DNA from: an uncultured Bacteroidales bacterium
Lineage (GTDB): Bacteria; Bacteroidota; Bacteroidia; Bacteroidales; P3
Direction: 5' to 3'
DNA length: 64,000 bases
Assembly (NCBI GenBank): GCA_905233475.1
Contig: CAJOEN010000016.1
Location: forward strand, 1-64,000
Part shown: positions 1-64,000 of the stretch, piece by piece
Layout of the letters: each line of letters starts with the position of its first letter
Numbering within the stretch: the stretch's first letter is position 1
Position numbers and translations under genes: made by a program
Notes under the pieces: generated by a model
Database searches by the model: none
What the model saw: the letters and a program-made list of their open reading frames with translations, nothing else
Told to the model about the DNA's origin: nothing

Positions 1-27
1 TGGTTTGATTTTGCAAAGATAAACCAA

Positions 28-64
28 AGGGCTGACATTTGTTAGTGTCAGCCCTGTTTTTTTT
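28..64 (+). terminator. Rho-independent terminator-like hairpin
   Basis: GGGCTGACA..TGTCAGCCC perfect 9-bp stem followed by a T run. Confidence 0.75.
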
Positions 65-182
65 CAGATGCTCTAAATAGTTTTATCGGACACCAATAAA
101 TAGAATACTGTTTCTTTTGTGGCTAAAATGGCGTTTCCGGACACAATTTGTATATGTTTTTGATTTTATTGCAAAAAAGTCG

Positions 183-190
183 TATCTTTG
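183..190 (+). promoter_or_regulatory. Bacteroidota -7 promoter motif upstream of dapB
   Basis: TATCTTTG matches TAnnTTTG, 27 nt before the dapB ATG. Confidence 0.6.
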
Positions 191-216
191 CACCACGAAC
201 CATCACATAAACATTT

Positions 217-933
217 ATGGAAATAGCTTTGCTTGGCTACGGAAGAATGGGCAAGGAAATTGCCTCTGTAGCCGAAGAACGCGGACACGAAATCACAACT
301 ACTATCGACAGCGCCGACGACTGGATGGAGAAAATTGACGAACTGCGCCAATGCGACGTGGCTATCGATTTTTCTACTCCCGACACAGCAGTGGATAATA
401 TTATGAAATGTTTCAACATCGGCATACCTGTTGTTGTGGGCACCACAGGCTGGTACGAGCAGCTCGACAGCGTAATCCACGACTGCCGTCAGCGCGACGA
501 CGCGGCTCTCTTTGTGGCCTCCAATTTCAGCATAGGCGTAAACATTCTTTTCGACATCAACCGCCGTTTGGCCTCTGTTATGAACCGCCATCCCGAATAC
601 CGTGTGCAAATAGATGAAACACACCATATTCACAAGCTCGACGCTCCAAGCGGCACAGCCATTACCCTTGCCGAAGGCATTATCGACAATATTGACGGCA
701 AGGAAACGTGGAAACTCAACATCGACGAATCCGACAGCGTGAACATTGTAGCTCATCGCGAAGGCGAAGTGTCGGGTATTCACCAAGTTACCTACCAAAG
801 CGACATCGACGTGCTCTCCATACGCCACGAAGCCAAGTCGCGCAAAGGTTTTGCCCTTGGTGCCGTAATTGCCGCCGAATTTCTCCAAGACAAACGTGGC
901 TACTATACTATGGACGACCTTCTGAATTTGTAG
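217..933 (+). CDS. dapB: 4-hydroxy-tetrahydrodipicolinate reductase
   Basis: MEIALLGYGRMGKEIASVAEERGHEI Rossmann start; DETHHIHKLDAPSGTA motif. Confidence 0.95.
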   Translation: MEIALLGYGRMGKEIASVAEERGHEITTTIDSADDWMEKIDELRQCDVAIDFSTPDTAVDNIMKCFNIGIPVVVGTTGWYEQLDSVIHDCRQRDDAALFVASNFSIGVNILFDINRRLASVMNRHPEYRVQIDETHHIHKLDAPSGTAITLAEGIIDNIDGKETWKLNIDESDSVNIVAHREGEVSGIHQVTYQSDIDVLSIRHEAKSRKGFALGAVIAAEFLQDKRGYYTMDDLLNL

Positions 934-958
934 AACCTGTTAAAAATCATTTGTTTAA

Positions 959-1966
959 GTGAAAGGAAATGCCTTGCTGCGCCATCGCGGTATCGTGCTT
1001 GTAGCCCTTGCCATTATTATGGTGGTGCTTATGTTGGCGGTGTCGCTTGTAGGCATTGTGGATTTTTCGTTTGCACAAGCCCTTGACAACCTGTGGCAGG
1101 GCATTAGCGGCGGTAGTACCAATGTCATTTTTTGGAACCTCCGTTTGCCGCGCATAGTGCTTTGCGTGCTTATAGGCGCCGTGCTTTCGGTGTCGGGAGC
1201 CACCTATCAGGCGGTGTTTCGCAACCCTCTCACCGACCCCTATGTGCTGGGAATTTCGTCGGGAGCATCGCTCGGAGCGGCGGTGGCAATACTGCTCGGC
1301 TTCGAAAGTTCTTTCTTCGGCGTGGGAATGCTAGCCTTGGGTACAGCGTTACTCACAGTGCTTCTGATTTACAAAATCGCCTCCATAGGCAATCGTATGC
1401 ACACCGCAACACTCTTACTTACAGGTGTTTGCTTCACTTTTTTGGCAACGGCCATAGTGTCATTCCTGATGGTGATAAATCAGGACAAGATGGACCGTAT
1501 CATTTTTTGGACTATGGGCAGTTTCTCCGCAGTATCGTGGACTGACGTGCTTATGCTGCTTCCGGTGGCTGTTTTGGGCATTGCCGTAGTGTTGTATTAC
1601 GCCAAGGATCTCAACCTATTGCTTGTGGGCAGCGAAACCGCAAAAAGTCTTGGTGTGGATGTAGAAAAGGTGAAAAAGATACTGCTTTTGGTAACAACGC
1701 TTATGGTGGCTTTTGCGGTGTCGGCCTGTGGCGTTGTAGGCTTTGTGGGACTTGTGGTGCCGCATTGCATACGTCTGCTGGCGGGCTCCGATAACCGTCT
1801 TATTATCCCGTACTCCATTTTTGTAGGCGGTATCTTCCTGCTTCTTTGCGACACCTTGGCACGCACGGTGCTCATGCCCTCGGAAATCCCTGTGGGTAGC
1901 GTAACGGCGTTGGTTGGTGCACCTATGTTTATTTATCTGCTTTACAAATCGAAAAAACGTTACTGA
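959..1966 (+). CDS. FecCD-family iron/cobalamin ABC transporter permease (GTG start)
   Basis: LRLPRIVLCVLIGAVLSVSGATYQAVFRNPLTDPYVLGISSGASLGA; GLVVPHCIRLLAGSDNR. Confidence 0.93.
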   Translation: MKGNALLRHRGIVLVALAIIMVVLMLAVSLVGIVDFSFAQALDNLWQGISGGSTNVIFWNLRLPRIVLCVLIGAVLSVSGATYQAVFRNPLTDPYVLGISSGASLGAAVAILLGFESSFFGVGMLALGTALLTVLLIYKIASIGNRMHTATLLLTGVCFTFLATAIVSFLMVINQDKMDRIIFWTMGSFSAVSWTDVLMLLPVAVLGIAVVLYYAKDLNLLLVGSETAKSLGVDVEKVKKILLLVTTLMVAFAVSACGVVGFVGLVVPHCIRLLAGSDNRLIIPYSIFVGGIFLLLCDTLARTVLMPSEIPVGSVTALVGAPMFIYLLYKSKKRY

Positions 1967-1967
1967 T

Positions 1968-2729
1968 ATGTTGGAAATCAAGAATTTATCATATCGTTTT
2001 GGAGAAAAGCAGGTGCTGTCCGACATTAGTTTGGATATTGCCGACGGTAGTTTCTACGCTGTGATGGGTGCAAACGGTTGTGGCAAAACCACACTTTTGC
2101 GCTGCATGGACAACCTTTTGGAAATTCCATCGGGCACAGTATTGCTCAACGGAAAGGACATAAAAAACTACTCTAACCGCCAGCGTGCCACTCAGATAGC
2201 ATACGTAGCACAGCGTCCGTTGTACGATGTTGATTTCTCGGCTTTCGAGATAGTGCTTATGGGACGCAATCCCTATCAGAGACATCTGCAAAACGAGTCG
2301 CAGCACGATTGGGACATTGTGGAGCAGTGCATGAAAATGACTAATACATGGCATTTGCGGCTGTCCACTCTGCAGCATATGAGCGGAGGAGAGATGCAAC
2401 GTGTGATGATAGCCCGCGCTTTGGCACAACAAACACCCGTCTTGCTCCTCGACGAACCTCTTGCCAACCTCGACATCGCCCATCAGTTCGAGATACTCGG
2501 CATACTTTCCAAAATAAACCGCGAGCAGGGCAAAACCATTGTTCTAATACTACACGACCTGAACATGGCTTTGCAATATTGTCCTAAGTTGATACTTATT
2601 GAAAATCAATCTATTGCCTATTGTGGCGATACTGCCGAAGGCCTTACCGAAGAGAATATCTCACGTGTGTTTGGCGTACAACCCAAAATCAAAGAAATTG
2701 ACGGAAAAAAACAGGTTGTATTTAGTTGA
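1968..2729 (+). CDS. ABC transporter ATP-binding protein (FecE/BtuD-like)
   Basis: Walker A GANGCGKTT, signature MSGGEMQR, Walker B LLLDEPLANLD; start trimmed to MLEIKNLSYRF. Confidence 0.93.
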   Translation: MLEIKNLSYRFGEKQVLSDISLDIADGSFYAVMGANGCGKTTLLRCMDNLLEIPSGTVLLNGKDIKNYSNRQRATQIAYVAQRPLYDVDFSAFEIVLMGRNPYQRHLQNESQHDWDIVEQCMKMTNTWHLRLSTLQHMSGGEMQRVMIARALAQQTPVLLLDEPLANLDIAHQFEILGILSKINREQGKTIVLILHDLNMALQYCPKLILIENQSIAYCGDTAEGLTEENISRVFGVQPKIKEIDGKKQVVFS

Positions 2730-2755
2730 GAGTTAATAATTAATAATTAAGAGTT

Positions 2756-2851
2756 AAGGGGGCTTCTATAAATTGCCTCGGAGAGGCAAACTCTCAATAA
2801 CCTCACATGCTAATGTGAGGTATATCAGGCAAATAAAGAACAGGCGTGTCG
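2756..2851 (+). repeat. 96-bp dispersed intergenic repeat, copy 1
   Basis: Identical to 51545..51640; one substitution versus 46166..46261; contains palindromes GCCTC-GGA-GAGGC and CCTCACAT-GCTA-ATGTGAGG. Confidence 0.95.
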
Positions 2852-3038
2852 GGTTCCGTACAGATGTGATGTGGTGCGTCTGTGCAGGTCGGCCATAGTT
2901 TTTATCACGATTTTTGCGCAATTCAAATCATATCAAAGACATAAATAACTATGGAAAAATGTAATTCATATACACTTTTCCCCAGTTAAAAATGTTTTGT
3001 AAAGATAAGAAAAAGTTTTTAATAAAAAAGTGTACATA

Positions 3039-3560
3039 TCATTTTCTGTCGTAGAACGGGCTTTTACCTTTGGCAGTGAGTGGCAGGGCGAGGATTATCG
3101 GGCAGTTGGGAAGCAGGTTCATTTCTTTTGCAGTGCGGCCTGCCGAGAACATCACGCGGTTGTCGATACGGCAGTCGGCGGCCTGCGACACTGCCGAGCC
3201 TATGGCTATGCCCATGTCGTTGGCGTTGAAGAAACACGGCACGTCGCTGCCTTTCTCACCGCAGGTGGCGAAACCGCAGTATCCGCAGTTGAGTCCTAAC
3301 GGCGCGAGGCGCGAGCCGAACAGCAGTACCGCCTCGCTGTTACGTATATTCTCGGCGTCGCGGGCAAAGAATGCCTGTCCTGTGGCCTCGGCTATGGCCT
3401 GCATGCGGTCGGCCAGACGGGCAATGTCGTCCTCGGTAAGCACTGCTATTTCGAGGTTGTCGGTGCCACGGGCCTTGGGGGCTGTGCGGGCTGCCACGGC
3501 TATGCGTTTGGCAATTTCGGCAATAGTGTCGTTCCTGAAATCTTGTTCTTTGATAATCAT
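3039..3560 (-). CDS. Ferredoxin-domain protein, DUF2148 family
   Basis: Cys pattern NCGYCGFATC...PCFFNANDMGIAIGSAVS typical of DUF2148. Confidence 0.85.
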   Translation of the reverse strand: MIIKEQDFRNDTIAEIAKRIAVAARTAPKARGTDNLEIAVLTEDDIARLADRMQAIAEATGQAFFARDAENIRNSEAVLLFGSRLAPLGLNCGYCGFATCGEKGSDVPCFFNANDMGIAIGSAVSQAADCRIDNRVMFSAGRTAKEMNLLPNCPIILALPLTAKGKSPFYDRK

Positions 3561-3638
3561 AGTGTTATTTGCGGTTATGATACGAAATTACTATAGCTAT
3601 TATAATGATGAGGATTCTTTTTTCTTATTGAGAATAAA

Positions 3639-4127
3639 TTAATCTTTTATTATATTGTAAGATAAAACGAGATCTAATATATCTTTCATGAATTTACGGT
3701 GATGAAAGTATAATTCTTGAAAATTATTGGTTGGCATATATGCTGGAACGGTTTTTGTACCACTACCTTTACTTTCATAAGTATATGTTCCCACAAAAAC
3801 ATAACTCCCACTTAAATTTTTTTTGTCATAATAGATATCGTTTTGGTTTTTATCTCTCTCAGGGCAGGTTAAATTTATAATAAAGAATACTTCATAACTG
3901 GAGTTTTTTGCTAAACAATACGAATAGTCGGAAGTGTTTGACAATCCCTGCAAACATTCAATATATAACCATTTTGATGGATATTTGTCATAAAGAGAGT
4001 TCTTAGTATTGCCATCTGTTGAATATATTTGATCGCTACAACTACTAAAATTAAATAATAATCCAATAGAAAAAAAACAAATTAAAAATATGTTTCTCAT
4101 AAAAATGTTTATATAAAATAAAAGCAC
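3639..4127 (-). CDS. Hypothetical lipoprotein
   Basis: N-terminal hydrophobic segment ending LLFNFSSCS lipobox-like; no recognised domain. Confidence 0.6.
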   Translation of the reverse strand: MLLFYINIFMRNIFLICFFSIGLLFNFSSCSDQIYSTDGNTKNSLYDKYPSKWLYIECLQGLSNTSDYSYCLAKNSSYEVFFIINLTCPERDKNQNDIYYDKKNLSGSYVFVGTYTYESKGSGTKTVPAYMPTNNFQELYFHHRKFMKDILDLVLSYNIIKD

Positions 4128-4155
4128 GTTATGTTTTGTTTACATAACGTGCTTT
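4121..4155. terminator. Perfect 13-bp hairpin terminator
   Basis: AAAGCACGTTATG..CATAACGTGCTTT. Confidence 0.7.
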
Positions 4156-4168
4156 GTGTTGTCGATGG

Positions 4169-5143
4169 TTATTTTTTGTCGTTGTTGGCGGTAGGTTTGG
4201 CTATGGATTCGCGCATTCCGGTGTCGGCTTGGATGTTTTTCATGCGGTAGTAGTCCATAATGCCGAGGTTGCCGCTGCGGAAGGCTTCGGCCATAGCTTT
4301 TGGCACTTCGGCTTCGGCTTCGATAACGCGGGCGCGAGCTTCCTGGGCCTTGGCTTTCATCTCCTGCTCGGTGGCAACGGCCATGGCACGACGTTCCTCG
4401 GCTTTGGCCTGAGCGATGTTCTTGTCGGCATTGGCTTGGTCTATCTGCAATTGTGCGCCGATGTTTTTACCCACGTCGATGTCGGCTATGTCGATGGAGA
4501 GGATTTCGAAAGCTGTGCCGCTGTCGAGACCTTTCTGCAACACGAGTTTGGAGATGGAGTCGGGGTTTTCGAGCACCGATTTGTGGCTTGTGGCCGAACC
4601 GATGGAGGTTACAATGCCTTCGCCAACACGTGCGAGGATAGTCTCTTCGCCGGCGCCGCCCACCAGCTGTTTGATATTGGTACGCACCGTTACACGAGCT
4701 TTGGCTATCAGCTGGATGCCGTCTTTAGCCACGGCTGCAACTGGCGGAGTATCAATAACTTTTGGGTTTACCGACATCTGCACGGCTTTAAACACGTCGC
4801 GGCCTGCGAGGTCGATGGCGGTGGCAGTTTTGAAATCGAGGCTCATGTTGGCTTTGTCGGCGGAGATAAGGGCGTTCACCACAGGGCTTACGCGACCGCC
4901 AGCGAGATAGTGAGCTTCCAATTCGTTTTGGTTGAGGCGCAACCCAGCTTTTGTGGACGAGATGAGGTTGCTAACTATCAGTGCAGCAGGTACTTTGCGC
5001 AGACGCATAAAGAAAAGTTGCACCAACGAGATGTGTACTCCCGATACAAGGGCCTTGAACCAAAGTCCTACGGGTACAAGGTAGAAGAATATCGCCAAAA
5101 AGACGACACATACTGCTACAAGAAGAATTATAATGTAATCCAT
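4169..5143 (-). CDS. floA: Flotillin-like protein FloA
   Basis: N-terminal membrane hairpin, then [38 protein letters not shown]; Ala/Glu-rich coiled coil. Confidence 0.92.
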
Positions 5144-5505
5144 AAATAAATAATTTTTAGAATGTTAGTATTACAAATTATTAGTTTCAACGTCGTTTAT
5201 GCCTGTAAACACAAGTCTTGCAAAAATACGAAAAATATTTGTTTTTTTGCCACATTACATTGAAAAGTGGTAAAAAAATGCGTTCTCGAAATTTGTGTTT
5301 GATGTCCGTTATTTCTTTAGTTTGTTGTTAATCAATGTGTTCAAAAGCTTTTGGCGTGTTTTTTTGATAAGGTGAAAAGTCAAGAAAATTTGTAGTGGAT
5401 TGGCGTTTTTTAAATATTTACGGTTTGCAGATTGAGACATTGGCGATGTCGGTAGCGGTTCTTTGGCAAAAAATAAAAAATCTTGTAGAAGTCATTTTTT
5501 TTTCG

Positions 5506-5513
5506 TAGATTTG
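5506..5513 (+). promoter_or_regulatory. Bacteroidota -7 promoter motif
   Basis: TAGATTTG; downstream gene starts at 5596. Confidence 0.5.
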
Positions 5514-5595
5514 CAAAACGGAAAAACAATGTGGAATGGCCGTTTCAATATGCGTTTTGTCCGTTGTAAGTAATTGATAATAAAATAAATATCAA

Positions 5596-6411
5596 ATGAA
5601 AAAATATATTTTTACAACCTTTGTAACGGTGCTTTTTGGCACTGTGATGTTTGCGCAGACCGACAATCTGAAGTTTAAAGTTAAGGGTCAGACCTTTGAA
5701 ATGGTTTATGTAGGCCCCGGTACATTTGTGATGGGCGGTACACCTGAACAGGGCAACGATGTTTGGCTCAACGAGCGTCCTACCCACAAGGTAACCATGT
5801 CGCCGTATTATATTGGTAAATACGAGGTTACGCAGGCTTTGTACAAGGCTGTAATGGGTTCGAATCCCAGCCGTTTCCAAGGCGACGGCCTGCCAGTGGA
5901 AAATGTTACGTGGATAGAGGCCGAGAAATTTGCGGAAACCCTTAATGAGTTGTTACATGATGAGTTGGGTAACCGAAAATTTGCCCTGCCCAGCGAGGCG
6001 CAGTGGGAGTATGCCGCACGTGGCGGTGTTGATGGCGAGGTTACCAAATTCAGCGGTAGCGACGATATTTCCGATGTGGCTTGGTATAGTGAGAACAGCG
6101 ACGGACGTACACACAATGTAGGAATGCTTAAAGCCAACGAGCTTGGAATATGCGACATGAGCGGCAACGTAAACGAGTGGTGCTACGACTGGTGGGGAGT
6201 GTATAACTCCGAACACCGCCGCAATCCCAACGTAACCAGCGAAGGAGTGGAACACCGCCGCCTTGTGCGTGGCGGAGGCTGGGACCGCAGCGAACGCTAC
6301 AGCCGTGTATCCATACGTCACAATATGCAGCCCGAACGCAAAAGCCCCAGTATCGGATTCCGCATTGTGCTTGTCGACGACCACGACCCCGTATTCTGGA
6401 AAAACGAATAG
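5596..6411 (+). CDS. Secreted formylglycine-generating-enzyme (SUMF1/FGE-sulfatase) domain protein
   Basis: Signal peptide; GTFVMGGTPEQGND..ERPTHKVTMSPYYIGKYEVTQALYKAVMG; DMSGNVNEWCYDW; RGGGWDR. Confidence 0.93.
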   Translation: MKKYIFTTFVTVLFGTVMFAQTDNLKFKVKGQTFEMVYVGPGTFVMGGTPEQGNDVWLNERPTHKVTMSPYYIGKYEVTQALYKAVMGSNPSRFQGDGLPVENVTWIEAEKFAETLNELLHDELGNRKFALPSEAQWEYAARGGVDGEVTKFSGSDDISDVAWYSENSDGRTHNVGMLKANELGICDMSGNVNEWCYDWWGVYNSEHRRNPNVTSEGVEHRRLVRGGGWDRSERYSRVSIRHNMQPERKSPSIGFRIVLVDDHDPVFWKNE

Positions 6412-6443
6412 TTTTTCTTGATATTTAATTTAAAAATTCCCGT

Positions 6444-6469
6444 TGTTGCGGATATGTTATCCGCAACAG
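6444..6469. terminator. Intergenic hairpin (possible terminator)
   Basis: TGTTGCGGATA-TGT-TATCCGCAACA, no clear T run. Confidence 0.45.
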
Positions 6470-6531
6470 AAATGTGTATGGATTTGTTATCTCTAAATTT
6501 TAGATTGTAAATCTGTGCGTTAAGCTACAGA

Positions 6532-7290
6532 TTAAAGGTTAGCATCGAGGGGTTCGAGCAAATCTATATCCTTGATATCGTATTGGGCAGGCACAAAAGA
6601 TCCTCCCACAAAAAATTCGGCTTCTAAGGGATTGAAACATCTCTTTCTAGCGTGGTGCAGTCGGCGGAACTCCCATGTTTCGGTGCGGCCGTCTGGATGG
6701 GTGTAGCTCAGGATGAGTGTTTTCTTGGAATTCTTTGATGGAATTGAATAGTGGAACACAGTCTCGTGTCCAATGCTTTTGCGGATGTGTCTGACTATTT
6801 CTTTTTCAAACCCTTTTTGGGGCAGAAATCGATAAGATGTATTGGAAGTGTCGTTTATATTTATCCAAATATGTAATTTAAGCCAAAAAACGTTTGTATT
6901 GGGAATAACATCGAAATAATAATAGCCCAGCAATTTGTCGCCAAAGTAGATGTTATCCGCAAAACCTAAGTCGTACATGGCTTGGCGTCCGAAATAATAC
7001 AAGTGTTCGTCGTCGGCACGCCAGCGGCTTGGGCTTGCGTATCTTATATCAGATGTGTCCTTGCTACCGTCGCTGTGGGTGATAACAAATACATGTTGGG
7101 CTTCGTCGAGGGCGGTGCCGTCTTCGTAGAAATTGATAAATCCGGTCTCGTAAACGTCGAGACGAGCCGTGTCCGTGTCGTAGCTCCAGCTATGCTCGTA
7201 TGCATAGCGGCCTTCTATCTGCATCTGCGAAAATGCTGATACATATATTGTTATCATCGGTAGCAATAACGCGGCATAGAACTTTTTCAT
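6532..7290 (-). CDS. Hypothetical secreted protein
   Basis: Signal peptide MKKFYAALLLPMITIYVSAFSQ at internal Met; no recognised domain. Confidence 0.65.
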   Translation of the reverse strand: MKKFYAALLLPMITIYVSAFSQMQIEGRYAYEHSWSYDTDTARLDVYETGFINFYEDGTALDEAQHVFVITHSDGSKDTSDIRYASPSRWRADDEHLYYFGRQAMYDLGFADNIYFGDKLLGYYYFDVIPNTNVFWLKLHIWININDTSNTSYRFLPQKGFEKEIVRHIRKSIGHETVFHYSIPSKNSKKTLILSYTHPDGRTETWEFRRLHHARKRCFNPLEAEFFVGGSFVPAQYDIKDIDLLEPLDANL

Positions 7291-7367
7291 TGCAAAAAGT
7301 GATTGGATATTGTCTTGCAAAGATACGTTTTTTTTTAATATTTGTTGTAAAAACGCTTAATTTTTCG

Positions 7368-7375
7368 TACATTTG
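7368..7375 (+). promoter_or_regulatory. Bacteroidota -7 promoter motif upstream of kce
   Basis: TACATTTG; ORF start at 7432. Confidence 0.5.
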
Positions 7376-7431
7376 CATTATCCAAATAATGTAAACAAAA
7401 TTGTAATACAATTAAAACCAATAATTTACCA

Positions 7432-8262
7432 ATGGATAAACTGATAATAACTGCCGCAATATGCGGTGCTGAAGTAACCAAAGAACAGAATCCCGCAGTG
7501 CCTTACACTGTAGAGGAGATAGTACGCGAAGCCAAATCGGCACACGATGCCGGCGCCGCCATCGTGCACCTGCACGTGCGTTTCGACGACGGCACCCCCA
7601 CGCAGAGCCGCGACCGTTTCCAAGAATGCACCGAGGCCATCCTCAAGGTATGTCCCGATGTGATACTGATACCTTCCACCGGCGGTGCCGTGGGCATGAC
7701 TCCCGACGAACGTCTGCAGTCCACCGACACCAACCCCGTTCCCGAAATGGCCACCCTCGACTGCGGTACCTGCAACTTCGGCGACGAGATTTTCGACAAC
7801 ACCATGCCCACCATGCGCGCCTTCGGCAAACGTATGATGGAACGCGGTATCAAACCCGAATACGAGTGTTTCGAGATGGGACATCTGGATACCATTCTTA
7901 CTATGGCCCGCAAAGGTCAGGCTCCCGGAGCTCTCATGCAGTTCAATTTCGTGCTTGGCGTTCCCGGATGCACCCCCGCCACTGTGCCTAACTTGTGCTG
8001 GCTGGTAAACAACATCCCCGCCGGTTCCACATGGACCGTTACAGGTATCGGCCGTCACGCTTTCCCGATGGCTGCCGCCGCTATCGCCATGGGCGGCAAC
8101 GTGCGTGTGGGTTTCGAGGACAACCTCTATCTCGAACGCGGCGTTCTGGCCAAATCCAACGGCGAACTCGTGAGCAAAGTGGTGCGCATTGCCAAGGAAC
8201 TGGGCAGAGAGATAGCTACCTCCGACGAGGCACGTCAGATATTGGGTTTGAAAGCCAGATAG
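7432..8262 (+). CDS. kce: 3-keto-5-aminohexanoate cleavage enzyme (BKACE family)
   Basis: MDKLIITAAICGAEVTKEQNPAVPYTVEEIV; AAIVHLHVR; NFVLGVPGCTPATVPNL; GNVRVGFEDNLYLERGVLAKSNGELV. Confidence 0.92.
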   Translation: MDKLIITAAICGAEVTKEQNPAVPYTVEEIVREAKSAHDAGAAIVHLHVRFDDGTPTQSRDRFQECTEAILKVCPDVILIPSTGGAVGMTPDERLQSTDTNPVPEMATLDCGTCNFGDEIFDNTMPTMRAFGKRMMERGIKPEYECFEMGHLDTILTMARKGQAPGALMQFNFVLGVPGCTPATVPNLCWLVNNIPAGSTWTVTGIGRHAFPMAAAAIAMGGNVRVGFEDNLYLERGVLAKSNGELVSKVVRIAKELGREIATSDEARQILGLKAR

Positions 8263-8283
8263 TTATAACGAAAAATACCGAGA

Positions 8284-8316
8284 AGGCATTTTCCTGAAAA
8301 ATGGGAAATGCCCTTT
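8284..8316 (+). terminator. Imperfect hairpin terminator after kce
   Basis: GGCATTTTCC tgaaaaat GGGAAATGCC followed by CTTTT. Confidence 0.55.
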
Positions 8317-8383
8317 TCCCGTTTGTGTAAAATTGTCCTGTTTTTCTGCCGAAGGCAGAAGTTATTTTTAAGATTTACAAGTT

Positions 8384-8405
8384 TTCGCGAGCTTCAGCGA
8401 GCAGG
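8384..8405 (+). repeat. 22-bp short dispersed repeat (orientation +)
   Basis: TTCGCGAGCTTCAGCGAGCAGG; reverse-complement copy with one mismatch at 54861..54882. Confidence 0.7.
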
Positions 8406-8436
8406 ATTACATGAATAAAAAAGCCAAAAAGTAACG

Positions 8437-11400
8437 ATGAACGAACTGTTGCAGATATATTCCTCGTCCGGCGAGGTGAGGCATGTGGCCGAAGCTCTTG
8501 CGGGTACCAATGTGCGGCTACGTTTGAAGGGCATGGCAGGTTCGATGACTGCAGTGGTGGGAGCGGCCGTGTATAATTCGCTAAATAACAAAACGTTGCT
8601 GTTTGTTGCCGAAAACAAGGAGCGTGCTTTCTACCTGTGCAACGATATGGAGACGCTTTTTGGCGAAAACGGTGCCGAGCTGTCCGAAAAACGGGTGTTG
8701 CTGTTCCCTTCGTCGAGCCGAAAGCCTTACCAATACGAAGAGATAGAGAATAGCAACGTGCTTTTGCGCTCCGAGGTGCTTAAACGTCTCAACAGCGGTC
8801 TGCACCCAATTATTGTTACCTATCCCGAAGCCCTTTCGGAAAAGGTGGCTTCACCCAAGTCGCTGGCAAACAATACTATAAATATCAATATTGGCGAAAA
8901 CCTTTCCATCGACGGCATGCTTGACTTGCTGATGGACAGTGGTTTTGTGCGTGCCGATTTTGTGGTGGAGCCCGGACAGTACGCCCTGCGTGGCGGCATT
9001 ATCGACGTGTTCTCGTTTTCGAGCGAACACCCATATCGTGTGGAGTTTTTTGGCGAAAATGTGGAGTCGATACGCACTTTCGACCCTGTGTCGCAACTTT
9101 CGGTGCGTAAGATGGACACTGTTGCCATTATTCCTGACATAGAGCATAATGCCAAAAGTCAAGTTTCCGATACCAAGGTAATGCTTCTGCAATATCTGAA
9201 CAGCAGAGATGTGGTTTTTGTTGAAAATCTGATGTTTACGGCTGAAAAGATAGGTCAGGACTATGGCAAGGCCGAACAGGTGTTCCAAAACATCAACGCT
9301 ACGGTAGAGCAACTGCCACTGTCCGAACTTTATGCCACCGACAAGGATTTTCTTGCCAATATAATGGACGTCTGTGTGGTGGAATATGGTGTGTCACAGT
9401 ATTTTATCGAAGCCCGACAGGTCGTGTTCAACAGCGACGTACAGCCGTCTTTCAACAAGCAGTTCGAAATGCTTACGACCTCGCTTAACAACTATAAAGA
9501 GCAGTCTTTCAGTAACTTCATCTGTGTTGAGAATGCCCGTCAGCGTAAGCGTTTGGAGGACATCTTCACCGAGATGGGTATGATGGACGGCATTGTGGAG
9601 TTCTTGGATTTCTCGCTTTCGCAGGGATTTCTCGACAACAGTCATAAGGTGCTGTGTTTCACCGACCATCAAATTTTTGAGCGTTACCACAAGTACAAGG
9701 TCAAGGATTTTCGCGATGCACGCGAGAGCCTTACCATGAAAGAACTTTTCGAACTTAAGCCCGGCGACTATGTTACTCATATCGACCACGGAGTGGGACG
9801 TTTTTCCGGTTTGGAAAAAATTGAGGTGAACGGTCGTGTGCAGGAAGCTATCCGTTTGATTTACAAGGATAATAGTATGCTGTACATCAGCATACACAGT
9901 TTGCACAAAATAAGCCGCTACATTGGCAAAGACGGTGTCGCTCCCGTGCTAAATCGCTTAGGCTCACCAGCTTGGCAGGCCCTGAAACAGAAAACCAAAC
10001 AGCGTGTAAAGGACATCGCCAAGGACCTTATCAAGCTATATGCCGAGCGTAAAGCCACCAAGGGTTTCGCTTTTTCGGCGGACTCGTATCTGCAACATGA
10101 ACTCGAAGCTTCGTTCCTTTACGAGGACACTCCCGACCAGTACAAGGCTACCCGCGACGTGAAAAACGACATGGAATCCTCCACACCAATGGACAGGCTT
10201 GTATGCGGCGATGTGGGTTTCGGCAAGACCGAGGTGGCCATACGAGCGGCCTTCAAAGCCGTGTGCGACAGCAAACAGGTGGCGGTGCTTGTGCCTACCA
10301 CCATACTCGCAATGCAGCACTACAACACTTTCTGTGAGCGTTTGCAAGGTATGCCGTGCAATATCGAATACCTCAACCGTTTTAAAACCACCAAGGAGAA
10401 AAACAAAATTTTCAAAGACCTTGCCGAGGGTAAAATAGACATACTTATTGGTACTCACGCCATTACCAACGCCAAAGTGAAATTCAAGGACTTGGGTTTG
10501 CTTATCATCGACGAGGAGCAGAAATTTGGCGTAAGTGTGAAAGAGAAACTGCGGCAGATGAAAGTGAACGTTGACAGCCTTACACTCACCGCCACGCCCA
10601 TACCGCGAACCCTGCAGTTCTCGCTTATGGGTGCCCGCGACCTTTCGGTGATAAACACCGCGCCGCCCAACCGTCAGCCTATACAAACGGAATTGGAGGT
10701 GTTCTCGGAAGAGACAGTCCGCGACGCCATTCTTTACGAGCTTTCGCGTGGGGGACAGGTGTTTTTTGTGAGCAACCGCGTGGAAAACCTCGACAGTATG
10801 GCCGACCTTGTGCGCCGCCTTGTTCCCGACGCACGCATAGGCATTGGCCACGGACAAATGGAGGGTGAGCGTTTGGAACGGGTGTTGATGGATTTCATAG
10901 GCGGCGACATCGACGTGCTTGTGTCCACAACCATAGTGGAAAACGGATTGGACATTCCTAATGCTAATACTATCATTATCAACAATGCACAGAATTTCGG
11001 CCTCAGCGACTTGCACCAGCTGCGCGGCAGGGTGGGGCGTTCCAACCGCAAAGCATTTTGCTATTTGCTTATACCATCGTTTTCCGTACTCACCGACGAG
11101 GCGCAACGCCGCCTGCGAGCCATTGAGGAGTTCTCCAACATCGGCAGTGGCTTCAACATCGCCATGCGCGACCTCGACATACGCGGGGCGGGCAATATCC
11201 TCGGTGCCGAACAGAGCGGATTTATCTCCGAGATAGGTTACGATATGTACCACAAAATTCTGAACGAAGCCATTGAAGAACTGAAAGTTACCGATTTTAA
11301 AGAACTATACTCCGATGAACTGGAGGAACATTCCGGATTTGTGAAAGAGTGTATGATACAGACAGACCTTGAGGTGCTTATCCCCGACGACTATGTGTCG

Positions 11401-11790
11401 AACATTCGTGAGCGTGTAGCCTTGTACAAGGAACTCAACGACCTTGAAACCGACGAGGAGCTGGATGCTTATAAAATGCGTATGAAAGACCGTTTCGGGA
11501 CACTGCCCAAAGCCACCGAAGAGCTTGTGGAAACGATAAAACTGCGGCGTTTGGCAAAGGCTATGGCTGTGGAAAAACTGATATTGCGTGAAGGCAAAAT
11601 GACCTGCAATTTTGTGGCCGACACCAAGAATCCGTTCTATCAGTCGGATATTTTTGGCAAGGTGATAGCCTACGTGCAGCAAAATCCCGGTAGCTGCTAC
11701 ATGAAAGAAAGCAAGGACAAACTAACCTTGACATTCAGCAATATACGCTCCATCGCCAACGGCATTTCGGTGCTGGAGAAAATAGTTTGA
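8437..11790 (+). CDS. mfd: Transcription-repair coupling factor
   Basis: CarD-like PGDYVTHIDHGVGRFSGL; helicase MDRLVCGDVGFGKTEVAIRAAF; IDEEQKFGVSVKEKLR; TATPIPRTL; TRCF C-terminal domain. Confidence 0.97.
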   Translation: MNELLQIYSSSGEVRHVAEALAGTNVRLRLKGMAGSMTAVVGAAVYNSLNNKTLLFVAENKERAFYLCNDMETLFGENGAELSEKRVLLFPSSSRKPYQYEEIENSNVLLRSEVLKRLNSGLHPIIVTYPEALSEKVASPKSLANNTININIGENLSIDGMLDLLMDSGFVRADFVVEPGQYALRGGIIDVFSFSSEHPYRVEFFGENVESIRTFDPVSQLSVRKMDTVAIIPDIEHNAKSQVSDTKVMLLQYLNSRDVVFVENLMFTAEKIGQDYGKAEQVFQNINATVEQLPLSELYATDKDFLANIMDVCVVEYGVSQYFIEARQVVFNSDVQPSFNKQFEMLTTSLNNYKEQSFSNFICVENARQRKRLEDIFTEMGMMDGIVEFLDFSLSQGFLDNSHKVLCFTDHQIFERYHKYKVKDFRDARESLTMKELFELKPGDYVTHIDHGVGRFSGLEKIEVNGRVQEAIRLIYKDNSMLYISIHSLHKISRYIGKDGVAPVLNRLGSPAWQALKQKTKQRVKDIAKDLIKLYAERKATKGFAFSADSYLQHELEASFLYEDTPDQYKATRDVKNDMESSTPMDRLVCGDVGFGKTEVAIRAAFKAVCDSKQVAVLVPTTILAMQHYNTFCERLQGMPCNIEYLNRFKTTKEKNKIFKDLAEGKIDILIGTHAITNAKVKFKDLGLLIIDEEQKFGVSVKEKLRQMKVNVDSLTLTATPIPRTLQFSLMGARDLSVINTAPPNRQPIQTELEVFSEETVRDAILYELSRGGQVFFVSNRVENLDSMADLVRRLVPDARIGIGHGQMEGERLERVLMDFIGGDIDVLVSTTIVENGLDIPNANTIIINNAQNFGLSDLHQLRGRVGRSNRKAFCYLLIPSFSVLTDEAQRRLRAIEEFSNIGSGFNIAMRDLDIRGAGNILGAEQSGFISEIGYDMYHKILNEAIEELKVTDFKELYSDELEEHSGFVKECMIQTDLEVLIPDDYVSNIRERVALYKELNDLETDEELDAYKMRMKDRFGTLPKATEELVETIKLRRLAKAMAVEKLILREGKMTCNFVADTKNPFYQSDIFGKVIAYVQQNPGSCYMKESKDKLTLTFSNIRSIANGISVLEKIV

Positions 11791-11813
11791 GTTTACTCGG
11801 AACTCGGAACGGT

Positions 11814-11841
11814 GCGGTCATTCGACAAGCTCAGGAACCGC
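11814..11841. repeat. REP-like hairpin containing TTCGACAAGCTCAGGAACC
   Basis: GCGGT cattcgacaagctcagga ACCGC inverted repeat in intergenic space. Confidence 0.4.
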
Positions 11842-11988
11842 GTTTTAGTTGAAAGTTGAAATCAGTTTACAATTCACGATCAACAATTCAACCTTCCTAT
11901 CACTGTTCACCCCGAAACCAACTTTTCAAAAGTTCAACATCCACTGTTGTGATTTCACGTTCTTTTTAGCACAAAAAAGTAAAAAAAA

Positions 11989-12049
11989 TATACCGATAGC
12001 GTTACAATAACTCAGTTTTTTACCCACTTAATGTAGTAGTATCTGCACT
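11989..12049 (+). repeat. 61-bp hairpin-ended repeat, copy 1
   Basis: TATACCGATA..TATCTGCACT termini around conserved core GCGTTACAATAACTCAGTTTTTTACCCACTTAATGTAGTAG; flanked by A run and T run. Confidence 0.9.
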
Positions 12050-12201
12050 TTTTTTCGATGAAAAAATGCCACTTTTTACACATTATATCCAAAAGTGGTT
12101 AGAGACAGATAATTCATGCAGATACTATTGTAATATATTTGAATTTCAATATATTAAAATAAAGATTAATCCTATGTCAAACACTTTATATCATAATAAA
12201 A

Positions 12202-12262
12202 CATGCCGATAGCATTACAATAACTCAGTTTTTTACCCACTTAATGTAGTAGTATCGGCATG
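12202..12262 (+). repeat. 61-bp hairpin-ended repeat, copy 2
   Basis: Perfect 10-bp terminal inverted repeat CATGCCGATA/TATCGGCATG around the same core; followed by T8. Confidence 0.95.
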
Positions 12263-12294
12263 TTTTTTTTCTTGGCAAATTCATATTTTATATG

Positions 12295-12302
12295 TATCTT
12301 TG
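12295..12302 (+). promoter_or_regulatory. Bacteroidota -7 promoter motif for the ATPase gene
   Basis: TATCTTTG, 17 nt before the ATG at 12319 and 33 bp after repeat copy 2. Confidence 0.55.
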
Positions 12303-12318
12303 CAAAAAAATAAACGAC

Positions 12319-13743
12319 ATGGAACACAACCCAAAAATTATCGGACGAAAATACGAACAGGAGGTGCTGCAACGCTGTGTAGAATCGCCACGAGCCGAAT
12401 TTATAGCCGTTTACGGCCGACGCCGAATTGGCAAGACATTCCTTGTGAAACAATATTTCAACGACACTTTCGATTTCTATATATCCGGTATTTACAAGGT
12501 TCCCCGTGCAGAACAGCTGAAACGCTGGCAGTCGCAACTGAACAAGTACAGCGGCAAGAAAAGAACGCGCCCCAAAGACTGGTTCGAGGCTTTCGACCAA
12601 CTGTGCGATTATCTTGAAACGCATAAAAAGAAAAAACGTCTGATTGTTTTCATCGACGAACTGCCGTGGATGGACACGCCGAAATCGGGTTTTCTGCGTG
12701 CTTTGGAGGTGTTTTGGAACACATGGGGAGCCAACCGCAACGGGTTGAAACTTGTTGTTTGCGGAAGCGCCACCACTTGGATGACCAACAAACTTTTGGG
12801 CGACAAAGGAGGGCTTCACAACCGCGTAACAAGGCCCATAAGGCTTGCGCCATTCACACTGAAAGAAACAGAACGGTATTTGAAAAGCATAGGACTGGAT
12901 TGGTCGCAAAGCGAGGTGCTCGACACATACATGATTCTTGGAGGCACTCCGTACTACCTTTCGTTGCTGCGTCCCGAACTAAGCCTGCGACAGAACATCG
13001 ACGAGCTTTTCTTTGGCCGCGACGCCGTGCTGAAATCGGAGTATGAATTTATGTTCAGCTCGCTGTTCAACAAGGCGCATGTATATCGCAATATCGTGGA
13101 ATGCCTTTCGAAGAAACTGAAAGGACTGACGCGAAGAAAACTTGTGGAAGAAATCAAAATTGCCGACAGCGGTATGGTTACCGAGGCGCTGGACAATCTT
13201 GAGAAATGCGATTTTATCCGTCGCTATAAGGCTTTCGGCAAGCGGCAGAGAGATGTGCTCTACCAACTTACCGACATGTACACGCTGTTCTACCTGCGTT
13301 TTGTGAAAGGCTACAACGGTATGAACGAAAAGGCATGGAGCAGTCTTTCCGACGGAAAACGCAACTCATGGGCAGGATACGCTTTCGAACAGGTGTGCCT
13401 GATACATTTGAACCAAATAAAAAAGGCTCTGGGCATTTTGGGCATTGCCAGCGATGTGTGTTCGTGGAACAGCGCAAACGACGAGCGTGGCGCACAAGTG
13501 GACCTGGTGATAGACCGCAGCGACAAAGTCGTCAATCTTTGCGAAATGAAATACACCACAGGCCGTTTCGAGCTGACACGGACTTATGCCGAATGGATGT
13601 CGGAACGCAAAGAACTGTTCCGCAACGAAACTTCTTCGAAAAAAACACTGCATCTGACACTTATCACACCTTACGGAATAGTGCCGGGGAAGAATACTTC
13701 CGCGCTTCAAAATATCGTAACAATTGGAGACCTTTTCGAATAA
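12319..13743 (+). CDS. AAA ATPase with DUF234-type (PD-(D/E)XK-like) C-terminal domain
   Basis: IIGRKYEQEVL; FIAVYGRRRIGKTFLVKQYF Walker A; LIVFIDELPWMDTPKSGF Walker B; C-terminal AQVDLVIDRSDKVVNLCEMKYT nuclease-like motif. Confidence 0.9.
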   Translation: MEHNPKIIGRKYEQEVLQRCVESPRAEFIAVYGRRRIGKTFLVKQYFNDTFDFYISGIYKVPRAEQLKRWQSQLNKYSGKKRTRPKDWFEAFDQLCDYLETHKKKKRLIVFIDELPWMDTPKSGFLRALEVFWNTWGANRNGLKLVVCGSATTWMTNKLLGDKGGLHNRVTRPIRLAPFTLKETERYLKSIGLDWSQSEVLDTYMILGGTPYYLSLLRPELSLRQNIDELFFGRDAVLKSEYEFMFSSLFNKAHVYRNIVECLSKKLKGLTRRKLVEEIKIADSGMVTEALDNLEKCDFIRRYKAFGKRQRDVLYQLTDMYTLFYLRFVKGYNGMNEKAWSSLSDGKRNSWAGYAFEQVCLIHLNQIKKALGILGIASDVCSWNSANDERGAQVDLVIDRSDKVVNLCEMKYTTGRFELTRTYAEWMSERKELFRNETSSKKTLHLTLITPYGIVPGKNTSALQNIVTIGDLFE

Positions 13744-13806
13744 TGGAATTTATTGCCTAAATGCTTTGTAAATAAGGGTTACGGGCAATTTACCATGCAA
13801 AAAAAA

Positions 13807-13867
13807 CATACCGATAGCGTTACAATAACTCACTTTTTTACCCACTTGATGTAGTAGTATCGGCACT
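13807..13867 (+). repeat. 61-bp hairpin-ended repeat, copy 3
   Basis: CATACCGATA..TATCGGCACT around core GCGTTACAATAACTCACTTTTTTACCCACTTGATGTAGTAG; followed by T9G9. Confidence 0.93.
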
Positions 13868-13903
13868 TTTTTTTTGGGGGGGGGAAAAGGCGAATAAGCA
13901 TAA

Positions 13904-13940
13904 AAAAAAGAGGCAAGTTTTTAAACTTGCCTCTTTTTGG
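13904..13940. terminator. Hairpin terminator
   Basis: AAGAGGCAAGTTT..AAACTTGCCTCTTTTT. Confidence 0.8.
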
Positions 13941-13976
13941 CTCCGCCGCAGTGTTAATTCAATGGCTAAACAATTA

Positions 13977-16900
13977 TCAATCAATAACTAACTTTCTTAC
14001 TGCATTGCCCACACGCACAAAGTAAATGCCTTTGGGCAAATCCCCTACGCTGAAAGTTAGAGTGCCGCCTGCGTTCTCCAAACGTCTTACCACCTTGCCC
14101 ATAGCGTTGATAATAAAGATATTGGCTTCGTTGCCAACGCCCTCCAACGTTACCTTGTCGCTTGCAGGGTTGGGGTAGAGAGTTATGCTTGTGTTCTCCG
14201 TCTCGGCAATGCCTTGATTTGAAGTGAAGAAGGCTATAAGTATAGTGTCCTGAGTAACGGTGATGCTACGAGGATTCTGCGTATTGCCATCGCTCCAACG
14301 GCTGAAGGTGTAGCCAGTATTGGCGGTGGCTGTAATGGTGTCTTGAGAAAGGTACGCAAAACGGCCGTTTCCAGTTACTGTTCCCATTGCAGTATCATTT
14401 GATGAAACAGTCACATTGTAATAGTTTGGATCTAAATAAAAAATAGCTGTAACTGTTATGTTCTGCCTAACGGTTATTATGCGTGTGTTTTGGTTGTTTC
14501 CATCGCTCCAGCGAGAGAAGATGTAGCCAGTGTTAGGTGTGGCTGTAATGGTATCCTTCGAAAGGTACGCAAAACGTCCACTGCCGGATACAGTCCCCAT
14601 TGCAGTGTCATTTGGTAAAACAGTCACATTATAATAGTTTGGACTGAAAAAGGCTGTAAAGGCTGTATCCTGTGTAACGGTGATGATGCGCGGGTTTGAG
14701 GTGTTGCCATCGTTCCACTGGCTGAAAACGTATCCGGTATTAGCGGTGGCTGTAAGCGTGTCCTGCGTAAGATACCCAAAAATACCGCTGCCAGAAACCG
14801 AACCTTTAGTGGAGTCATCAGAATGGACTACAACATTGTGCGCTACAGCAAAATATGCTGTGAATATTGTGTCCTGGGTAACTGTAATGACGCGTGGATT
14901 TTGTTTGTTGCCATCGTTCCAGCGAGTGAAAGTGTAGCCAGTTTCAGCTGTGGCTGTAAGCGTGTCTTGCGACAGATTTGCGAATCTGCCACTACCAGAA
15001 ACCGAACCTTTGGTGGAGTCGTTAGAATGGACAATGACATTGTGTTCTACAGCAAAATATGCTGTAAAAATAGTGTCCTGCACAACTGTAATTACGCGCG
15101 GGTTTTGGGTATTGCCATCATTCCAGCGAGTGAAAACGTAGCCTGTGTTAGCAGTTGCTGTAAGTGTGTCTTGCGACAGATATGCGAATATGCCACTACC
15201 AGAAACTGAACCTATATTAGTGTCGTTGGCGGACAGTGCCACGTTGTAGTAAATAGGGGTAAAAAAAGCAATGATATTTGTGTCCTTTGTGAGTGTAATG
15301 TTCCGTGGATTCATAGTGTCTCCATCGCTCCAATGACTAAAAGTGTAGCCATAGTTTGGGGTAGCACATATTGTCCAAGAAGAGGAGTTGCAGGTTGGTG
15401 CTGTTACTGTGGCCACGGTGCCTTTTACATTGTCATGCGACGACAGGTGATATTCATATTGAATTTCAATAAAGTTGGAGAACCCAGATAGCTGATTTCT
15501 ATACCACGCCAAAGCACCGCAAGGCACATAGACTGGTATACTTGTTGATACCCCACTAAAAGCATAGTTCCCTATAGTAGTGGATCTTCTCCTCATTGTT
15601 ACCGAGGTGATGCCAGTGCAACCAGAGAACGCAGAGTTTTCAATGCTTGTAACGGAGTTGGGGATGGTTACCGAGGTTATGCAAGTGTCCCCATAAAAAG
15701 CACGTTGTTTTATTGTATCAACGGTGTTTGGTATAACCAAGTTTGTTACAAGTTGGTTGTTTATGTATAGATTATGGCTGTAAGAAATCGGATTGGCGGC
15801 GTAACTATTAAAATCAATGTTGCACCATTGGGCTATTGTTCCAGTATAGTTTGTACGTGACGGGCCAGAGCAGTCATTGAACATAACAGTAGGAATTTTG
15901 CGTACATTGTTTCCAATAGTAATTGTGTTAATAGTACACCTATTTAAAGTATTACGAAAAGTATGCCCAGCTACATAATTCCCTAAATATCTCAAATTTG
16001 TGGCATTGTAATATAAAGTATCTACTCTGTCGTTGTAAAAAACAGATTCTCCCATGCTGTCCACAGCTCCGCCTATGGTTACCGAGGTAAGGCTCCCACA
16101 ATATTCGAACGCATTATTACCAATTTTTCTAACGGAGTTTGGGATGGTTACTGATGTCAAGCCCGAGCAACTAGAGAATGCATAATTGCCAATGCTTCTA
16201 ACATGATTGCCTATAGTTACCGAGGTGAGACCTGAGCAGTCAGAAAACGCAAAATTGCCAATGCTTGTAACGGAATTGGGGATGGTTACTGAGGTTAGGC
16301 TAGAGCAGGATTCGAACGCAGAATAACCAATGCTTGTAACTGAGTTTCCTATGGTTACCGAGGAGAGGCTTCCACAATTTTCGAACGCACAATTTCCAAT
16401 GCTGTACGCAGAGTTGGGGATGGTAACCGAGGTAAGACTCGAGCAGTGATAAAACGCTTTATTTCCAATGTGTCTAACGGAGTTGATGTTTATCGAGGTC
16501 AAGCTTGTGTCTCCACTGAACGCATATTCTCCAATTATATAAGCGGATAATATGGTAGCCGAGGTGAGGCCTGAGCAGTCAGCAAACGCTCCTTTTCCAA
16601 TACTGTAGGCGGATAAAGTTGCCGAGGTAAGGCCTGAGCATCTTATAAACGCATAATCTCCAATACTTGTAACGGAGAATATGGGAACAGAGGTAAGGCC
16701 AGTGCAGTCAGCAAACGCATAATCTCCAATGCTTGTAACGGAGTTGCCTATGGTTACCGAGGTGAGGGTAGAACATTGCCTGAACGCATTAGAAGGTATT
16801 ATCTTTACATTGTTTCCTATTATGAGTGTACTAATTCCACACTCATCAAAAACATAATGGTAACCGTTATTATTATTATAATTGTAGGAACCTGAATAAA

Positions 16901-18131
16901 TACAGCTATCTGCGTTGAAATACACTGTGGTTAAGTTACTATCGCCCGCAAAAGCACAATACTCTATGCTTTCCACTGCTCTGCCTATGGTTACCGAGGT
17001 AAGACCAGAGCAGCGAGAGAACGCATAATATCCAATGCTTGTAACGGAGTCAGGGATTGTTACCGAAGTCAATCCTCTACAGCCATTGAACGCAGAATTT
17101 CCAATACTTATAACGGAGTTGGGGATGGTTATCGAGGTCAAGCCAGTGCAACCGCTGAATGCATTATTTCCAATGCTTGTAACTGAGTTGGGAATGGTTA
17201 CAGATGTCAAGCGAGAGCAACCAGAAAACGCAGAATTTCCAATTCTATAAGCGGATAATATGTTAACCGAAATGAGGCCAGAACAGCCATAGAAAGCATA
17301 ATTTCCAACTGAGAGGCCTATCGTTGCCGAGGTGAGTCCAGTGCAGCCACAGAACACATATTCTCCAATGCTTGTAACGGAGTTGGGGATAGTTACCGAG
17401 GTCAAGCCCGTGCAGCCATAGAACGCATATTCTCCAATGCGTGTAACTGAGGTGTCTATAGTAACCGAGGTGAGGCTCCCGCATTTTTCGAACGCACTTT
17501 TTCTAATGCTTGTAACGGTGTTGGGAATTACAGCTTTGTGTATTTGTTTGTGTGCGGAACAAAGTGTTGTTTTTGAGGTATCCGAATAATAAAGGCTGTC
17601 GTAATAATAACCGTTTACACACAATGCACCCCAAGGGCTTCCTGTTGCAGAACCGTGATAGTTTATGTTAGGCATCAAATAAAAAGCATAAGTGCCGATT
17701 GTAGAAACTGAATTGGGGATGGTTACAGAGGTCAAGCGAGAGCAACCCGAGAACGCATAATTGCCAATTCTTGTAACAGAGTTGGGAATGGTTACAGATG
17801 TCAAGCGAGAGCAACCAGAGAACGCAGAATTGCCAATTCTTGTAACAGAGTTGGGAATGGTTATCGAGGTCAAGCCCGTGCAAGCATAGAAAGCAGTATC
17901 TCCGATGCTTGTAACGGAATAAGTTAGGCCATAATAAGTTACCGAGGAAGGAATTGTAACGCTATCAGAGTTTTGACTTTTGATGACACTCGTTACCGCC
18001 ACCCCATAAGGAGAAGCGTAGCTGGTAATAGTGTAATAAATTGTGTCGCCATTACTTACTTCGTAAAAGTCTTGCGCCCAAGCTGTAGAAAAACAAAGCA
18101 ATATAGCTATTATTAAGGGTATCTTTTTCAT
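13977..18131 (-). CDS. BspA-type LRR (LRR_5) / divergent InlB B-repeat surface protein with T9SS type A sorting domain
   Basis: Signal peptide MKKIPLIIAILLCFSTAWAQ; about two dozen SVTIPNSVTSIGNYAFSGCSGLT repeats; six GSVSGSG.FA.LSQDTLTATANTGYVFTRWNDGNTQNPRVITVTQDT repeats; C-terminal LYPNPASDKVTLEG...KGIYFVRVGNAVRKLVID. Confidence 0.95.
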   Translation of the reverse strand: MKKIPLIIAILLCFSTAWAQDFYEVSNGDTIYYTITSYASPYGVAVTSVIKSQNSDSVTIPSSVTYYGLTYSVTSIGDTAFYACTGLTSITIPNSVTRIGNSAFSGCSRLTSVTIPNSVTRIGNYAFSGCSRLTSVTIPNSVSTIGTYAFYLMPNINYHGSATGSPWGALCVNGYYYDSLYYSDTSKTTLCSAHKQIHKAVIPNTVTSIRKSAFEKCGSLTSVTIDTSVTRIGEYAFYGCTGLTSVTIPNSVTSIGEYVFCGCTGLTSATIGLSVGNYAFYGCSGLISVNILSAYRIGNSAFSGCSRLTSVTIPNSVTSIGNNAFSGCTGLTSITIPNSVISIGNSAFNGCRGLTSVTIPDSVTSIGYYAFSRCSGLTSVTIGRAVESIEYCAFAGDSNLTTVYFNADSCIYSGSYNYNNNNGYHYVFDECGISTLIIGNNVKIIPSNAFRQCSTLTSVTIGNSVTSIGDYAFADCTGLTSVPIFSVTSIGDYAFIRCSGLTSATLSAYSIGKGAFADCSGLTSATILSAYIIGEYAFSGDTSLTSININSVRHIGNKAFYHCSSLTSVTIPNSAYSIGNCAFENCGSLSSVTIGNSVTSIGYSAFESCSSLTSVTIPNSVTSIGNFAFSDCSGLTSVTIGNHVRSIGNYAFSSCSGLTSVTIPNSVRKIGNNAFEYCGSLTSVTIGGAVDSMGESVFYNDRVDTLYYNATNLRYLGNYVAGHTFRNTLNRCTINTITIGNNVRKIPTVMFNDCSGPSRTNYTGTIAQWCNIDFNSYAANPISYSHNLYINNQLVTNLVIPNTVDTIKQRAFYGDTCITSVTIPNSVTSIENSAFSGCTGITSVTMRRRSTTIGNYAFSGVSTSIPVYVPCGALAWYRNQLSGFSNFIEIQYEYHLSSHDNVKGTVATVTAPTCNSSSWTICATPNYGYTFSHWSDGDTMNPRNITLTKDTNIIAFFTPIYYNVALSANDTNIGSVSGSGIFAYLSQDTLTATANTGYVFTRWNDGNTQNPRVITVVQDTIFTAYFAVEHNVIVHSNDSTKGSVSGSGRFANLSQDTLTATAETGYTFTRWNDGNKQNPRVITVTQDTIFTAYFAVAHNVVVHSDDSTKGSVSGSGIFGYLTQDTLTATANTGYVFSQWNDGNTSNPRIITVTQDTAFTAFFSPNYYNVTVLPNDTAMGTVSGSGRFAYLSKDTITATPNTGYIFSRWSDGNNQNTRIITVRQNITVTAIFYLDPNYYNVTVSSNDTAMGTVTGNGRFAYLSQDTITATANTGYTFSRWSDGNTQNPRSITVTQDTILIAFFTSNQGIAETENTSITLYPNPASDKVTLEGVGNEANIFIINAMGKVVRRLENAGGTLTFSVGDLPKGIYFVRVGNAVRKLVID

Positions 18132-18133
18132 AA

Positions 18134-18718
18134 TTATCTGTTTTGCGAATTAGTAACTTCTATTAATTCTTTAATGCGGTTTTTAGTTTCTTCATCAAGA
18201 TTTTCACAACCCTCAAATGGCTCTTTACCAAAATATTCAAATGTTGTTGCTGGGGGGAGAGTGATTGTTTTGAGCGTCATACAATTGCAGAAAGCGAAAT
18301 CACCGATACTTTTTACATTTGACAAGTCACCTACATCCATCAAGCCCCTGCAATCATAGAAGGTGTATGGTTCAACCGTTTTTACAGCACTAGGAAAGGA
18401 AAATTTTTGAAGAGATATGCAATGATAAAATGCATGACTGCCAATCTTTTCCACATTTTCTGTGCCTGTAATCTCCCGTAAAGAAATACAATTTGCAAAC
18501 GCACTTTCACCTATTTCACGTACATTTGCAGGGAGTTCTATCTTAGATAGATTGTGGCAACCATCGAAAGCATTTGCGTCAATAAATCTGCATCTTTCAT
18601 CAATTTTTAGTTGAACGATTGATTGGTTCAAGCATTTTTCCAGATGCTTAAAATCTGGGCTGTAATAACAACCTTCATAAATCTCGCCCATCGGAGGAGT
18701 GTTTAGTTTTACTTTCAT
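18134..18718 (-). CDS. LRR_5 (BspA-like) repeat protein without evident signal peptide
   Basis: RCRFIDANAFDGCHNLSKIELPANVREIGESAFANCISLREI; start trimmed to MKVKLNTPPMGEIYEG. Confidence 0.8.
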   Translation of the reverse strand: MKVKLNTPPMGEIYEGCYYSPDFKHLEKCLNQSIVQLKIDERCRFIDANAFDGCHNLSKIELPANVREIGESAFANCISLREITGTENVEKIGSHAFYHCISLQKFSFPSAVKTVEPYTFYDCRGLMDVGDLSNVKSIGDFAFCNCMTLKTITLPPATTFEYFGKEPFEGCENLDEETKNRIKELIEVTNSQNR

Positions 18719-18784
18719 ATTGTGTTTTTTGTTTGGTGACGATACCCTGCCACCGCAATTTTTTTTAATTTCTAAAATACACAA

Positions 18785-19100
18785 TAAAAATAACGTGGGT
18801 ATCAAGTCCTTTGCTTATCCCACTTGTAAGGCTCTAGCACTGCCATCAGGTCAAGGATAAGCAATGCCGAAGCCCACGTGTACGTATAAAGTCATCCGTA
18901 AATACGGAAACAGTTATACACACCATGGACATCAAACCATTGCTTTATCGTGTGACCCAATACGAACGTGCTAGATTCTACAAGTCGCGGATAAAACGTC
19001 AGTTCAACGTCTTTTCATTATGTCTATCCCCCTCCCTAACCCTCTGGCAAATAGCACATTATTGCACAAATGCCAGCATCGGCCTCGGCAGAAAGACGTT
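18785..19100 (-). ncRNA. Candidate structured non-coding RNA or long structured 5' leader (family not identified)
   Basis: Minus-strand TATATTTG promoter (19109..19102) then nested inverted repeats: CAACGTCTTT/AAAGACGTTG, CTGGCA/TGCCAG, CACAC/GTGTG, TCCGTA/TACGGA, TTGCTTATCC/GGATAAGCAA, ACGTGGG/CCCACGT, then TTATTTTTATT. Confidence 0.55.
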
Positions 19101-19101
19101 G

Positions 19102-19109
19102 CAAATATA
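19102..19109 (-). promoter_or_regulatory. Bacteroidota -7 promoter motif for the ncRNA/leader candidate
   Basis: Minus strand TATATTTG = TAnnTTTG. Confidence 0.55.
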
Positions 19110-19132
19110 AGATTTTTTTTGGAAATAAAATG

Positions 19133-19318
19133 TTATTTATGTCTCTTCAACACTTGCCATCGTCCACCTTTTTCTGGGCCTATATGGCGCAAATAGCCAA
19201 GTTCTTGCAGTGTGGAAAGGTCACGTTTAATGGTTCTAATATGTACTCTTAAAAATAACGAGAGTGTCTCTGCATTTTCAGTGACATCAGTTATATACGT
19301 ACTTCTGCCAGATACCAA
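19133..19318 (-). pseudogene. Winged-helix regulator C-terminal remnant
   Basis: LSLFLRVHIRTIKRDLSTLQELGYLRHIGPEKGGRWQVLK resembles the terminal wHTH of AlbA_2/ATP-binding regulators; no full-length gene around it. Confidence 0.5.
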
Positions 19319-19357
19319 TAATTCAAAATTTGGTTCCTGAGCTCTGCAAAATACGCT

Positions 19358-19948
19358 TTAATTGGTGAATACCGCGCGTAGTGTAAGCATTATAATGCCA
19401 ATATCCCCCATAAAACTGTGATTGTTTACATACTGCAGATTGATACGCAGTTTGTCGGGCATCACTGTTTCGATATAGAAGCATTCGGGGTCGTCGGCAG
19501 TGGCGAGGAGCTCGTTTTCGTTGCGGTAACGTATTGAAGCCTCGTCGGTTATGCCCGGACGGACATCAAGTACGTGCAATTGCTCGGGGGTGTACATATC
19601 CACATACTTACGCACTTCGGGACGCGGCCCCACAAGGCTCATATCGCCTTTGAGCACGTTGATAAGCTGGGGAAGCTCGTCGAGTTTGTACTTACGTATG
19701 AAATAACCGGAACGTGTTATGCGCGGGTCGTGTCCGCCCACGGTGATTAGTCCCGCCTTGTCGGCGTCGGTGCGCATGGAACGGAATTTGATTAGTCTGA
19801 AATCGCGGTTGCCACGACCGACACGCAACTGCCTGTAAAACACGCTACCACGCGAATCCAGGCTTATCCATACGGCAAGGACAAGAAACAGCGGCGACAG
19901 CAATAGCAGTCCCCAAAAACTGAAAAATATGTCGAAAATACGCTTCAA
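19358..19948 (-). CDS. Undecaprenyl-phosphate sugar-1-phosphate transferase (bacterial sugar transferase)
   Basis: KRIFDIFFSFWGLLLLSPLFLVLA; KFRSMRTDAD; DELPQLINVLKGDMSLVGPRPE. Confidence 0.94.
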   Translation of the reverse strand: MKRIFDIFFSFWGLLLLSPLFLVLAVWISLDSRGSVFYRQLRVGRGNRDFRLIKFRSMRTDADKAGLITVGGHDPRITRSGYFIRKYKLDELPQLINVLKGDMSLVGPRPEVRKYVDMYTPEQLHVLDVRPGITDEASIRYRNENELLATADDPECFYIETVMPDKLRINLQYVNNHSFMGDIGIIMLTLRAVFTN

Positions 19949-19998
19949 TTTAATTAGTAATTAGTAGTTAGTAATTTATAATTTTCGATTAAACATTT

Positions 19999-21192
19999 TC
20001 AACTACAAATCTCCGCAAGGTTCTGGGCTACGAAACTGGCTTGGTCGTCGGTGAGGAGGGTGTGTAACGGCAGGGTTAATTCGTTGGAATACAGATTGTA
20101 AGCATTTGGATAGTTGGCTATGTCGAAGCCGAGGTTGCGGTAGGCAGTCATCATGGGCAAGGGTTTGTAGTGTACGTTGGTGGCAATGCCGCGCTCGGCC
20201 ATGCGCGTGATGGCGGCGTTGCGCTGTTGCTCGTCTTTGCCAAGCAGTCGGGTAAGGTACAGATGTCCGCTCGACGACGAGGTGCCGGTATAGTGATTAA
20301 GTACATGTATGTCAGAGTTTTCCAAAATATCGTTGTAGATACCTATTATCTCCCTGCGACGTTGCAGCAGTTGCGGATAACGCTCCAGCTGCGCCAGTCC
20401 TATGGCGGCCATTATGTCGGTCATATTGCACTTGTAGGCAGGATAAACGATGTCGTACTCCCAGGCTCCGAGCTGTGTCTTGGCAAAGGCGTCCTTGCTC
20501 TGTCCGTGCAACGAATATAGCATAAAATGCTTGTAGAGCCATTCGTTGTCGATGCCGGGGATGTCGCGCCACGTGAGCGCTCCGCCTTCGGCGGTGGTGA
20601 GGTTTTTCACAGCGTGGAACGAGAATGACGTGAAGTCGGCTATCTCGCCGCACATCCTTCCCTCGCGACTTGCGCCGAAGGCGTGGGCGGCGTCGGCAAG
20701 GACGATAACCCTGCCAAAGGCCTCCTGCAAGGCGTTGGCCGGACGGAAGAGCTGCCGTTTGGTCTCCACGGCGGCAAACACACGACGGTAGTCGCACACA
20801 ATGCCTGCCAGATCCACTGGCATCACTACCTTGGTGCGAGGGGTGATGGCCTGTTCCAGCTTTTCGTAGTCCATCTCGAAACTGTCGGACTGGGTGTCCA
20901 CAAGGATTGGCTTGGCTCCCGCATGGCATATCACGCTGGCCGTAGCTGTGTAGGTGTAGGCCGTGGTGATGACCTCGTCGCCTTCGCCAACGCCCAATAT
21001 ACGCAGTATCAGCTCCATACATGCAGTGGCGGAGTTCAGGCACACGGCTTTGGAGGTGTGGCACAGGGCGGCTATCCTCTGCTCGAACTCTTTGGTGCGC
21101 GAGCCGGTGGTTATCCATCCCGAACGCAGAACTTCGGCAACGGCATTTATCTCATTTTCAGTAATATCCGGAGGTGAAAAAGGTATTTTCAT
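19999..21192 (-). CDS. DegT/DnrJ/EryC1/StrS aminotransferase
   Basis: MKIPFSPPDITENEINAVAEVLRSGWITTG; LNSATACMELIL; DAAHAFGA; SFHAVKNLTTAEGGAL. Confidence 0.94.
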   Translation of the reverse strand: MKIPFSPPDITENEINAVAEVLRSGWITTGSRTKEFEQRIAALCHTSKAVCLNSATACMELILRILGVGEGDEVITTAYTYTATASVICHAGAKPILVDTQSDSFEMDYEKLEQAITPRTKVVMPVDLAGIVCDYRRVFAAVETKRQLFRPANALQEAFGRVIVLADAAHAFGASREGRMCGEIADFTSFSFHAVKNLTTAEGGALTWRDIPGIDNEWLYKHFMLYSLHGQSKDAFAKTQLGAWEYDIVYPAYKCNMTDIMAAIGLAQLERYPQLLQRRREIIGIYNDILENSDIHVLNHYTGTSSSSGHLYLTRLLGKDEQQRNAAITRMAERGIATNVHYKPLPMMTAYRNLGFDIANYPNAYNLYSNELTLPLHTLLTDDQASFVAQNLAEICS

Positions 21193-21253
21193 AAAGTTTC
21201 GTATTTCTATAAAAGTTGGATGTTTTGAAGTCCCCTTATCTTTTCAATAACAT

Positions 21254-22405
21254 TTATAAAAGATAATCTTCAATCTTTTCAAGGAATCGTAAGATTGGAG
21301 TGACGTCCGCGACATCTGTCGGAAGGTTTAGTATCTGGTTGGAATATTTTGTTGCAACAGGAAAGTCACATTCACGGAAATTCCATTGCTCGAATTGTTT
21401 GCGAACTGGATGTATAGGACTGCAGAACCATTCACCAAGCGGCACCTTGCATTTTTCCGCAATTCTCATAACCTCGTTGCGTTCCTTTACAAGAAACGGG
21501 TATTTGAGGAAAGAGTGGTCATTGAATAAATTTTTTGGTACAAATGTCTTTTCTTTTTTCTCAAGGTAGTTGCTATATGTTTCTGCATTCTTTTTCCTGC
21601 GAACAAGCATTTCGTCCAAAGCGGAAATATTGTATATTCCTTTTTTTATCTGGACGCTTGAAATGCTTTTGAAATAATGAGGTGGCATTTGCGCGCTTTC
21701 TATTTCGGTGCCGGAAGATGAGCCCTGAACTAATTTGTGCTTGCTCAGCCATCGGTACAGCTTTACCATCTGCCAGTATCTGTTGTCGGTCAGAACTTTC
21801 TCTCGCACAAAATATAGTACAGACAGCGAAAATTTGTCTTTGGCAGTTGAGGGTTCTAAATTAGTGTTTACTTTTTCTAATTTTGTTTTCAGTTCCTTAT
21901 CGGTAACAAGAGCAAAACCTCCTATGCCGGTGCTGAAAGGTTTGTTCCATTGCGTTGAGTAAAAAGCTGCATCACAATAACTACCATTGGGCTTTCCTTT
22001 GTAGGTGCCGCCAAAGCCGTGTGTGCAGTCCTCTATGGTTTTGATTTTATACTTTTGTGCTATCTCTACAATCCTTTCCACGTTTGATGAAAGTCCGAAT
22101 GTGTTCTGACATATTATGACCTTTGTCTTGTCTGTGATTTTTGATTCAAGTTGCGTTAAATCAATGTTGTATGTTTGTGCGTCGATGTCAATATAAACAG
22201 GATTGGCACCTAGGTATTTTATAGCATTTGGCACTACCACGCAGGTGAACGCCGGCAAGACAATTTCATCGCCTTTGTGTACATCCATTGCCTTCAGTAT
22301 TGCATACAATGCGACACGACCTTTCCAGTAAAGGAAAATATCGTCGGCAGCTGCGTTCAAGTATCTCGCAATTTCAGCCTTGTATTTCAGTTCAGTGGTA
22401 TTCAT
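21254..22405 (-). CDS. DegT/DnrJ-like PLP aminotransferase (divergent)
   Basis: KGDEIVLPAFTCVVVPNAIKYLGANPVYIDIDAQTYNIDL; IEDCTHGFGG; STQWNKPFSTGIGGFAL. Confidence 0.85.
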   Translation of the reverse strand: MNTTELKYKAEIARYLNAAADDIFLYWKGRVALYAILKAMDVHKGDEIVLPAFTCVVVPNAIKYLGANPVYIDIDAQTYNIDLTQLESKITDKTKVIICQNTFGLSSNVERIVEIAQKYKIKTIEDCTHGFGGTYKGKPNGSYCDAAFYSTQWNKPFSTGIGGFALVTDKELKTKLEKVNTNLEPSTAKDKFSLSVLYFVREKVLTDNRYWQMVKLYRWLSKHKLVQGSSSGTEIESAQMPPHYFKSISSVQIKKGIYNISALDEMLVRRKKNAETYSNYLEKKEKTFVPKNLFNDHSFLKYPFLVKERNEVMRIAEKCKVPLGEWFCSPIHPVRKQFEQWNFRECDFPVATKYSNQILNLPTDVADVTPILRFLEKIEDYLL

Positions 22406-23394
22406 TTCTTCTTTACAGATTTAAATATACCTACAAACGAGCCTGTAGCGTAAGAAAAATGTAATACTGCAAAAGACCAGAATAAGTATATGAAATTGAG
22501 TTTTTTTGTTATAGAATATTTTGTGCATATTATGCATAGGACAAGCAAATAGCAAAACAGCGATGCTCCCGAAATCAATCCCAAAGGCCACCATAATGGA
22601 GTAAATGCGATGGGCAAGATAAGCGACAGAATAAATATCAGCGGAACGAAATGTCTTGGCGAAAGGGAGGAGAAGTTCCTTGTTATCTTGATTGTGAGTA
22701 TGTTCCAAAGTCCGTTGCCGTAGTTGTTACGTGCTATGTCGCCGAATGTTTCCCGGGCATAATATGTACATAGCACATCGGGGATAAGGTATATTTTCCC
22801 GCCCGCCGCCTTTATGCGTTTGTTTAGTTCAATATCTTGGTTGCGAGTGAGTTCCGTGTTATAGTATCCGAATCGGTCGAATACATCGCGACGATAACAC
22901 CCGAAAGGTACGGTATCGGTTTCTGTGATTTTTTCTACACCGGTGCGGAAAGACGAATTCCCCACTCCGAAAGGACTGCTTAGTACCTCCTTGATGGCCA
23001 ATGTTTTGGGCGTTTTGTTCAGTACATCGGTATGGCATACACAGCCGACATTGTCCGCATTGAGTTCAAGCAGTTTCTTCGATAATGTTGATATGTAATT
23101 TATTGAATATGAAGAATGTGCGTCAAGGCGTATTATTATGTCTCCGGAAGCGTTCTTTATGCCTTCGTTCAGTGCGTATGGAACAAAAAGTTTGGGGTTG
23201 TCGATAAGATGGATGTTTTGATGGTGCGAACTATATTCCGCAATGATTTTTCTTGTATTGTCGGTACTCATTCCATCAACGAAGATAAACTCAACAGCTT
23301 CTTTACTATAGTCTTGCTGTAATATGGAAATTATGCATTTCTCTATGTGTTTTTCTTCGTTCCTGCAGGGTATTATTACTGATATTTTTTCCAT
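22402..23394 (-). CDS. Glycosyltransferase family 2
   Basis: MEKISVIIPCRNEEKHIEKCI; FVDGMSTDNT; IIIRLDAHSSY. Confidence 0.9.
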   Translation of the reverse strand: MEKISVIIPCRNEEKHIEKCIISILQQDYSKEAVEFIFVDGMSTDNTRKIIAEYSSHHQNIHLIDNPKLFVPYALNEGIKNASGDIIIRLDAHSSYSINYISTLSKKLLELNADNVGCVCHTDVLNKTPKTLAIKEVLSSPFGVGNSSFRTGVEKITETDTVPFGCYRRDVFDRFGYYNTELTRNQDIELNKRIKAAGGKIYLIPDVLCTYYARETFGDIARNNYGNGLWNILTIKITRNFSSLSPRHFVPLIFILSLILPIAFTPLWWPLGLISGASLFCYLLVLCIICTKYSITKKLNFIYLFWSFAVLHFSYATGSFVGIFKSVKKK

Positions 23395-23396
23395 GG

Positions 23397-24527
23397 TCAA
23401 ATATTAAAGGTCCATCTTAAGGCAATGTTGTTCCATCTGAAATCTTCGAATGGGAATGCCGTTATATTTTGAGATAGTTGTGTCCTGTTTCGAAAAGCGA
23501 GGTCTATTTTGTCCGAAATATCATTGATTTCGTAAGGATTGGCTTCTTCGCCAGTTTTTGCGCTGGAAAACATATTGGAAGCGCCTTGTCCTTTTGTGTA
23601 TATTATTGGAAGTCCCTGTGTTAGCGCCTCAATATATACTAATCCAAATGTTTCGGAATATGATACCATTGCAAAAACGGAATTTTTTCTGTATTCTTGT
23701 ATCAGTTTGGTTTTGTCGTATATGGGGCCAAGGTATTTTATCCATGAGGAATGTTCTTCTACCGTCTTCAAAACTTCCCGTTCCTGATTTCCGCCGCCGC
23801 CAATCAGATTTAATGTCAGGCCGGGATGTCTTTTTTTAGCTATTTTGCATGCTTTTATTAGGTTAAGTACATTTTTGTTTTTATTGAAAGAGCCGACATA
23901 TAGAATGGAATCCTTGATATACGTATTGTTTTCAAGGCATTTGTTGTCGAGCCATATATTATCAACGCCATTTGTTATTACCTCCCCCTTGTCCATTATT
24001 ATATTTTTCACTGGTTCCATTGCTCGGCACTCCAGTGTCTTTGTCCTCAGTACAGATGTGATAAAGATGATTTTCCTTGCATTTGTTATTATTTCACGGC
24101 CAAGTTTGTGGAGGTGAAACATTTTTTTCATATACAGATTTGCGTCTGTCGCACGTACGGCAACTATATATGGTATATGCTTTTCCTTGTATAATTTAAG
24201 AGCGGTGGCGCCTTCAGAAAACAATGTGGAGGCAATGCACAAGTCAATTTTCCCCAAGTCAATGGTTTCTGCAAGAATATTGTATTTCGTATTGGTTTTG
24301 TATGGAAACCAATACTTATACAATAGAGTATTTATTGCAGGTGTCGCTATATGTACATTGTATTTGGGTTTGTAGTATGTGCTTGTAATATCGCGTCCGG
24401 AATAGTTCTTGCGTTTAAGCGAAAAAACCTCAAGTTTGATATTCTCATTGGTTTCGCACATTGCCTGGCACAAGTTGTGATGTACTCGTGAACCTACATA
24501 GTCCTCTGATAGATACATTATATTCAT
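23397..24527 (-). CDS. Glycosyltransferase family 1/4
   Basis: ILYVGSFNKNKNVLNLIKACKIAKKRHPGLTLNLIGGGGNQ; MVSYSETFGLVYIEALTQGLPIIYTKGQG. Confidence 0.9.
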   Translation of the reverse strand: MNIMYLSEDYVGSRVHHNLCQAMCETNENIKLEVFSLKRKNYSGRDITSTYYKPKYNVHIATPAINTLLYKYWFPYKTNTKYNILAETIDLGKIDLCIASTLFSEGATALKLYKEKHIPYIVAVRATDANLYMKKMFHLHKLGREIITNARKIIFITSVLRTKTLECRAMEPVKNIIMDKGEVITNGVDNIWLDNKCLENNTYIKDSILYVGSFNKNKNVLNLIKACKIAKKRHPGLTLNLIGGGGNQEREVLKTVEEHSSWIKYLGPIYDKTKLIQEYRKNSVFAMVSYSETFGLVYIEALTQGLPIIYTKGQGASNMFSSAKTGEEANPYEINDISDKIDLAFRNRTQLSQNITAFPFEDFRWNNIALRWTFNI

Positions 24528-25843
24528 AGTCTTGTGCTTGTTTGTCCTTTCGCAAAAATAAAAGTCATAACAATGCTTAGGATGTATGCCGATGCCCTAA
24601 GTGACGTGAATATGATTAGAGTTCCTGTCATATCCTTAAAAACCAATGCGCCAACAATGATGGATATAATTGTGGTGGTTGCATAATAAATTTGCCAGAT
24701 AAGATATGCCTTTAGTTTTTTCGCTACTATAAAAACTCCATTCAACGGAATAGATACGAACGAGAATATTACAGCAACTCCCACTATCTGGGAATATTCG
24801 CCGGCAGTCGTCCATTGGTCTCCGAGCACTATTTCAAATAATGACGGCAAAAAACACACTATGGAGGCGTATCCTATTATTCCTGTTATCGCTGCGATTC
24901 TGAATGTTTTTTTGAATATTGATATGCAGTTCCCCTTTTCTTTGAATTCTTCGCTTGCCCTTTGCTTGAACACATCCCTTATTGCACTGCTGATAATCGT
25001 TATAGGAATTGCCACTATTGTCATGGCCATACTAAAAAATCCCACTTCCCTGCCGCAAAAGAATAAGATTAGGAACAATGCGGGGAATCGTACTCCTATC
25101 AAGTTCAGCAAATCTCCCGTCATTGTGTATTTGGGAAACTCTATGTACTTCTTGGCCAATTTTGGCAGTTCTGCAAGTTCTACTTTTGAGAATGTTCTGC
25201 TGTCGTCGTGCCAACATCTTATTATACATCCGAGCGCTGAAATCCATCGTCCTATTGTTTCTCCGATAATGAGTCCGAATGAATTTGTCTTGGCTAAACC
25301 CATTGTTGTTTCAGACAGAACAATGGCTCCTGAATTCACTATTTTGTTGACAGATAGTTTTTTGAAATATTTGTTGCGTATGCACCATTCGTTATATACG
25401 GAGAATATCACGATTGCAAATGCTGTGAGTGGACAAATAAATATAATGGAGTTTAGCCGTGGCTCTTGTAGCAAGTCACTTAATATAGGGCATAAAGCGA
25501 ACTGAAGCAAAAAATACGATATTGTTAGTATTGCAAAAGACATAATTATGCATAGGGTGGCAATATTCGCGGCTTCTTCTTTTGATTCAGACAGTATTAT
25601 GCTCCCCTCGTATTTGCAGGAAGACAGTGTCGCCAATATTGTGGTTATGGCAAAAAGAGTGGCTTGTAGTCCAAAATCTTCGGGGGAGAAAATCCTGCCA
25701 AGTATCGGGTAAAATAATAATGGCAAGACTTGTGCAACGGCAATCCCGGATGTCAAAGTAAGAGAATTCCTTGCGAATTCGCTTTTTTGAAATATGTTAG
25801 CGCTTTTAAACGGATTGTTCCACTGCATTTTCTTTCCGGTCAA
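24524..25843 (-). CDS. Polysaccharide flippase (Wzx/MATE-like) 1
   Basis: Multi-TM; RNSLTLTSGIAVAQVLPLLFYPILGRIFSPEDFGLQATLFAITTILATLSSCKYEGSIILS. Confidence 0.88.
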   Translation of the reverse strand: MTGKKMQWNNPFKSANIFQKSEFARNSLTLTSGIAVAQVLPLLFYPILGRIFSPEDFGLQATLFAITTILATLSSCKYEGSIILSESKEEAANIATLCIIMSFAILTISYFLLQFALCPILSDLLQEPRLNSIIFICPLTAFAIVIFSVYNEWCIRNKYFKKLSVNKIVNSGAIVLSETTMGLAKTNSFGLIIGETIGRWISALGCIIRCWHDDSRTFSKVELAELPKLAKKYIEFPKYTMTGDLLNLIGVRFPALFLILFFCGREVGFFSMAMTIVAIPITIISSAIRDVFKQRASEEFKEKGNCISIFKKTFRIAAITGIIGYASIVCFLPSLFEIVLGDQWTTAGEYSQIVGVAVIFSFVSIPLNGVFIVAKKLKAYLIWQIYYATTTIISIIVGALVFKDMTGTLIIFTSLRASAYILSIVMTFIFAKGQTSTRL

Positions 25844-27440
25844 TATGTTTGTAAATGTATGGTAGTATCAGTAGAAATAAAAGAAACGACATCCCGAGAA
25901 AATTCGAATTGCTGAAAAGCCCGAAAAAGAAGTTTATTGCAAACAGAGAGGCCAGCAGCCAAAGTTCCTTCATATTTCTCAAATAAATATAGGAAACATA
26001 TCCGACAAGAAGAAGCCATAGCAACAATCCGATAACTCCGGACATCAATAAAACTGCAAACGGTTGAAAATGAGGGTGGTTTGCCAGATAATCAACTTCA
26101 TCGTAAAAATATGTCAGGTAAGAAAATCCGCTACCTATTATTAATTGCAATACCGAGTAGCCCTTTAATGTTTCAACTGATATTTTCCAACAGCTCTTTC
26201 TCGATTCTATAAGTTTATTGTTTTCAACAATGTTCCTTGATTTGTTATCTTCGTACTGAGTGATGTCGCTTGGTTTAATATTGCCGCCAATGTTCTTGGA
26301 TTTGTTATCCTCATCCTGAGCGATGTCGCTTGGTTTGTTGTTGTCGCCAATGTTCATTGATTTGCTGTCTTCGTCCTGAGAAATGTCGCTTGGTTTATTG
26401 TTGTCGCCAATGTCTTTCAATATATTGTCTTTATCCTGCGTTATTTCGCTTGGTTTAATGTGTTTATCAGGGTTTTTCCATATCTTGATAAAGTTGTGAT
26501 TGACTATTGTATTGAAGCGGTAGCCGACTAAAATATTGCTTTGTTCAATATGTCCTGTATTGAAATGCAATGCCTTGGCTATTTTTTGTTCGGAAGACAG
26601 AAAATAGGATATGTGAATGTATGATACAGAAAGAACCATCGACAGCAGCAGCAACAATACCACACTCCTTTTTTGTGTATTTTGACCGAATGCTTTTTTG
26701 TATAGTTTTGGAATTATAACCAGTATGATTAAAACAATATAAACACCCAGCGCCATAGCCATGCCTCTTCGCGAAGTGGACATGATTACTACGCTGTACA
26801 TCAGGGAAAGGGCTATTAGTCTGGCAAACCAATGTTTCATTTCCTTAGACGACAATATGTCGTATATATTCAAAATGATTGCGTTTAGTATGAATAGTGA
26901 AAAGAAGTTGTAATCAGTCATAAGCGTGGTGCCATACATTACTTTCTGTATGTTGTTTGCCGTGTATAGTGTCATTGCGTCGGGCGCATAAAAATACTTG
27001 TAGATGGAGATCGCGGATATTCCAAAGGCAAACCAAAAGAAAAACTTAGTAATGTATCTTATAAGCCCCGAAAAGTCGGCCTTGTTGCGGATGTGTGCGT
27101 TTATCAGGTATAAATAGCAAATATAAAAATAGAATTCCTTTGCGTATCTTACAATGTCGATTTTGTCACGGTAAGGTATAGCTGTTACGAATGCCAGAAT
27201 TTCGATTGCGACAAGAATGAAAAATGGATGGAACGTTCTTAGCGATTCTCTTATTGAGAATATTCTGTTTTCGGAGAATATAATTGTGTATATTACATAT
27301 ATGGTGATAAAAGACAAAAGAGGGAAAAATATAAAAGGGACGGCATTCCTGACAGCATACAGGGCAATAATAAATGCTAGTACGATAATGTTCTGAATAT
27401 TAGATAATTTCGATTTAACAGACAGTTCATTCATCCCCAT
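25806..27440 (-). CDS. O-antigen polymerase/ligase-like (Wzy) membrane protein
   Basis: Multi-TM with large hydrophilic loop; FSYLTYFYDEVDYLANHPHFQPFAVLLMSGVIGLLLW. Confidence 0.8.
   Translation of the reverse strand: MGMNELSVKSKLSNIQNIIVLAFIIALYAVRNAVPFIFFPLLSFITIYVIYTIIFSENRIFSIRESLRTFHPFFILVAIEILAFVTAIPYRDKIDIVRYAKEFYFYICYLYLINAHIRNKADFSGLIRYITKFFFWFAFGISAISIYKYFYAPDAMTLYTANNIQKVMYGTTLMTDYNFFSLFILNAIILNIYDILSSKEMKHWFARLIALSLMYSVVIMSTSRRGMAMALGVYIVLIILVIIPKLYKKAFGQNTQKRSVVLLLLLSMVLSVSYIHISYFLSSEQKIAKALHFNTGHIEQSNILVGYRFNTIVNHNFIKIWKNPDKHIKPSEITQDKDNILKDIGDNNKPSDISQDEDSKSMNIGDNNKPSDIAQDEDNKSKNIGGNIKPSDITQYEDNKSRNIVENNKLIESRKSCWKISVETLKGYSVLQLIIGSGFSYLTYFYDEVDYLANHPHFQPFAVLLMSGVIGLLLWLLLVGYVSYIYLRNMKELWLLASLFAINFFFGLFSNSNFLGMSFLLFLLILPYIYKHIDRKENAVEQSV
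26221..26460 (-). repeat. 4 x 60-bp in-frame tandem repeat within the polymerase gene
   Basis: Exact 60-nt period across four units; encodes degenerate KPSDI.QDEDNKS.NIGDNN. Confidence 0.95.
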
Positions 27441-27846
27441 TTTACTTTTTTTTAATTCTGCAGAATAAAAATTTTTTCAGTTTTTGAAAAAAAAACGCCA
27501 AGTACTTGCAAATCGGCTATATAGCATTGACTTGCATAATCTATGATTTATCACATAAATATATGTTATAAAATCAAATAAATTATGAATGCAAAGATAC
27601 AACTAAAAAACGGAAAAACAGGAACTTTTGGCGTTTTTTTTTCAACTCTGGAGGCTTGCGACAAAAGTCGCCGCATAAAAATATCGGCAACAAGTTGTAT
27701 TCCAATAAATTGGATAAAACGTGACTGTTCCGGTATAGTTAAAATTTATTAGTGTCCGATATATGTGTTGTATGTGAAAAACCGATTTTTATAGGATGTC
27801 AATGTTTTTGTTTATCAAGGTTTTTCAGTTACGGATTTTCAGGTAA

Positions 27847-28992
27847 TTAAGAATGGGGTTTCAGGCAGCTCTTGATTCCGGAAACTACAAATTCCAAGTC
27901 CTCGTCGGAAACACAAGGTCCGGAGGGGAGACAAAGGCCCTGCGAGAATAGTTGTTCCGACACACCGTTGGTAAACTGCGGGGCGTCCTTGAACACTGGC
28001 TGTGTGTGCATGGGTTTCCACAGCAGGCGGCTCTCCACACCTGTGGTTTCAAGATGTTTGCGTACAGTGTCGCAGTCGGTGCCTGTCTTTGCCGGATTTA
28101 TTGTAATTGTGGTGAGCCAGAAATTGGAGTTGTGTTTTTCCGAGGGGTTGCCGTGCACCTCAATTCCGTCGGTATCGGCCAGCAGAGCGGCGTACATATC
28201 TCTCGCGTGCCTGTGGTGCGATATGTGGCTTTCAAGGGCGGTCATTTGTCCTCGGCCTATTCCTGCGCAGATGTTGCTCATCCGGTAGTTGTAGCCTATC
28301 TCTTTGTGCAGGTAATAAGGAGCCGCTTCCCTTGCCTGTGTCGCGTAGAAGAGCATTCGTTTCTTTGCCTCTTCGTCGGGGCATATTACGGCTCCGCCTC
28401 CGGATGTTGTTATCATCTTGTTGCCGTTGAAACTTAGTATGCCGTACTGTCCGAAAGTCCCGCAGGCTTTGCCGTCGTATTCGGAGCCGAGTGCCTCGGC
28501 GGCATCCTCGATAACGGGAATGTCGTATTTTGCGGCAATGCTTAGTATGTCGTCCATTTTTGCCGGCATACCGTAGAGATGTACGGATATTATGGCTTTA
28601 GGCTTTTTACCGGCGGATATGCGTTGTCGTATGGCCGTTTCAAGCAATTCGGGATTGATGTTCCACGTGTCACGCTCACTGTCCACGAACACTGGTGTCG
28701 CGCCCTGATATACAATGGGGTTGGCAGAGGCAGAGAATGTGAACGACTGGCATATAACCTCATCCCCGTGTCCTACTTCAAGAGCGACCAAAGCAAGGTG
28801 TATGGCCGATGTTCCCGATGATAGGGCAGCCACATACTTGCCTCGGCCTACGAAACTTTCAAGTTCTTTTTCAAATGCGTCCACATTCGGACCAAGGGGC
28901 ACAACCCAGTTAGTGTCGAAAGCCTCCTGTATGTATTTCATTTCGTTGCCGTTCATATGGGCAAGACACAGGTGTATTTTTTTGTTTGTCAT
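27847..28992 (-). CDS. DegT/DnrJ/EryC1/StrS aminotransferase (PglE-like)
   Basis: IHLCLAHMNGNEMKYIQEAFDTNWVVPLGPNVDAFE; ALSSGTSAIHLAL; IEDAAEALGSEYDGKACGTFG; SFNGNKMITTSGGGAV. Confidence 0.94.
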   Translation of the reverse strand: MTNKKIHLCLAHMNGNEMKYIQEAFDTNWVVPLGPNVDAFEKELESFVGRGKYVAALSSGTSAIHLALVALEVGHGDEVICQSFTFSASANPIVYQGATPVFVDSERDTWNINPELLETAIRQRISAGKKPKAIISVHLYGMPAKMDDILSIAAKYDIPVIEDAAEALGSEYDGKACGTFGQYGILSFNGNKMITTSGGGAVICPDEEAKKRMLFYATQAREAAPYYLHKEIGYNYRMSNICAGIGRGQMTALESHISHHRHARDMYAALLADTDGIEVHGNPSEKHNSNFWLTTITINPAKTGTDCDTVRKHLETTGVESRLLWKPMHTQPVFKDAPQFTNGVSEQLFSQGLCLPSGPCVSDEDLEFVVSGIKSCLKPHS

Positions 28993-28998
28993 ATTTTA

Positions 28999-29610
28999 TC
29001 AGACTGTTTCTCCGTTATATTTCATTTTTTTTCCGAAAATAGTGCAGAAAATTATTTTTATATCTATGGCAAATGAATAGTGCCGCAGGTAATACAGATT
29101 TATTCGCACCTTGTCGGGATAAATAACAGTGTCGTTGTATTCCTGAGGGTTTTCCTGCAGTGCGAGCAGGTTCTCCTCGTCGCGGTACTTGAGGCTTGCC
29201 GGCCCTGTTATGCCCGGCCGCAGCCGCAGTATCTCCCTGTCTTCGCCAGCAAGTCTGTCGGCGTATCCTCGCACATCAGGGCGTGGTCCGACAAAGCTCA
29301 TGTCGCCGGTAAGCACATTCCACAGCTCGGGCAGCTCGTCTATTTTGGTTCTGCGGAGCTTCGCGCCGAAGGGCGTTATGCGCGACTCTCCGGCAACGGA
29401 CACTGACGACCCCGAATGCCCAACTTCCATTGTCCTGAACTTGTACAGGATAAAGGTCTTGCCGTCTTTACCCACTCTTTCTTGCGAGAAGAGCACCGGC
29501 CCCCCGGGCATCTTCAACTTTATCATCGCGGATATCAGTAGCAACAGTGGCCAGATTACAAGCAACGCCAAAAATGAGACAAGCCTGTCAAAAATGTATT
29601 TAGCAATCAT
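28999..29610 (-). CDS. Bacterial sugar transferase 2
   Basis: YIFDRLVSFLALLVIWPLLLL; YKFRTMEVGH; IDELPELWNVLTGDMSFVGPRPDV. Confidence 0.94.
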   Translation of the reverse strand: MIAKYIFDRLVSFLALLVIWPLLLLISAMIKLKMPGGPVLFSQERVGKDGKTFILYKFRTMEVGHSGSSVSVAGESRITPFGAKLRRTKIDELPELWNVLTGDMSFVGPRPDVRGYADRLAGEDREILRLRPGITGPASLKYRDEENLLALQENPQEYNDTVIYPDKVRINLYYLRHYSFAIDIKIIFCTIFGKKMKYNGETV

Positions 29611-29681
29611 GTTTTTGATATTTGTTACTGTACATCGTCTCTATGCGCAAGAGTGGCTGTGTTTTTAGGGAAGTGTTTTGT

Positions 29682-29758
29682 GAGCCCGAACGCATTGCTT
29701 CGGCAACGGCATTTATCTCGTTTTCAGTGATGTCCGGAGGCGAAAAAAGTATTTTCAT
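29682..29758 (-). pseudogene. Truncated N-terminus of a DegT aminotransferase (fragment of a paralogue of 19999..21192)
   Basis: MKILFSPPDITENEINAVAEAMRSGS vs MKIPFSPPDITENEINAVAEVLRSGW; nucleotide identity high over ~75 bp, then breaks. Confidence 0.85.
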
Positions 29759-29761
29759 AAA

Positions 29762-30598
29762 CTACCGATTTTGTGATTGTTTGTGTAAAAGTCGTTTGAA
29801 AATCCATCCTCGTAACTTGTTGGGCAACAGTGCCACAACGAGTTGGACGAGCAATGTGTTTTTATAGTCCCACCACGATATGAATCCCGTTTGGTAAATC
29901 CTGCGGCGCGCCTGTTTGTATTTCTTGTAATACGCCAGTCCTCCACGACGCTCGTACATGTCTTTGCCTATGCGCACAAAAACGAGGTAGTCGTCGATGT
30001 TCATCGCCTTTGCTCCGGTCTTGAACATATTGACCCACAGCAAGGTATCTTCCATCAGAGGACAATGCTGGTAGTTGCCTGCCGCAAGTACCGCCGACTT
30101 GCGGAACATCACCGTCATGTGGTTGAAAGCATCGCGGCGATGTTGGTATCTTACACATTTGTCGTGAGTTAGGGGCACCTGGCGCTCGGCAACGATATTG
30201 TCGGGGGTCTCTTCGAACTCTTTTATGTGCGAGCCACAGATGTCGAGAGACGGATTTTTCTTGAATTCAGCAAGTTGCAACTCGAAACGCTTTGGTGTGG
30301 ATATATCGTCGGTGTCCATTCGGGCTACCAATTCATGGGAACAATGCAACATTCCCTCGGCAAGGGCAAGTCCCAGTCCTCGGTTTTCGGCCAACGGCAC
30401 ACGTTTCAGCTCGGGATGGGATTTTGCGTATCCGTCGAGCAAGGCGTAGAGTTCATCGGTTAAAGGGCCGTCCTCCACCAGCACCACCTCGGCAGGGGAC
30501 ACAGTCTGCTGGAAAACGCTGTCCAAGGCCTGACGCAGGTATTCGGGGCGCTCTTTGTAGTACACCGACATCAGTACCGAGAAGTTTGCTTCATTCAT
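29762..30598 (-). CDS. Glycosyltransferase family 2
   Basis: FSVLMSVYYKERPEYLRQALDSVFQQTVSPAEVVLVEDGPL; ARMDTDDIS. Confidence 0.93.
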   Translation of the reverse strand: MNEANFSVLMSVYYKERPEYLRQALDSVFQQTVSPAEVVLVEDGPLTDELYALLDGYAKSHPELKRVPLAENRGLGLALAEGMLHCSHELVARMDTDDISTPKRFELQLAEFKKNPSLDICGSHIKEFEETPDNIVAERQVPLTHDKCVRYQHRRDAFNHMTVMFRKSAVLAAGNYQHCPLMEDTLLWVNMFKTGAKAMNIDDYLVFVRIGKDMYERRGGLAYYKKYKQARRRIYQTGFISWWDYKNTLLVQLVVALLPNKLRGWIFKRLLHKQSQNR

Positions 30599-30630
30599 TG
30601 TTATATGTTTTGAAAATTGACAACACATAA

Positions 30631-31614
30631 TTAACTGACTTTGTACATCATTCGCTTAACAATAAAATGAAATAGTCTGTGCAGCCTTAGTTGGTTGAAT
30701 AATAGAACTATTTTGTATTTTGTCATCAAACGCCTATTTGTCAAGTAGTTCAATGAGCTTACACGGGGAATTTGTTTGTAAATGTTTACATCTCCCGAGA
30801 ATTTAGCCCACGCCACGAATTCTCTCGCCACACTAATATGTCTTGCTGCCGCGAGCGATGACTTGTATTCATCGTAATCGGGTTTTGCACCAAAAAAGTT
30901 TTCAATTACTTCCAGTGCCTGATTTTTCGACTTCGGGCCATTGTAGGTATTTACATAACTGTTCTCATTGCTTCGAAAATAGCAATATATAAATTCTTGC
31001 AAATAGGATATTTTTTTTGCGTAGTAAATGAGGCGGGGCTGTACCGAATAATCTTCACCCATATTGATTCCCTCTACATTGCGTATGCCATTGTCTTTGA
31101 ACAACGAAGCCCTGTAGAAACAAGTGCACAAAGATGCAGTTATCCTGTGTTCGATAATGAATTTTAAATATTTTTTCTTATCAGTTGGAATATTCTTCCG
31201 ACATTTTTTTTCCCCGTCCACATATATATTTTTGAAATCGAACACCACAATGTCCGCAGAATCTCCAACTGCAGTTTCGACAAGTTTCGACACTACATTG
31301 TTGGAGGAGAGCCAATCATCGCTGTCAATAAGCAACAGAAAATCTCCCGAAGATGAATCAAGTGCGGTGTTTCGGGTGGCGGCAAGGCCTCGGTTTTGCT
31401 CATGCCGTAATATCGTTACTTGACTTGCACGATTGGGATAATTGTTTAAGACAGACTGTAGTATAGCTACAGAGTTGTCGGGGGAGCAGTCGTCAACAAA
31501 TATATATTCAATATTGTCATAATCCTGCGAGAATAGGCTCCGTGCATTTCGCTCTATATATTTCTCAACTCCATATATTGGTACAAGAACAGATACTTTT
31601 GGGGATAAGTCCAT
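30631..31614 (-). CDS. Glycosyltransferase family 2
   Basis: PKVSVLVPIYGVEKYIERNARSLFSQDYDNIEYIFVDDCSPDNS; LLLIDSDDWL. Confidence 0.94.
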   Translation of the reverse strand: MDLSPKVSVLVPIYGVEKYIERNARSLFSQDYDNIEYIFVDDCSPDNSVAILQSVLNNYPNRASQVTILRHEQNRGLAATRNTALDSSSGDFLLLIDSDDWLSSNNVVSKLVETAVGDSADIVVFDFKNIYVDGEKKCRKNIPTDKKKYLKFIIEHRITASLCTCFYRASLFKDNGIRNVEGINMGEDYSVQPRLIYYAKKISYLQEFIYCYFRSNENSYVNTYNGPKSKNQALEVIENFFGAKPDYDEYKSSLAAARHISVAREFVAWAKFSGDVNIYKQIPRVSSLNYLTNRRLMTKYKIVLLFNQLRLHRLFHFIVKRMMYKVS

Positions 31615-31620
31615 TGCAAA

Positions 31621-32607
31621 TCAGATTTTTGATATTTTACGAAATAAGTTATAAAACCACTTGTGCAGTCCTGATTCCATTAAAAAATACTTAACTCTAT
31701 GTCTAAAAGGAATTTCCGTGTTGAGAAGTATATGGCCTTCCAGCTCGGGATATGTGCTGTGCCATACACTTTTAAAATTCTTTTCGTTTCGCAGATTTTC
31801 CAATTCAAATCGTGCTGACAATTTCTGAAATGTTGTATATTTTTCGGGAACATTGTAATTTTCAAAGAATTCTATCACTATATCACGGTTTTTCTTTGAT
31901 TGCCAGAAATTGTTCCAGCGTTTCTCAACTGTTTGCGGGTGCATAATGGACCCCGGATTCTGATAATAGTAATAAAGCGGTTCTGGCAAATATCCTATAG
32001 TATCAGCAAAGAAAAGCAGTTGAGCCATAAACACATTGTCTTCTCCAATATTATGTGTCGGGAACAGAATTTCTTTGCTGTATAACCGGGCAGACACCAA
32101 TGCTGCCCACAAACTGTGTGTCGCTGTATTGTCGCAAAACATGGCGTCGAAAACTCTCTTTTTGGATATTTTCGTATTCTGCAATGTGTTACAGCTAATT
32201 GATTTTACTCCGTCGCTACTATAAAAATCACACCACAGAATATCGAGATTTTCGGCGGACGCTTTATTGTACAGCTTTTCGTATATCGTAGGCTCCACCC
32301 AGTCGTCGCTGTCGCAATGGGCTATGTACTGCCCCGTGGCCATGGATATGCCTTGTTTGCGCACCGCTGCCTGTCCGCTGTTTTCGTGCATACGGTAAGT
32401 GCGTACATCCCAGTGCTGTTCGGCAATAATATCGCGGTGCCGTTCTATTTCGGCTTGCAGTATTTCCATCGAGCGGTCGGGCGTACAGTCGTCGATAAAG
32501 AGAAACTCCACATGGTCGAGCGTTTGGGCAAAGAGGCTCCTCGCACAACGCTCCATGTATTTCTCCACACCGTAAACGGGCACTATCACCGACACTTTTA
32601 CACTCAT
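31621..32607 (-). CDS. Glycosyltransferase family 2
   Basis: VKVSVIVPVYGVEKYMERCARSLFAQTLDHVEFLFIDDCTPDRS; AHCDSDDWVEP. Confidence 0.94.
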   Translation of the reverse strand: MSVKVSVIVPVYGVEKYMERCARSLFAQTLDHVEFLFIDDCTPDRSMEILQAEIERHRDIIAEQHWDVRTYRMHENSGQAAVRKQGISMATGQYIAHCDSDDWVEPTIYEKLYNKASAENLDILWCDFYSSDGVKSISCNTLQNTKISKKRVFDAMFCDNTATHSLWAALVSARLYSKEILFPTHNIGEDNVFMAQLLFFADTIGYLPEPLYYYYQNPGSIMHPQTVEKRWNNFWQSKKNRDIVIEFFENYNVPEKYTTFQKLSARFELENLRNEKNFKSVWHSTYPELEGHILLNTEIPFRHRVKYFLMESGLHKWFYNLFRKISKI

Positions 32608-34151
32608 ATCCTTGGTTGGGGTTTAAATTTTGACAACACTCTTTCCACCACCGGAAGCGAAAGCACAAACTGTCGCTCCTGACGGTTGATGCCGATAAAG
32701 AAAGACGCCAGTCCCACCATCAGCACCGAAAGCAGGCATGTAACTACGAGCTGCACCCAGCTGTTGTCGATTTGCCACGCCAGCCACAGGGGCAGAGGCA
32801 CTGAAACCAGCGTTACGGCTATCATTTTCAACACCACGTCGGTGGCGTAGCGACGCAACGAAATGCCTATCAACCGGCGCATATAAATAGTTCGTGCCAC
32901 TGCACACACAAAGTTGAGCGCCGCCCAGATGTACAACGTAAGTTCGGGCGTCCCGCCCAGCCACAATGCCACGTATGTAACTGGGATACAGATAATTTTG
33001 ATTACGGAAATCATAATCTGATGCGTCCGCAGTTTTCCTGTGGCGTGGACTGCCGTAACAAGGGGCATCTGGAAGACATCGAAAATAAGGTAGGCCACTA
33101 TTGCAAACACAAAAGGCTCTGTGTCAGGTGGATATTCCGACAGCCACAGGGTAAGCACAAACCTCAGGTTGAGCAGCACGGGCAAGGTTATCAGCAGGAA
33201 AAGGTAGTAGTAAATCTTTGACGTAGAATATATTAACTGCATAAAATAGCCCCTGTCGCCGGCGGCGTAGGATTTTATTATCTGCGGACGGAAAGCCTGC
33301 GAGAAGGAATCGACAAACACGTTGAACAGCGTAATCACCTGATTGGCAACACCCAAGGCAGCGTTGGCCAAAGCCGTGGAAAACCAGTTGAAGAAAATGC
33401 TGCGACTCTGCACCGTAAGTCCGTCGGCGCCGTTGACGAGCATGCTGTAGCCGGAATACGACACAAATTCCTTTACCATCGTCTTGTCCCAATAACGTAT
33501 GTAGTGTGTGTCTGTAAGCACCCGGCGGGTGTAAACCACATACACGGCCAGCACAATCAGCGACACGGCGAAAAGCAATGCCGAATAAAAAATGAGATTG
33601 TCGAAAGCGCTGTGCGCCATTACGATGACCAAAATCAGTTTCAAAACCGTTTCTCCTATGGAGGTGAAAGCGTAGAAACTCATCTTTTCGTGGGCTATGA
33701 CGTTGGAATGCAGCGGCACTTTGACTATCGACACACAGAAAAGCAGCAGCGAGAACTGGAAACACCAGTTGGCGGCCGCCACACGGTCGGGAGGTATCAC
33801 CAGGTGGTAGTTTACGAACCACACGCCCGCCGTTTCCATAATCAGCAGCAGCGCCAAAGCAAGTATGGCGTGGGTGTTGATAGCCATGGAGTAGGTGCGG
33901 TTGAGTTTCTCGTTGTCGCCGGCGCCCAGCTCGTAGGTGATGTATCGCGATGTGGCGTTTGTAAGGGCGGTGTTGAGGAATGTAAGAAAGGCTACCACGC
34001 TGCCCACCACGTTGTACAGTCCATAGTCGTCGAAACCCAGCGCCTGAAGCACAATACGCGACATATAAAGGCTTATCACAAGCACCACCCCCATCCTCAG
34101 AAAGAGGAAAAGGGTGTTTTTCAATCCGCGTGTGGCATCCTTTTGTGTCAT
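32604..34151 (-). CDS. Polysaccharide flippase (Wzx/MATE-like) 2
   Basis: LGFDDYGLYNVVGSVVAFLTFLNTALTNATSRYITYELG; multi-TM. Confidence 0.9.
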   Translation of the reverse strand: MTQKDATRGLKNTLFLFLRMGVVLVISLYMSRIVLQALGFDDYGLYNVVGSVVAFLTFLNTALTNATSRYITYELGAGDNEKLNRTYSMAINTHAILALALLLIMETAGVWFVNYHLVIPPDRVAAANWCFQFSLLLFCVSIVKVPLHSNVIAHEKMSFYAFTSIGETVLKLILVIVMAHSAFDNLIFYSALLFAVSLIVLAVYVVYTRRVLTDTHYIRYWDKTMVKEFVSYSGYSMLVNGADGLTVQSRSIFFNWFSTALANAALGVANQVITLFNVFVDSFSQAFRPQIIKSYAAGDRGYFMQLIYSTSKIYYYLFLLITLPVLLNLRFVLTLWLSEYPPDTEPFVFAIVAYLIFDVFQMPLVTAVHATGKLRTHQIMISVIKIICIPVTYVALWLGGTPELTLYIWAALNFVCAVARTIYMRRLIGISLRRYATDVVLKMIAVTLVSVPLPLWLAWQIDNSWVQLVVTCLLSVLMVGLASFFIGINRQERQFVLSLPVVERVLSKFKPQPRI

Positions 34152-34163
34152 TGTCCTTTGTTT

Positions 34164-35051
34164 TTACAAAACCAGATGTTCTCCCTTGGCAATACGTTGT
34201 TCAACTTCCTTTATATCAAGTCCTTCGCGAAGATTCATATAATAACGCACATCGCCGTGGGTGGCGTTCTGTTTCTCGGGCGGCGGGGGCGTGCGCCAGT
34301 CGCCGTAGAGTGCGGTGAGATACTCGTCGTAGTCGCGGGGCACCACCATCTCGGTGTCCTCGAAAGGCACGCTTATGGTGTCTTCGAACCAGCTTGTCTT
34401 GAAAATGCCTTTCATTCCGGAGGATATATACACGCTTTTCTCGCCCGTCTGACCTATCTTCGACTGTATGAACGCATTGTAAACTTCCAAGCGCTTGTCG
34501 GCCTTGGAGCGCGGGTTGAAAGGCGAGAGCGCAAGCCTGTAGGCCGAGCCCAGCTGACGTATGGCGATATAATGGAAAAAGTCGCCTATGCCCTCGTTGG
34601 CGGTAATGCAGGCCTGATAGCGGTAGAAAAGCTTGCGGGCGCGTTTGCGCATGGCTTCCAGCTCGGCGTCGCTGGCCGAAAAGCTGTCGACGGGGAAAAT
34701 GTCGATGTAGTTGCCCAAAACGAACGGCAGCTGTTTCAGCTCCCAGATGCTGGTGTTGAGGTCCACTATCTTGGCGAAAGGCAGGTAATAGCCTTTGTCG
34801 AGAGGCGAAACCACGTCGTAGCCGTCCTTGCGCATCTCGGCGCGGAGCGACAGCAGTTTTTCGTAGTCGGCACGTTGCATGTGGATGTCCAAATCGTCGT
34901 CCCACGGGATAAAGCCTTTGTGCCTCATTGCCCCGATAACAGTGCCGTAAGCCCCGCAGTAGCGTATGCCGTGCTTCTCGAAAAAATCCACAGAATACCT
35001 GAAGGTCTTCATCAGGTTCTGTTTTATGATATTCAGCTGTTCGTCGTTCAT
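34164..35051 (-). CDS. LicD family phosphotransferase
   Basis: GIRYCGAYGTVIGAMRHKGFIPWDDDLDIHMQRADYEKLL. Confidence 0.94.
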   Translation of the reverse strand: MNDEQLNIIKQNLMKTFRYSVDFFEKHGIRYCGAYGTVIGAMRHKGFIPWDDDLDIHMQRADYEKLLSLRAEMRKDGYDVVSPLDKGYYLPFAKIVDLNTSIWELKQLPFVLGNYIDIFPVDSFSASDAELEAMRKRARKLFYRYQACITANEGIGDFFHYIAIRQLGSAYRLALSPFNPRSKADKRLEVYNAFIQSKIGQTGEKSVYISSGMKGIFKTSWFEDTISVPFEDTEMVVPRDYDEYLTALYGDWRTPPPPEKQNATHGDVRYYMNLREGLDIKEVEQRIAKGEHLVL

Positions 35052-35075
35052 GATAATAATTTGATAACGTGATTT

Positions 35076-35957
35076 TTAAATCCAGAATTTCGACGTTTCG
35101 CGTTCTATTGTTATCTCGTGGCTGCCTTCTTCCAAACTTTGGTAAATTTTGGCCGCAAACACAGCGTCGTGGAGTCCGAGACCGATATTATAGCTCAAAA
35201 TACGCTCCTTGTCGGATTCCCTGCCGGGGATGGAACCCTGCAACACTTCGCCGAATTCGGCATATTTGCGGAAACGGTCGAAATAGCGGAACCCGTGCAG
35301 ATGGCCGGTGTCGTCACCGAAAACCTTGTCAAAAAAGAGGTCGCAGTTTTGGAAACCCTTGGTGTGGACAGGAACGACAAGGCAGCCTTCGCGGAAAAGC
35401 GAGTCGTCGGGACAGAGCAGCTCGTCGGCATTGGTGATGCAACTGACAATAACGTCGGAGGAGGACACAATTTCTTCCACACTTTCGCAAATGGAGAAAC
35501 TCACGTTTTTGTAGTCCTTGAACCTCTCCATCAGCGACTCCGCCTGAACCTTGTAGCGCAACAGCCTTATGTTGTGCATCCTCTCCGGCTCCGATTCCAG
35601 CAGACACAGCAGGGTGGCGCGGCATGTGTTTCCGAGTCCCAAAAATCCGTATTCGCAGTTGTCGTGGACACTGAAAGTCCGTATTGCCAAAGTAGCCACG
35701 GCGCCTGTGCGCATAGTGGTTATCCAGTCGGCATCCATCATTGCCAAAAGGTCGCCGGTGGAAGAGTTGTAGAGCAACAAATCGCTGCCCAAGGAGGGAG
35801 TGGCGCCAGCTATCCTATGCACAATCTTGACACTGAACAGGTTATACGAAGGCGGTAACAGACAAGGCATGGTGTTGAAAAAATCCGAGCCTTGCGGGTG
35901 CAGGCTGATTTTGGGCGGCAGTTGGGCGTCCTTTTTCATCAAAAAACTCTCGCGCAC
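35076..35957 (-). CDS. Ornithine cyclodeaminase/mu-crystallin family protein (GTG start or coupled initiation)
   Basis: LPPKISLHPQGSDFFNTMPCLLP; DLLAMMDADWITTMRTGAVATLAIRTF; GFLGLGNTCRATL. Confidence 0.85.
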   Translation of the reverse strand: MRESFLMKKDAQLPPKISLHPQGSDFFNTMPCLLPPSYNLFSVKIVHRIAGATPSLGSDLLLYNSSTGDLLAMMDADWITTMRTGAVATLAIRTFSVHDNCEYGFLGLGNTCRATLLCLLESEPERMHNIRLLRYKVQAESLMERFKDYKNVSFSICESVEEIVSSSDVIVSCITNADELLCPDDSLFREGCLVVPVHTKGFQNCDLFFDKVFGDDTGHLHGFRYFDRFRKYAEFGEVLQGSIPGRESDKERILSYNIGLGLHDAVFAAKIYQSLEEGSHEITIERETSKFWI

Positions 35958-35987
35958 CCACTCGACGCAGTAATTTTCATCGAAGTC

Positions 35988-37796
35988 TTACAGTTTTTTC
36001 AACGTTTCGGTAAGGTAGTGGTTGTCGTGGCGGTCGCGGACGGCAAGACGTATGTAGTTGCTTCCGTCGAGAGCTTTCTTGGTGCCGCAGTCCTTTATCA
36101 GTATATTGTATTTCAATAGTTTAAGGGCAAGTTCGTGAGAGGTGAAGCGGTCGGTTACGCGACAAAGGAAATAGTTGGCCTGACTGGGGAACACTTCGAG
36201 GTAAGGCACCTCGCGCAGTTCGGCAAGGAATAGCTCGCGTTCTTTTCTAAACTCCTCGCAACCAAGCACATACTCCTTGTGGTATTTTTCGTAAATCTGC
36301 ATGAAAAACTCGCCGAAGGAGTTGATATTCCAAATTGCCACGTCTTTTTTCAGTGTGGCGATAAGTTCTTTGTCGCCCGAAGCCAGGATGCCGAGCCTCA
36401 GTCCCGGCACGCCGTAGCTCTTGCTGATGCTCTTAACCACCGCCAGATGCGGGTTGGCGGCAAGTATGCCGTTGTCGAGCAGCGACACCTGCCCGTCGGC
36501 CGACACAAAGTCCACAAACGACTCGTCGACGACAAACCGCAGACCTTTGGCCTTGGTCCATTCGATAAGTCGCAGCAAGTCGCTGAAAGATATGTAGTTG
36601 CCCGAAGGGTTGTCGGGATTGATAAGCAGCAGGGTGTCGATTTTTTTGTCGTCGAAGAAACTGACAATATCCTGAGCCGAGTATCTAAACGCTTCGTTGT
36701 CAGGGATATACCTCACCACCGTATCGGCAGTGCGACGGTTGGGATATTCGTCGAAAGAGGGGGCTATGTTGCCGAGAATGCCCGTGTGGTTCTCCATCAG
36801 CGCCTTGATAAGCTCCGCGGCGCCGTTTCCCACCACAATCATATCCTGACTTACGCCGAAGTTTTTCGACGCCAGCAGCGAGTTCACCCGCATCCCTGAA
36901 GGATATTCGCGTATCAAAGTCTCGAAACTGGCCTTAATCTCGTCGAGCATGCGCTGTGGCGGGAAGTAAGGATTTACCAGATAGCAGAAATCGAGCATCT
37001 GCGGGTAACGCCAATATCCGCCGTAGCGCGACGAAATGGCCTGGTAGTGCTCGTTGTCGGTGGGGGCGAACATTCCCGATGCTATGTCGAGGTCCTGCAC
37101 GTCGTCAATCTCGTACCACACCTCGCCGTCGAGCGGAAGCGCCTTGATGGGGGCGTCGTAGAGGTGGAGGATAACACGCAGCACCTGCTCGTAGTATTCG
37201 TTGTTGCCCAAGGCTGTGCTGTAGGCCGTGAGGAAAGGCACGTAGAACTTGGCGGAGAACTCCTTGCTGAACTTGTAGATGTTCACCGTTTTGTAGTAGC
37301 TTTTTATGTCCTCGAAACGGAAATGAGCCTTGTCGATAAAGTTGGTGATGCGGCTGTTTTCGCCTATGGTCACCACGGTGCCGTCCATCCAGCTCTCGTA
37401 TTTGTCCACAAGGGCGATGTTGGGACTTGCGTCGGCAACGATTTTTTCCACCACCGAAGGCTCGAAAATAAGGTCGCTTTCCAGCAGAAGGGTGTCTTCG
37501 GCCAGCATGAAGTCTTTGGCCAGAAAAAGGGAGTAGATGTTGTTGGTTTTGTCGTAGATGGGATTGTCCACATAAACTATGGGCGTGCCTTTGTAGCTGT
37601 CGCCCACGTAGTTGCGCACGTTATCGCCTTTGTATCCCACCACCAGCACCACACGGCTTACGCCGACATTGTGCAGAATCTCCAGCGAACGGTCGATAAG
37701 GCGTATGCCGTTCACCTCGAGCATGCATTTGGTGTTGTTCTGCGTGTATTCGCCGAGCCGCTTTCCCATTCCCGCGGCCAAGATTATTGCTTGCAT
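35988..37796 (-). CDS. Bifunctional sugar/aminoalcohol-phosphate nucleotidyltransferase + class I/II PLP aminotransferase
   Basis: N-term MQAIILAAGMGKRLGEYTQNNTKCMLEVNGIRLIDRSLEIL; C-term LLINPDNPSGNYI, FVVDESFVDF, KSISKSYGVPGLRLG. Confidence 0.92.
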   Translation of the reverse strand: MQAIILAAGMGKRLGEYTQNNTKCMLEVNGIRLIDRSLEILHNVGVSRVVLVVGYKGDNVRNYVGDSYKGTPIVYVDNPIYDKTNNIYSLFLAKDFMLAEDTLLLESDLIFEPSVVEKIVADASPNIALVDKYESWMDGTVVTIGENSRITNFIDKAHFRFEDIKSYYKTVNIYKFSKEFSAKFYVPFLTAYSTALGNNEYYEQVLRVILHLYDAPIKALPLDGEVWYEIDDVQDLDIASGMFAPTDNEHYQAISSRYGGYWRYPQMLDFCYLVNPYFPPQRMLDEIKASFETLIREYPSGMRVNSLLASKNFGVSQDMIVVGNGAAELIKALMENHTGILGNIAPSFDEYPNRRTADTVVRYIPDNEAFRYSAQDIVSFFDDKKIDTLLLINPDNPSGNYISFSDLLRLIEWTKAKGLRFVVDESFVDFVSADGQVSLLDNGILAANPHLAVVKSISKSYGVPGLRLGILASGDKELIATLKKDVAIWNINSFGEFFMQIYEKYHKEYVLGCEEFRKERELFLAELREVPYLEVFPSQANYFLCRVTDRFTSHELALKLLKYNILIKDCGTKKALDGSNYIRLAVRDRHDNHYLTETLKKL

Positions 37797-37964
37797 ATAG
37801 TTTTTCGTTTGTCCAACGTTTTTTTTTCACAACCGGCAACATCGGCCGACTGCAAAAAAATTGCTTTCGTTACAATAACAAACGATTGCATATATTATTG
37901 TGTAAAGATGAAAAAAAGACACGGATTTTGGAAAGACAATGGCATTTTTGCCGTTCCGCACCCT

Positions 37965-37992
37965 GTAGAGACGTTTCATGAAACGTCTCTAC
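37965..37992. repeat. 28-bp perfect palindrome
   Basis: GTAGAGACGTTTCATGAAACGTCTCTAC equals its reverse complement. Confidence 0.95.
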
Positions 37993-38010
37993 GTACACAA
38001 CCAACAGCAA

Positions 38011-38667
38011 TTAGAAATCCAGCATCCACCCCACACGCAGTCCCAACGTATGTCCGATAAGGGCGCGGGGCTGTTCCGTGATGTCCACACCCAGACCGCC
38101 CAACGACCAGTTAAGGGTTTTTATCATCGGATTGTACGTATGGTTAAACTCGTAATACGCACTGACAAACAGATTTTTTGTCGCAAAAAAGTTGATGCCC
38201 GCATTAAGACTGCCCGTTAGATACCACGCGCTACTGATGTCTTTCATTTTTGTAAGTCTGAAAAGATTCCATCCGGCAGTAAGCTCGAAATGCTTTCCGA
38301 TGGGGTAATATAGCTGTCCTTGGGAAAGAATTCCCACGAAAATTCCCAATACGGCACCATGACAATCAATAGACGAGCCCAGAAAAGTGCCTGTTATCCA
38401 CAGAGGAGCAACACTTACAGAAAAATAATCGGGTCCAGCAGATATTTCTAAAGCTTTGAATCCAAAATCTGGAGAATTAGATTCTCCAGATGATAGTCTC
38501 ATTTCAACCAACGATTTCCCAGCCCAATAAAATGATGATGGATGGTTGGAACACTGGCCGCCGAGTGATATTCCGATGCCATCTCTTTCATTATATTCAT
38601 CCTTTTGAGCCGCCGCCGTGGCAACAAAGGCAATGAGTACGGCAATTATTAAAAGGTGTTTTTTCAT
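38011..38667 (-). CDS. Hypothetical outer-membrane/exported protein
   Basis: Signal peptide MKKHLLIIAVLIAFVATAAAQ; Gly/aromatic-rich beta-like C-terminus ending LGLRVGWMLDF. Confidence 0.7.
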   Translation of the reverse strand: MKKHLLIIAVLIAFVATAAAQKDEYNERDGIGISLGGQCSNHPSSFYWAGKSLVEMRLSSGESNSPDFGFKALEISAGPDYFSVSVAPLWITGTFLGSSIDCHGAVLGIFVGILSQGQLYYPIGKHFELTAGWNLFRLTKMKDISSAWYLTGSLNAGINFFATKNLFVSAYYEFNHTYNPMIKTLNWSLGGLGVDITEQPRALIGHTLGLRVGWMLDF

Positions 38668-38828
38668 GGGGTGGTGGTTTATTTGGTTTTGAAATGCAAA
38701 AATACGAAAAAAAATTGAATATAATAACGGAAAATATTTGTGTCCGATTAAAATGTCGATTGTAGCGTGCCAGTTAGTATTATGTGTTTTGTTTTGCTTC
38801 GTTTCTCTTTTTTCTCTTGAAAGATGAA

Positions 38829-38894
38829 AAATCATTCAGTGAATGATTTGATAGCGAAGCGGAGAAAATCAAATTCTCCGCCCTTCGGGCTATC
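38829..38894. repeat. Two adjacent intergenic stem-loops
   Basis: AAATCATTC-AGT-GAATGATTT followed by GATAGC..(CGGAGAA..TTCTCCG)..GCTATC. Confidence 0.75.
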
Positions 38895-39115
38895 GAAACG
38901 TCCATTGGAGTTTTCTTCACCCACCTTAAAAGGGGGAATTTTTCCACCAAAATCAAAACTGTAGTAGTCAAAACACGGGGAAGTCCAAACGCGTTCCCCC
39001 TCTCTGAGGGGGATAAAGGGGGAGTCTAACCCTCACTGAAGGAGATGAAGAAACATCCGGTGGATGTCTCGGAAAAAAACAAGGAACAAGAGGTCGAAAG
39101 GCAAGTCCTTCGTCT

Positions 39116-42028
39116 CTACTGATGGGCAGCCAGACACGAATACATTACCTCTATGGGGTGGTATGCCGTGCGGCCGGTGCCGTGCTTTATCTGCTCGCGG
39201 CATGAGGTGCCCGGGGCGACGATTATCACTTCGGGATTTTCGGCAACGGCTTTGCGCACGGCAGGAAACAGCACCTGCTCCCCTACCTGCAACGAAAAAT
39301 CGTAGTGTTCCTTTTCGTAGCCGAAACTGCCCGCCATTCCGCAACAACCTGAGGGGATTACTTTTACCTCGTTGCCTGCGGGGAGTCGCAGCATCTGCGC
39401 GCTCTTCTCCACTCCCACAAGGGCTTTCTGGTGGCAGTGTCCGTGCAGGAATATCTTGCGGCTCTTGCCGTCGAACTGCTCCGGAGAGATTTTGCCTTTC
39501 TCTATCTCGCGAACAATAAACTCGTCGAAAAGCAAGGCGTTGCGTCCCAGTGCTTTGGCACGTTCTTTCCATTCTTTTTCTACAAGGTCGGGGTACTCGT
39601 CGCGGAACGAGAGTATGCACGAAGGCTCTATGCCCACCAAGGGCGTTTCCTCGGTGATTATATCATACAGATTTTCAACGTTGTAGCGGGCAAATTTCTT
39701 TGCCAGTTTCACCATACCTTTGGAGATTGCCGCACGGCCGCTTTCTTTGTGTTTTGGTATCAACACCTTATAACCCAATGCGTTGAGCAATTTCACAAAA
39801 GTTAGTCCAAGTTCGGCTTCCATGTAGTTGGTAAACTCGTCGGCAAAGAGATAGACGGTGCCGTTGGGATATTGCCGTAAAGCGTTGTTTTTCTGCTGTT
39901 TGGCAACAAGTCGGCGCAAGGTATGGCGCGAAACGGCGGGAATCTCGCGTTTTATCGAGAAACGCAATATCTTTTTCAAAACGGCCGAAGTAAAAGCGTT
40001 TTTGGCAAAGAAATTGTATATATGCGGCACCATTGAGCCAAGTTGCTGAAACACAGTCATCCGCGCCACCATAGCGGAACGGAATGGCGTGCCTTTGGCG
40101 TCGTAGCAGTGTTGCAGAATCTCGGATTTGAGGCGTGTCATGTCCACATTGGACGGGCATTCGCTTTTGCATGCCTTGCAGGAGAGGCAGTGGTCGAGGA
40201 TTTCCTTGATTTCGGGCTGGTCGAAAATCTTTTTGCTATGCGGACGCGAGAGCAGCTCCCTGAGGATGTTGGCACGTGCGCGAGTGGCGAAAAATTCCTC
40301 CTTGCCGTTTTTGTAGCTGGGACACAGAGTGCCGCCAAACTGCTTGTCGCGGCGGCAGTCGCCGGAGCCGTTGCACTGCTCGATGGAGCAGAAAAGGCCC
40401 TTGTCATCGTCGAAATTGAAATAGGTGGGGATTTGCGGGTAGGTCTGTGCCGACTCGTAGCGCAGGGCGGTATCCATGGGCGGGGTGTTCACAATCTTGC
40501 CCGCGTTGAAAAGGCCGTCGCCGTCCCAGCATTTTTTTAGTTGCAAAAAGAGGTTGTAAATGTCGTTGCCGTACATTATGGGGATAAACTCGCCACGCAG
40601 ACGGCCGTCGCCATGTTCGCCGCTGAGCGAGCCACGGTGTTTCTTCACAAGAAGGGCAGTTTCGTGTGCCACAGTGTGGAACAACTCCCTGTCCTTCGGC
40701 TCCTTGAGATTGAGTACAGGACGCAGATGCAGTTCGCCCGTGCCTATATGCGCGTGATACACACAACTGAGGTTCAGGCGTTTAAGCATTTCGGCAAAAT
40801 CGGCCATATAATCGGGCAGACGCTCGGGGGCTACTGCCGTGTCCTCGATAACCGACACGGGCTTGGCACTGCCTTTCATGCCGTTGAGGAGACCCAGAGC
40901 GGCTTTGCGCAAAGCCCACACACGGGCTATGTCGGGACCGTAAACCTTGGTGCAGTGATACACCAATCCGCTGTCTATCAAAGCTTTGGCCACAGCCTCT
41001 CCTCTCTCCTCCAGTTTTTGGGCATCGTCGTCGGCAAGCTCCACCACAAGGATGGCGGCAGGGTCGCCCTGCACAAAGAAACGATTTTTGCTCTGCTCGA
41101 TATTCGACTTACTGAGTTCCAGCACGTTGCTGTCCATCAGCTCCACAGCGCGCGGGGCAAACTGCAAGGCCACGAGGTTGGCTTTGAAAACGTCGGGAAG
41201 ACTCTGGCAATGGGCGCATACAAGCATTTTCTCCTTTGGCGGCAGGGGCTCGAGATTGAGTTTCAGCTCGTAGGCAAAAGCGAGGGTGCCTTCGGAACCT
41301 GCAAGGAGTTTGCAAAGATTGGCGTTGCCGGAAAGTATGTCGTTCAAAACCAAGTCCAGAGCGTAACCGCAGTTGCGGCGGCGCAGGGACTTTTCGGGGA
41401 ACTCCGCTTCGATTTTTTGCATAACAGCCTCGTCCTGAGACCATTGCCACAGCTGGCGGTAAATCTTTTCCTCAAGGGTAACGGCCACGAAATCGGGTTT
41501 TGAGACCTTTTCGAAGACTTCGTCGGCTCGTTGTCGTGAGAAAACGGCTTTGCTGCCATCGCTCAGCAGCACTTTGGCCTCGAGCAGATGGTCGCGGGTA
41601 CTGCCGTAAACAAGGGAGTGCGAGCCGCAGGAATTGTTGCCCACCATCCCGCCAAGGCAACAGCGGTTGGAGGTTGACGTCTCCGGCGCGAAAAAGAGTC
41701 CGTAAGGCTTCAGGGTGTTGTTAAGCTCGTCGAGCACCACGCCCGGCTGCACACGCACCCAATGCTCTTTTTCGTTGATTTCCAGTATTTTGTTGAGATG
41801 TTTCGATATATCCACCACCAAACCGGAACCCACCACCTGTCCGGCCAAGGAAGTGCCGGCGGCACGAGGTATAATACTGACTTTCTGCTCTTTGGCAAAA
41901 GCAATCAAGTCTTGCAGGTCGTCCACATTTTGGGGGAAGGCCACGCCGTAGGGCATTTCGCGATAAGCCGAAGCGTCGGTGGCGTAGATAATGCGGTGGA
42001 GTTTGTCGGTTTTTATCTCACAATTCAT
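39116..42028 (-). CDS. FAD-linked oxidase / 4Fe-4S / CCG-domain dehydrogenase (YdiJ/GlcD-GlcF-like, D-lactate or D-2-hydroxyglutarate dehydrogenase family)
   Basis: IIPRAAGTSLAGQVVGSGLVVD; SGEHGDGRLRGEFI; CLSCKACKSECPSNVDM; HGHCHQKALVG; PSGCCGMAGSFGYE. Confidence 0.93.
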   Translation of the reverse strand: MNCEIKTDKLHRIIYATDASAYREMPYGVAFPQNVDDLQDLIAFAKEQKVSIIPRAAGTSLAGQVVGSGLVVDISKHLNKILEINEKEHWVRVQPGVVLDELNNTLKPYGLFFAPETSTSNRCCLGGMVGNNSCGSHSLVYGSTRDHLLEAKVLLSDGSKAVFSRQRADEVFEKVSKPDFVAVTLEEKIYRQLWQWSQDEAVMQKIEAEFPEKSLRRRNCGYALDLVLNDILSGNANLCKLLAGSEGTLAFAYELKLNLEPLPPKEKMLVCAHCQSLPDVFKANLVALQFAPRAVELMDSNVLELSKSNIEQSKNRFFVQGDPAAILVVELADDDAQKLEERGEAVAKALIDSGLVYHCTKVYGPDIARVWALRKAALGLLNGMKGSAKPVSVIEDTAVAPERLPDYMADFAEMLKRLNLSCVYHAHIGTGELHLRPVLNLKEPKDRELFHTVAHETALLVKKHRGSLSGEHGDGRLRGEFIPIMYGNDIYNLFLQLKKCWDGDGLFNAGKIVNTPPMDTALRYESAQTYPQIPTYFNFDDDKGLFCSIEQCNGSGDCRRDKQFGGTLCPSYKNGKEEFFATRARANILRELLSRPHSKKIFDQPEIKEILDHCLSCKACKSECPSNVDMTRLKSEILQHCYDAKGTPFRSAMVARMTVFQQLGSMVPHIYNFFAKNAFTSAVLKKILRFSIKREIPAVSRHTLRRLVAKQQKNNALRQYPNGTVYLFADEFTNYMEAELGLTFVKLLNALGYKVLIPKHKESGRAAISKGMVKLAKKFARYNVENLYDIITEETPLVGIEPSCILSFRDEYPDLVEKEWKERAKALGRNALLFDEFIVREIEKGKISPEQFDGKSRKIFLHGHCHQKALVGVEKSAQMLRLPAGNEVKVIPSGCCGMAGSFGYEKEHYDFSLQVGEQVLFPAVRKAVAENPEVIIVAPGTSCREQIKHGTGRTAYHPIEVMYSCLAAHQ

Positions 42029-42135
42029 AAATTTCAGATTTTAAAATAGTTGCCAGTTGTCAGTTGTCAGTTGTTAGTTGCCAGTTGTTAGTTGCCAATA
42101 AATTCAATTCCGAACTCCGAACTCCGAACTCCGAA

Positions 42136-42708
42136 CTAAATAAGTGTTACTTTTCCGTCTTTCAGCTGGTAGCGTTCGCCGCTTTCGGGACAGGTGGCGA
42201 AGCCGTCGGCATCGAATTTCAGGCGGTGTCCGTAGCGGCTCATCCATCCCATCTGACGGGCGGGATTGCCCACCAGGAGAGCGTAGGCCGGGACATTCTT
42301 GGTAACCACGGCACCCGCACCGATAAAGGCGTATTCGCCGATGTCGTGTCCACAGACTATGGTGCTGTTGGCGCCTATGGTGGCACCGTTGCCCACATGG
42401 GTTTTGGCGTACTGGCTTTTGCGGTTGACAGCGCTGCGGGGATTTGTTACATTTGTAAACACGCACGAAGGTCCCAGAAAAACATCGTCGCCACAGGTAA
42501 CGCCGGTGTAGATGGACACGTTGTTCTGAACTTTGACGTTGCGTCCCAGCACCACATCGGGCGACACCACCACGTTTTGGCCTATGTTGCAGCCCTCGCC
42601 TATGGTGCATCCCGACATGATATGCGTAAAATGCCATATCTTAGTGCCTTTGCCTATTGTGCAGCCCTCGTCGATAACGGCTGTCTCGTGTGCGAAAAAA
42701 TCTTCCAT
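42136..42708 (-). CDS. Left-handed beta-helix N-acetyltransferase, WbpD/WlbB-like
   Basis: Hexapeptide repeats [62 protein letters not shown]. Confidence 0.9.
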
Positions 42709-42990
42709 TACTTTATGTTTTTAAATCATAAACTTCTTAAAAATGCAAAAATACTGATTTTTTTTCAAAAAAACAAATCCAGTTTGACACATCACCCCAA
42801 ACGCGTTGTATGTTAGGCATAAAGCAATGAAAACTCATTATTAGAAAGGCTTGCCGGCAAGCTAATAAAGGCACTTTCCCCACGCTCTCACAAAGTTTTG
42901 TTTCAACAAAAAAGACAGCTTTTTTGTCGTCTTAATTGGTGATAAAATAAAAAAAATGCGTCAAAATTTGGTGGTTACAGAAAAAAACGC

Positions 42991-42998
42991 TATCTTTG
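42991..42998 (+). promoter_or_regulatory. Bacteroidota -7 promoter motif
   Basis: TATCTTTG upstream of the M23 peptidase gene. Confidence 0.5.
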
Positions 42999-43083
42999 CA
43001 GGCGTTTTTGAGACAGTCACACAAAACATTGTTCCTGTTCACATAAACAACCCGTATCAAACTACTCAAACACATTCAAAAGT

Positions 43084-44169
43084 ATGAATATAAGTAAGTT
43101 TTCTATCATAACAATCGCTATTATTTCGGCTTTGACAGCCAACATTGCAAATGCCCAAAATAACAAAACCGTACAGCGTTCCGTTTATCAGGTAAACAGT
43201 CTTGACATAATGTATTTCGATGATGATTTCGACAACCTGAACATAAGTCCATCATCATCTTACGCCACCAACGACATACAATCCGAAAAAAGTTCGTCCG
43301 CCGTTGCGGCAAACGTAACTAAATCATCTACCGACACTAACACCCATCGCAAACGCAGGGAACACTATCTAAAACGTAAACTTTTCGAACGTATGGAACG
43401 CGAGTATAACGACGAAGAAAACGACCCTGGTGTGGATAGCGAATTTGACATACTCTACGCAAGTTTCGACACCAACGCCATACATTACCCCAAAACACTC
43501 TCATTGAGTAGCGACTCGGCCATAGTAATGCCTTTGCTCAACGGTAAAAGGAGCAATTTCGTAAATCCTTGCGCAAACTACCGTATCAGTTCGCGTTTCG
43601 GACCTCGCCGCCGCCGTTTCCATTACGGTATCGACCTCGCGGCATCGACAGGAACTCCTGTATATGCAGCTTTCGAAGGTATTGTGCGTGTGGCAAAACG
43701 CAACAAATCCTACGGTAATCTTATTGTTATACGCCACGACAACGGTTTGGAAACCTACTACGCACACTTGTCAAAAATAGAAGTGACTTGTGGACAGAAA
43801 GTTAAGGCCGGCGATGAGATTGGTCTTGTGGGAAACACCGGACGTTCCTACGGAAGCCATCTGCATTTCGAAACTCGCTACCTTGGCTCTGCAATGAATC
43901 CTGAGGCCGTAGTGGACTTTCAAGATAAAAAACTTATAAACGACACTCTGTACATTACAAGTGACTTGTTCCGCCACAAAAACAGTAATGCTAAATTCGC
44001 ACGCAACTCGAGTGCCAAAAAGGGCGGAAAATACCATACTGTACGCAAGGGCGACACCCTTGGTGCAATAGCCTCTCGCAACCGCACTTCGGTAAAGAAA
44101 CTTTGCCAACTAAACGGGCTCCGCAAAAATAGCGTTATCCGTCCGGGACAAAAACTGCGTGTGCGCTGA
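43084..44169 (+). CDS. Secreted M23 metallopeptidase with C-terminal LysM domain
   Basis: ISSRFGPRRRRFHYGIDLAASTGTPVYAAFEGIV; YGSHLHFETR; YHTVRKGDTLGAIASRNRTSVKKLCQLNGL. Confidence 0.94.
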   Translation: MNISKFSIITIAIISALTANIANAQNNKTVQRSVYQVNSLDIMYFDDDFDNLNISPSSSYATNDIQSEKSSSAVAANVTKSSTDTNTHRKRREHYLKRKLFERMEREYNDEENDPGVDSEFDILYASFDTNAIHYPKTLSLSSDSAIVMPLLNGKRSNFVNPCANYRISSRFGPRRRRFHYGIDLAASTGTPVYAAFEGIVRVAKRNKSYGNLIVIRHDNGLETYYAHLSKIEVTCGQKVKAGDEIGLVGNTGRSYGSHLHFETRYLGSAMNPEAVVDFQDKKLINDTLYITSDLFRHKNSNAKFARNSSAKKGGKYHTVRKGDTLGAIASRNRTSVKKLCQLNGLRKNSVIRPGQKLRVR

Positions 44170-44232
44170 TAGACAGGTCATTGCATATAAAGCAAACAAC
44201 GTACCCTAATCCGAAAGTCCCATAACTGCGAT

Positions 44233-44913
44233 ATGCGTTTCGATATAATAACATTGTTTCCCAATATGCTTTCGTCCTTTTTTCAGGAATCCATACTGAA
44301 AAGAGCCCAAGACAAACAGATTGTGCAGATACACCTGCACGATTTGCACGACTACTCGCAAAACGCCTACGGTAGCGTAGATGACTACGCCTACGGCGGC
44401 GGAGCAGGAATGGTTATTGGCATAGAACCCGTGGCACTTTGTATCGAAGACCTAAAAAAAGAACGCCATTACGATGAGATAATATACACAGCCCCGGACG
44501 GCGAACTACTGTCGCAACAACGTAGCAACCGCCTCTCGTTGCTCAACAACGTAATGATACTATGTGGACACTACAAAGGCATTGACGAACGCATACGCGA
44601 ACATTTCATCACCTTGGAAATATCTGTGGGGGACTATGTGCTTACCGGAGGAGAACTTGCCGCAGCCATAATGGTGGATAGCGTAACGAGGCTGATACCC
44701 GGAGTGCTCAACAACGAAACTTCGGCTCTGTCCGACTCTTTTCAGAACAACCTGATTTCGCCTCCTGCCTACACTCGTCCGATGGACTTTCGTGGCTGGA
44801 AAGTACCCGACATCCTGCTTTCGGGCAACCATGAAAAAATAGAGCAGTGGCGTTACGAACAGTCGGTAGAACGCACCAAGCAACGTCGCCCCAACTTGCT
44901 GAACGACAATTGA
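44233..44913 (+). CDS. trmD: tRNA (guanine(37)-N1)-methyltransferase
   Basis: [50 protein letters not shown]. Confidence 0.97.
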
Positions 44914-44943
44914 TTCAATATAAAAAACAAAAAAACAACACAC

Positions 44944-45618
44944 ATGGACGAATTTCGCAAATACGCAATCAAACACAAGGGTATAAGCAGCACAACTTTG
45001 GACAAATACACATCTGTTGTTCGTAACTACCTTAATCCCACTATTATAGAAGAACGACAACTCAACGTGGCTCAAATGGACGTATTCTCGCGTCTTATGA
45101 TGGACCGCATTATTTTTCTTGGAGTGCCCATCGACGACACTGTATCCAACGTAATTCAGGCTCAGCTTCTGTTTTTGGAATCTTCCGACAACAACCGTGA
45201 TATAACCATATACATCAATTCGCCGGGAGGCTCCGTGTATGCCGGACTTGGTATCTACGACACCATGCAGCTTATAGGTCCCGAAATACAAACAGTGTGC
45301 ACCGGCTTGGCCGCTTCTATGGCCTCGGTGTTGCTGTGTGCCGGTAGCAAAGGGCGACGCGCGGCTTTGCCACACTCACGCGTACTAATTCACCAGCCAC
45401 TCGGCGGTGCCGAAGGTCAGGCCAGCGACATTGAGATTACCGCACGGGAAATAGGCAAGCTCAAGCACGAACTTTATGAAATCATAGCCCATCATTCGGG
45501 ACAGCCTTTCGACAAAATTTGGGCCGACGGCGACCGCGACTATTGGATGACAGCCCAAGAAGCCCTCGAATACGGCATGATTGACGAAATTTTGTCGAAA
45601 CGTAACGAAATATCCTAA
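44944..45618 (+). CDS. clpP: ATP-dependent Clp protease proteolytic subunit
   Basis: [60 protein letters not shown]. Confidence 0.97.
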
Positions 45619-45623
45619 TAGCA

Positions 45624-46061
45624 ATGAAAATACGTATTGTAAACACTTCGCACCATCCACTGCCAAACTACGGCACACCCCTTTCGGCAGGTATGGACCT
45701 CAGGGCTTTTTTGCCCGACGGCACCATTGTTATCCGCCCGATGGAGCGCAAATTGGTTAAGACGGGACTTTTTATGGAAATTCCCGAAGGATACGAGGCG
45801 CAGATACGTCCACGTAGCGGTTTGGCCCTGAAAAAGGGAATAACGGTGCTTAACTCCCCCGGGACTATAGATGCCGACTACCGGGGCGAGATTTGCGTAT
45901 TGCTTATAAACTTCTCCAACGAGGATTTCGAAGTAACCGACGGCGAACGCATAGCGCAAATGGTCATTGCAAAACACGAGACCGTACTGTGGGAGCCTTG
46001 CGAAACACTGTCGGACTCCGAACGGGGTGCGGGAGGATTCGGACACACGGGAACAAAATGA
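45624..46061 (+). CDS. dut: Deoxyuridine 5'-triphosphate nucleotidohydrolase
   Basis: [44 protein letters not shown]. Confidence 0.97.
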
Positions 46062-46111
46062 CGGAACTTCCACAAACAGCAGGAAGCAAATATCTATACA
46101 TACGGAAAAAA

Positions 46112-46140
46112 AAACGCCACATATATGTGGCGTTTTTTTT
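46112..46140 (+). terminator. Hairpin terminator downstream of dut
   Basis: AAACGCCACAT-ATATGTGGCG followed by T8. Confidence 0.85.
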
Positions 46141-46165
46141 GTTTAATTACAAAATCTTAAAACAC

Positions 46166-46261
46166 AAGGGGGCTTCTATAAATTGTCTCGGAGAGGCAAA
46201 CTCTCAATAACCTCACATGCTAATGTGAGGTATATCAGGCAAATAAAGAACAGGCGTGTCG
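46166..46261 (+). repeat. 96-bp dispersed intergenic repeat, copy 2
   Basis: One substitution (GTCTCGG vs GCCTCGG) relative to copies 1 and 3. Confidence 0.95.
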
Positions 46262-46663
46262 GAGTGAAGAAAACGCCTGTGGCTTCTCTCAAACGAATAA
46301 ATAGAAGTCCCCACAATTACTTTCTCTGCCATTTGTTTGTTTTTTACCACATAGGCACCTTTGGAAGGGAGTTTCAGTACATTGCTACCGAAAAAAGTAG
46401 CAACAAGTTTGCCCGATATGTCATATACCATTGTTTCCGCCGTCAGTACAAGCGTAAATTATATAGTCATTTTCCCGCTCTCCGTTGGAGATTTTAAACT
46501 CTATCGTTCCATCGCCGTTGAAATCCAAACCGTAGGCTTGAATGGGAACGCCAGCGTAGTCAATAAACGTTCCTGTTCCTATGGTTCCCCGTCCTATTTG
46601 TGCAAACGATGTGCCTGCGACCAACATTGTGGCAATAATTGCCCATATTGTTTTTTTACACAT
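46262..46663 (-). pseudogene. Degenerate T9SS-secreted protein (signal peptide fragment + frameshifted C-terminal sorting domain)
   Basis: MCKKTIWAIIATMLVAGTSFAQ...DFNGDGTIEFKIS in one frame; TAETMVYDISGKLVATFFGSNVLKLPSKGAYVVKNKQMAEKVIV in another. Confidence 0.65.
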
Positions 46664-46744
46664 GTTTTTTATATTACATCATATAGACAATCTCAGACTT
46701 GTTTGTGTATCAGCCTGAATTTTTTTTACTTGTTTAAATATAAA

Positions 46745-46778
46745 AAAGGCCGCGAAGGAATTCCTTCGCGGCCTTAAC
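46745..46778 (-). terminator. Long palindromic terminator after the OmpP1-like gene
   Basis: AAGGCCGCGAAGGAATTCCTTCGCGGCCTT followed on the minus strand by a T run. Confidence 0.85.
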
Positions 46779-46792
46779 TGATGTAATAAAAT

Positions 46793-48280
46793 TTAGAATT
46801 TAAATCCTATTGTTGTGATAAACAGATTGTTATAATAGTTTGAGCGTATCAATTCATAACTGGGGTTGGCCAAGGGTATGTCCCAGTCTTGATATACCGA
46901 ATGTGCGTAGGCAAAATCTACAAAATAGTTGCTTGTGCGATAGCCGAAACCTGCGGTGGCCAAAACGGACTCCACATTTTTATGTTCATACTCTTCGTAT
47001 TCCCTATAGGGGTTGGAGAAATAGGCCACACCTGCCCTTAATACAAAATGGCGTACATTGAGCGAACCTCCGAAACGTAAAGTGTGCCCCGATTGGTAAT
47101 TGTCCTCTAAAACTCTGTTCACACTTTTACGCCACATTTCATAATTCACATCCGATATATATTTTTCTTCGTCCAACGCTGTTATGCGCATTCCTTGATA
47201 GTTGGTGAACTCGTAGTCCAAATCCAAACTTCCTGCCACCGAAGATGACTGATTGCCGAAAGTCGCTCCTATGCTACCTATGAGTTTCATTGGTGTGCGG
47301 AACGCAAAAACATCGTCCGACTCTCTGGAATGATCAGTAGTACGGCCGTTGCTCATACGTGTGCTGTACACCCCCTTGACATCGTACCAAGTGGGGGTAT
47401 GTATGGCAAAACCAAAACGCAGCATCTCAACTGGACGGTATATGACGCCTAACTTAAGATTGAAACCAATTGCATCTACATCGTAATTCTCGGTATAATC
47501 GAAATAATCTCCCCTGTTTTCAACCGTCTCGCGATATGTGGAAGATCTGTAATACGACAAAAAAGGCACTCCTATGGTCAAACCCATATACAACTTGTCA
47601 TCACGGTTGGCAGACATTGAAAACACCATTTCGTTGATACCGCCGCTCGTTGTTGTGCGCCTTGTTTGATACACATTTTCTGTGGAACTCAAAAAATTAT
47701 TGTAAAAAGCACCACCCGGCAAAGTGTCGAGCAAATACAGGTTGTAGGCCATTTGCGTGCTAAATTCGTCGAGGTATCCGTCTTTATTTGCCATCTCGCT
47801 CCAATTATCCAACAAAGAGTAAGGTGTAACACCGCTTTCTACATAAGTACGGTTGTTGAAACTCCTCAAACGGTTCATGCCTATGCCAAACTGTATGGCA
47901 CGAAAATCGTCAGCTCCGGGATTTTCTGTAGGTACAGCAAGCAAGGCTTCAAAACTTCCTATATTGAAAGTTGTACGTGAGTCATCGGAATTTACACCCA
48001 GAAAACGACTTTCTGTCAAGGAATTATCTATAGCCATTGTTAATGAGAGCTCCGATTTGTAAAACATCCCCAAACCTGCGGGGTTGTAGCTTGCAGCCAT
48101 AAAATCGGCTCCCAAGGCTCCTATCGCCCCGGCTCTACCAACGTATGAGGCTGTTCCATTTAAACCTAACTGACTAAATTTAAAGACGTTAAGGGAGGCG
48201 TCGTCTAAAAACTGCCCTTGTGCATACACTCCGCCAGTCATTATCAGAGCGGCTGCTACACATAATATATTACGTTTCAT
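46793..48280 (-). CDS. OmpP1/FadL/TodX-family outer-membrane protein
   Basis: Signal peptide; SYVGRAGAIGALGADFMAASYNPAGLGMFYKSELSL; C-terminal LFITTIGFKF. Confidence 0.88.
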   Translation of the reverse strand: MKRNILCVAAALIMTGGVYAQGQFLDDASLNVFKFSQLGLNGTASYVGRAGAIGALGADFMAASYNPAGLGMFYKSELSLTMAIDNSLTESRFLGVNSDDSRTTFNIGSFEALLAVPTENPGADDFRAIQFGIGMNRLRSFNNRTYVESGVTPYSLLDNWSEMANKDGYLDEFSTQMAYNLYLLDTLPGGAFYNNFLSSTENVYQTRRTTTSGGINEMVFSMSANRDDKLYMGLTIGVPFLSYYRSSTYRETVENRGDYFDYTENYDVDAIGFNLKLGVIYRPVEMLRFGFAIHTPTWYDVKGVYSTRMSNGRTTDHSRESDDVFAFRTPMKLIGSIGATFGNQSSSVAGSLDLDYEFTNYQGMRITALDEEKYISDVNYEMWRKSVNRVLEDNYQSGHTLRFGGSLNVRHFVLRAGVAYFSNPYREYEEYEHKNVESVLATAGFGYRTSNYFVDFAYAHSVYQDWDIPLANPSYELIRSNYYNNLFITTIGFKF

Positions 48281-48329
48281 GATGTTTATATATTTTTTAT
48301 GTTGTTATATTTTTCTGGAAATGATGTTG

Positions 48330-49865
48330 TTATCTACGGCTTCCATGGCTGCCGCCCGAAGAGTGCGAGGAGCCGCCGCTACGGCTCGAAGAACTGCTAC
48401 TGTGGCTTGACGACGAGCTGCGACTGCTCGAAGAGCTGCCGCTACGTACCGAGGACGAATTGTTTTGCGACGACGAAGAACTACTGCGGTACGAAGAGCC
48501 GCTACTCCTGCTACTACTCGACGAAGAGGGAGTATTGCTACGATACGAAGAAGAGTTGCTGTTGTCGCTCGATGAGGAATAACTTCTGTTGCTCGACGAT
48601 GAGCTGTTGTTACGGCTGTTCGACGGTGAGCTAAAACGTGTAGCGCTGTTGCGGTTTGTAGTGCTGCCCGAACGCTCGTAGGAACTGCGGCTATTGGAGC
48701 TATTTGAGGAAGTTTCGTTAGATAATGAACTCGACGGCCTTGTGTATTGGCTATTGCGTGTGGCCGTAGCCTCGCTTGGACGCGAATATCTTGTTGAGCC
48801 GGACACGGTGGAATTGCCGCGTGTAGAAGATGATGAGCCTGTGTAACGTGAGCTGTTGGTGGTAGCTGTGCCGGCATTATTGTAGCGTGTAGCAGATGTG
48901 GCCGTGCTGTTGCCATTGTTGTAACGGGTGCTGTTATTGGCTGCACTACGGGTATTTAAGTCCACACCATAGCGGCGCGATGAGCTTGTTGATGTACCCC
49001 CACGCATTGTGTTGCCTGTGCGTGAAGCCGAAAAAGAGTTGCTGCTGTTGCGTGTAAGGTTGGACGAATAGCGAACGGAATTGTTGCGTGTCGAGGTCTC
49101 GTATTTTTGACCAAAGGAAAGGTTGTTGCCACGCGGAGCGTTGTATCGGCTCATAGTCCTGTTTACGCTACGTGCAGCACCGTAATTGCGGTTGCCGTAG
49201 AAGAACGAACCACGGTCGTAGCTGTTGTAGTAGTGGTGGCTGTTCCAAGCTATGCGACGGTGGCGATGACCGCCATAATAATGGTGGTGGTGCGGGTGCC
49301 ATGCATAATGATGGTGGTGGTAATAATGCGGACGGTACCAATACCAGTCGTAGTAGGGGTCGTAACCCCAGCCCCATGCCACTCCGTAGCCTCCGTAATA
49401 GTACGGACGGTAGTACCACGACGGATACCACCATCTGTAGCCCAGATATATGCTCACGCCCCAGCATGTCGGGTCGTAGGTGTACCAATACATATTGGTG
49501 TAATAATCATCGAAATAGCCTACGCCCACAACGGGAGTGTGAAAACGACGGATACGTGCGGTATAAGCGTAATCGTAATAATCATCGTCGGTGTAAACAA
49601 CTGTGGTACGTTTGGTAGTTGTACGTTCGGGTTCCTCGCCGGTAAGTTCCAACGACACATATTCCTCCGAAGCGCTGTCGGCCACTACCTCGGTATGCTG
49701 TTTTACGCCGGTATAGTTTTGACTGCTTTTTTTACTATTTTTCGAGGGAGAATAATAGGTGTCGTCGTAAACTTGAGCTGTTGCTGTCGCCGCAAAAGCA
49801 AAAAGAGCTACGAAAGTTGCGGCGTTCAATGTATTGAATATCAATACTCTCAATTGGTTTTTCAT
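48330..49865 (-). CDS. Secreted low-complexity protein: Tyr/Trp/His-rich middle, Ser/Asn/Arg-rich C-terminus
   Basis: Signal peptide; YRWWYPSWYYRPYYYGGYGVAWGWGYDPYYDWYWYRPHYYHHHHYAWHPHHHHYYGGHRHRR; SSSRSSGSSYRSSSSSSQNNSSS. Confidence 0.75.
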   Translation of the reverse strand: MKNQLRVLIFNTLNAATFVALFAFAATATAQVYDDTYYSPSKNSKKSSQNYTGVKQHTEVVADSASEEYVSLELTGEEPERTTTKRTTVVYTDDDYYDYAYTARIRRFHTPVVGVGYFDDYYTNMYWYTYDPTCWGVSIYLGYRWWYPSWYYRPYYYGGYGVAWGWGYDPYYDWYWYRPHYYHHHHYAWHPHHHHYYGGHRHRRIAWNSHHYYNSYDRGSFFYGNRNYGAARSVNRTMSRYNAPRGNNLSFGQKYETSTRNNSVRYSSNLTRNSSNSFSASRTGNTMRGGTSTSSSRRYGVDLNTRSAANNSTRYNNGNSTATSATRYNNAGTATTNSSRYTGSSSSTRGNSTVSGSTRYSRPSEATATRNSQYTRPSSSLSNETSSNSSNSRSSYERSGSTTNRNSATRFSSPSNSRNNSSSSSNRSYSSSSDNSNSSSYRSNTPSSSSSSRSSGSSYRSSSSSSQNNSSSVRSGSSSSSRSSSSSHSSSSSSRSGGSSHSSGGSHGSRR

Positions 49866-49908
49866 TGTTTAGTCCTCCATTTTGTTTTATTTATTTGCAA
49901 TATTTTAG

Positions 49909-49916
49909 TAACTTTG
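49909..49916 (+). promoter_or_regulatory. Bacteroidota -7 promoter motif upstream of proS
   Basis: TAACTTTG; ORF at 50008. Confidence 0.5.
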
Positions 49917-50007
49917 CAATTGCAAAACTTTCGGCAAAAATACAAAATATTTTCGGATTATAACGCAAGATTTGAAACAAAATTGAATATTTAACATAGT
50001 TTATTAT

Positions 50008-51483
50008 ATGGCAAAAGATTTCGTAAAACGCTCCGAGAATTACTCGGAATGGTACAATGAGTTGGTTACCCGTGCCGACCTTGCCGAAAATTCGGCTGTG
50101 CGCGGATGTATGGTTATAAAACCTTATGGTTATGCTATTTGGGAGAAGATGCACGACGCTTTGGACAAGATGTTCAAGGACACCGGGCATGTGAACGCTT
50201 ATTTCCCCTTGTTTATTCCAAAATCGTTTATGTGCCGCGAGGCCGAACACGTTGAAGGTTTCGCCAAAGAATGCGCTGTGGTTACTCACTACCGCCTGAA
50301 GAACGACCCCGACGGCAACGGTGTGGTGGTAGATCCCGAAGCAAAATTAGAGGAAGAACTTATTGTACGCCCTACATCGGAGACAATTATTTGGAACACC
50401 TATCGCAACTGGATTAAATCTTACCGCGACCTGCCTATTCTGTGCAACCAATGGGCTAATGTGGTGCGTTGGGAAATGCGTACACGTATGTTTTTGCGTA
50501 CCGCCGAATTTCTTTGGCAGGAAGGCCATACCGCACACGCCACCAAGGAAGAGGCTGTGGAAGAGGCAAAACGTATGCTTGAGGTTTATGCCGACTTTGC
50601 CGAAAACTGGATGGCAATGCCCGTGATAAAAGGTGTGAAATCGCCCAACGAACGTTTTGCCGGAGCTTTGGACACCTATTGCATCGAGGCTATGATGCAG
50701 GACGGCAAGGCTCTGCAGGCTGGAACGTCGCACTTTCTCGGACAGAATTTCGCCAAGGCTTTCGATGTGAAATTCCTCAGCAACGAAAATAAACTGGAAT
50801 ACGTGTGGGCTACATCGTGGGGCGTTTCCACTCGTCTGATGGGCGCACTTATAATGACCCACTCCGACGACAACGGCCTTGTGCTGCCGCCAAAACTTGC
50901 TCCTACTCAGGTGGTTATAATACCGATTTACAAAACTGCCGACCAGTTGCCCGCCATTTCCGAAAAGGCTTTGGAGATAAAACAAAAATTAGAAACCTTG
51001 GGCATAAGCGTTAAATACGACGACCGCGACTCTTTCAAACCGGGCTGGAAATTCAATGAATATGAGTTTAAGGGTGTTCCGGTGCGCATTGCCATTGGTC
51101 CACGCGACCTTGAACAAGGTGCTGCCGAGGTAGCTCGCCGCGACACTTTAGAAAAAACATCGTGTCAGCTGGAAGGTATAGAAAAACGCGTTGCCGACCT
51201 GCTCAACGACATTCAGAAAAACCTTTTCGCCAAAGCCGCCGCTTACCGAACAGAAAACACCTACAAGGCCGATACTTGGGACGAGTTCAAGGAAATCCTC
51301 GACACTAAAGGTGGCTTTATCCTCGCCCATTGGGACGGCACCACCGAGACCGAAGAACGTATCAAGGAAGAGACCAAGGCCACTATCCGCTGCATACCCT
51401 TCGACGCTGTGGAGGAAGAAGGCAAGTGCATCTATTCTGGCAAGCCCAGCCACCGCAGAGTGATTTTTGCAAGAGCGTACTGA
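50008..51483 (+). CDS. proS: Proline--tRNA ligase
   Basis: [77 protein letters not shown]. Confidence 0.97.
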
Positions 51484-51502
51484 TTTAGTTAAGAGTTTCT
51501 AG

Positions 51503-51534
51503 GGTCACGGCGTGCAAAGCACGCCGTGACCTTT
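51503..51534 (+). terminator. Perfect 13-bp hairpin terminator after proS
   Basis: GGTCACGGCGTGC-AAA-GCACGCCGTGACC-TTT. Confidence 0.85.
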
Positions 51535-51544
51535 CAATATAATT

Positions 51545-51640
51545 AAGGGGGCTTCTATAAATTGCCTCGGAGAGGCAAACTCTCAATAACCTCACATGCT
51601 AATGTGAGGTATATCAGGCAAATAAAGAACAGGCGTGTCG
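51545..51640 (+). repeat. 96-bp dispersed intergenic repeat, copy 3
   Basis: Identical to 2756..2851. Confidence 0.95.
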
Positions 51641-51894
51641 ATTAGTTGGTAGAATATAATATAATTTTTTATAAATCAATATAATATAGTAACTTTGATG
51701 AAAACGTTTTCGTCAAAATTGCTTATTATAAAAAAAGAGTTCTTTTTTTCTGACTAAAAACAAGCAAAAAAGTTAGGGTGCTTGGGCTTTTGAGGCCCTG
51801 CGCCATAATCTTTTTTTGCCCCTCGCACCAACTATTTTTGGCAACATTACCAAAAAAAATGCTTCGTCAAATTGAAAAATTGTTCAAAAAAACG

Positions 51895-51902
51895 TAAATT
51901 TG
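51895..51902 (+). promoter_or_regulatory. Bacteroidota -7 promoter motif
   Basis: TAAATTTG; ORF at 51955. Confidence 0.5.
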
Positions 51903-51954
51903 CAACGTATAAATAAAATATTATTATTGTTAAATATTTGAAATTTAAAAGATT

Positions 51955-52356
51955 ATGAAAAGATTGTTTTTATTGGCAGTCGTGGTTTTTATGTCGGCAG
52001 CCGTTTTTAGCTCCTGCGACAAAGATGACAAGGATTACGCAGCCAAGATTTCAGGCACCTATCTGGGCACCAACGATTACAAAACTGAGACATCCGCCAA
52101 GGTGGTTATCACCCGCAGCGACGATGAGTACGTAACCGTACAATACGACATTGCCACCGAAGACGAAAACGCCAAGGATCTGGCTCCAGTAGGTTTCAAA
52201 GTGCGCGTGAAAAAGAACGGCGATAACTACACCCTTTCGGGAAGTAGCAATTTAGAGTCGATCGATGGTGTCGTTTCTGGCTCTACCCTCAAAATGAAGG
52301 TGTATTATGGTGAAGAAGAAACAAGCATCGTCAACTTTGTGGGGACCAAGCAATAA
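51955..52356 (+). CDS. Small hypothetical lipoprotein
   Basis: Lipobox MKRLFLLAVVVFMSAAVFSSCDKDD; beta-rich lipocalin-like length. Confidence 0.75.
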   Translation: MKRLFLLAVVVFMSAAVFSSCDKDDKDYAAKISGTYLGTNDYKTETSAKVVITRSDDEYVTVQYDIATEDENAKDLAPVGFKVRVKKNGDNYTLSGSSNLESIDGVVSGSTLKMKVYYGEEETSIVNFVGTKQ

Positions 52357-52369
52357 CACCGTAAAAAAA

Positions 52370-53392
52370 ATGCTTTTGGACGAAGCCAAGATAGAAACCC
52401 TCCGCACTCTGGTTGAACAATCGGAGAATGTAGTCATAGTTTCGCACGTCAACCCCGACGGCGACGCCATGGGCTCGTCGCTTGGACTGCAGGCCGCACT
52501 TGTGGCGCAGGGCAAAAGTGTTACCGTGCTTCTGCCTACCGTTTATCCCGACTATTTCGGCTTTATGCCCGGAGCATCGTCAATACTTGTGTACGAAAAA
52601 GACCACGACCGTTGCACCGCCGCCATAGCCTTGGCCGATCTTGTGATAATGCTCGACTTGAACCAGATGAAACGCACCGGCGGTATGGCCGAAGCTATAC
52701 GTCGGAGCCATGCCCCTAAGGTGCTTATAGATCATCATCCCAATCCCGATATAGAGGGCTTGGAAGTGATGTTTTCCGACACACAAGTGTCCTCGGCTTC
52801 GGAACTTACGTATTGGGTGGTTTGCCAACTCTACGGTAGCAACATTATTGATAAACAGATGGCAACCTGTTTCTACACAGGTATCTGCACCGACACAGGT
52901 TCTTTCAGCTATTCGTGCAACAGCAAAAGCGTTTACGACGCTGCCGGAAACCTCGCCGAAACGGGCATTGACATAAATTGCATACACGACTCCATTTTCA
53001 ATGTGTTCAGCGAAAACCGTGTGCGTTTTTTGGGTTACTGCCTTACCGAACTTCTTCATGTCCACCGCGATATACGCATGGCTTACATAGCTGTGTCGTG
53101 GGCTGACCAACAGCGGTTCGGTTTGGAGGAGGGTGATATGGAAAGCATTGTAAATTATACACTTAGCATGAGGGATATAGACGTGGGCGTTATGGTGAAA
53201 GAAACTCCTAAGGAGGTGCGCATGTCGTTTCGTTCCAAGCGGGATTTTGAGGTTAATACCTTTGCTGCCAAGTATTTCGGTGGAGGCGGACACCGCAAGG
53301 CTTCGGGGGCAACATCGCCATACGATTTCGCCACAACGGTGTCCAAACTTGTGGAAAACCTCTACAAAGAACTAAAACCTGCCGAAAAATGA
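52370..53392 (+). CDS. nrnA: DHH/DHHA1 bifunctional oligoribonuclease/pAp phosphatase (NrnA-like)
   Basis: VVIVSHVNPDGDAMGSSLGL; LIDHHPNPD; GICTDTGSFSYS; GGGGHRKASGA. Confidence 0.92.
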   Translation: MLLDEAKIETLRTLVEQSENVVIVSHVNPDGDAMGSSLGLQAALVAQGKSVTVLLPTVYPDYFGFMPGASSILVYEKDHDRCTAAIALADLVIMLDLNQMKRTGGMAEAIRRSHAPKVLIDHHPNPDIEGLEVMFSDTQVSSASELTYWVVCQLYGSNIIDKQMATCFYTGICTDTGSFSYSCNSKSVYDAAGNLAETGIDINCIHDSIFNVFSENRVRFLGYCLTELLHVHRDIRMAYIAVSWADQQRFGLEEGDMESIVNYTLSMRDIDVGVMVKETPKEVRMSFRSKRDFEVNTFAAKYFGGGGHRKASGATSPYDFATTVSKLVENLYKELKPAEK

Positions 53393-53892
53393 ACAGATTA
53401 CTTGCTATATTCTGTCTTGCGGCATTATTGTCGGCCTGCGGCGGCCGCGATATTCCGGTTATCGAGATGGAAACAAAACCGTCCATAAAGGAGAATATGA
53501 TAAATGCCAACCGCTATATGTCCAAAGCCGAAGATACTCAGATAGACGAGTTGGTACGTCGCAACGGGTGGAATGCCGTAAAACTCGACAACGGTGTACG
53601 CGTGTGGGAATATGTTTCAGGAAAAGGAGAAAAACTCACATACGAAACACGTGTGCGTTTGCGTTATACCCTTTCGGCAATATCGTCGTCGGTTATCTAC
53701 AAAGATGTGAAAAAGGAAATTACCGTCGGCAAGAGCGAGGTGGTGCCTGGATTGGACACCGGGCTTTTGGAACTTTGTCGCGGAAGCAAAGCCAAAATCA
53801 TAGTCCCTGCATACGCGGGTTACGGCGTGGCCGGCGATGGCGACAAAGTGCCGCAAAACGCCACCCTTATTTTTGATGTGGAAATAAATTAG
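53389..53892 (+). CDS. FKBP-type peptidyl-prolyl isomerase lipoprotein
   Basis: Lipobox LLSACGG; VVPGLDTGLLELCRGSKAKIIVPAYAGYG; ATLIFDVEI. Confidence 0.88.
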   Translation: MNRLLAIFCLAALLSACGGRDIPVIEMETKPSIKENMINANRYMSKAEDTQIDELVRRNGWNAVKLDNGVRVWEYVSGKGEKLTYETRVRLRYTLSAISSSVIYKDVKKEITVGKSEVVPGLDTGLLELCRGSKAKIIVPAYAGYGVAGDGDKVPQNATLIFDVEIN

Positions 53893-53919
53893 AAACAATA
53901 AATAAATAACAGTAGAACA

Positions 53920-54813
53920 ATGAAAAGAATATTCAGAATTGCTACAACAGCAGTAGTGGCCGCACTGGTTTCTGCGGCTTGCGGTCCTAAATCGGAAATA
54001 GACGGCTTTACAAGAACCAAGTCGGGACTGCATTACAAATTTATCACCGAAAACAAAAACGGTGAACAGGTGAATGTTGGCGACGTTTTGGTAGGCGAGT
54101 GTGTTATGTACCTTGACGACAAAGCCCTTGATTCGGTAGTTGGCAATCCAGTACCCCTGTTTAAAGCCGACACATCGAAGAACGCCAATCCTTTCGGTGG
54201 TTACATCAACGAAGGTCTGCTTATGATGCACATAGGCGACGAGGCTATATTTGCAGTTAATGCCGACAGCCTGAGCAAATACGGTATGCCGATGCCCACC
54301 GAATATCAGAGCGGCAAAAAACAGACTGTAAGGTACAAAATTAAACTTCACGAGATTAAATCGGAAGAACAGCTCCGCAAAGATTTCGAAGCGGAGATGG
54401 AAACTCGCAAAAATTCCGAAAAGGCTACCTTGGAAGCATACATATCCGAAAACAACATCACCGCAAAACCCACGGCCGAAGGTCTGTACATCATACCGGT
54501 TAAAAACGGCAACGGCCCCAAGGTTGAGGAAGGAAAAGAAATCGAGGTTAATTACACAGGTCGTTTCTTGGACGGCAAAATTTTCGACACAAGCGACAAA
54601 AACGAAAATCCCGAAGCTCACGACCCCCTCAAGTATGTTGTGGGACAGCAGTCGATGATTAGAGGCTGGGATATTGCTGTAAAGACCATGCGTCAAGGCG
54701 ACAAAGTGCGTATCATCGTGCCTTCGGAACTTGGCTACGGCCCCGGCGACGGACGTGCAATACCGCCTTATTCCACACTTATTTTCGACATGGAAGTACT
54801 TTCGGTTCAGTAA
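53920..54813 (+). CDS. FKBP-type peptidyl-prolyl isomerase lipoprotein
   Basis: Lipobox AALVSAACG; EVNYTGRFLDGKIFDTS; MIRGWDIAVKTMRQGDKVRIIVPSELGYG; STLIFDMEVLSV. Confidence 0.93.
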   Translation: MKRIFRIATTAVVAALVSAACGPKSEIDGFTRTKSGLHYKFITENKNGEQVNVGDVLVGECVMYLDDKALDSVVGNPVPLFKADTSKNANPFGGYINEGLLMMHIGDEAIFAVNADSLSKYGMPMPTEYQSGKKQTVRYKIKLHEIKSEEQLRKDFEAEMETRKNSEKATLEAYISENNITAKPTAEGLYIIPVKNGNGPKVEEGKEIEVNYTGRFLDGKIFDTSDKNENPEAHDPLKYVVGQQSMIRGWDIAVKTMRQGDKVRIIVPSELGYGPGDGRAIPPYSTLIFDMEVLSVQ

Positions 54814-54860
54814 TGTTCCGAACAAAGACAAAAAGGTCAGTTCTATAAATATAATATTTC

Positions 54861-54882
54861 CCTGTTCGCTGAAGCTCGCGAA
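54861..54882 (-). repeat. 22-bp short dispersed repeat (reverse orientation)
   Basis: Reverse complement of 8384..8405 with one mismatch. Confidence 0.7.
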
Positions 54883-54988
54883 TTACCAAGTAATCGTGAA
54901 CACCTTTGAAATAGAATCAGATACAGTGAACAAATTTTGTAAATATTGTAGATTACTTATGTCTTTGGCAGAATAGAACGCCTCAAAC

Positions 54989-55026
54989 AAAAAAATCGTG
55001 GCTTGGAAAAAGCCACGATTTTTTTG
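54989..55026. terminator. Bidirectional hairpin terminator
   Basis: AAAAATCGTGGCTT..AAGCCACGATTTTTTT. Confidence 0.85.
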
Positions 55027-55047
55027 TTATGGAACGGGGTAGGGGGA

Positions 55048-56655
55048 TCAGAAGCCTGTCCAGTATCTCTCCCAAAGAGAGTGTTCTATCTCCGACCACG
55101 TTTGGCGTGTAGCACCTGCAAAGTCTGATGTATATTGGTTGAGCAGTGTCTGCATTTCCTTTTTCTTGCCATCCTTGAGCAGTGCCGCGGCTTTCTTTTC
55201 TATTGCAGGAAGCTCTTCCAAGGCTTTGTTTTCGTAACGCAACACATTGTCGTAAATAAGTTTCTTTGCGTTGCCCCATTGCACTTGCGACAGTTTGTTG
55301 GCCTTGCGGTAGTGCCACAGCACGGCATTTTCGTTGTAGCGGTGATGTCCGCAGATGTCGAAGCCCTGAGGCAGTTTGGTAGCACCGGCGTAGATGGGGA
55401 TGCGGGGGCTTTGTCCCGGATTTTCGACCGAAAACCAGCACAGTCCGCCAATTTCATCGGGAAGCCAGCTACGACATTGAATGACAAACGAATACGAGCA
55501 CCACGACATGGCCACGCCGCGGTAGAAAGTAACAGTGCCGGGTTTAAGCATGTTGTACATAGAACGTTCGGCGCCGCTTATCCACGGGTTGGCGGTGGCG
55601 CATACGGCGGTGTCGGTAACAGTTTGACCGTCTTTGTTGCGGTAGCGGCGTGGAGCAAGTAAGTTTTTGGTTTGGTCTAATTTTTCACAGCCTTCGTAGT
55701 TAGCACGGAATAATTCCATAATACGCTGAATATCAACTTTTTTATCCGGCTTGACGGAGAATGGTAATTCGTCGGCCTCAAAAGACAGGTTCAGCGAAGG
55801 TGCTAATTCGTTGAAAATGTACCACTCGCGTTCCTTGAAATTCTTTTTGCCTGAATAGCTCGAGGGGAAAGCCTTCCACCACACGAAATCGCCTTTGCCG
55901 TCCCACAGGCCGTATTTCTCGGCCACTTTTTCTATGTTGTCTGAACACATGAAAAAGTCCTTGTTTTTGCGGTCGAGTTTGCCTATGCGGGCCACGTTGC
56001 AACTTACGGCCACCTCGTCGTCGGGAACGCGCTGAGCCACCCAAATACCGCCTATTTTTTCGGGACCTTCGCCAAGAATTTCCATCTGCCATACCTCTTT
56101 TTTGTCGGCAATGGTTATGCACTCTCCACCGTCGCCATAGCCGTACTGTTTTATAAGGTCGGCGATGAGGCGTATTGCGTCGCGGGCATTGTCGCAACGT
56201 TGCAGCGCTACGCGTTGCAGCTCTTCAATCATGAACATACCGTTTTTGTTTTGTAGGGTGTCGGGGCCGGAAAAAGTGCTTTCGCCCATAGCAAGTTGCT
56301 TTTCGTTGAGGCATGGATAGGCTGTGTTCATATATGCGTAGGTATGAGCTGCTTCTGGAATTTCGCCGGCAAGGGTAACGCCGCCCATGCTACCGGGAGT
56401 TTCGGTGTGCATGGTGTTTTTGTAAACCTTGTGCATGGTGCCGGGCTTGTGGTCGGCGGCGGGTTCCATGCGTACCCATGTGCGGTATTTGCCGTCGCAG
56501 GTGTGAGAGGTTATTACCGAACCGTCGGCGGAAGCCTTGCAGCCAACCATAATGGATGTGCAGTTGGCCCCAACAAGATGTTCTTCGTACTGAGCCCGCA
56601 ACGGAAGCATGGCCGCCGTGAGGGCAAGGAAAGTTGTGAGTCTCAGAATTTTCAT
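55048..56655 (-). CDS. C69 family dipeptidase
   Basis: CTSIMVGCKASADGSVITSHTCD; GGECITIADKKEVWQMEILGEG; peptidase U34 layout. Confidence 0.92.
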   Translation of the reverse strand: MKILRLTTFLALTAAMLPLRAQYEEHLVGANCTSIMVGCKASADGSVITSHTCDGKYRTWVRMEPAADHKPGTMHKVYKNTMHTETPGSMGGVTLAGEIPEAAHTYAYMNTAYPCLNEKQLAMGESTFSGPDTLQNKNGMFMIEELQRVALQRCDNARDAIRLIADLIKQYGYGDGGECITIADKKEVWQMEILGEGPEKIGGIWVAQRVPDDEVAVSCNVARIGKLDRKNKDFFMCSDNIEKVAEKYGLWDGKGDFVWWKAFPSSYSGKKNFKEREWYIFNELAPSLNLSFEADELPFSVKPDKKVDIQRIMELFRANYEGCEKLDQTKNLLAPRRYRNKDGQTVTDTAVCATANPWISGAERSMYNMLKPGTVTFYRGVAMSWCSYSFVIQCRSWLPDEIGGLCWFSVENPGQSPRIPIYAGATKLPQGFDICGHHRYNENAVLWHYRKANKLSQVQWGNAKKLIYDNVLRYENKALEELPAIEKKAAALLKDGKKKEMQTLLNQYTSDFAGATRQTWSEIEHSLWERYWTGF

Positions 56656-56942
56656 AAAAAAAATGCTTTTAATGTTGTTTGATAATTTTTTTGAGGTGCA
56701 AAGATACGTAAAAGTTTTGAGAAACAGTAACGTTTTTCGCTTGGCCTAACCTTTAGTCCCGATTTGAGATTATGTAAGAGTAGCAGAGCAAGGCCATTTT
56801 TTTGAGGAAAACTGTGTGCGTAACTTTCATCAGTATTTGAGAAACGGTGCGTAAAGTTCTTTGAATCAGTTGTGTATAAAAGGCAATAACAGTGAAATAA
56901 AAAGAATTTCCAAAAAGTGCCCCATAATTGCCGATAATTTTG

Positions 56943-56950
56943 TAAATTTG
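56943..56950 (+). promoter_or_regulatory. Bacteroidota -7 promoter motif upstream of rocD
   Basis: TAAATTTG; ATG at 56984. Confidence 0.55.
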
Positions 56951-56983
56951 CAAAACATTTTTAACCCGAAAAAACATCTTAAT

Positions 56984-58204
56984 ATGACAAAATCAGAACA
57001 ATACATGGAGATGGAAGCCCGCTACGGTGCTCACAACTACCATCCGTTACCAGTAGTACTGGCCAAAGGCGAAGGTCCTTTTGTTTGGGACTGCGAAGGA
57101 AAACGCTATTTCGACTTTCTGTCGGCCTATTCGGCTGTAAACCAAGGCCACTGCCACCCGAAGATAGTAAAAGCCCTCTGCGACCAAGCCCACGAGCTCA
57201 CCCTTAGCAGCCGCGCTTTCTACAACAACTGTCTTGGCGAATGGGAAAAATACGTTACCGAATATTTCGGCTACGACAAGGTTCTGCCAATGAACAGCGG
57301 CGCCGAAGCCGACGAAACCGCCCTTAAGCTGGCACGCCGCTGGGGTGTGGTGAAAAAAGGCATTCCCAACGACGAAGTGATGATTGTTTGCTGCGAAGGC
57401 AACTTCCACGGACGTACCATCACCATCATCACCATGAGCAACGACCCCGAGAGCTACGCCAACTACGGCCCCATGACTCCTGGCTTTATCCGCATACCTT
57501 ACAACGACCCCGACGCCCTTGAAAAAGTTCTGGCCGAGCATGGCAAGAAAATTGCCGGTTTCCTGCTCGAACCCATACAGGGCGAAGCCGGTGTTTACGT
57601 TCCCGACGACGGATACCTCAAGAAATGCTACGATATCTGTAAGAAATACAACGTTCTGTTTATGGCCGACGAGGTGCAGTGCGGCATAGCCCGTACCGGC
57701 AAAATGCTGGCCTGCGACCACGAAGGCGTGCGTCCCGACCTGCTGATTCTCGGCAAAGCCCTCGGCGGCGGTGTGGTTCCCGTTTCTGCAGTGCTGGCCG
57801 ACGACGACATCATGCTCAACATAAAACCTGGCGAACACGGCTCCACTTTCGGCGGCAACCCCATTGCAGCCAAGGTTAGTATAGCTGCCCTGCAGGTGAT
57901 CAAAGACGAACATCTGATGGAAAACGCCGAACGTCTCGGCAAGATTTTCCGCGAGGAGATAAGCAAAGTTAAATCGCCGATGATTGAGAAAGTGCGCGGT
58001 AAAGGTCTGCTCAACGCCGTTATCATCCGCCCGAAAGACGGAAAAGAGGCTTGGGACGTGTGCCTGAAGATGCGCGACATGGGAGTGTTGGCAAAACCCA
58101 CACACCAGCACATCATCCGTTTCGCTCCTCCGCTGGTTATCACCGAAGAACAGCTGCGCGAGGCCATCGAGATTATCAAGAAAGCGATACTCTCGTTTGA
58201 GTAA
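56984..58204 (+). CDS. rocD: Ornithine--oxo-acid transaminase
   Basis: [79 protein letters not shown]. Confidence 0.95.
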
Positions 58205-58237
58205 TTCGGAGTTTTTTTAATTTCTGAATATATAAAT

Positions 58238-58271
58238 AAACGGGGTTGCCGGATACGGCAGCCCCGTTTTT
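58238..58271 (+). terminator. Hairpin terminator after rocD
   Basis: AACGGGGTTGCCGgatACGGCAGCCCCGTTTTT. Confidence 0.85.
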
Positions 58272-58375
58272 GATTTATGATTGGTTGAAATGAGTTATAA
58301 AGGAGGAACTTATCCCTCGCGCATGCCAATTAGTACAAACGCAAACCCCGGCAAAATGTGATAGACCAAACAGTT

Positions 58376-58461
58376 CCCCCCTCTTGAGGTGGCAGGGGAA
58401 GTATAACTCTCCCTGAGGAGGCCGGTAGGAGTTTAACCCTCCTGAGGTGGCAAGGAGGAGT
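58376..58461. repeat. Three degenerate ~30-bp tandem hairpin units
   Basis: CCCCTCTTGAGGTGGCAGGGG / CTCCCTGAGGAGGCCGGTAGGAG / CTCCTGAGGTGGCAAGGAGGAG. Confidence 0.6.
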
Positions 58462-58488
58462 TGAAAATCCGATTTCCGATCTCCGATT

Positions 58489-59454
58489 TCAAAAGAATCT
58501 CTTCCCATGCCAGGTGTTGCGTTGTTCGAGGCGTTGCTCCACAAGCAAGGGCAGGGTTTCGTTGCGCAATAGACTGCCGTTTTTGTCGCGCCAGCTACGC
58601 TCGGGAGTGGCCTGATAGCGTGGCGGTACCTCGCCGGCAAAGCGCTCTATTGCAATATCGGGGCGCAGACGCTCTAAAAAATCCACCACAAAATCCACAT
58701 ACTCGTAAAGTTCAAAAGAGGGATACAGTTGCGGATTGTTGTGGTAATCCTTTTCGAGTTGCGTGTTTGAAAGAATTTGTAACTGGTGTGTTTTCAGTGA
58801 GTTGATGGGTAGGTTGGATAGTATTTCCGCCTCATCGAGCATCATTTGCCGCGATTCGTGAGGCAGACCAAAAATCAGATGTCCGCCCGTGTGTATGCCA
58901 CGTTCGGCCGTTAGGCGGAAAGCCTTTTCGGTGGCGGCAAAGTCGTGGCCGCGGTTGATATACCGCAAAGTGTCGTCGTAGCAACTTTCTATACCGTATT
59001 CCACTGATACATAGTATTTTTCGGACAGTTCTTGCAGATAGTCAAGTTTAGCCTCGTCTATGCAGTCGGGACGGGTACCGATGACAATACCTTTTACCAT
59101 AGGGTGGGAGAGGGCTTCTGCATAAAGCAGTTTTAGTTCGTGTAATGGCTTATAGGTATTTGAAAAAGCTTGGAAATAAGCAAGATAGTCAGTGGATTTG
59201 CGGTAACGCCATTTGTGAAACTCAATTCCCTCGTTAAGTTGCTGGGTAATAGATTTTTGTGGCTGGCAGTAGGAAGGGTTAAAAGCATTGTTGTCGCAAA
59301 AAATGCAACCGCCGTAGGAAATTGTCCCGTCGCGGTTGGGACACGTAAATCCCGCGTTTACAGAGAGTTTCTGCACCCTATGGCCGAACTTTTTCCGCAA
59401 AAAATTTGAGTAGGAGTTGTACCTACGGTCGTCTCCCCAAGGGAAGTGGTTCAT
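58489..59454 (-). CDS. TIGR01212-family (YhcC-like) radical SAM protein
   Basis: NAGFTCPNRDGTISYGGCIFCDNNAFNPSYC; GTRPDCIDEAKLDYLQEL; HLIFGLPHESRQMML. Confidence 0.93.
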   Translation of the reverse strand: MNHFPWGDDRRYNSYSNFLRKKFGHRVQKLSVNAGFTCPNRDGTISYGGCIFCDNNAFNPSYCQPQKSITQQLNEGIEFHKWRYRKSTDYLAYFQAFSNTYKPLHELKLLYAEALSHPMVKGIVIGTRPDCIDEAKLDYLQELSEKYYVSVEYGIESCYDDTLRYINRGHDFAATEKAFRLTAERGIHTGGHLIFGLPHESRQMMLDEAEILSNLPINSLKTHQLQILSNTQLEKDYHNNPQLYPSFELYEYVDFVVDFLERLRPDIAIERFAGEVPPRYQATPERSWRDKNGSLLRNETLPLLVEQRLEQRNTWHGKRFF

Positions 59455-60197
59455 TTTCGGTTGTTTTTGTTGGCCAAAATGTCAATAATATGTACACACC
59501 TCAGTTTCAGTTTGTTTTTGTTTATGTACGACTGCAGGTGTAGCAGGCACGAGGTGTCGGTGGAAGTAATGACTTCGGCTCCGAGGTTTAATGCCGCCTC
59601 CACTTTTTTGCGGGCAAGTGCAGAGGACACGGCTTCGAAATCGGACGCAAAACCTATGTTGCCAAATCCACAGCATTGTACGGCAATTTCGTTTGGCAAC
59701 TCCAATAGTTCCAACCCAGCCGTGTTGCGCAACAGAGTGCGAGGTTCGTTATAAATGCCGTAGTCATTGATAGTCTGACAGTTGTCCATGAAAACCACCT
59801 TGTTAGGGAATTCATTGTTCAAGCAAGTGGTGCCAATAATATTGACAAGATAGTCGGTGATGTCGTGTATCTTTTCGCAAAACTCCTGATGTTCAATATG
59901 ATAGGCGGTATTGAAAAACAGTTTCGGAAAAACGGTCTTTATATATGCCACCCATGCGCTTGAGCTACACACAACCCTATTGGCACCGGAAAATTGTTTC
60001 ATAAGCCTTTCCCCCAGCGTTTTAGCACCTGCAAAGTCGCCAATTTCATACAGCTCTTTGCCACACGAGGTTTGCTGCAATGGATAGTTGGTTTCTATGC
60101 CGAGGTTGTTGAGAATCTTTATAAGATTGAATCCCGTTTTTGCCGAGAACTGGTCGTCGGCAGTGGAAATCATTATGTCAGTTTTTTTGTTATTCAT
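59451..60197 (-). CDS. Cysteine-rich-domain (Fe-S)-binding protein, LutA/YkgE-like
   Basis: YPLQQTSCGKELYEIGDFAGAKTLGERLMKQF; QCCGFGNIGF; STDTSCLLHLQSY. Confidence 0.85.
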   Translation of the reverse strand: MNNKKTDIMISTADDQFSAKTGFNLIKILNNLGIETNYPLQQTSCGKELYEIGDFAGAKTLGERLMKQFSGANRVVCSSSAWVAYIKTVFPKLFFNTAYHIEHQEFCEKIHDITDYLVNIIGTTCLNNEFPNKVVFMDNCQTINDYGIYNEPRTLLRNTAGLELLELPNEIAVQCCGFGNIGFASDFEAVSSALARKKVEAALNLGAEVITSTDTSCLLHLQSYINKNKLKLRCVHIIDILANKNNRK

Positions 60198-60415
60198 AAT
60201 TTAAAACGTTAAGGTTCAGTGGATTGTAGTAAAGTTGGACTCCAACCGACTTTGCAAATATACGTTATAATTGGTATAGAATAGCCAATTTGGAATGCTT
60301 TTTTACTAACATCGCAAAGATGATATTTGCCTAAAATATGATAAATTGGGGCATAAGGCAAAAAAAAAATCCGCAGGCAAAAGGTTGGGGATTTGAGAAA
60401 TTCGTAAAAAAAATG

Positions 60416-60423
60416 TATATTTG
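60416..60423 (+). promoter_or_regulatory. Bacteroidota -7 promoter motif upstream of kdd
   Basis: TATATTTG; ATG at 60486. Confidence 0.5.
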
Positions 60424-60485
60424 CAAATCGGATGTTATTTTGAAAATAATACAAAGTAGTAATAATCAATAAAATACGTAGTAAA

Positions 60486-61559
60486 ATGCAAAAAAAAGGA
60501 AATAAATACGGTGTACACCGTGTAATTGAACCCAAAGGGGTACTGCCGCAACCGGCCAACAAAATCGACAACAACATGGACGAGATTTACGACAACGAAA
60601 TCCTTATCGACGTGCAGACGTTGAATATCGATTCCGCATCGTTCACCGATATTCACAATTATGCCAAAACTCAGGCCAAGAACCCCGACAACGAAGCCGA
60701 AGTGATGGAAGAGATAAAGAAAGAAATGTTCCTCAACGTGGAATTGCAGGGCAAACACCGCAACCGTCGCACCGGTTCTGGCGGCATGCTCCTCGGCAAG
60801 GTTGAAAAAATAGGCGACGCCCTGAAAGGCAAAATCGACCTCAAAGAAGGCGACCGCATTGCAACCCTCGTAAGCCTCTCGCTCACACCCCTCCGTATCG
60901 ACGAAATACTTGCTATCCGTCCCGATGTGGACCAAGTGGACATCAAAGGCAAGGCTATACTTTTCGAAAGCGGTATCTACGCCAAGATTCCCGATGATAT
61001 GCCTGAAAAACTCGCCCTCAGCGCATTGGACGTTGCAGGTGCTCCCGCACAAACAGCCAAACTGTGCCACTATGGCGAAACTGTAGTTGTTCTCGGCGCA
61101 GGCGGAAAGAGCGGTATGCTTTGCTGCTACGAAGCTAAGAAACGTGTCGGCGTTACCGGCAAGGTTATAGGCATCGCCAACAGCCCCAAGAGCACACAGC
61201 GTATCAAAGACCTCGGATTCTGCGATATCGTTGAGAGTGCCGCAGGAATGACACCCGTTGAGGTTTACGAACTGGTAGAACGTCTTACCAACGGCAAAAT
61301 GGCCGACGTTACAATCAACTGCGTTAATGTTCCCGACCAGGAGATGACAGCCATACTCATCACCAAGGACGACGGTGTGGTTTATTTCTTCTCCATGGCC
61401 ACCAGCTTCACCAAAGCCAGCCTCGGCGCCGAAGGTATCGGCAGCGACGTGAATATGATTATGGGCAACGGCTACACCAAAGGCCACGCCGAATTCACTC
61501 TGCAGGAACTTCGCGAATGCCCAAAGCTGAGAAAAATTTTCGAAGAACTATATGCTTAA
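60486..61559 (+). CDS. kdd: L-erythro-3,5-diaminohexanoate dehydrogenase
   Basis: GVHRVIEPKGVLPQPANKIDN; SGGMLLGKVEKIG; VVVLGAGGKSGMLCCYEAKKRVG; MIMGNGYTKGHAEFTLQELR. Confidence 0.92.
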   Translation: MQKKGNKYGVHRVIEPKGVLPQPANKIDNNMDEIYDNEILIDVQTLNIDSASFTDIHNYAKTQAKNPDNEAEVMEEIKKEMFLNVELQGKHRNRRTGSGGMLLGKVEKIGDALKGKIDLKEGDRIATLVSLSLTPLRIDEILAIRPDVDQVDIKGKAILFESGIYAKIPDDMPEKLALSALDVAGAPAQTAKLCHYGETVVVLGAGGKSGMLCCYEAKKRVGVTGKVIGIANSPKSTQRIKDLGFCDIVESAAGMTPVEVYELVERLTNGKMADVTINCVNVPDQEMTAILITKDDGVVYFFSMATSFTKASLGAEGIGSDVNMIMGNGYTKGHAEFTLQELRECPKLRKIFEELYA

Positions 61560-61579
61560 AAAATAAGATTTCTTTTTCA

Positions 61580-61612
61580 GGCGGCTACTTTCGGTAGCCG
61601 CTTTTTTTTTGC
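61580..61612 (+). terminator. Hairpin terminator after kdd
   Basis: GCGGCTACtttcGGTAGCCGC followed by T9. Confidence 0.88.
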
Positions 61613-61720
61613 CCAATTAACGGTATTTATAATACTTGTGTATGTGTCTAAAAAGCAACGGTTTATATTGCCCGATATAAAATAATTGATTTTTATGTTT
61701 TATATTGAGCTTTTTTTTCG

Positions 61721-61728
61721 TACCTTTG
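61721..61728 (+). promoter_or_regulatory. Bacteroidota -7 promoter motif
   Basis: TACCTTTG; ORF start at 61819. Confidence 0.5.
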
Positions 61729-61818
61729 CAAACGTAAAATTGCCGTTCGGCGGAAGTTTCTGTGTCGGCGTTTTGCCTCTAAGTACTTAAAAAGCAAACT
61801 AATTAAAATACTCATATA

Positions 61819-64000
61819 ATGAAAAAATACCATTTGGTTAACAATCTGATTGGCTGGGTGATAGGTATCATAGCTTGTTCCGTTTACCTGCTTACAGCCG
61901 AACCCACCGCCAGCTGGTGGGACTGTGGAGAATACATAGCTACTGCCGATAAAATACAGGTGGGACACCCTCCGGGAGCACCCACATTCCAAGTGATAGG
62001 CCGTTTGTTCACCATGTTTGTGGACAAGCAACACTCCGCTTTCGCCATCAACGCAATGTCGGCGATATCCAGCGGACTTTCCATAATGTTCCTGTTTTGG
62101 ACAATCACCCTTTTTGGAAAAAAGATAGCAGGACTTAGGCGACAGGACTTCGATATTAAGGATAGCCGTGTGTGGGCGGTGTTCGCCAGCGGTATCGTAG
62201 GTTCGCTGGCATACTGCTTTTCCGATACATTTTGGTTTTCGGCAGTGGAAGGCGAGGTTTACGCCATGTCGTCGTTCTTTACGGCAGTGGTATTTTGGGC
62301 GGTACTTAAATGGGAGGAACAGGCCGACCAGCCTCACGCCCTGCGCTGGTTGATACTTATCTCGTTCCTCATAGGCGCGGCAATAGGTGTTCACTTGCTG
62401 AACTTGCTTGCCATACCAGCCATCGTTTATGTGTATTATTTCAAAAGATGGGAAAAAACAACCCTCAAGGGTTTTATCTTTTCGGGAATAATATCGGTGG
62501 TGCTCTTGGCACTTATACTTTTCCTGATAATACCTTACATAGTGAACTGGGCAGGTGCCATAGAGGTATTCTTTGTTAATAGCCTCGGACTGCCGTTCAA
62601 TGTAGGCACGATATTCTATTTTGCTGTGCTTGTGGGACTTATCGTATGGGGCATTTTGTACACCTACAAACGCAACAAACCGGTATGGAATTCGGTGATA
62701 CTCTCGTTGCTTTTCCTGCTGATAGGATATTCCACATTCTTTATACTTGTGATACGTTCCAATGCCAATACTCCAATAAACGAGAACGCCCCCAAGGATG
62801 CCGTTGCTTTGCGCGCATACCTCGGACGTGAGCAGTACGGCTCCTCACCGCTGTTTTACGGACAGTATTTTACGGCAGGGGATCCGATAGGCACCAAGGA
62901 GGGTTACATCAAATATGTAAAAGGACAGGATGAAAACGGCAAAGACCGTTATGTGGAAGCCACACGTACACTTGAATATGAGTACTCAAGCGAAGATTGC
63001 GGTGTGTTTCCACGCATGCACAGCAACGAAAACGCACGCAAACAGCAATACTACAAATATTGGTCGGGAACTCCGGGCACACGCAAGCCCACTTTCGGCG
63101 AAAACTTGAAATTCTTCTTCAGCTATCAGGTGCATTTTATGTACTGGCGTTATTTTATGTGGAATTTCGTTGGCCGTCAGAACGATATACAAGGAAATTA
63201 TTTCAACGACGACGGTACCCGCGACTACATCAATGGCAACTGGATCTCGGGAATAAAATTCTTGGACGAGATTCGTTTGGGTCCGCAAAGCGATATTCCC
63301 GACCATCTGAAAAACAACAAGGCACGTAATACTTATTATTTCCTGCCTCTGTTGCTCGGCCTCTGCGGAGTGCTGTTCCATTATAGGAAAAACAAAAAGG
63401 ACTTCTTTGTGGTGTTCCTGCTGTTTTTTATGACAGGTATAGCCATTGTGGTTTACCTTAACCAAAAGCCGATAGAGCCACGTGAACGAGATTATGCATA
63501 CGCTGCATCGTTCTACGCTTTTGCCATTTGGATAGGTCTCGGTGTGATGGCCTTGGCCGAATGGCTTCAGAAGTTGAACATCAACCACCGTATTTCCACC
63601 GTGGCGGTGTTTGTGGCAACCATGTTGCTTGTGCCGGGAATTATGGCCAAGGAGAACTGGGACGACCACGACCGTTCGAAAAAATACGCCGCACGCGATT
63701 TCGCCGACAACTATCTTAATGTCGTCCGCAAAAACGGAATAATAATCACCTACGGCGACAACGATACATTCCCGCTGTGGTACACTCAGGAGGTCGAAGG
63801 CACTCGCACCGATGTACGTATATTGAACTACACCCTTGCAGGAATGTACTGGTATGTGGAACAGTTGTACAATACTCTTTACGAATCTGAAAATCTGCCA
63901 TTTACACTGCCAAAAGAATATTACGGACTTGGTCGCGACGTTACTTGTCTTATGCCACGCACGTCAGAGTATATCGAGGTAACCGACCTGTTTAATGCCG
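61819..64000 (+). CDS. DUF2723-domain membrane protein (protein O-mannosyltransferase-like), truncated by window end
   Basis: MKKYHLVNNLIGWVIGIIACSVYLLTAEPTASWWDCGEYIATADKIQVGHPPGAPTFQVIGRLF; open to end of window (not in ORF track). Confidence 0.93.
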   Translation, partial: MKKYHLVNNLIGWVIGIIACSVYLLTAEPTASWWDCGEYIATADKIQVGHPPGAPTFQVIGRLFTMFVDKQHSAFAINAMSAISSGLSIMFLFWTITLFGKKIAGLRRQDFDIKDSRVWAVFASGIVGSLAYCFSDTFWFSAVEGEVYAMSSFFTAVVFWAVLKWEEQADQPHALRWLILISFLIGAAIGVHLLNLLAIPAIVYVYYFKRWEKTTLKGFIFSGIISVVLLALILFLIIPYIVNWAGAIEVFFVNSLGLPFNVGTIFYFAVLVGLIVWGILYTYKRNKPVWNSVILSLLFLLIGYSTFFILVIRSNANTPINENAPKDAVALRAYLGREQYGSSPLFYGQYFTAGDPIGTKEGYIKYVKGQDENGKDRYVEATRTLEYEYSSEDCGVFPRMHSNENARKQQYYKYWSGTPGTRKPTFGENLKFFFSYQVHFMYWRYFMWNFVGRQNDIQGNYFNDDGTRDYINGNWISGIKFLDEIRLGPQSDIPDHLKNNKARNTYYFLPLLLGLCGVLFHYRKNKKDFFVVFLLFFMTGIAIVVYLNQKPIEPRERDYAYAASFYAFAIWIGLGVMALAEWLQKLNINHRISTVAVFVATMLLVPGIMAKENWDDHDRSKKYAARDFADNYLNVVRKNGIIITYGDNDTFPLWYTQEVEGTRTDVRILNYTLAGMYWYVEQLYNTLYESENLPFTLPKEYYGLGRDVTCLMPRTSEYIEVTDLFNA

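What the first reader, a model, noticed from the sequence alone, without database searches (positions are those of the whole stretch)
11989..13867. AAA-ATPase/DUF234-like gene bracketed by three copies of a 61-bp hairpin-ended repeat
Copies at 11989-12049, 12202-12262 and 13807-13867 have the same length and orientation, and the core GCGTTACAATAACTCAGTTTTTTACCCACTTAATGTAGTAG is almost invariant. Each has complementary ends (perfect CATGCCGATA/TATCGGCATG in copy 2), an A run before it and a T run after it. Two copies precede the ATPase and one follows it, and I saw no other copies in the window. The core conservation is more than a simple terminator needs. This could be a mobile or immigrant ATPase-nuclease cassette with ends recognised in trans, or a conserved structured RNA paired with the ATPase. 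This ATPase family is known for lineage-specific expansion without a well-defined function.
Basis: partly seen in the sequence, partly recalled or inferred. Interest (0 to 1): 0.72.

Follow-up and report, generated by a model that had tools for sequence, protein, structure and literature searches.

The report
Portable hairpin-plus-ATPase-nuclease gene unit
A gene for an ATPase fused to a DNA-cutting domain travels between bacterial genomes together with a DNA hairpin placed just before it (and sometimes a second copy after it), which suggests that a very common 'phage-defence candidate' family is really a small portable genetic unit.

Summary
The repeat is real: three copies at the stated places, none elsewhere in the 2.3-Mb assembly. 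The gene between them is a PDC-S27 ATPase (ATPase_2, winged helix, intact PD-(D/E)XK motifs), a family listed only as a phage-defence candidate. Relatives show that the repeat is a hairpin belonging to the gene. The near-perfect form has 21-bp arms with compensatory changes and a conserved loop. Across PDC-S27 genes of Bacteroidota, Fibrobacterota, Bacillota, Spirochaetota and a Wolbachia phage, a hairpin of similar shape but different sequence lies just upstream (57/84 genes against 16/236 control genes). In about 20 loci a matching copy follows the stop codon. Several copies 79-96% identical at unrelated sites share sequence only from the outer edge of the hairpin to the stop codon or right hairpin. 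The cassette is absent from a relative with the same neighbours (G045). ATPase-free Wolbachia phages keep a solo hairpin at the insertion point, and decayed copies keep the hairpin. I conclude that hairpin plus gene is a portable unit. That the ATPase-nuclease itself recognises the hairpin is inferred; a self-regulatory operator is the main rival. I found no earlier description of the hairpin.

The parts
11989..12049 (+). hairpin copy 1 (arms decayed)
   Evidence: does not fold
12050..12201 (.). spacer between copies 1 and 2; holds a partial inverted copy of the arms at 12115-12134 (minus strand ATTACAATAGTATCTGCATG)
   Evidence: read directly from the sequence
12202..12262 (+). hairpin copy 2, intact outer stem CATGCCGATA/TATCGGCATG; left end of the portable unit
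   Evidence: unit boundary inferred from relatives
12295..12302 (+). promoter-like TATCTTTG (Bacteroidota -7 type, TAnnTTTG), with TTGG at 12272-12275 as possible -33
   Evidence: pattern found; function inferred
12319..13743 (+). PDC-S27 gene: AAA/STAND-type ATPase (ATPase_2), winged helix, PD-(D/E)XK nuclease
   Evidence: Pfam PF01637 E 8.6e-14; PADLOC PDC-S27 E 8e-194; AF2 model pLDDT 90.7; PDB match 2qen
12415..12438 (+). Walker A, residues 33-40 (GRRRIGKT)
   Evidence: invariant or nearly so in 47 homologues
12655..12660 (+). Walker B D113 E114
   Evidence: invariant in 47 homologues
13387..13551 (+). nuclease motif residues E357, D395, E409, K411
   Evidence: invariant in 47 homologues; activity inferred
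13807..13867 (+). hairpin copy 3, downstream copy 63 nt after the stop codon (optional part)

Best explanation
The block is a portable unit made of a cognate DNA hairpin, a promoter and one gene for an ORC/STAND-like ATPase with winged helix and PD-(D/E)XK nuclease (PDC-S27), here with an extra hairpin on each side. SHOWN: the hairpin is a conserved partner of this gene family; hairpin plus gene is the stretch that recurs at unrelated sites; the right-hand copy is optional; solo hairpins and hairpins with gene remnants exist; the cassette can be present or absent between the same neighbours. INFERRED: the ATPase-winged-helix part binds the hairpin or dyad and the nuclease cuts there or at a matching site, so that the gene is copied or recombined next to a hairpin. 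That would give the two observed layouts, hairpin-gene-hairpin and hairpin-hairpin-gene. The logic resembles REP/RAYT pairs or integron cassettes, without their enzymes. In the window, copies 1 and 3 look like extra or decayed hairpins around an intact copy 2-gene unit that arrived between mfd and a BspA-like gene.
For: Repeat only at this gene in the own genome; same architecture around a 76% identical ATPase in G125; gene remnants behind the hairpin in G105 and G112. Direct repeats around the gene in 24/70 loci against 2/120 and 1/150 in controls. Upstream hairpin in 57/84 genes against 16/236 control ORFs; 18/26 in a second set. Unit boundaries at hairpin edge and stop codon. Unrelated neighbours. 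Empty site G125/G045. Wolbachia phages with and without the ATPase. Compensatory changes, 10 of 21 pairs. Patchy distribution, 35/190 genomes. Transfer between phyla in the tree.
Against: No transposition seen and no exact target site or duplication resolved. The downstream hairpin is missing in most loci. The hairpin sits next to the promoter, where an operator would sit. Arm sequences diverge quickly: similarity between units is high only above 70% protein identity. Distant homologues (about 25-28% identity, haloarchaea) lack this hairpin.
Confidence: 0.6

Rival explanations
1. The hairpin is a double-stranded operator: a long dyad bound by the winged helix of the ATPase to control its own promoter. 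The gene spreads by ordinary horizontal transfer, and the sharp boundaries only show that gene plus control region is what selection keeps.
For: Position directly upstream of promoter-like elements in many loci. Dyad symmetry with compensatory changes is also expected of an operator bound by a symmetric protein. Two tandem copies upstream in some loci. ORC/Cdc6-like fold with winged helix. Fairly fixed spacer of 13 or 17-18 nt.
Against: Matching copies a few nt behind the stop codon in about 20 loci. Solo copies (G062, G078) and relics (G105, G112) without a gene to regulate. ATPase-free Wolbachia phages keep a hairpin with compensating arm changes. Arms up to 25 bp, perfectly complementary (L077).
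Confidence: 0.28
2. The unit is a phage-defence gene, as catalogued; the hairpin is a sensor, decoy or RNA regulator of its nuclease, and mobility is that of defence genes in general.
For: Full-length PDC-S27 match. PDC-S27 is listed as a defence candidate found by embedding (PMC12988326). Intact nuclease residues. Copies on a phage and plasmids.
Against: No experimental defence activity is known to me, and the survey says validation is pending for most such candidates. The rumen survey calls PDC systems poorly associated with other defence loci (PMC13356809). It does not explain hairpins on both sides. Not exclusive of the best explanation.
Confidence: 0.2
3. The repeats are bidirectional transcription terminators that insulate the gene.
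For: A run before and T run after the copies in the window.
Against: Only 10 of 84 family hairpins have a run of five T at the 3' edge; loops are 13-18 nt; the upstream copy precedes the promoter; the sequence identity of the two copies is unexplained.
Confidence: 0.05
4. The repeats are ends of an unrelated insertion sequence or MITE that carried the ATPase along.
For: Mobility and solo hairpins.
Against: Hairpins are not multi-copy in the genome, differ from gene to gene, and are tied to this ATPase, its relics or its empty sites.
Confidence: 0.05

Closest known systems
PDC-S27 phage-defence candidate (PADLOC PDLC04984)
   Same: The protein is a full-length member; ATPase fused to a PD-(D/E)XK domain as described in PMC12988326.
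   Different: The catalogue and the two papers found treat it as a stand-alone gene; neither passage describes a hairpin, portable unit or solo hairpins.
REP/RAYT pairs (REPtrons) and IS200/IS605 elements
   Same: A gene bracketed by its own cognate palindromes in direct orientation; solo palindromes exist (established knowledge for REP; here).
   Different: No HUH/Y1 transposase; ATPase-nuclease instead. Palindromes are not amplified in the genome.
Integron gene cassettes with attC hairpins
   Same: One gene plus one imperfect palindrome as a portable unit, and gene flanked by like hairpins.
   Different: The hairpin is at the 5' side of the gene, not the 3' side; no attC core or integron integrase was searched for.
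Pyrococcus Walker-type ATPase PABY2304 (PDB 2qen)
   Same: Best structural match to the ATPase and winged-helix part.
   Different: 350 aa; the match covers about the first 370 residues and leaves the C-terminal nuclease domain unmatched.

Membership tests
PDC-S27 | full-length match to the PADLOC model | tested here: met
   E 8.3e-194, residues 6-473 of 474
PDC-S27 | ATPase plus PD-(D/E)XK nuclease residues | tested here: met
   Walker A/B and E357, D395, E409, K411 invariant in 47 sequences
PDC-S27 | anti-phage activity | not testable with these tools
   no assay; literature calls it a candidate
Pfam DUF234 (PF03008) | match above gathering score | tested here: not met
   Pfam scan lists ATPase_2 and other AAA models only
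REP/RAYT (REPtron) | Y1/HUH transposase of the RAYT type | tested here: not met
   the only gene of the unit is an ATPase-nuclease
REP/RAYT (REPtron) | palindromes dispersed in many copies in the genome | tested here: not met
   three copies, all at this gene
Integron cassette | attC hairpin at the 3' end of the gene | tested here: not met
   hairpin is at the 5' side; the downstream copy is optional
Integron cassette | integron integrase in the genome | not tested
   not searched
Insertion sequence with terminal inverted repeats | two obligatory ends in inverted orientation | tested here: not met
   copies are direct repeats, each a palindrome, and the right copy is often missing
Insertion sequence with terminal inverted repeats | target-site duplication | tested here: inconclusive
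   empty site found, but intergenic DNA too diverged to resolve the bases
Rfam structured RNA | match above gathering score | tested here: not met
   no match above gathering score in 11700-14000

The most novel reading that the evidence does not exclude
PDC-S27 genes are a previously unrecognised class of autonomous mobile element: a single-gene unit whose ATPase-winged-helix-PD-(D/E)XK protein recognises its own hairpin as a structure (cruciform or single-stranded fold) and moves the hairpin-gene unit next to like hairpins. Many annotated 'defence genes' of this family would then be selfish elements.
Probability: 0.3. Interest if true: 0.9.

Novelty: new variant of a known kind. Interest (0 to 1): 0.68.

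Why it matters
PDC-S27 is among the commonest predicted prokaryotic defence families: 3503 archaeal and 4562 bacterial systems in one survey (PMC12988326) and 2865 in rumen genomes (PMC13356809). Its function is unknown. If its bacterial members are hairpin-gene units, counts of 'defence systems' in rumen and related genomes are partly counts of portable elements. The cognate hairpin also gives a concrete substrate on which to test the protein.

Tried and rejected
(1) Scattered REP or MITE repeat in the own genome: rejected. (2) Rfam structured RNA: none above threshold. (3) Repeat in viral contigs by exact core pattern: none. (4) Empty site beside mfd in three same-genus genomes: the ATPase and repeat are not there, but neighbours differ, so no clean junction. 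(5) Second empty site at G026: flanking genes are 7 kb apart or on different contigs in relatives. (6) tRNA genes as targets: only 7 of 113 loci have one within 1.2 kb. (7) Terminator reading: 10/84 with a T run. (8) DUF4143 (PDC-S01) paralogues as carriers of the same kind of hairpin: 0/22, though five have short-loop palindromes. (9) Literature on DUF234, COG1672, DUF4143 and PDC-S27 with repeats: nothing on hairpins in the open-access library; most subscription papers and preprints are not covered. (10) Several of the 24 direct-repeat loci are unrelated repeats; about ten are the hairpin. (11) Hairpins at distant haloarchaeal homologues: not of this type.

Full report
OBSERVATION. The core pattern has no match in 100 shuffles, and the assembly (2.3 Mb, 60 contigs, 97.7% complete) holds no further copy. 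The first copy lies after mfd, the second directly upstream of the likely promoter of the ATPase gene (TATCTTTG at 12295), the third 63 nt after its stop codon. Only copy 2 still folds well. The three copies share the same mismatches in the arms, so they were probably copied from one another after the arms had begun to decay (inference).

THE GENE. The 474-aa protein matches Pfam ATPase_2 and, over its full length, the PADLOC model PDC-S27 with E 8e-194. AlphaFold2 gives a confident model (pLDDT 90.7). The best solved match is the Pyrococcus Walker-type ATPase 2qen, followed by ORC/Cdc6 and STAND ATPases. In 47 relatives Walker A, the DE of Walker B and the nuclease residues E357, D395, E409 and K411 are invariant, so an active nuclease is likely; that domain is inferred from its motifs. 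The genome has four more members at 41-52% identity, which fall in different parts of the family tree and therefore did not arise by recent local duplication.

THE REPEAT IN RELATIVES. Of 190 genomes of the family, five besides the own genome carry the repeat. In G125 it brackets an ATPase 76% identical to that of the window, at -126 and just after the stop codon. In G112 it stands before a gene of which only the last 27 codons are recognisable, and in G105 before a decayed C-terminal part (read from the sequence). In G062 and G078 it stands alone. In these genomes it is a near-perfect palindrome with two 21-nt arms and an 18-nt loop ending in ACCCAC. Counting pairs over 15 copies, 10 of 21 have changes on both sides, more than in any of 500 shuffles.

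A FAMILY-WIDE FEATURE. For 70 homologous loci with enough flank, 24 have a direct repeat between the 600 nt before and after the gene, against 2 of 120 shifted controls and 1 of 150 cross-locus pairs. Not all 24 are the hairpin, but about ten are, and each gene has its own: for example ACCATCCCCATAACTC/GAGTTATGGGGATGGT in Butyrivibrio, GTGGCGGAATCT/AGATTCCGCCAC in Spirochaetales, TGCTCCGTAACT/AGTTAGGGAGCA in Lachnospiraceae. A hairpin with a score of at least 10 and a loop of 8-20 nt lies within 220 nt upstream in 57 of 84 genes, against 16 of 236 other ORFs of the same loci, 0 of 46 window genes and 0 of 22 DUF4143 genes of the own genome. In a second set from other Bacteroidia families the figure is 18 of 26 (4 of 15 controls), with clearly matching downstream copies in at least five. 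Loops are mostly 13 or 17-18 nt, often with an A or T run in the middle. Only 10 of 84 hairpins have a T run at the 3' edge, so they are not terminators as a class. The sets contain some near-duplicates, so the counts are not fully independent.

THE PORTABLE UNIT. Among homologues 76-78% identical to the window protein, flanking genes are unrelated; only one pair of the loci compared (L037/L038) shares neighbours. Pairs with high nucleotide identity at different sites show where the shared stretch ends: L148/L149 91.6% from -116 to the stop codon; L086/L097 95.6% from -124 to +6; L147/L150 89% from -127 to +5; L094/L086, two copies within one Fibrobacter assembly, 94.9% from -124 to +1. The left end is the outer edge of the hairpin. 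The right end is the stop codon, or just past the right hairpin where both have one (L039/L046, L121/L122). Some pairs share more on the left: two hairpins (to -161), several hundred nt, or whole neighbourhoods. Between two convergent genes G125 has the cassette, while G045, with the same genes at 73% and 87% identity, has none; the intergenic DNA is too diverged to give the exact bases.

PHAGE AND PLASMID COPIES. In a Wolbachia phage WO the ATPase sits between the minor capsid gene and the decoration gene, preceded by two hairpins. Four WO phages without the ATPase have the same junction with a hairpin only, whose arms differ by compensating changes (ACCGCGG/CCGCGGT against ACCGCCG/CGGCGGT). 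In the WO stretches examined this hairpin occurs nowhere else. Either the hairpin was a landing site, or it was left behind when the gene was lost. Homologues with hairpins also sit on plasmids of Segatella, Phocaeicola, Butyrivibrio and Emticicia. In the tree Bacillota, Spirochaetota and Fibrobacterota lie inside Bacteroidota. Binning errors in MAGs account for part of this (L044, L045, L047 and L048 look like one locus), but the Butyrivibrio genome and plasmid and the WO phage are named records.

MECHANISM. Best reading: hairpin plus gene is a unit, and the protein that it encodes recognises the hairpin. The ORC-like ATPase with winged helix would bind the dyad or cruciform, and the nuclease would cut there, allowing the unit to settle beside a similar hairpin. 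This predicts both layouts seen (hairpin-gene-hairpin and hairpin-hairpin-gene). Recognition and cutting are not shown. The chief rival is an operator for autoregulation with ordinary horizontal transfer; it fits the place next to the promoter but not the copies behind the stop codon, the solo copies or the relics. A defence function is compatible with either.

WHAT IS KNOWN. PDC-S27 is catalogued as a candidate from guilt-by-embedding, with experimental validation pending for most such candidates (PMC12988326). That paper contains neither 'hairpin', 'palindrom' nor 'inverted repeat'. Searches of the open-access library for the family with repeats gave nothing; other literature could not be searched. 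The working logic resembles REP/RAYT pairs and integron cassettes, but the defining enzyme of the first and the position of the hairpin in the second are not met. The hairpin association was seen down to about 37% identity to the window protein and not in the haloarchaeal homologues checked.

Noticed in passing
whole assembly G000, L177-L199: 23 DUF4143 (PDC-S01-type) ATPase genes over the Pfam cut-off in a 2.3-Mb genome. Five of the 22 checked have long short-loop palindromes close to the start codon, and L178 and L180 show related palindromes on both sides of the gene.
   Followed up: partly
12115-12134: A partial inverted copy of the hairpin arms without the middle lies between copies 1 and 2.
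   Followed up: no
13876-13885: A run of about ten G directly after the T run behind copy 3; could be slippery in replication.
   Followed up: no
13977-18131 (minus strand): BspA-like leucine-rich repeat surface protein with a C-terminal sorting-type domain, convergent to the ATPase gene.
   Followed up: no
L094 5405-6397 against L097: Two Fibrobacter loci share 4 kb on the left of the ATPase, but 993 bp differ directly after the stop codon before the shared right flank resumes.
   Followed up: partly
L071, about 540 nt upstream and 250 nt downstream of the ATPase: tRNA-like fragments interrupted by hairpin sequence occur on both sides of the ATPase.
   Followed up: no
L253 and L255: Phocaeicola massiliensis plasmid OY726067 and faecal phage contig MT835483 match over 4.5 kb around the ATPase at 100% identity as reported: probably one phage-plasmid.
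   Followed up: no
L268, L269, L271, about 30 nt before the start codon: Haloarchaeal homologues share a different conserved motif, AAGTCATTATCG...TAATCATTATC, in place of the hairpin.
   Followed up: no
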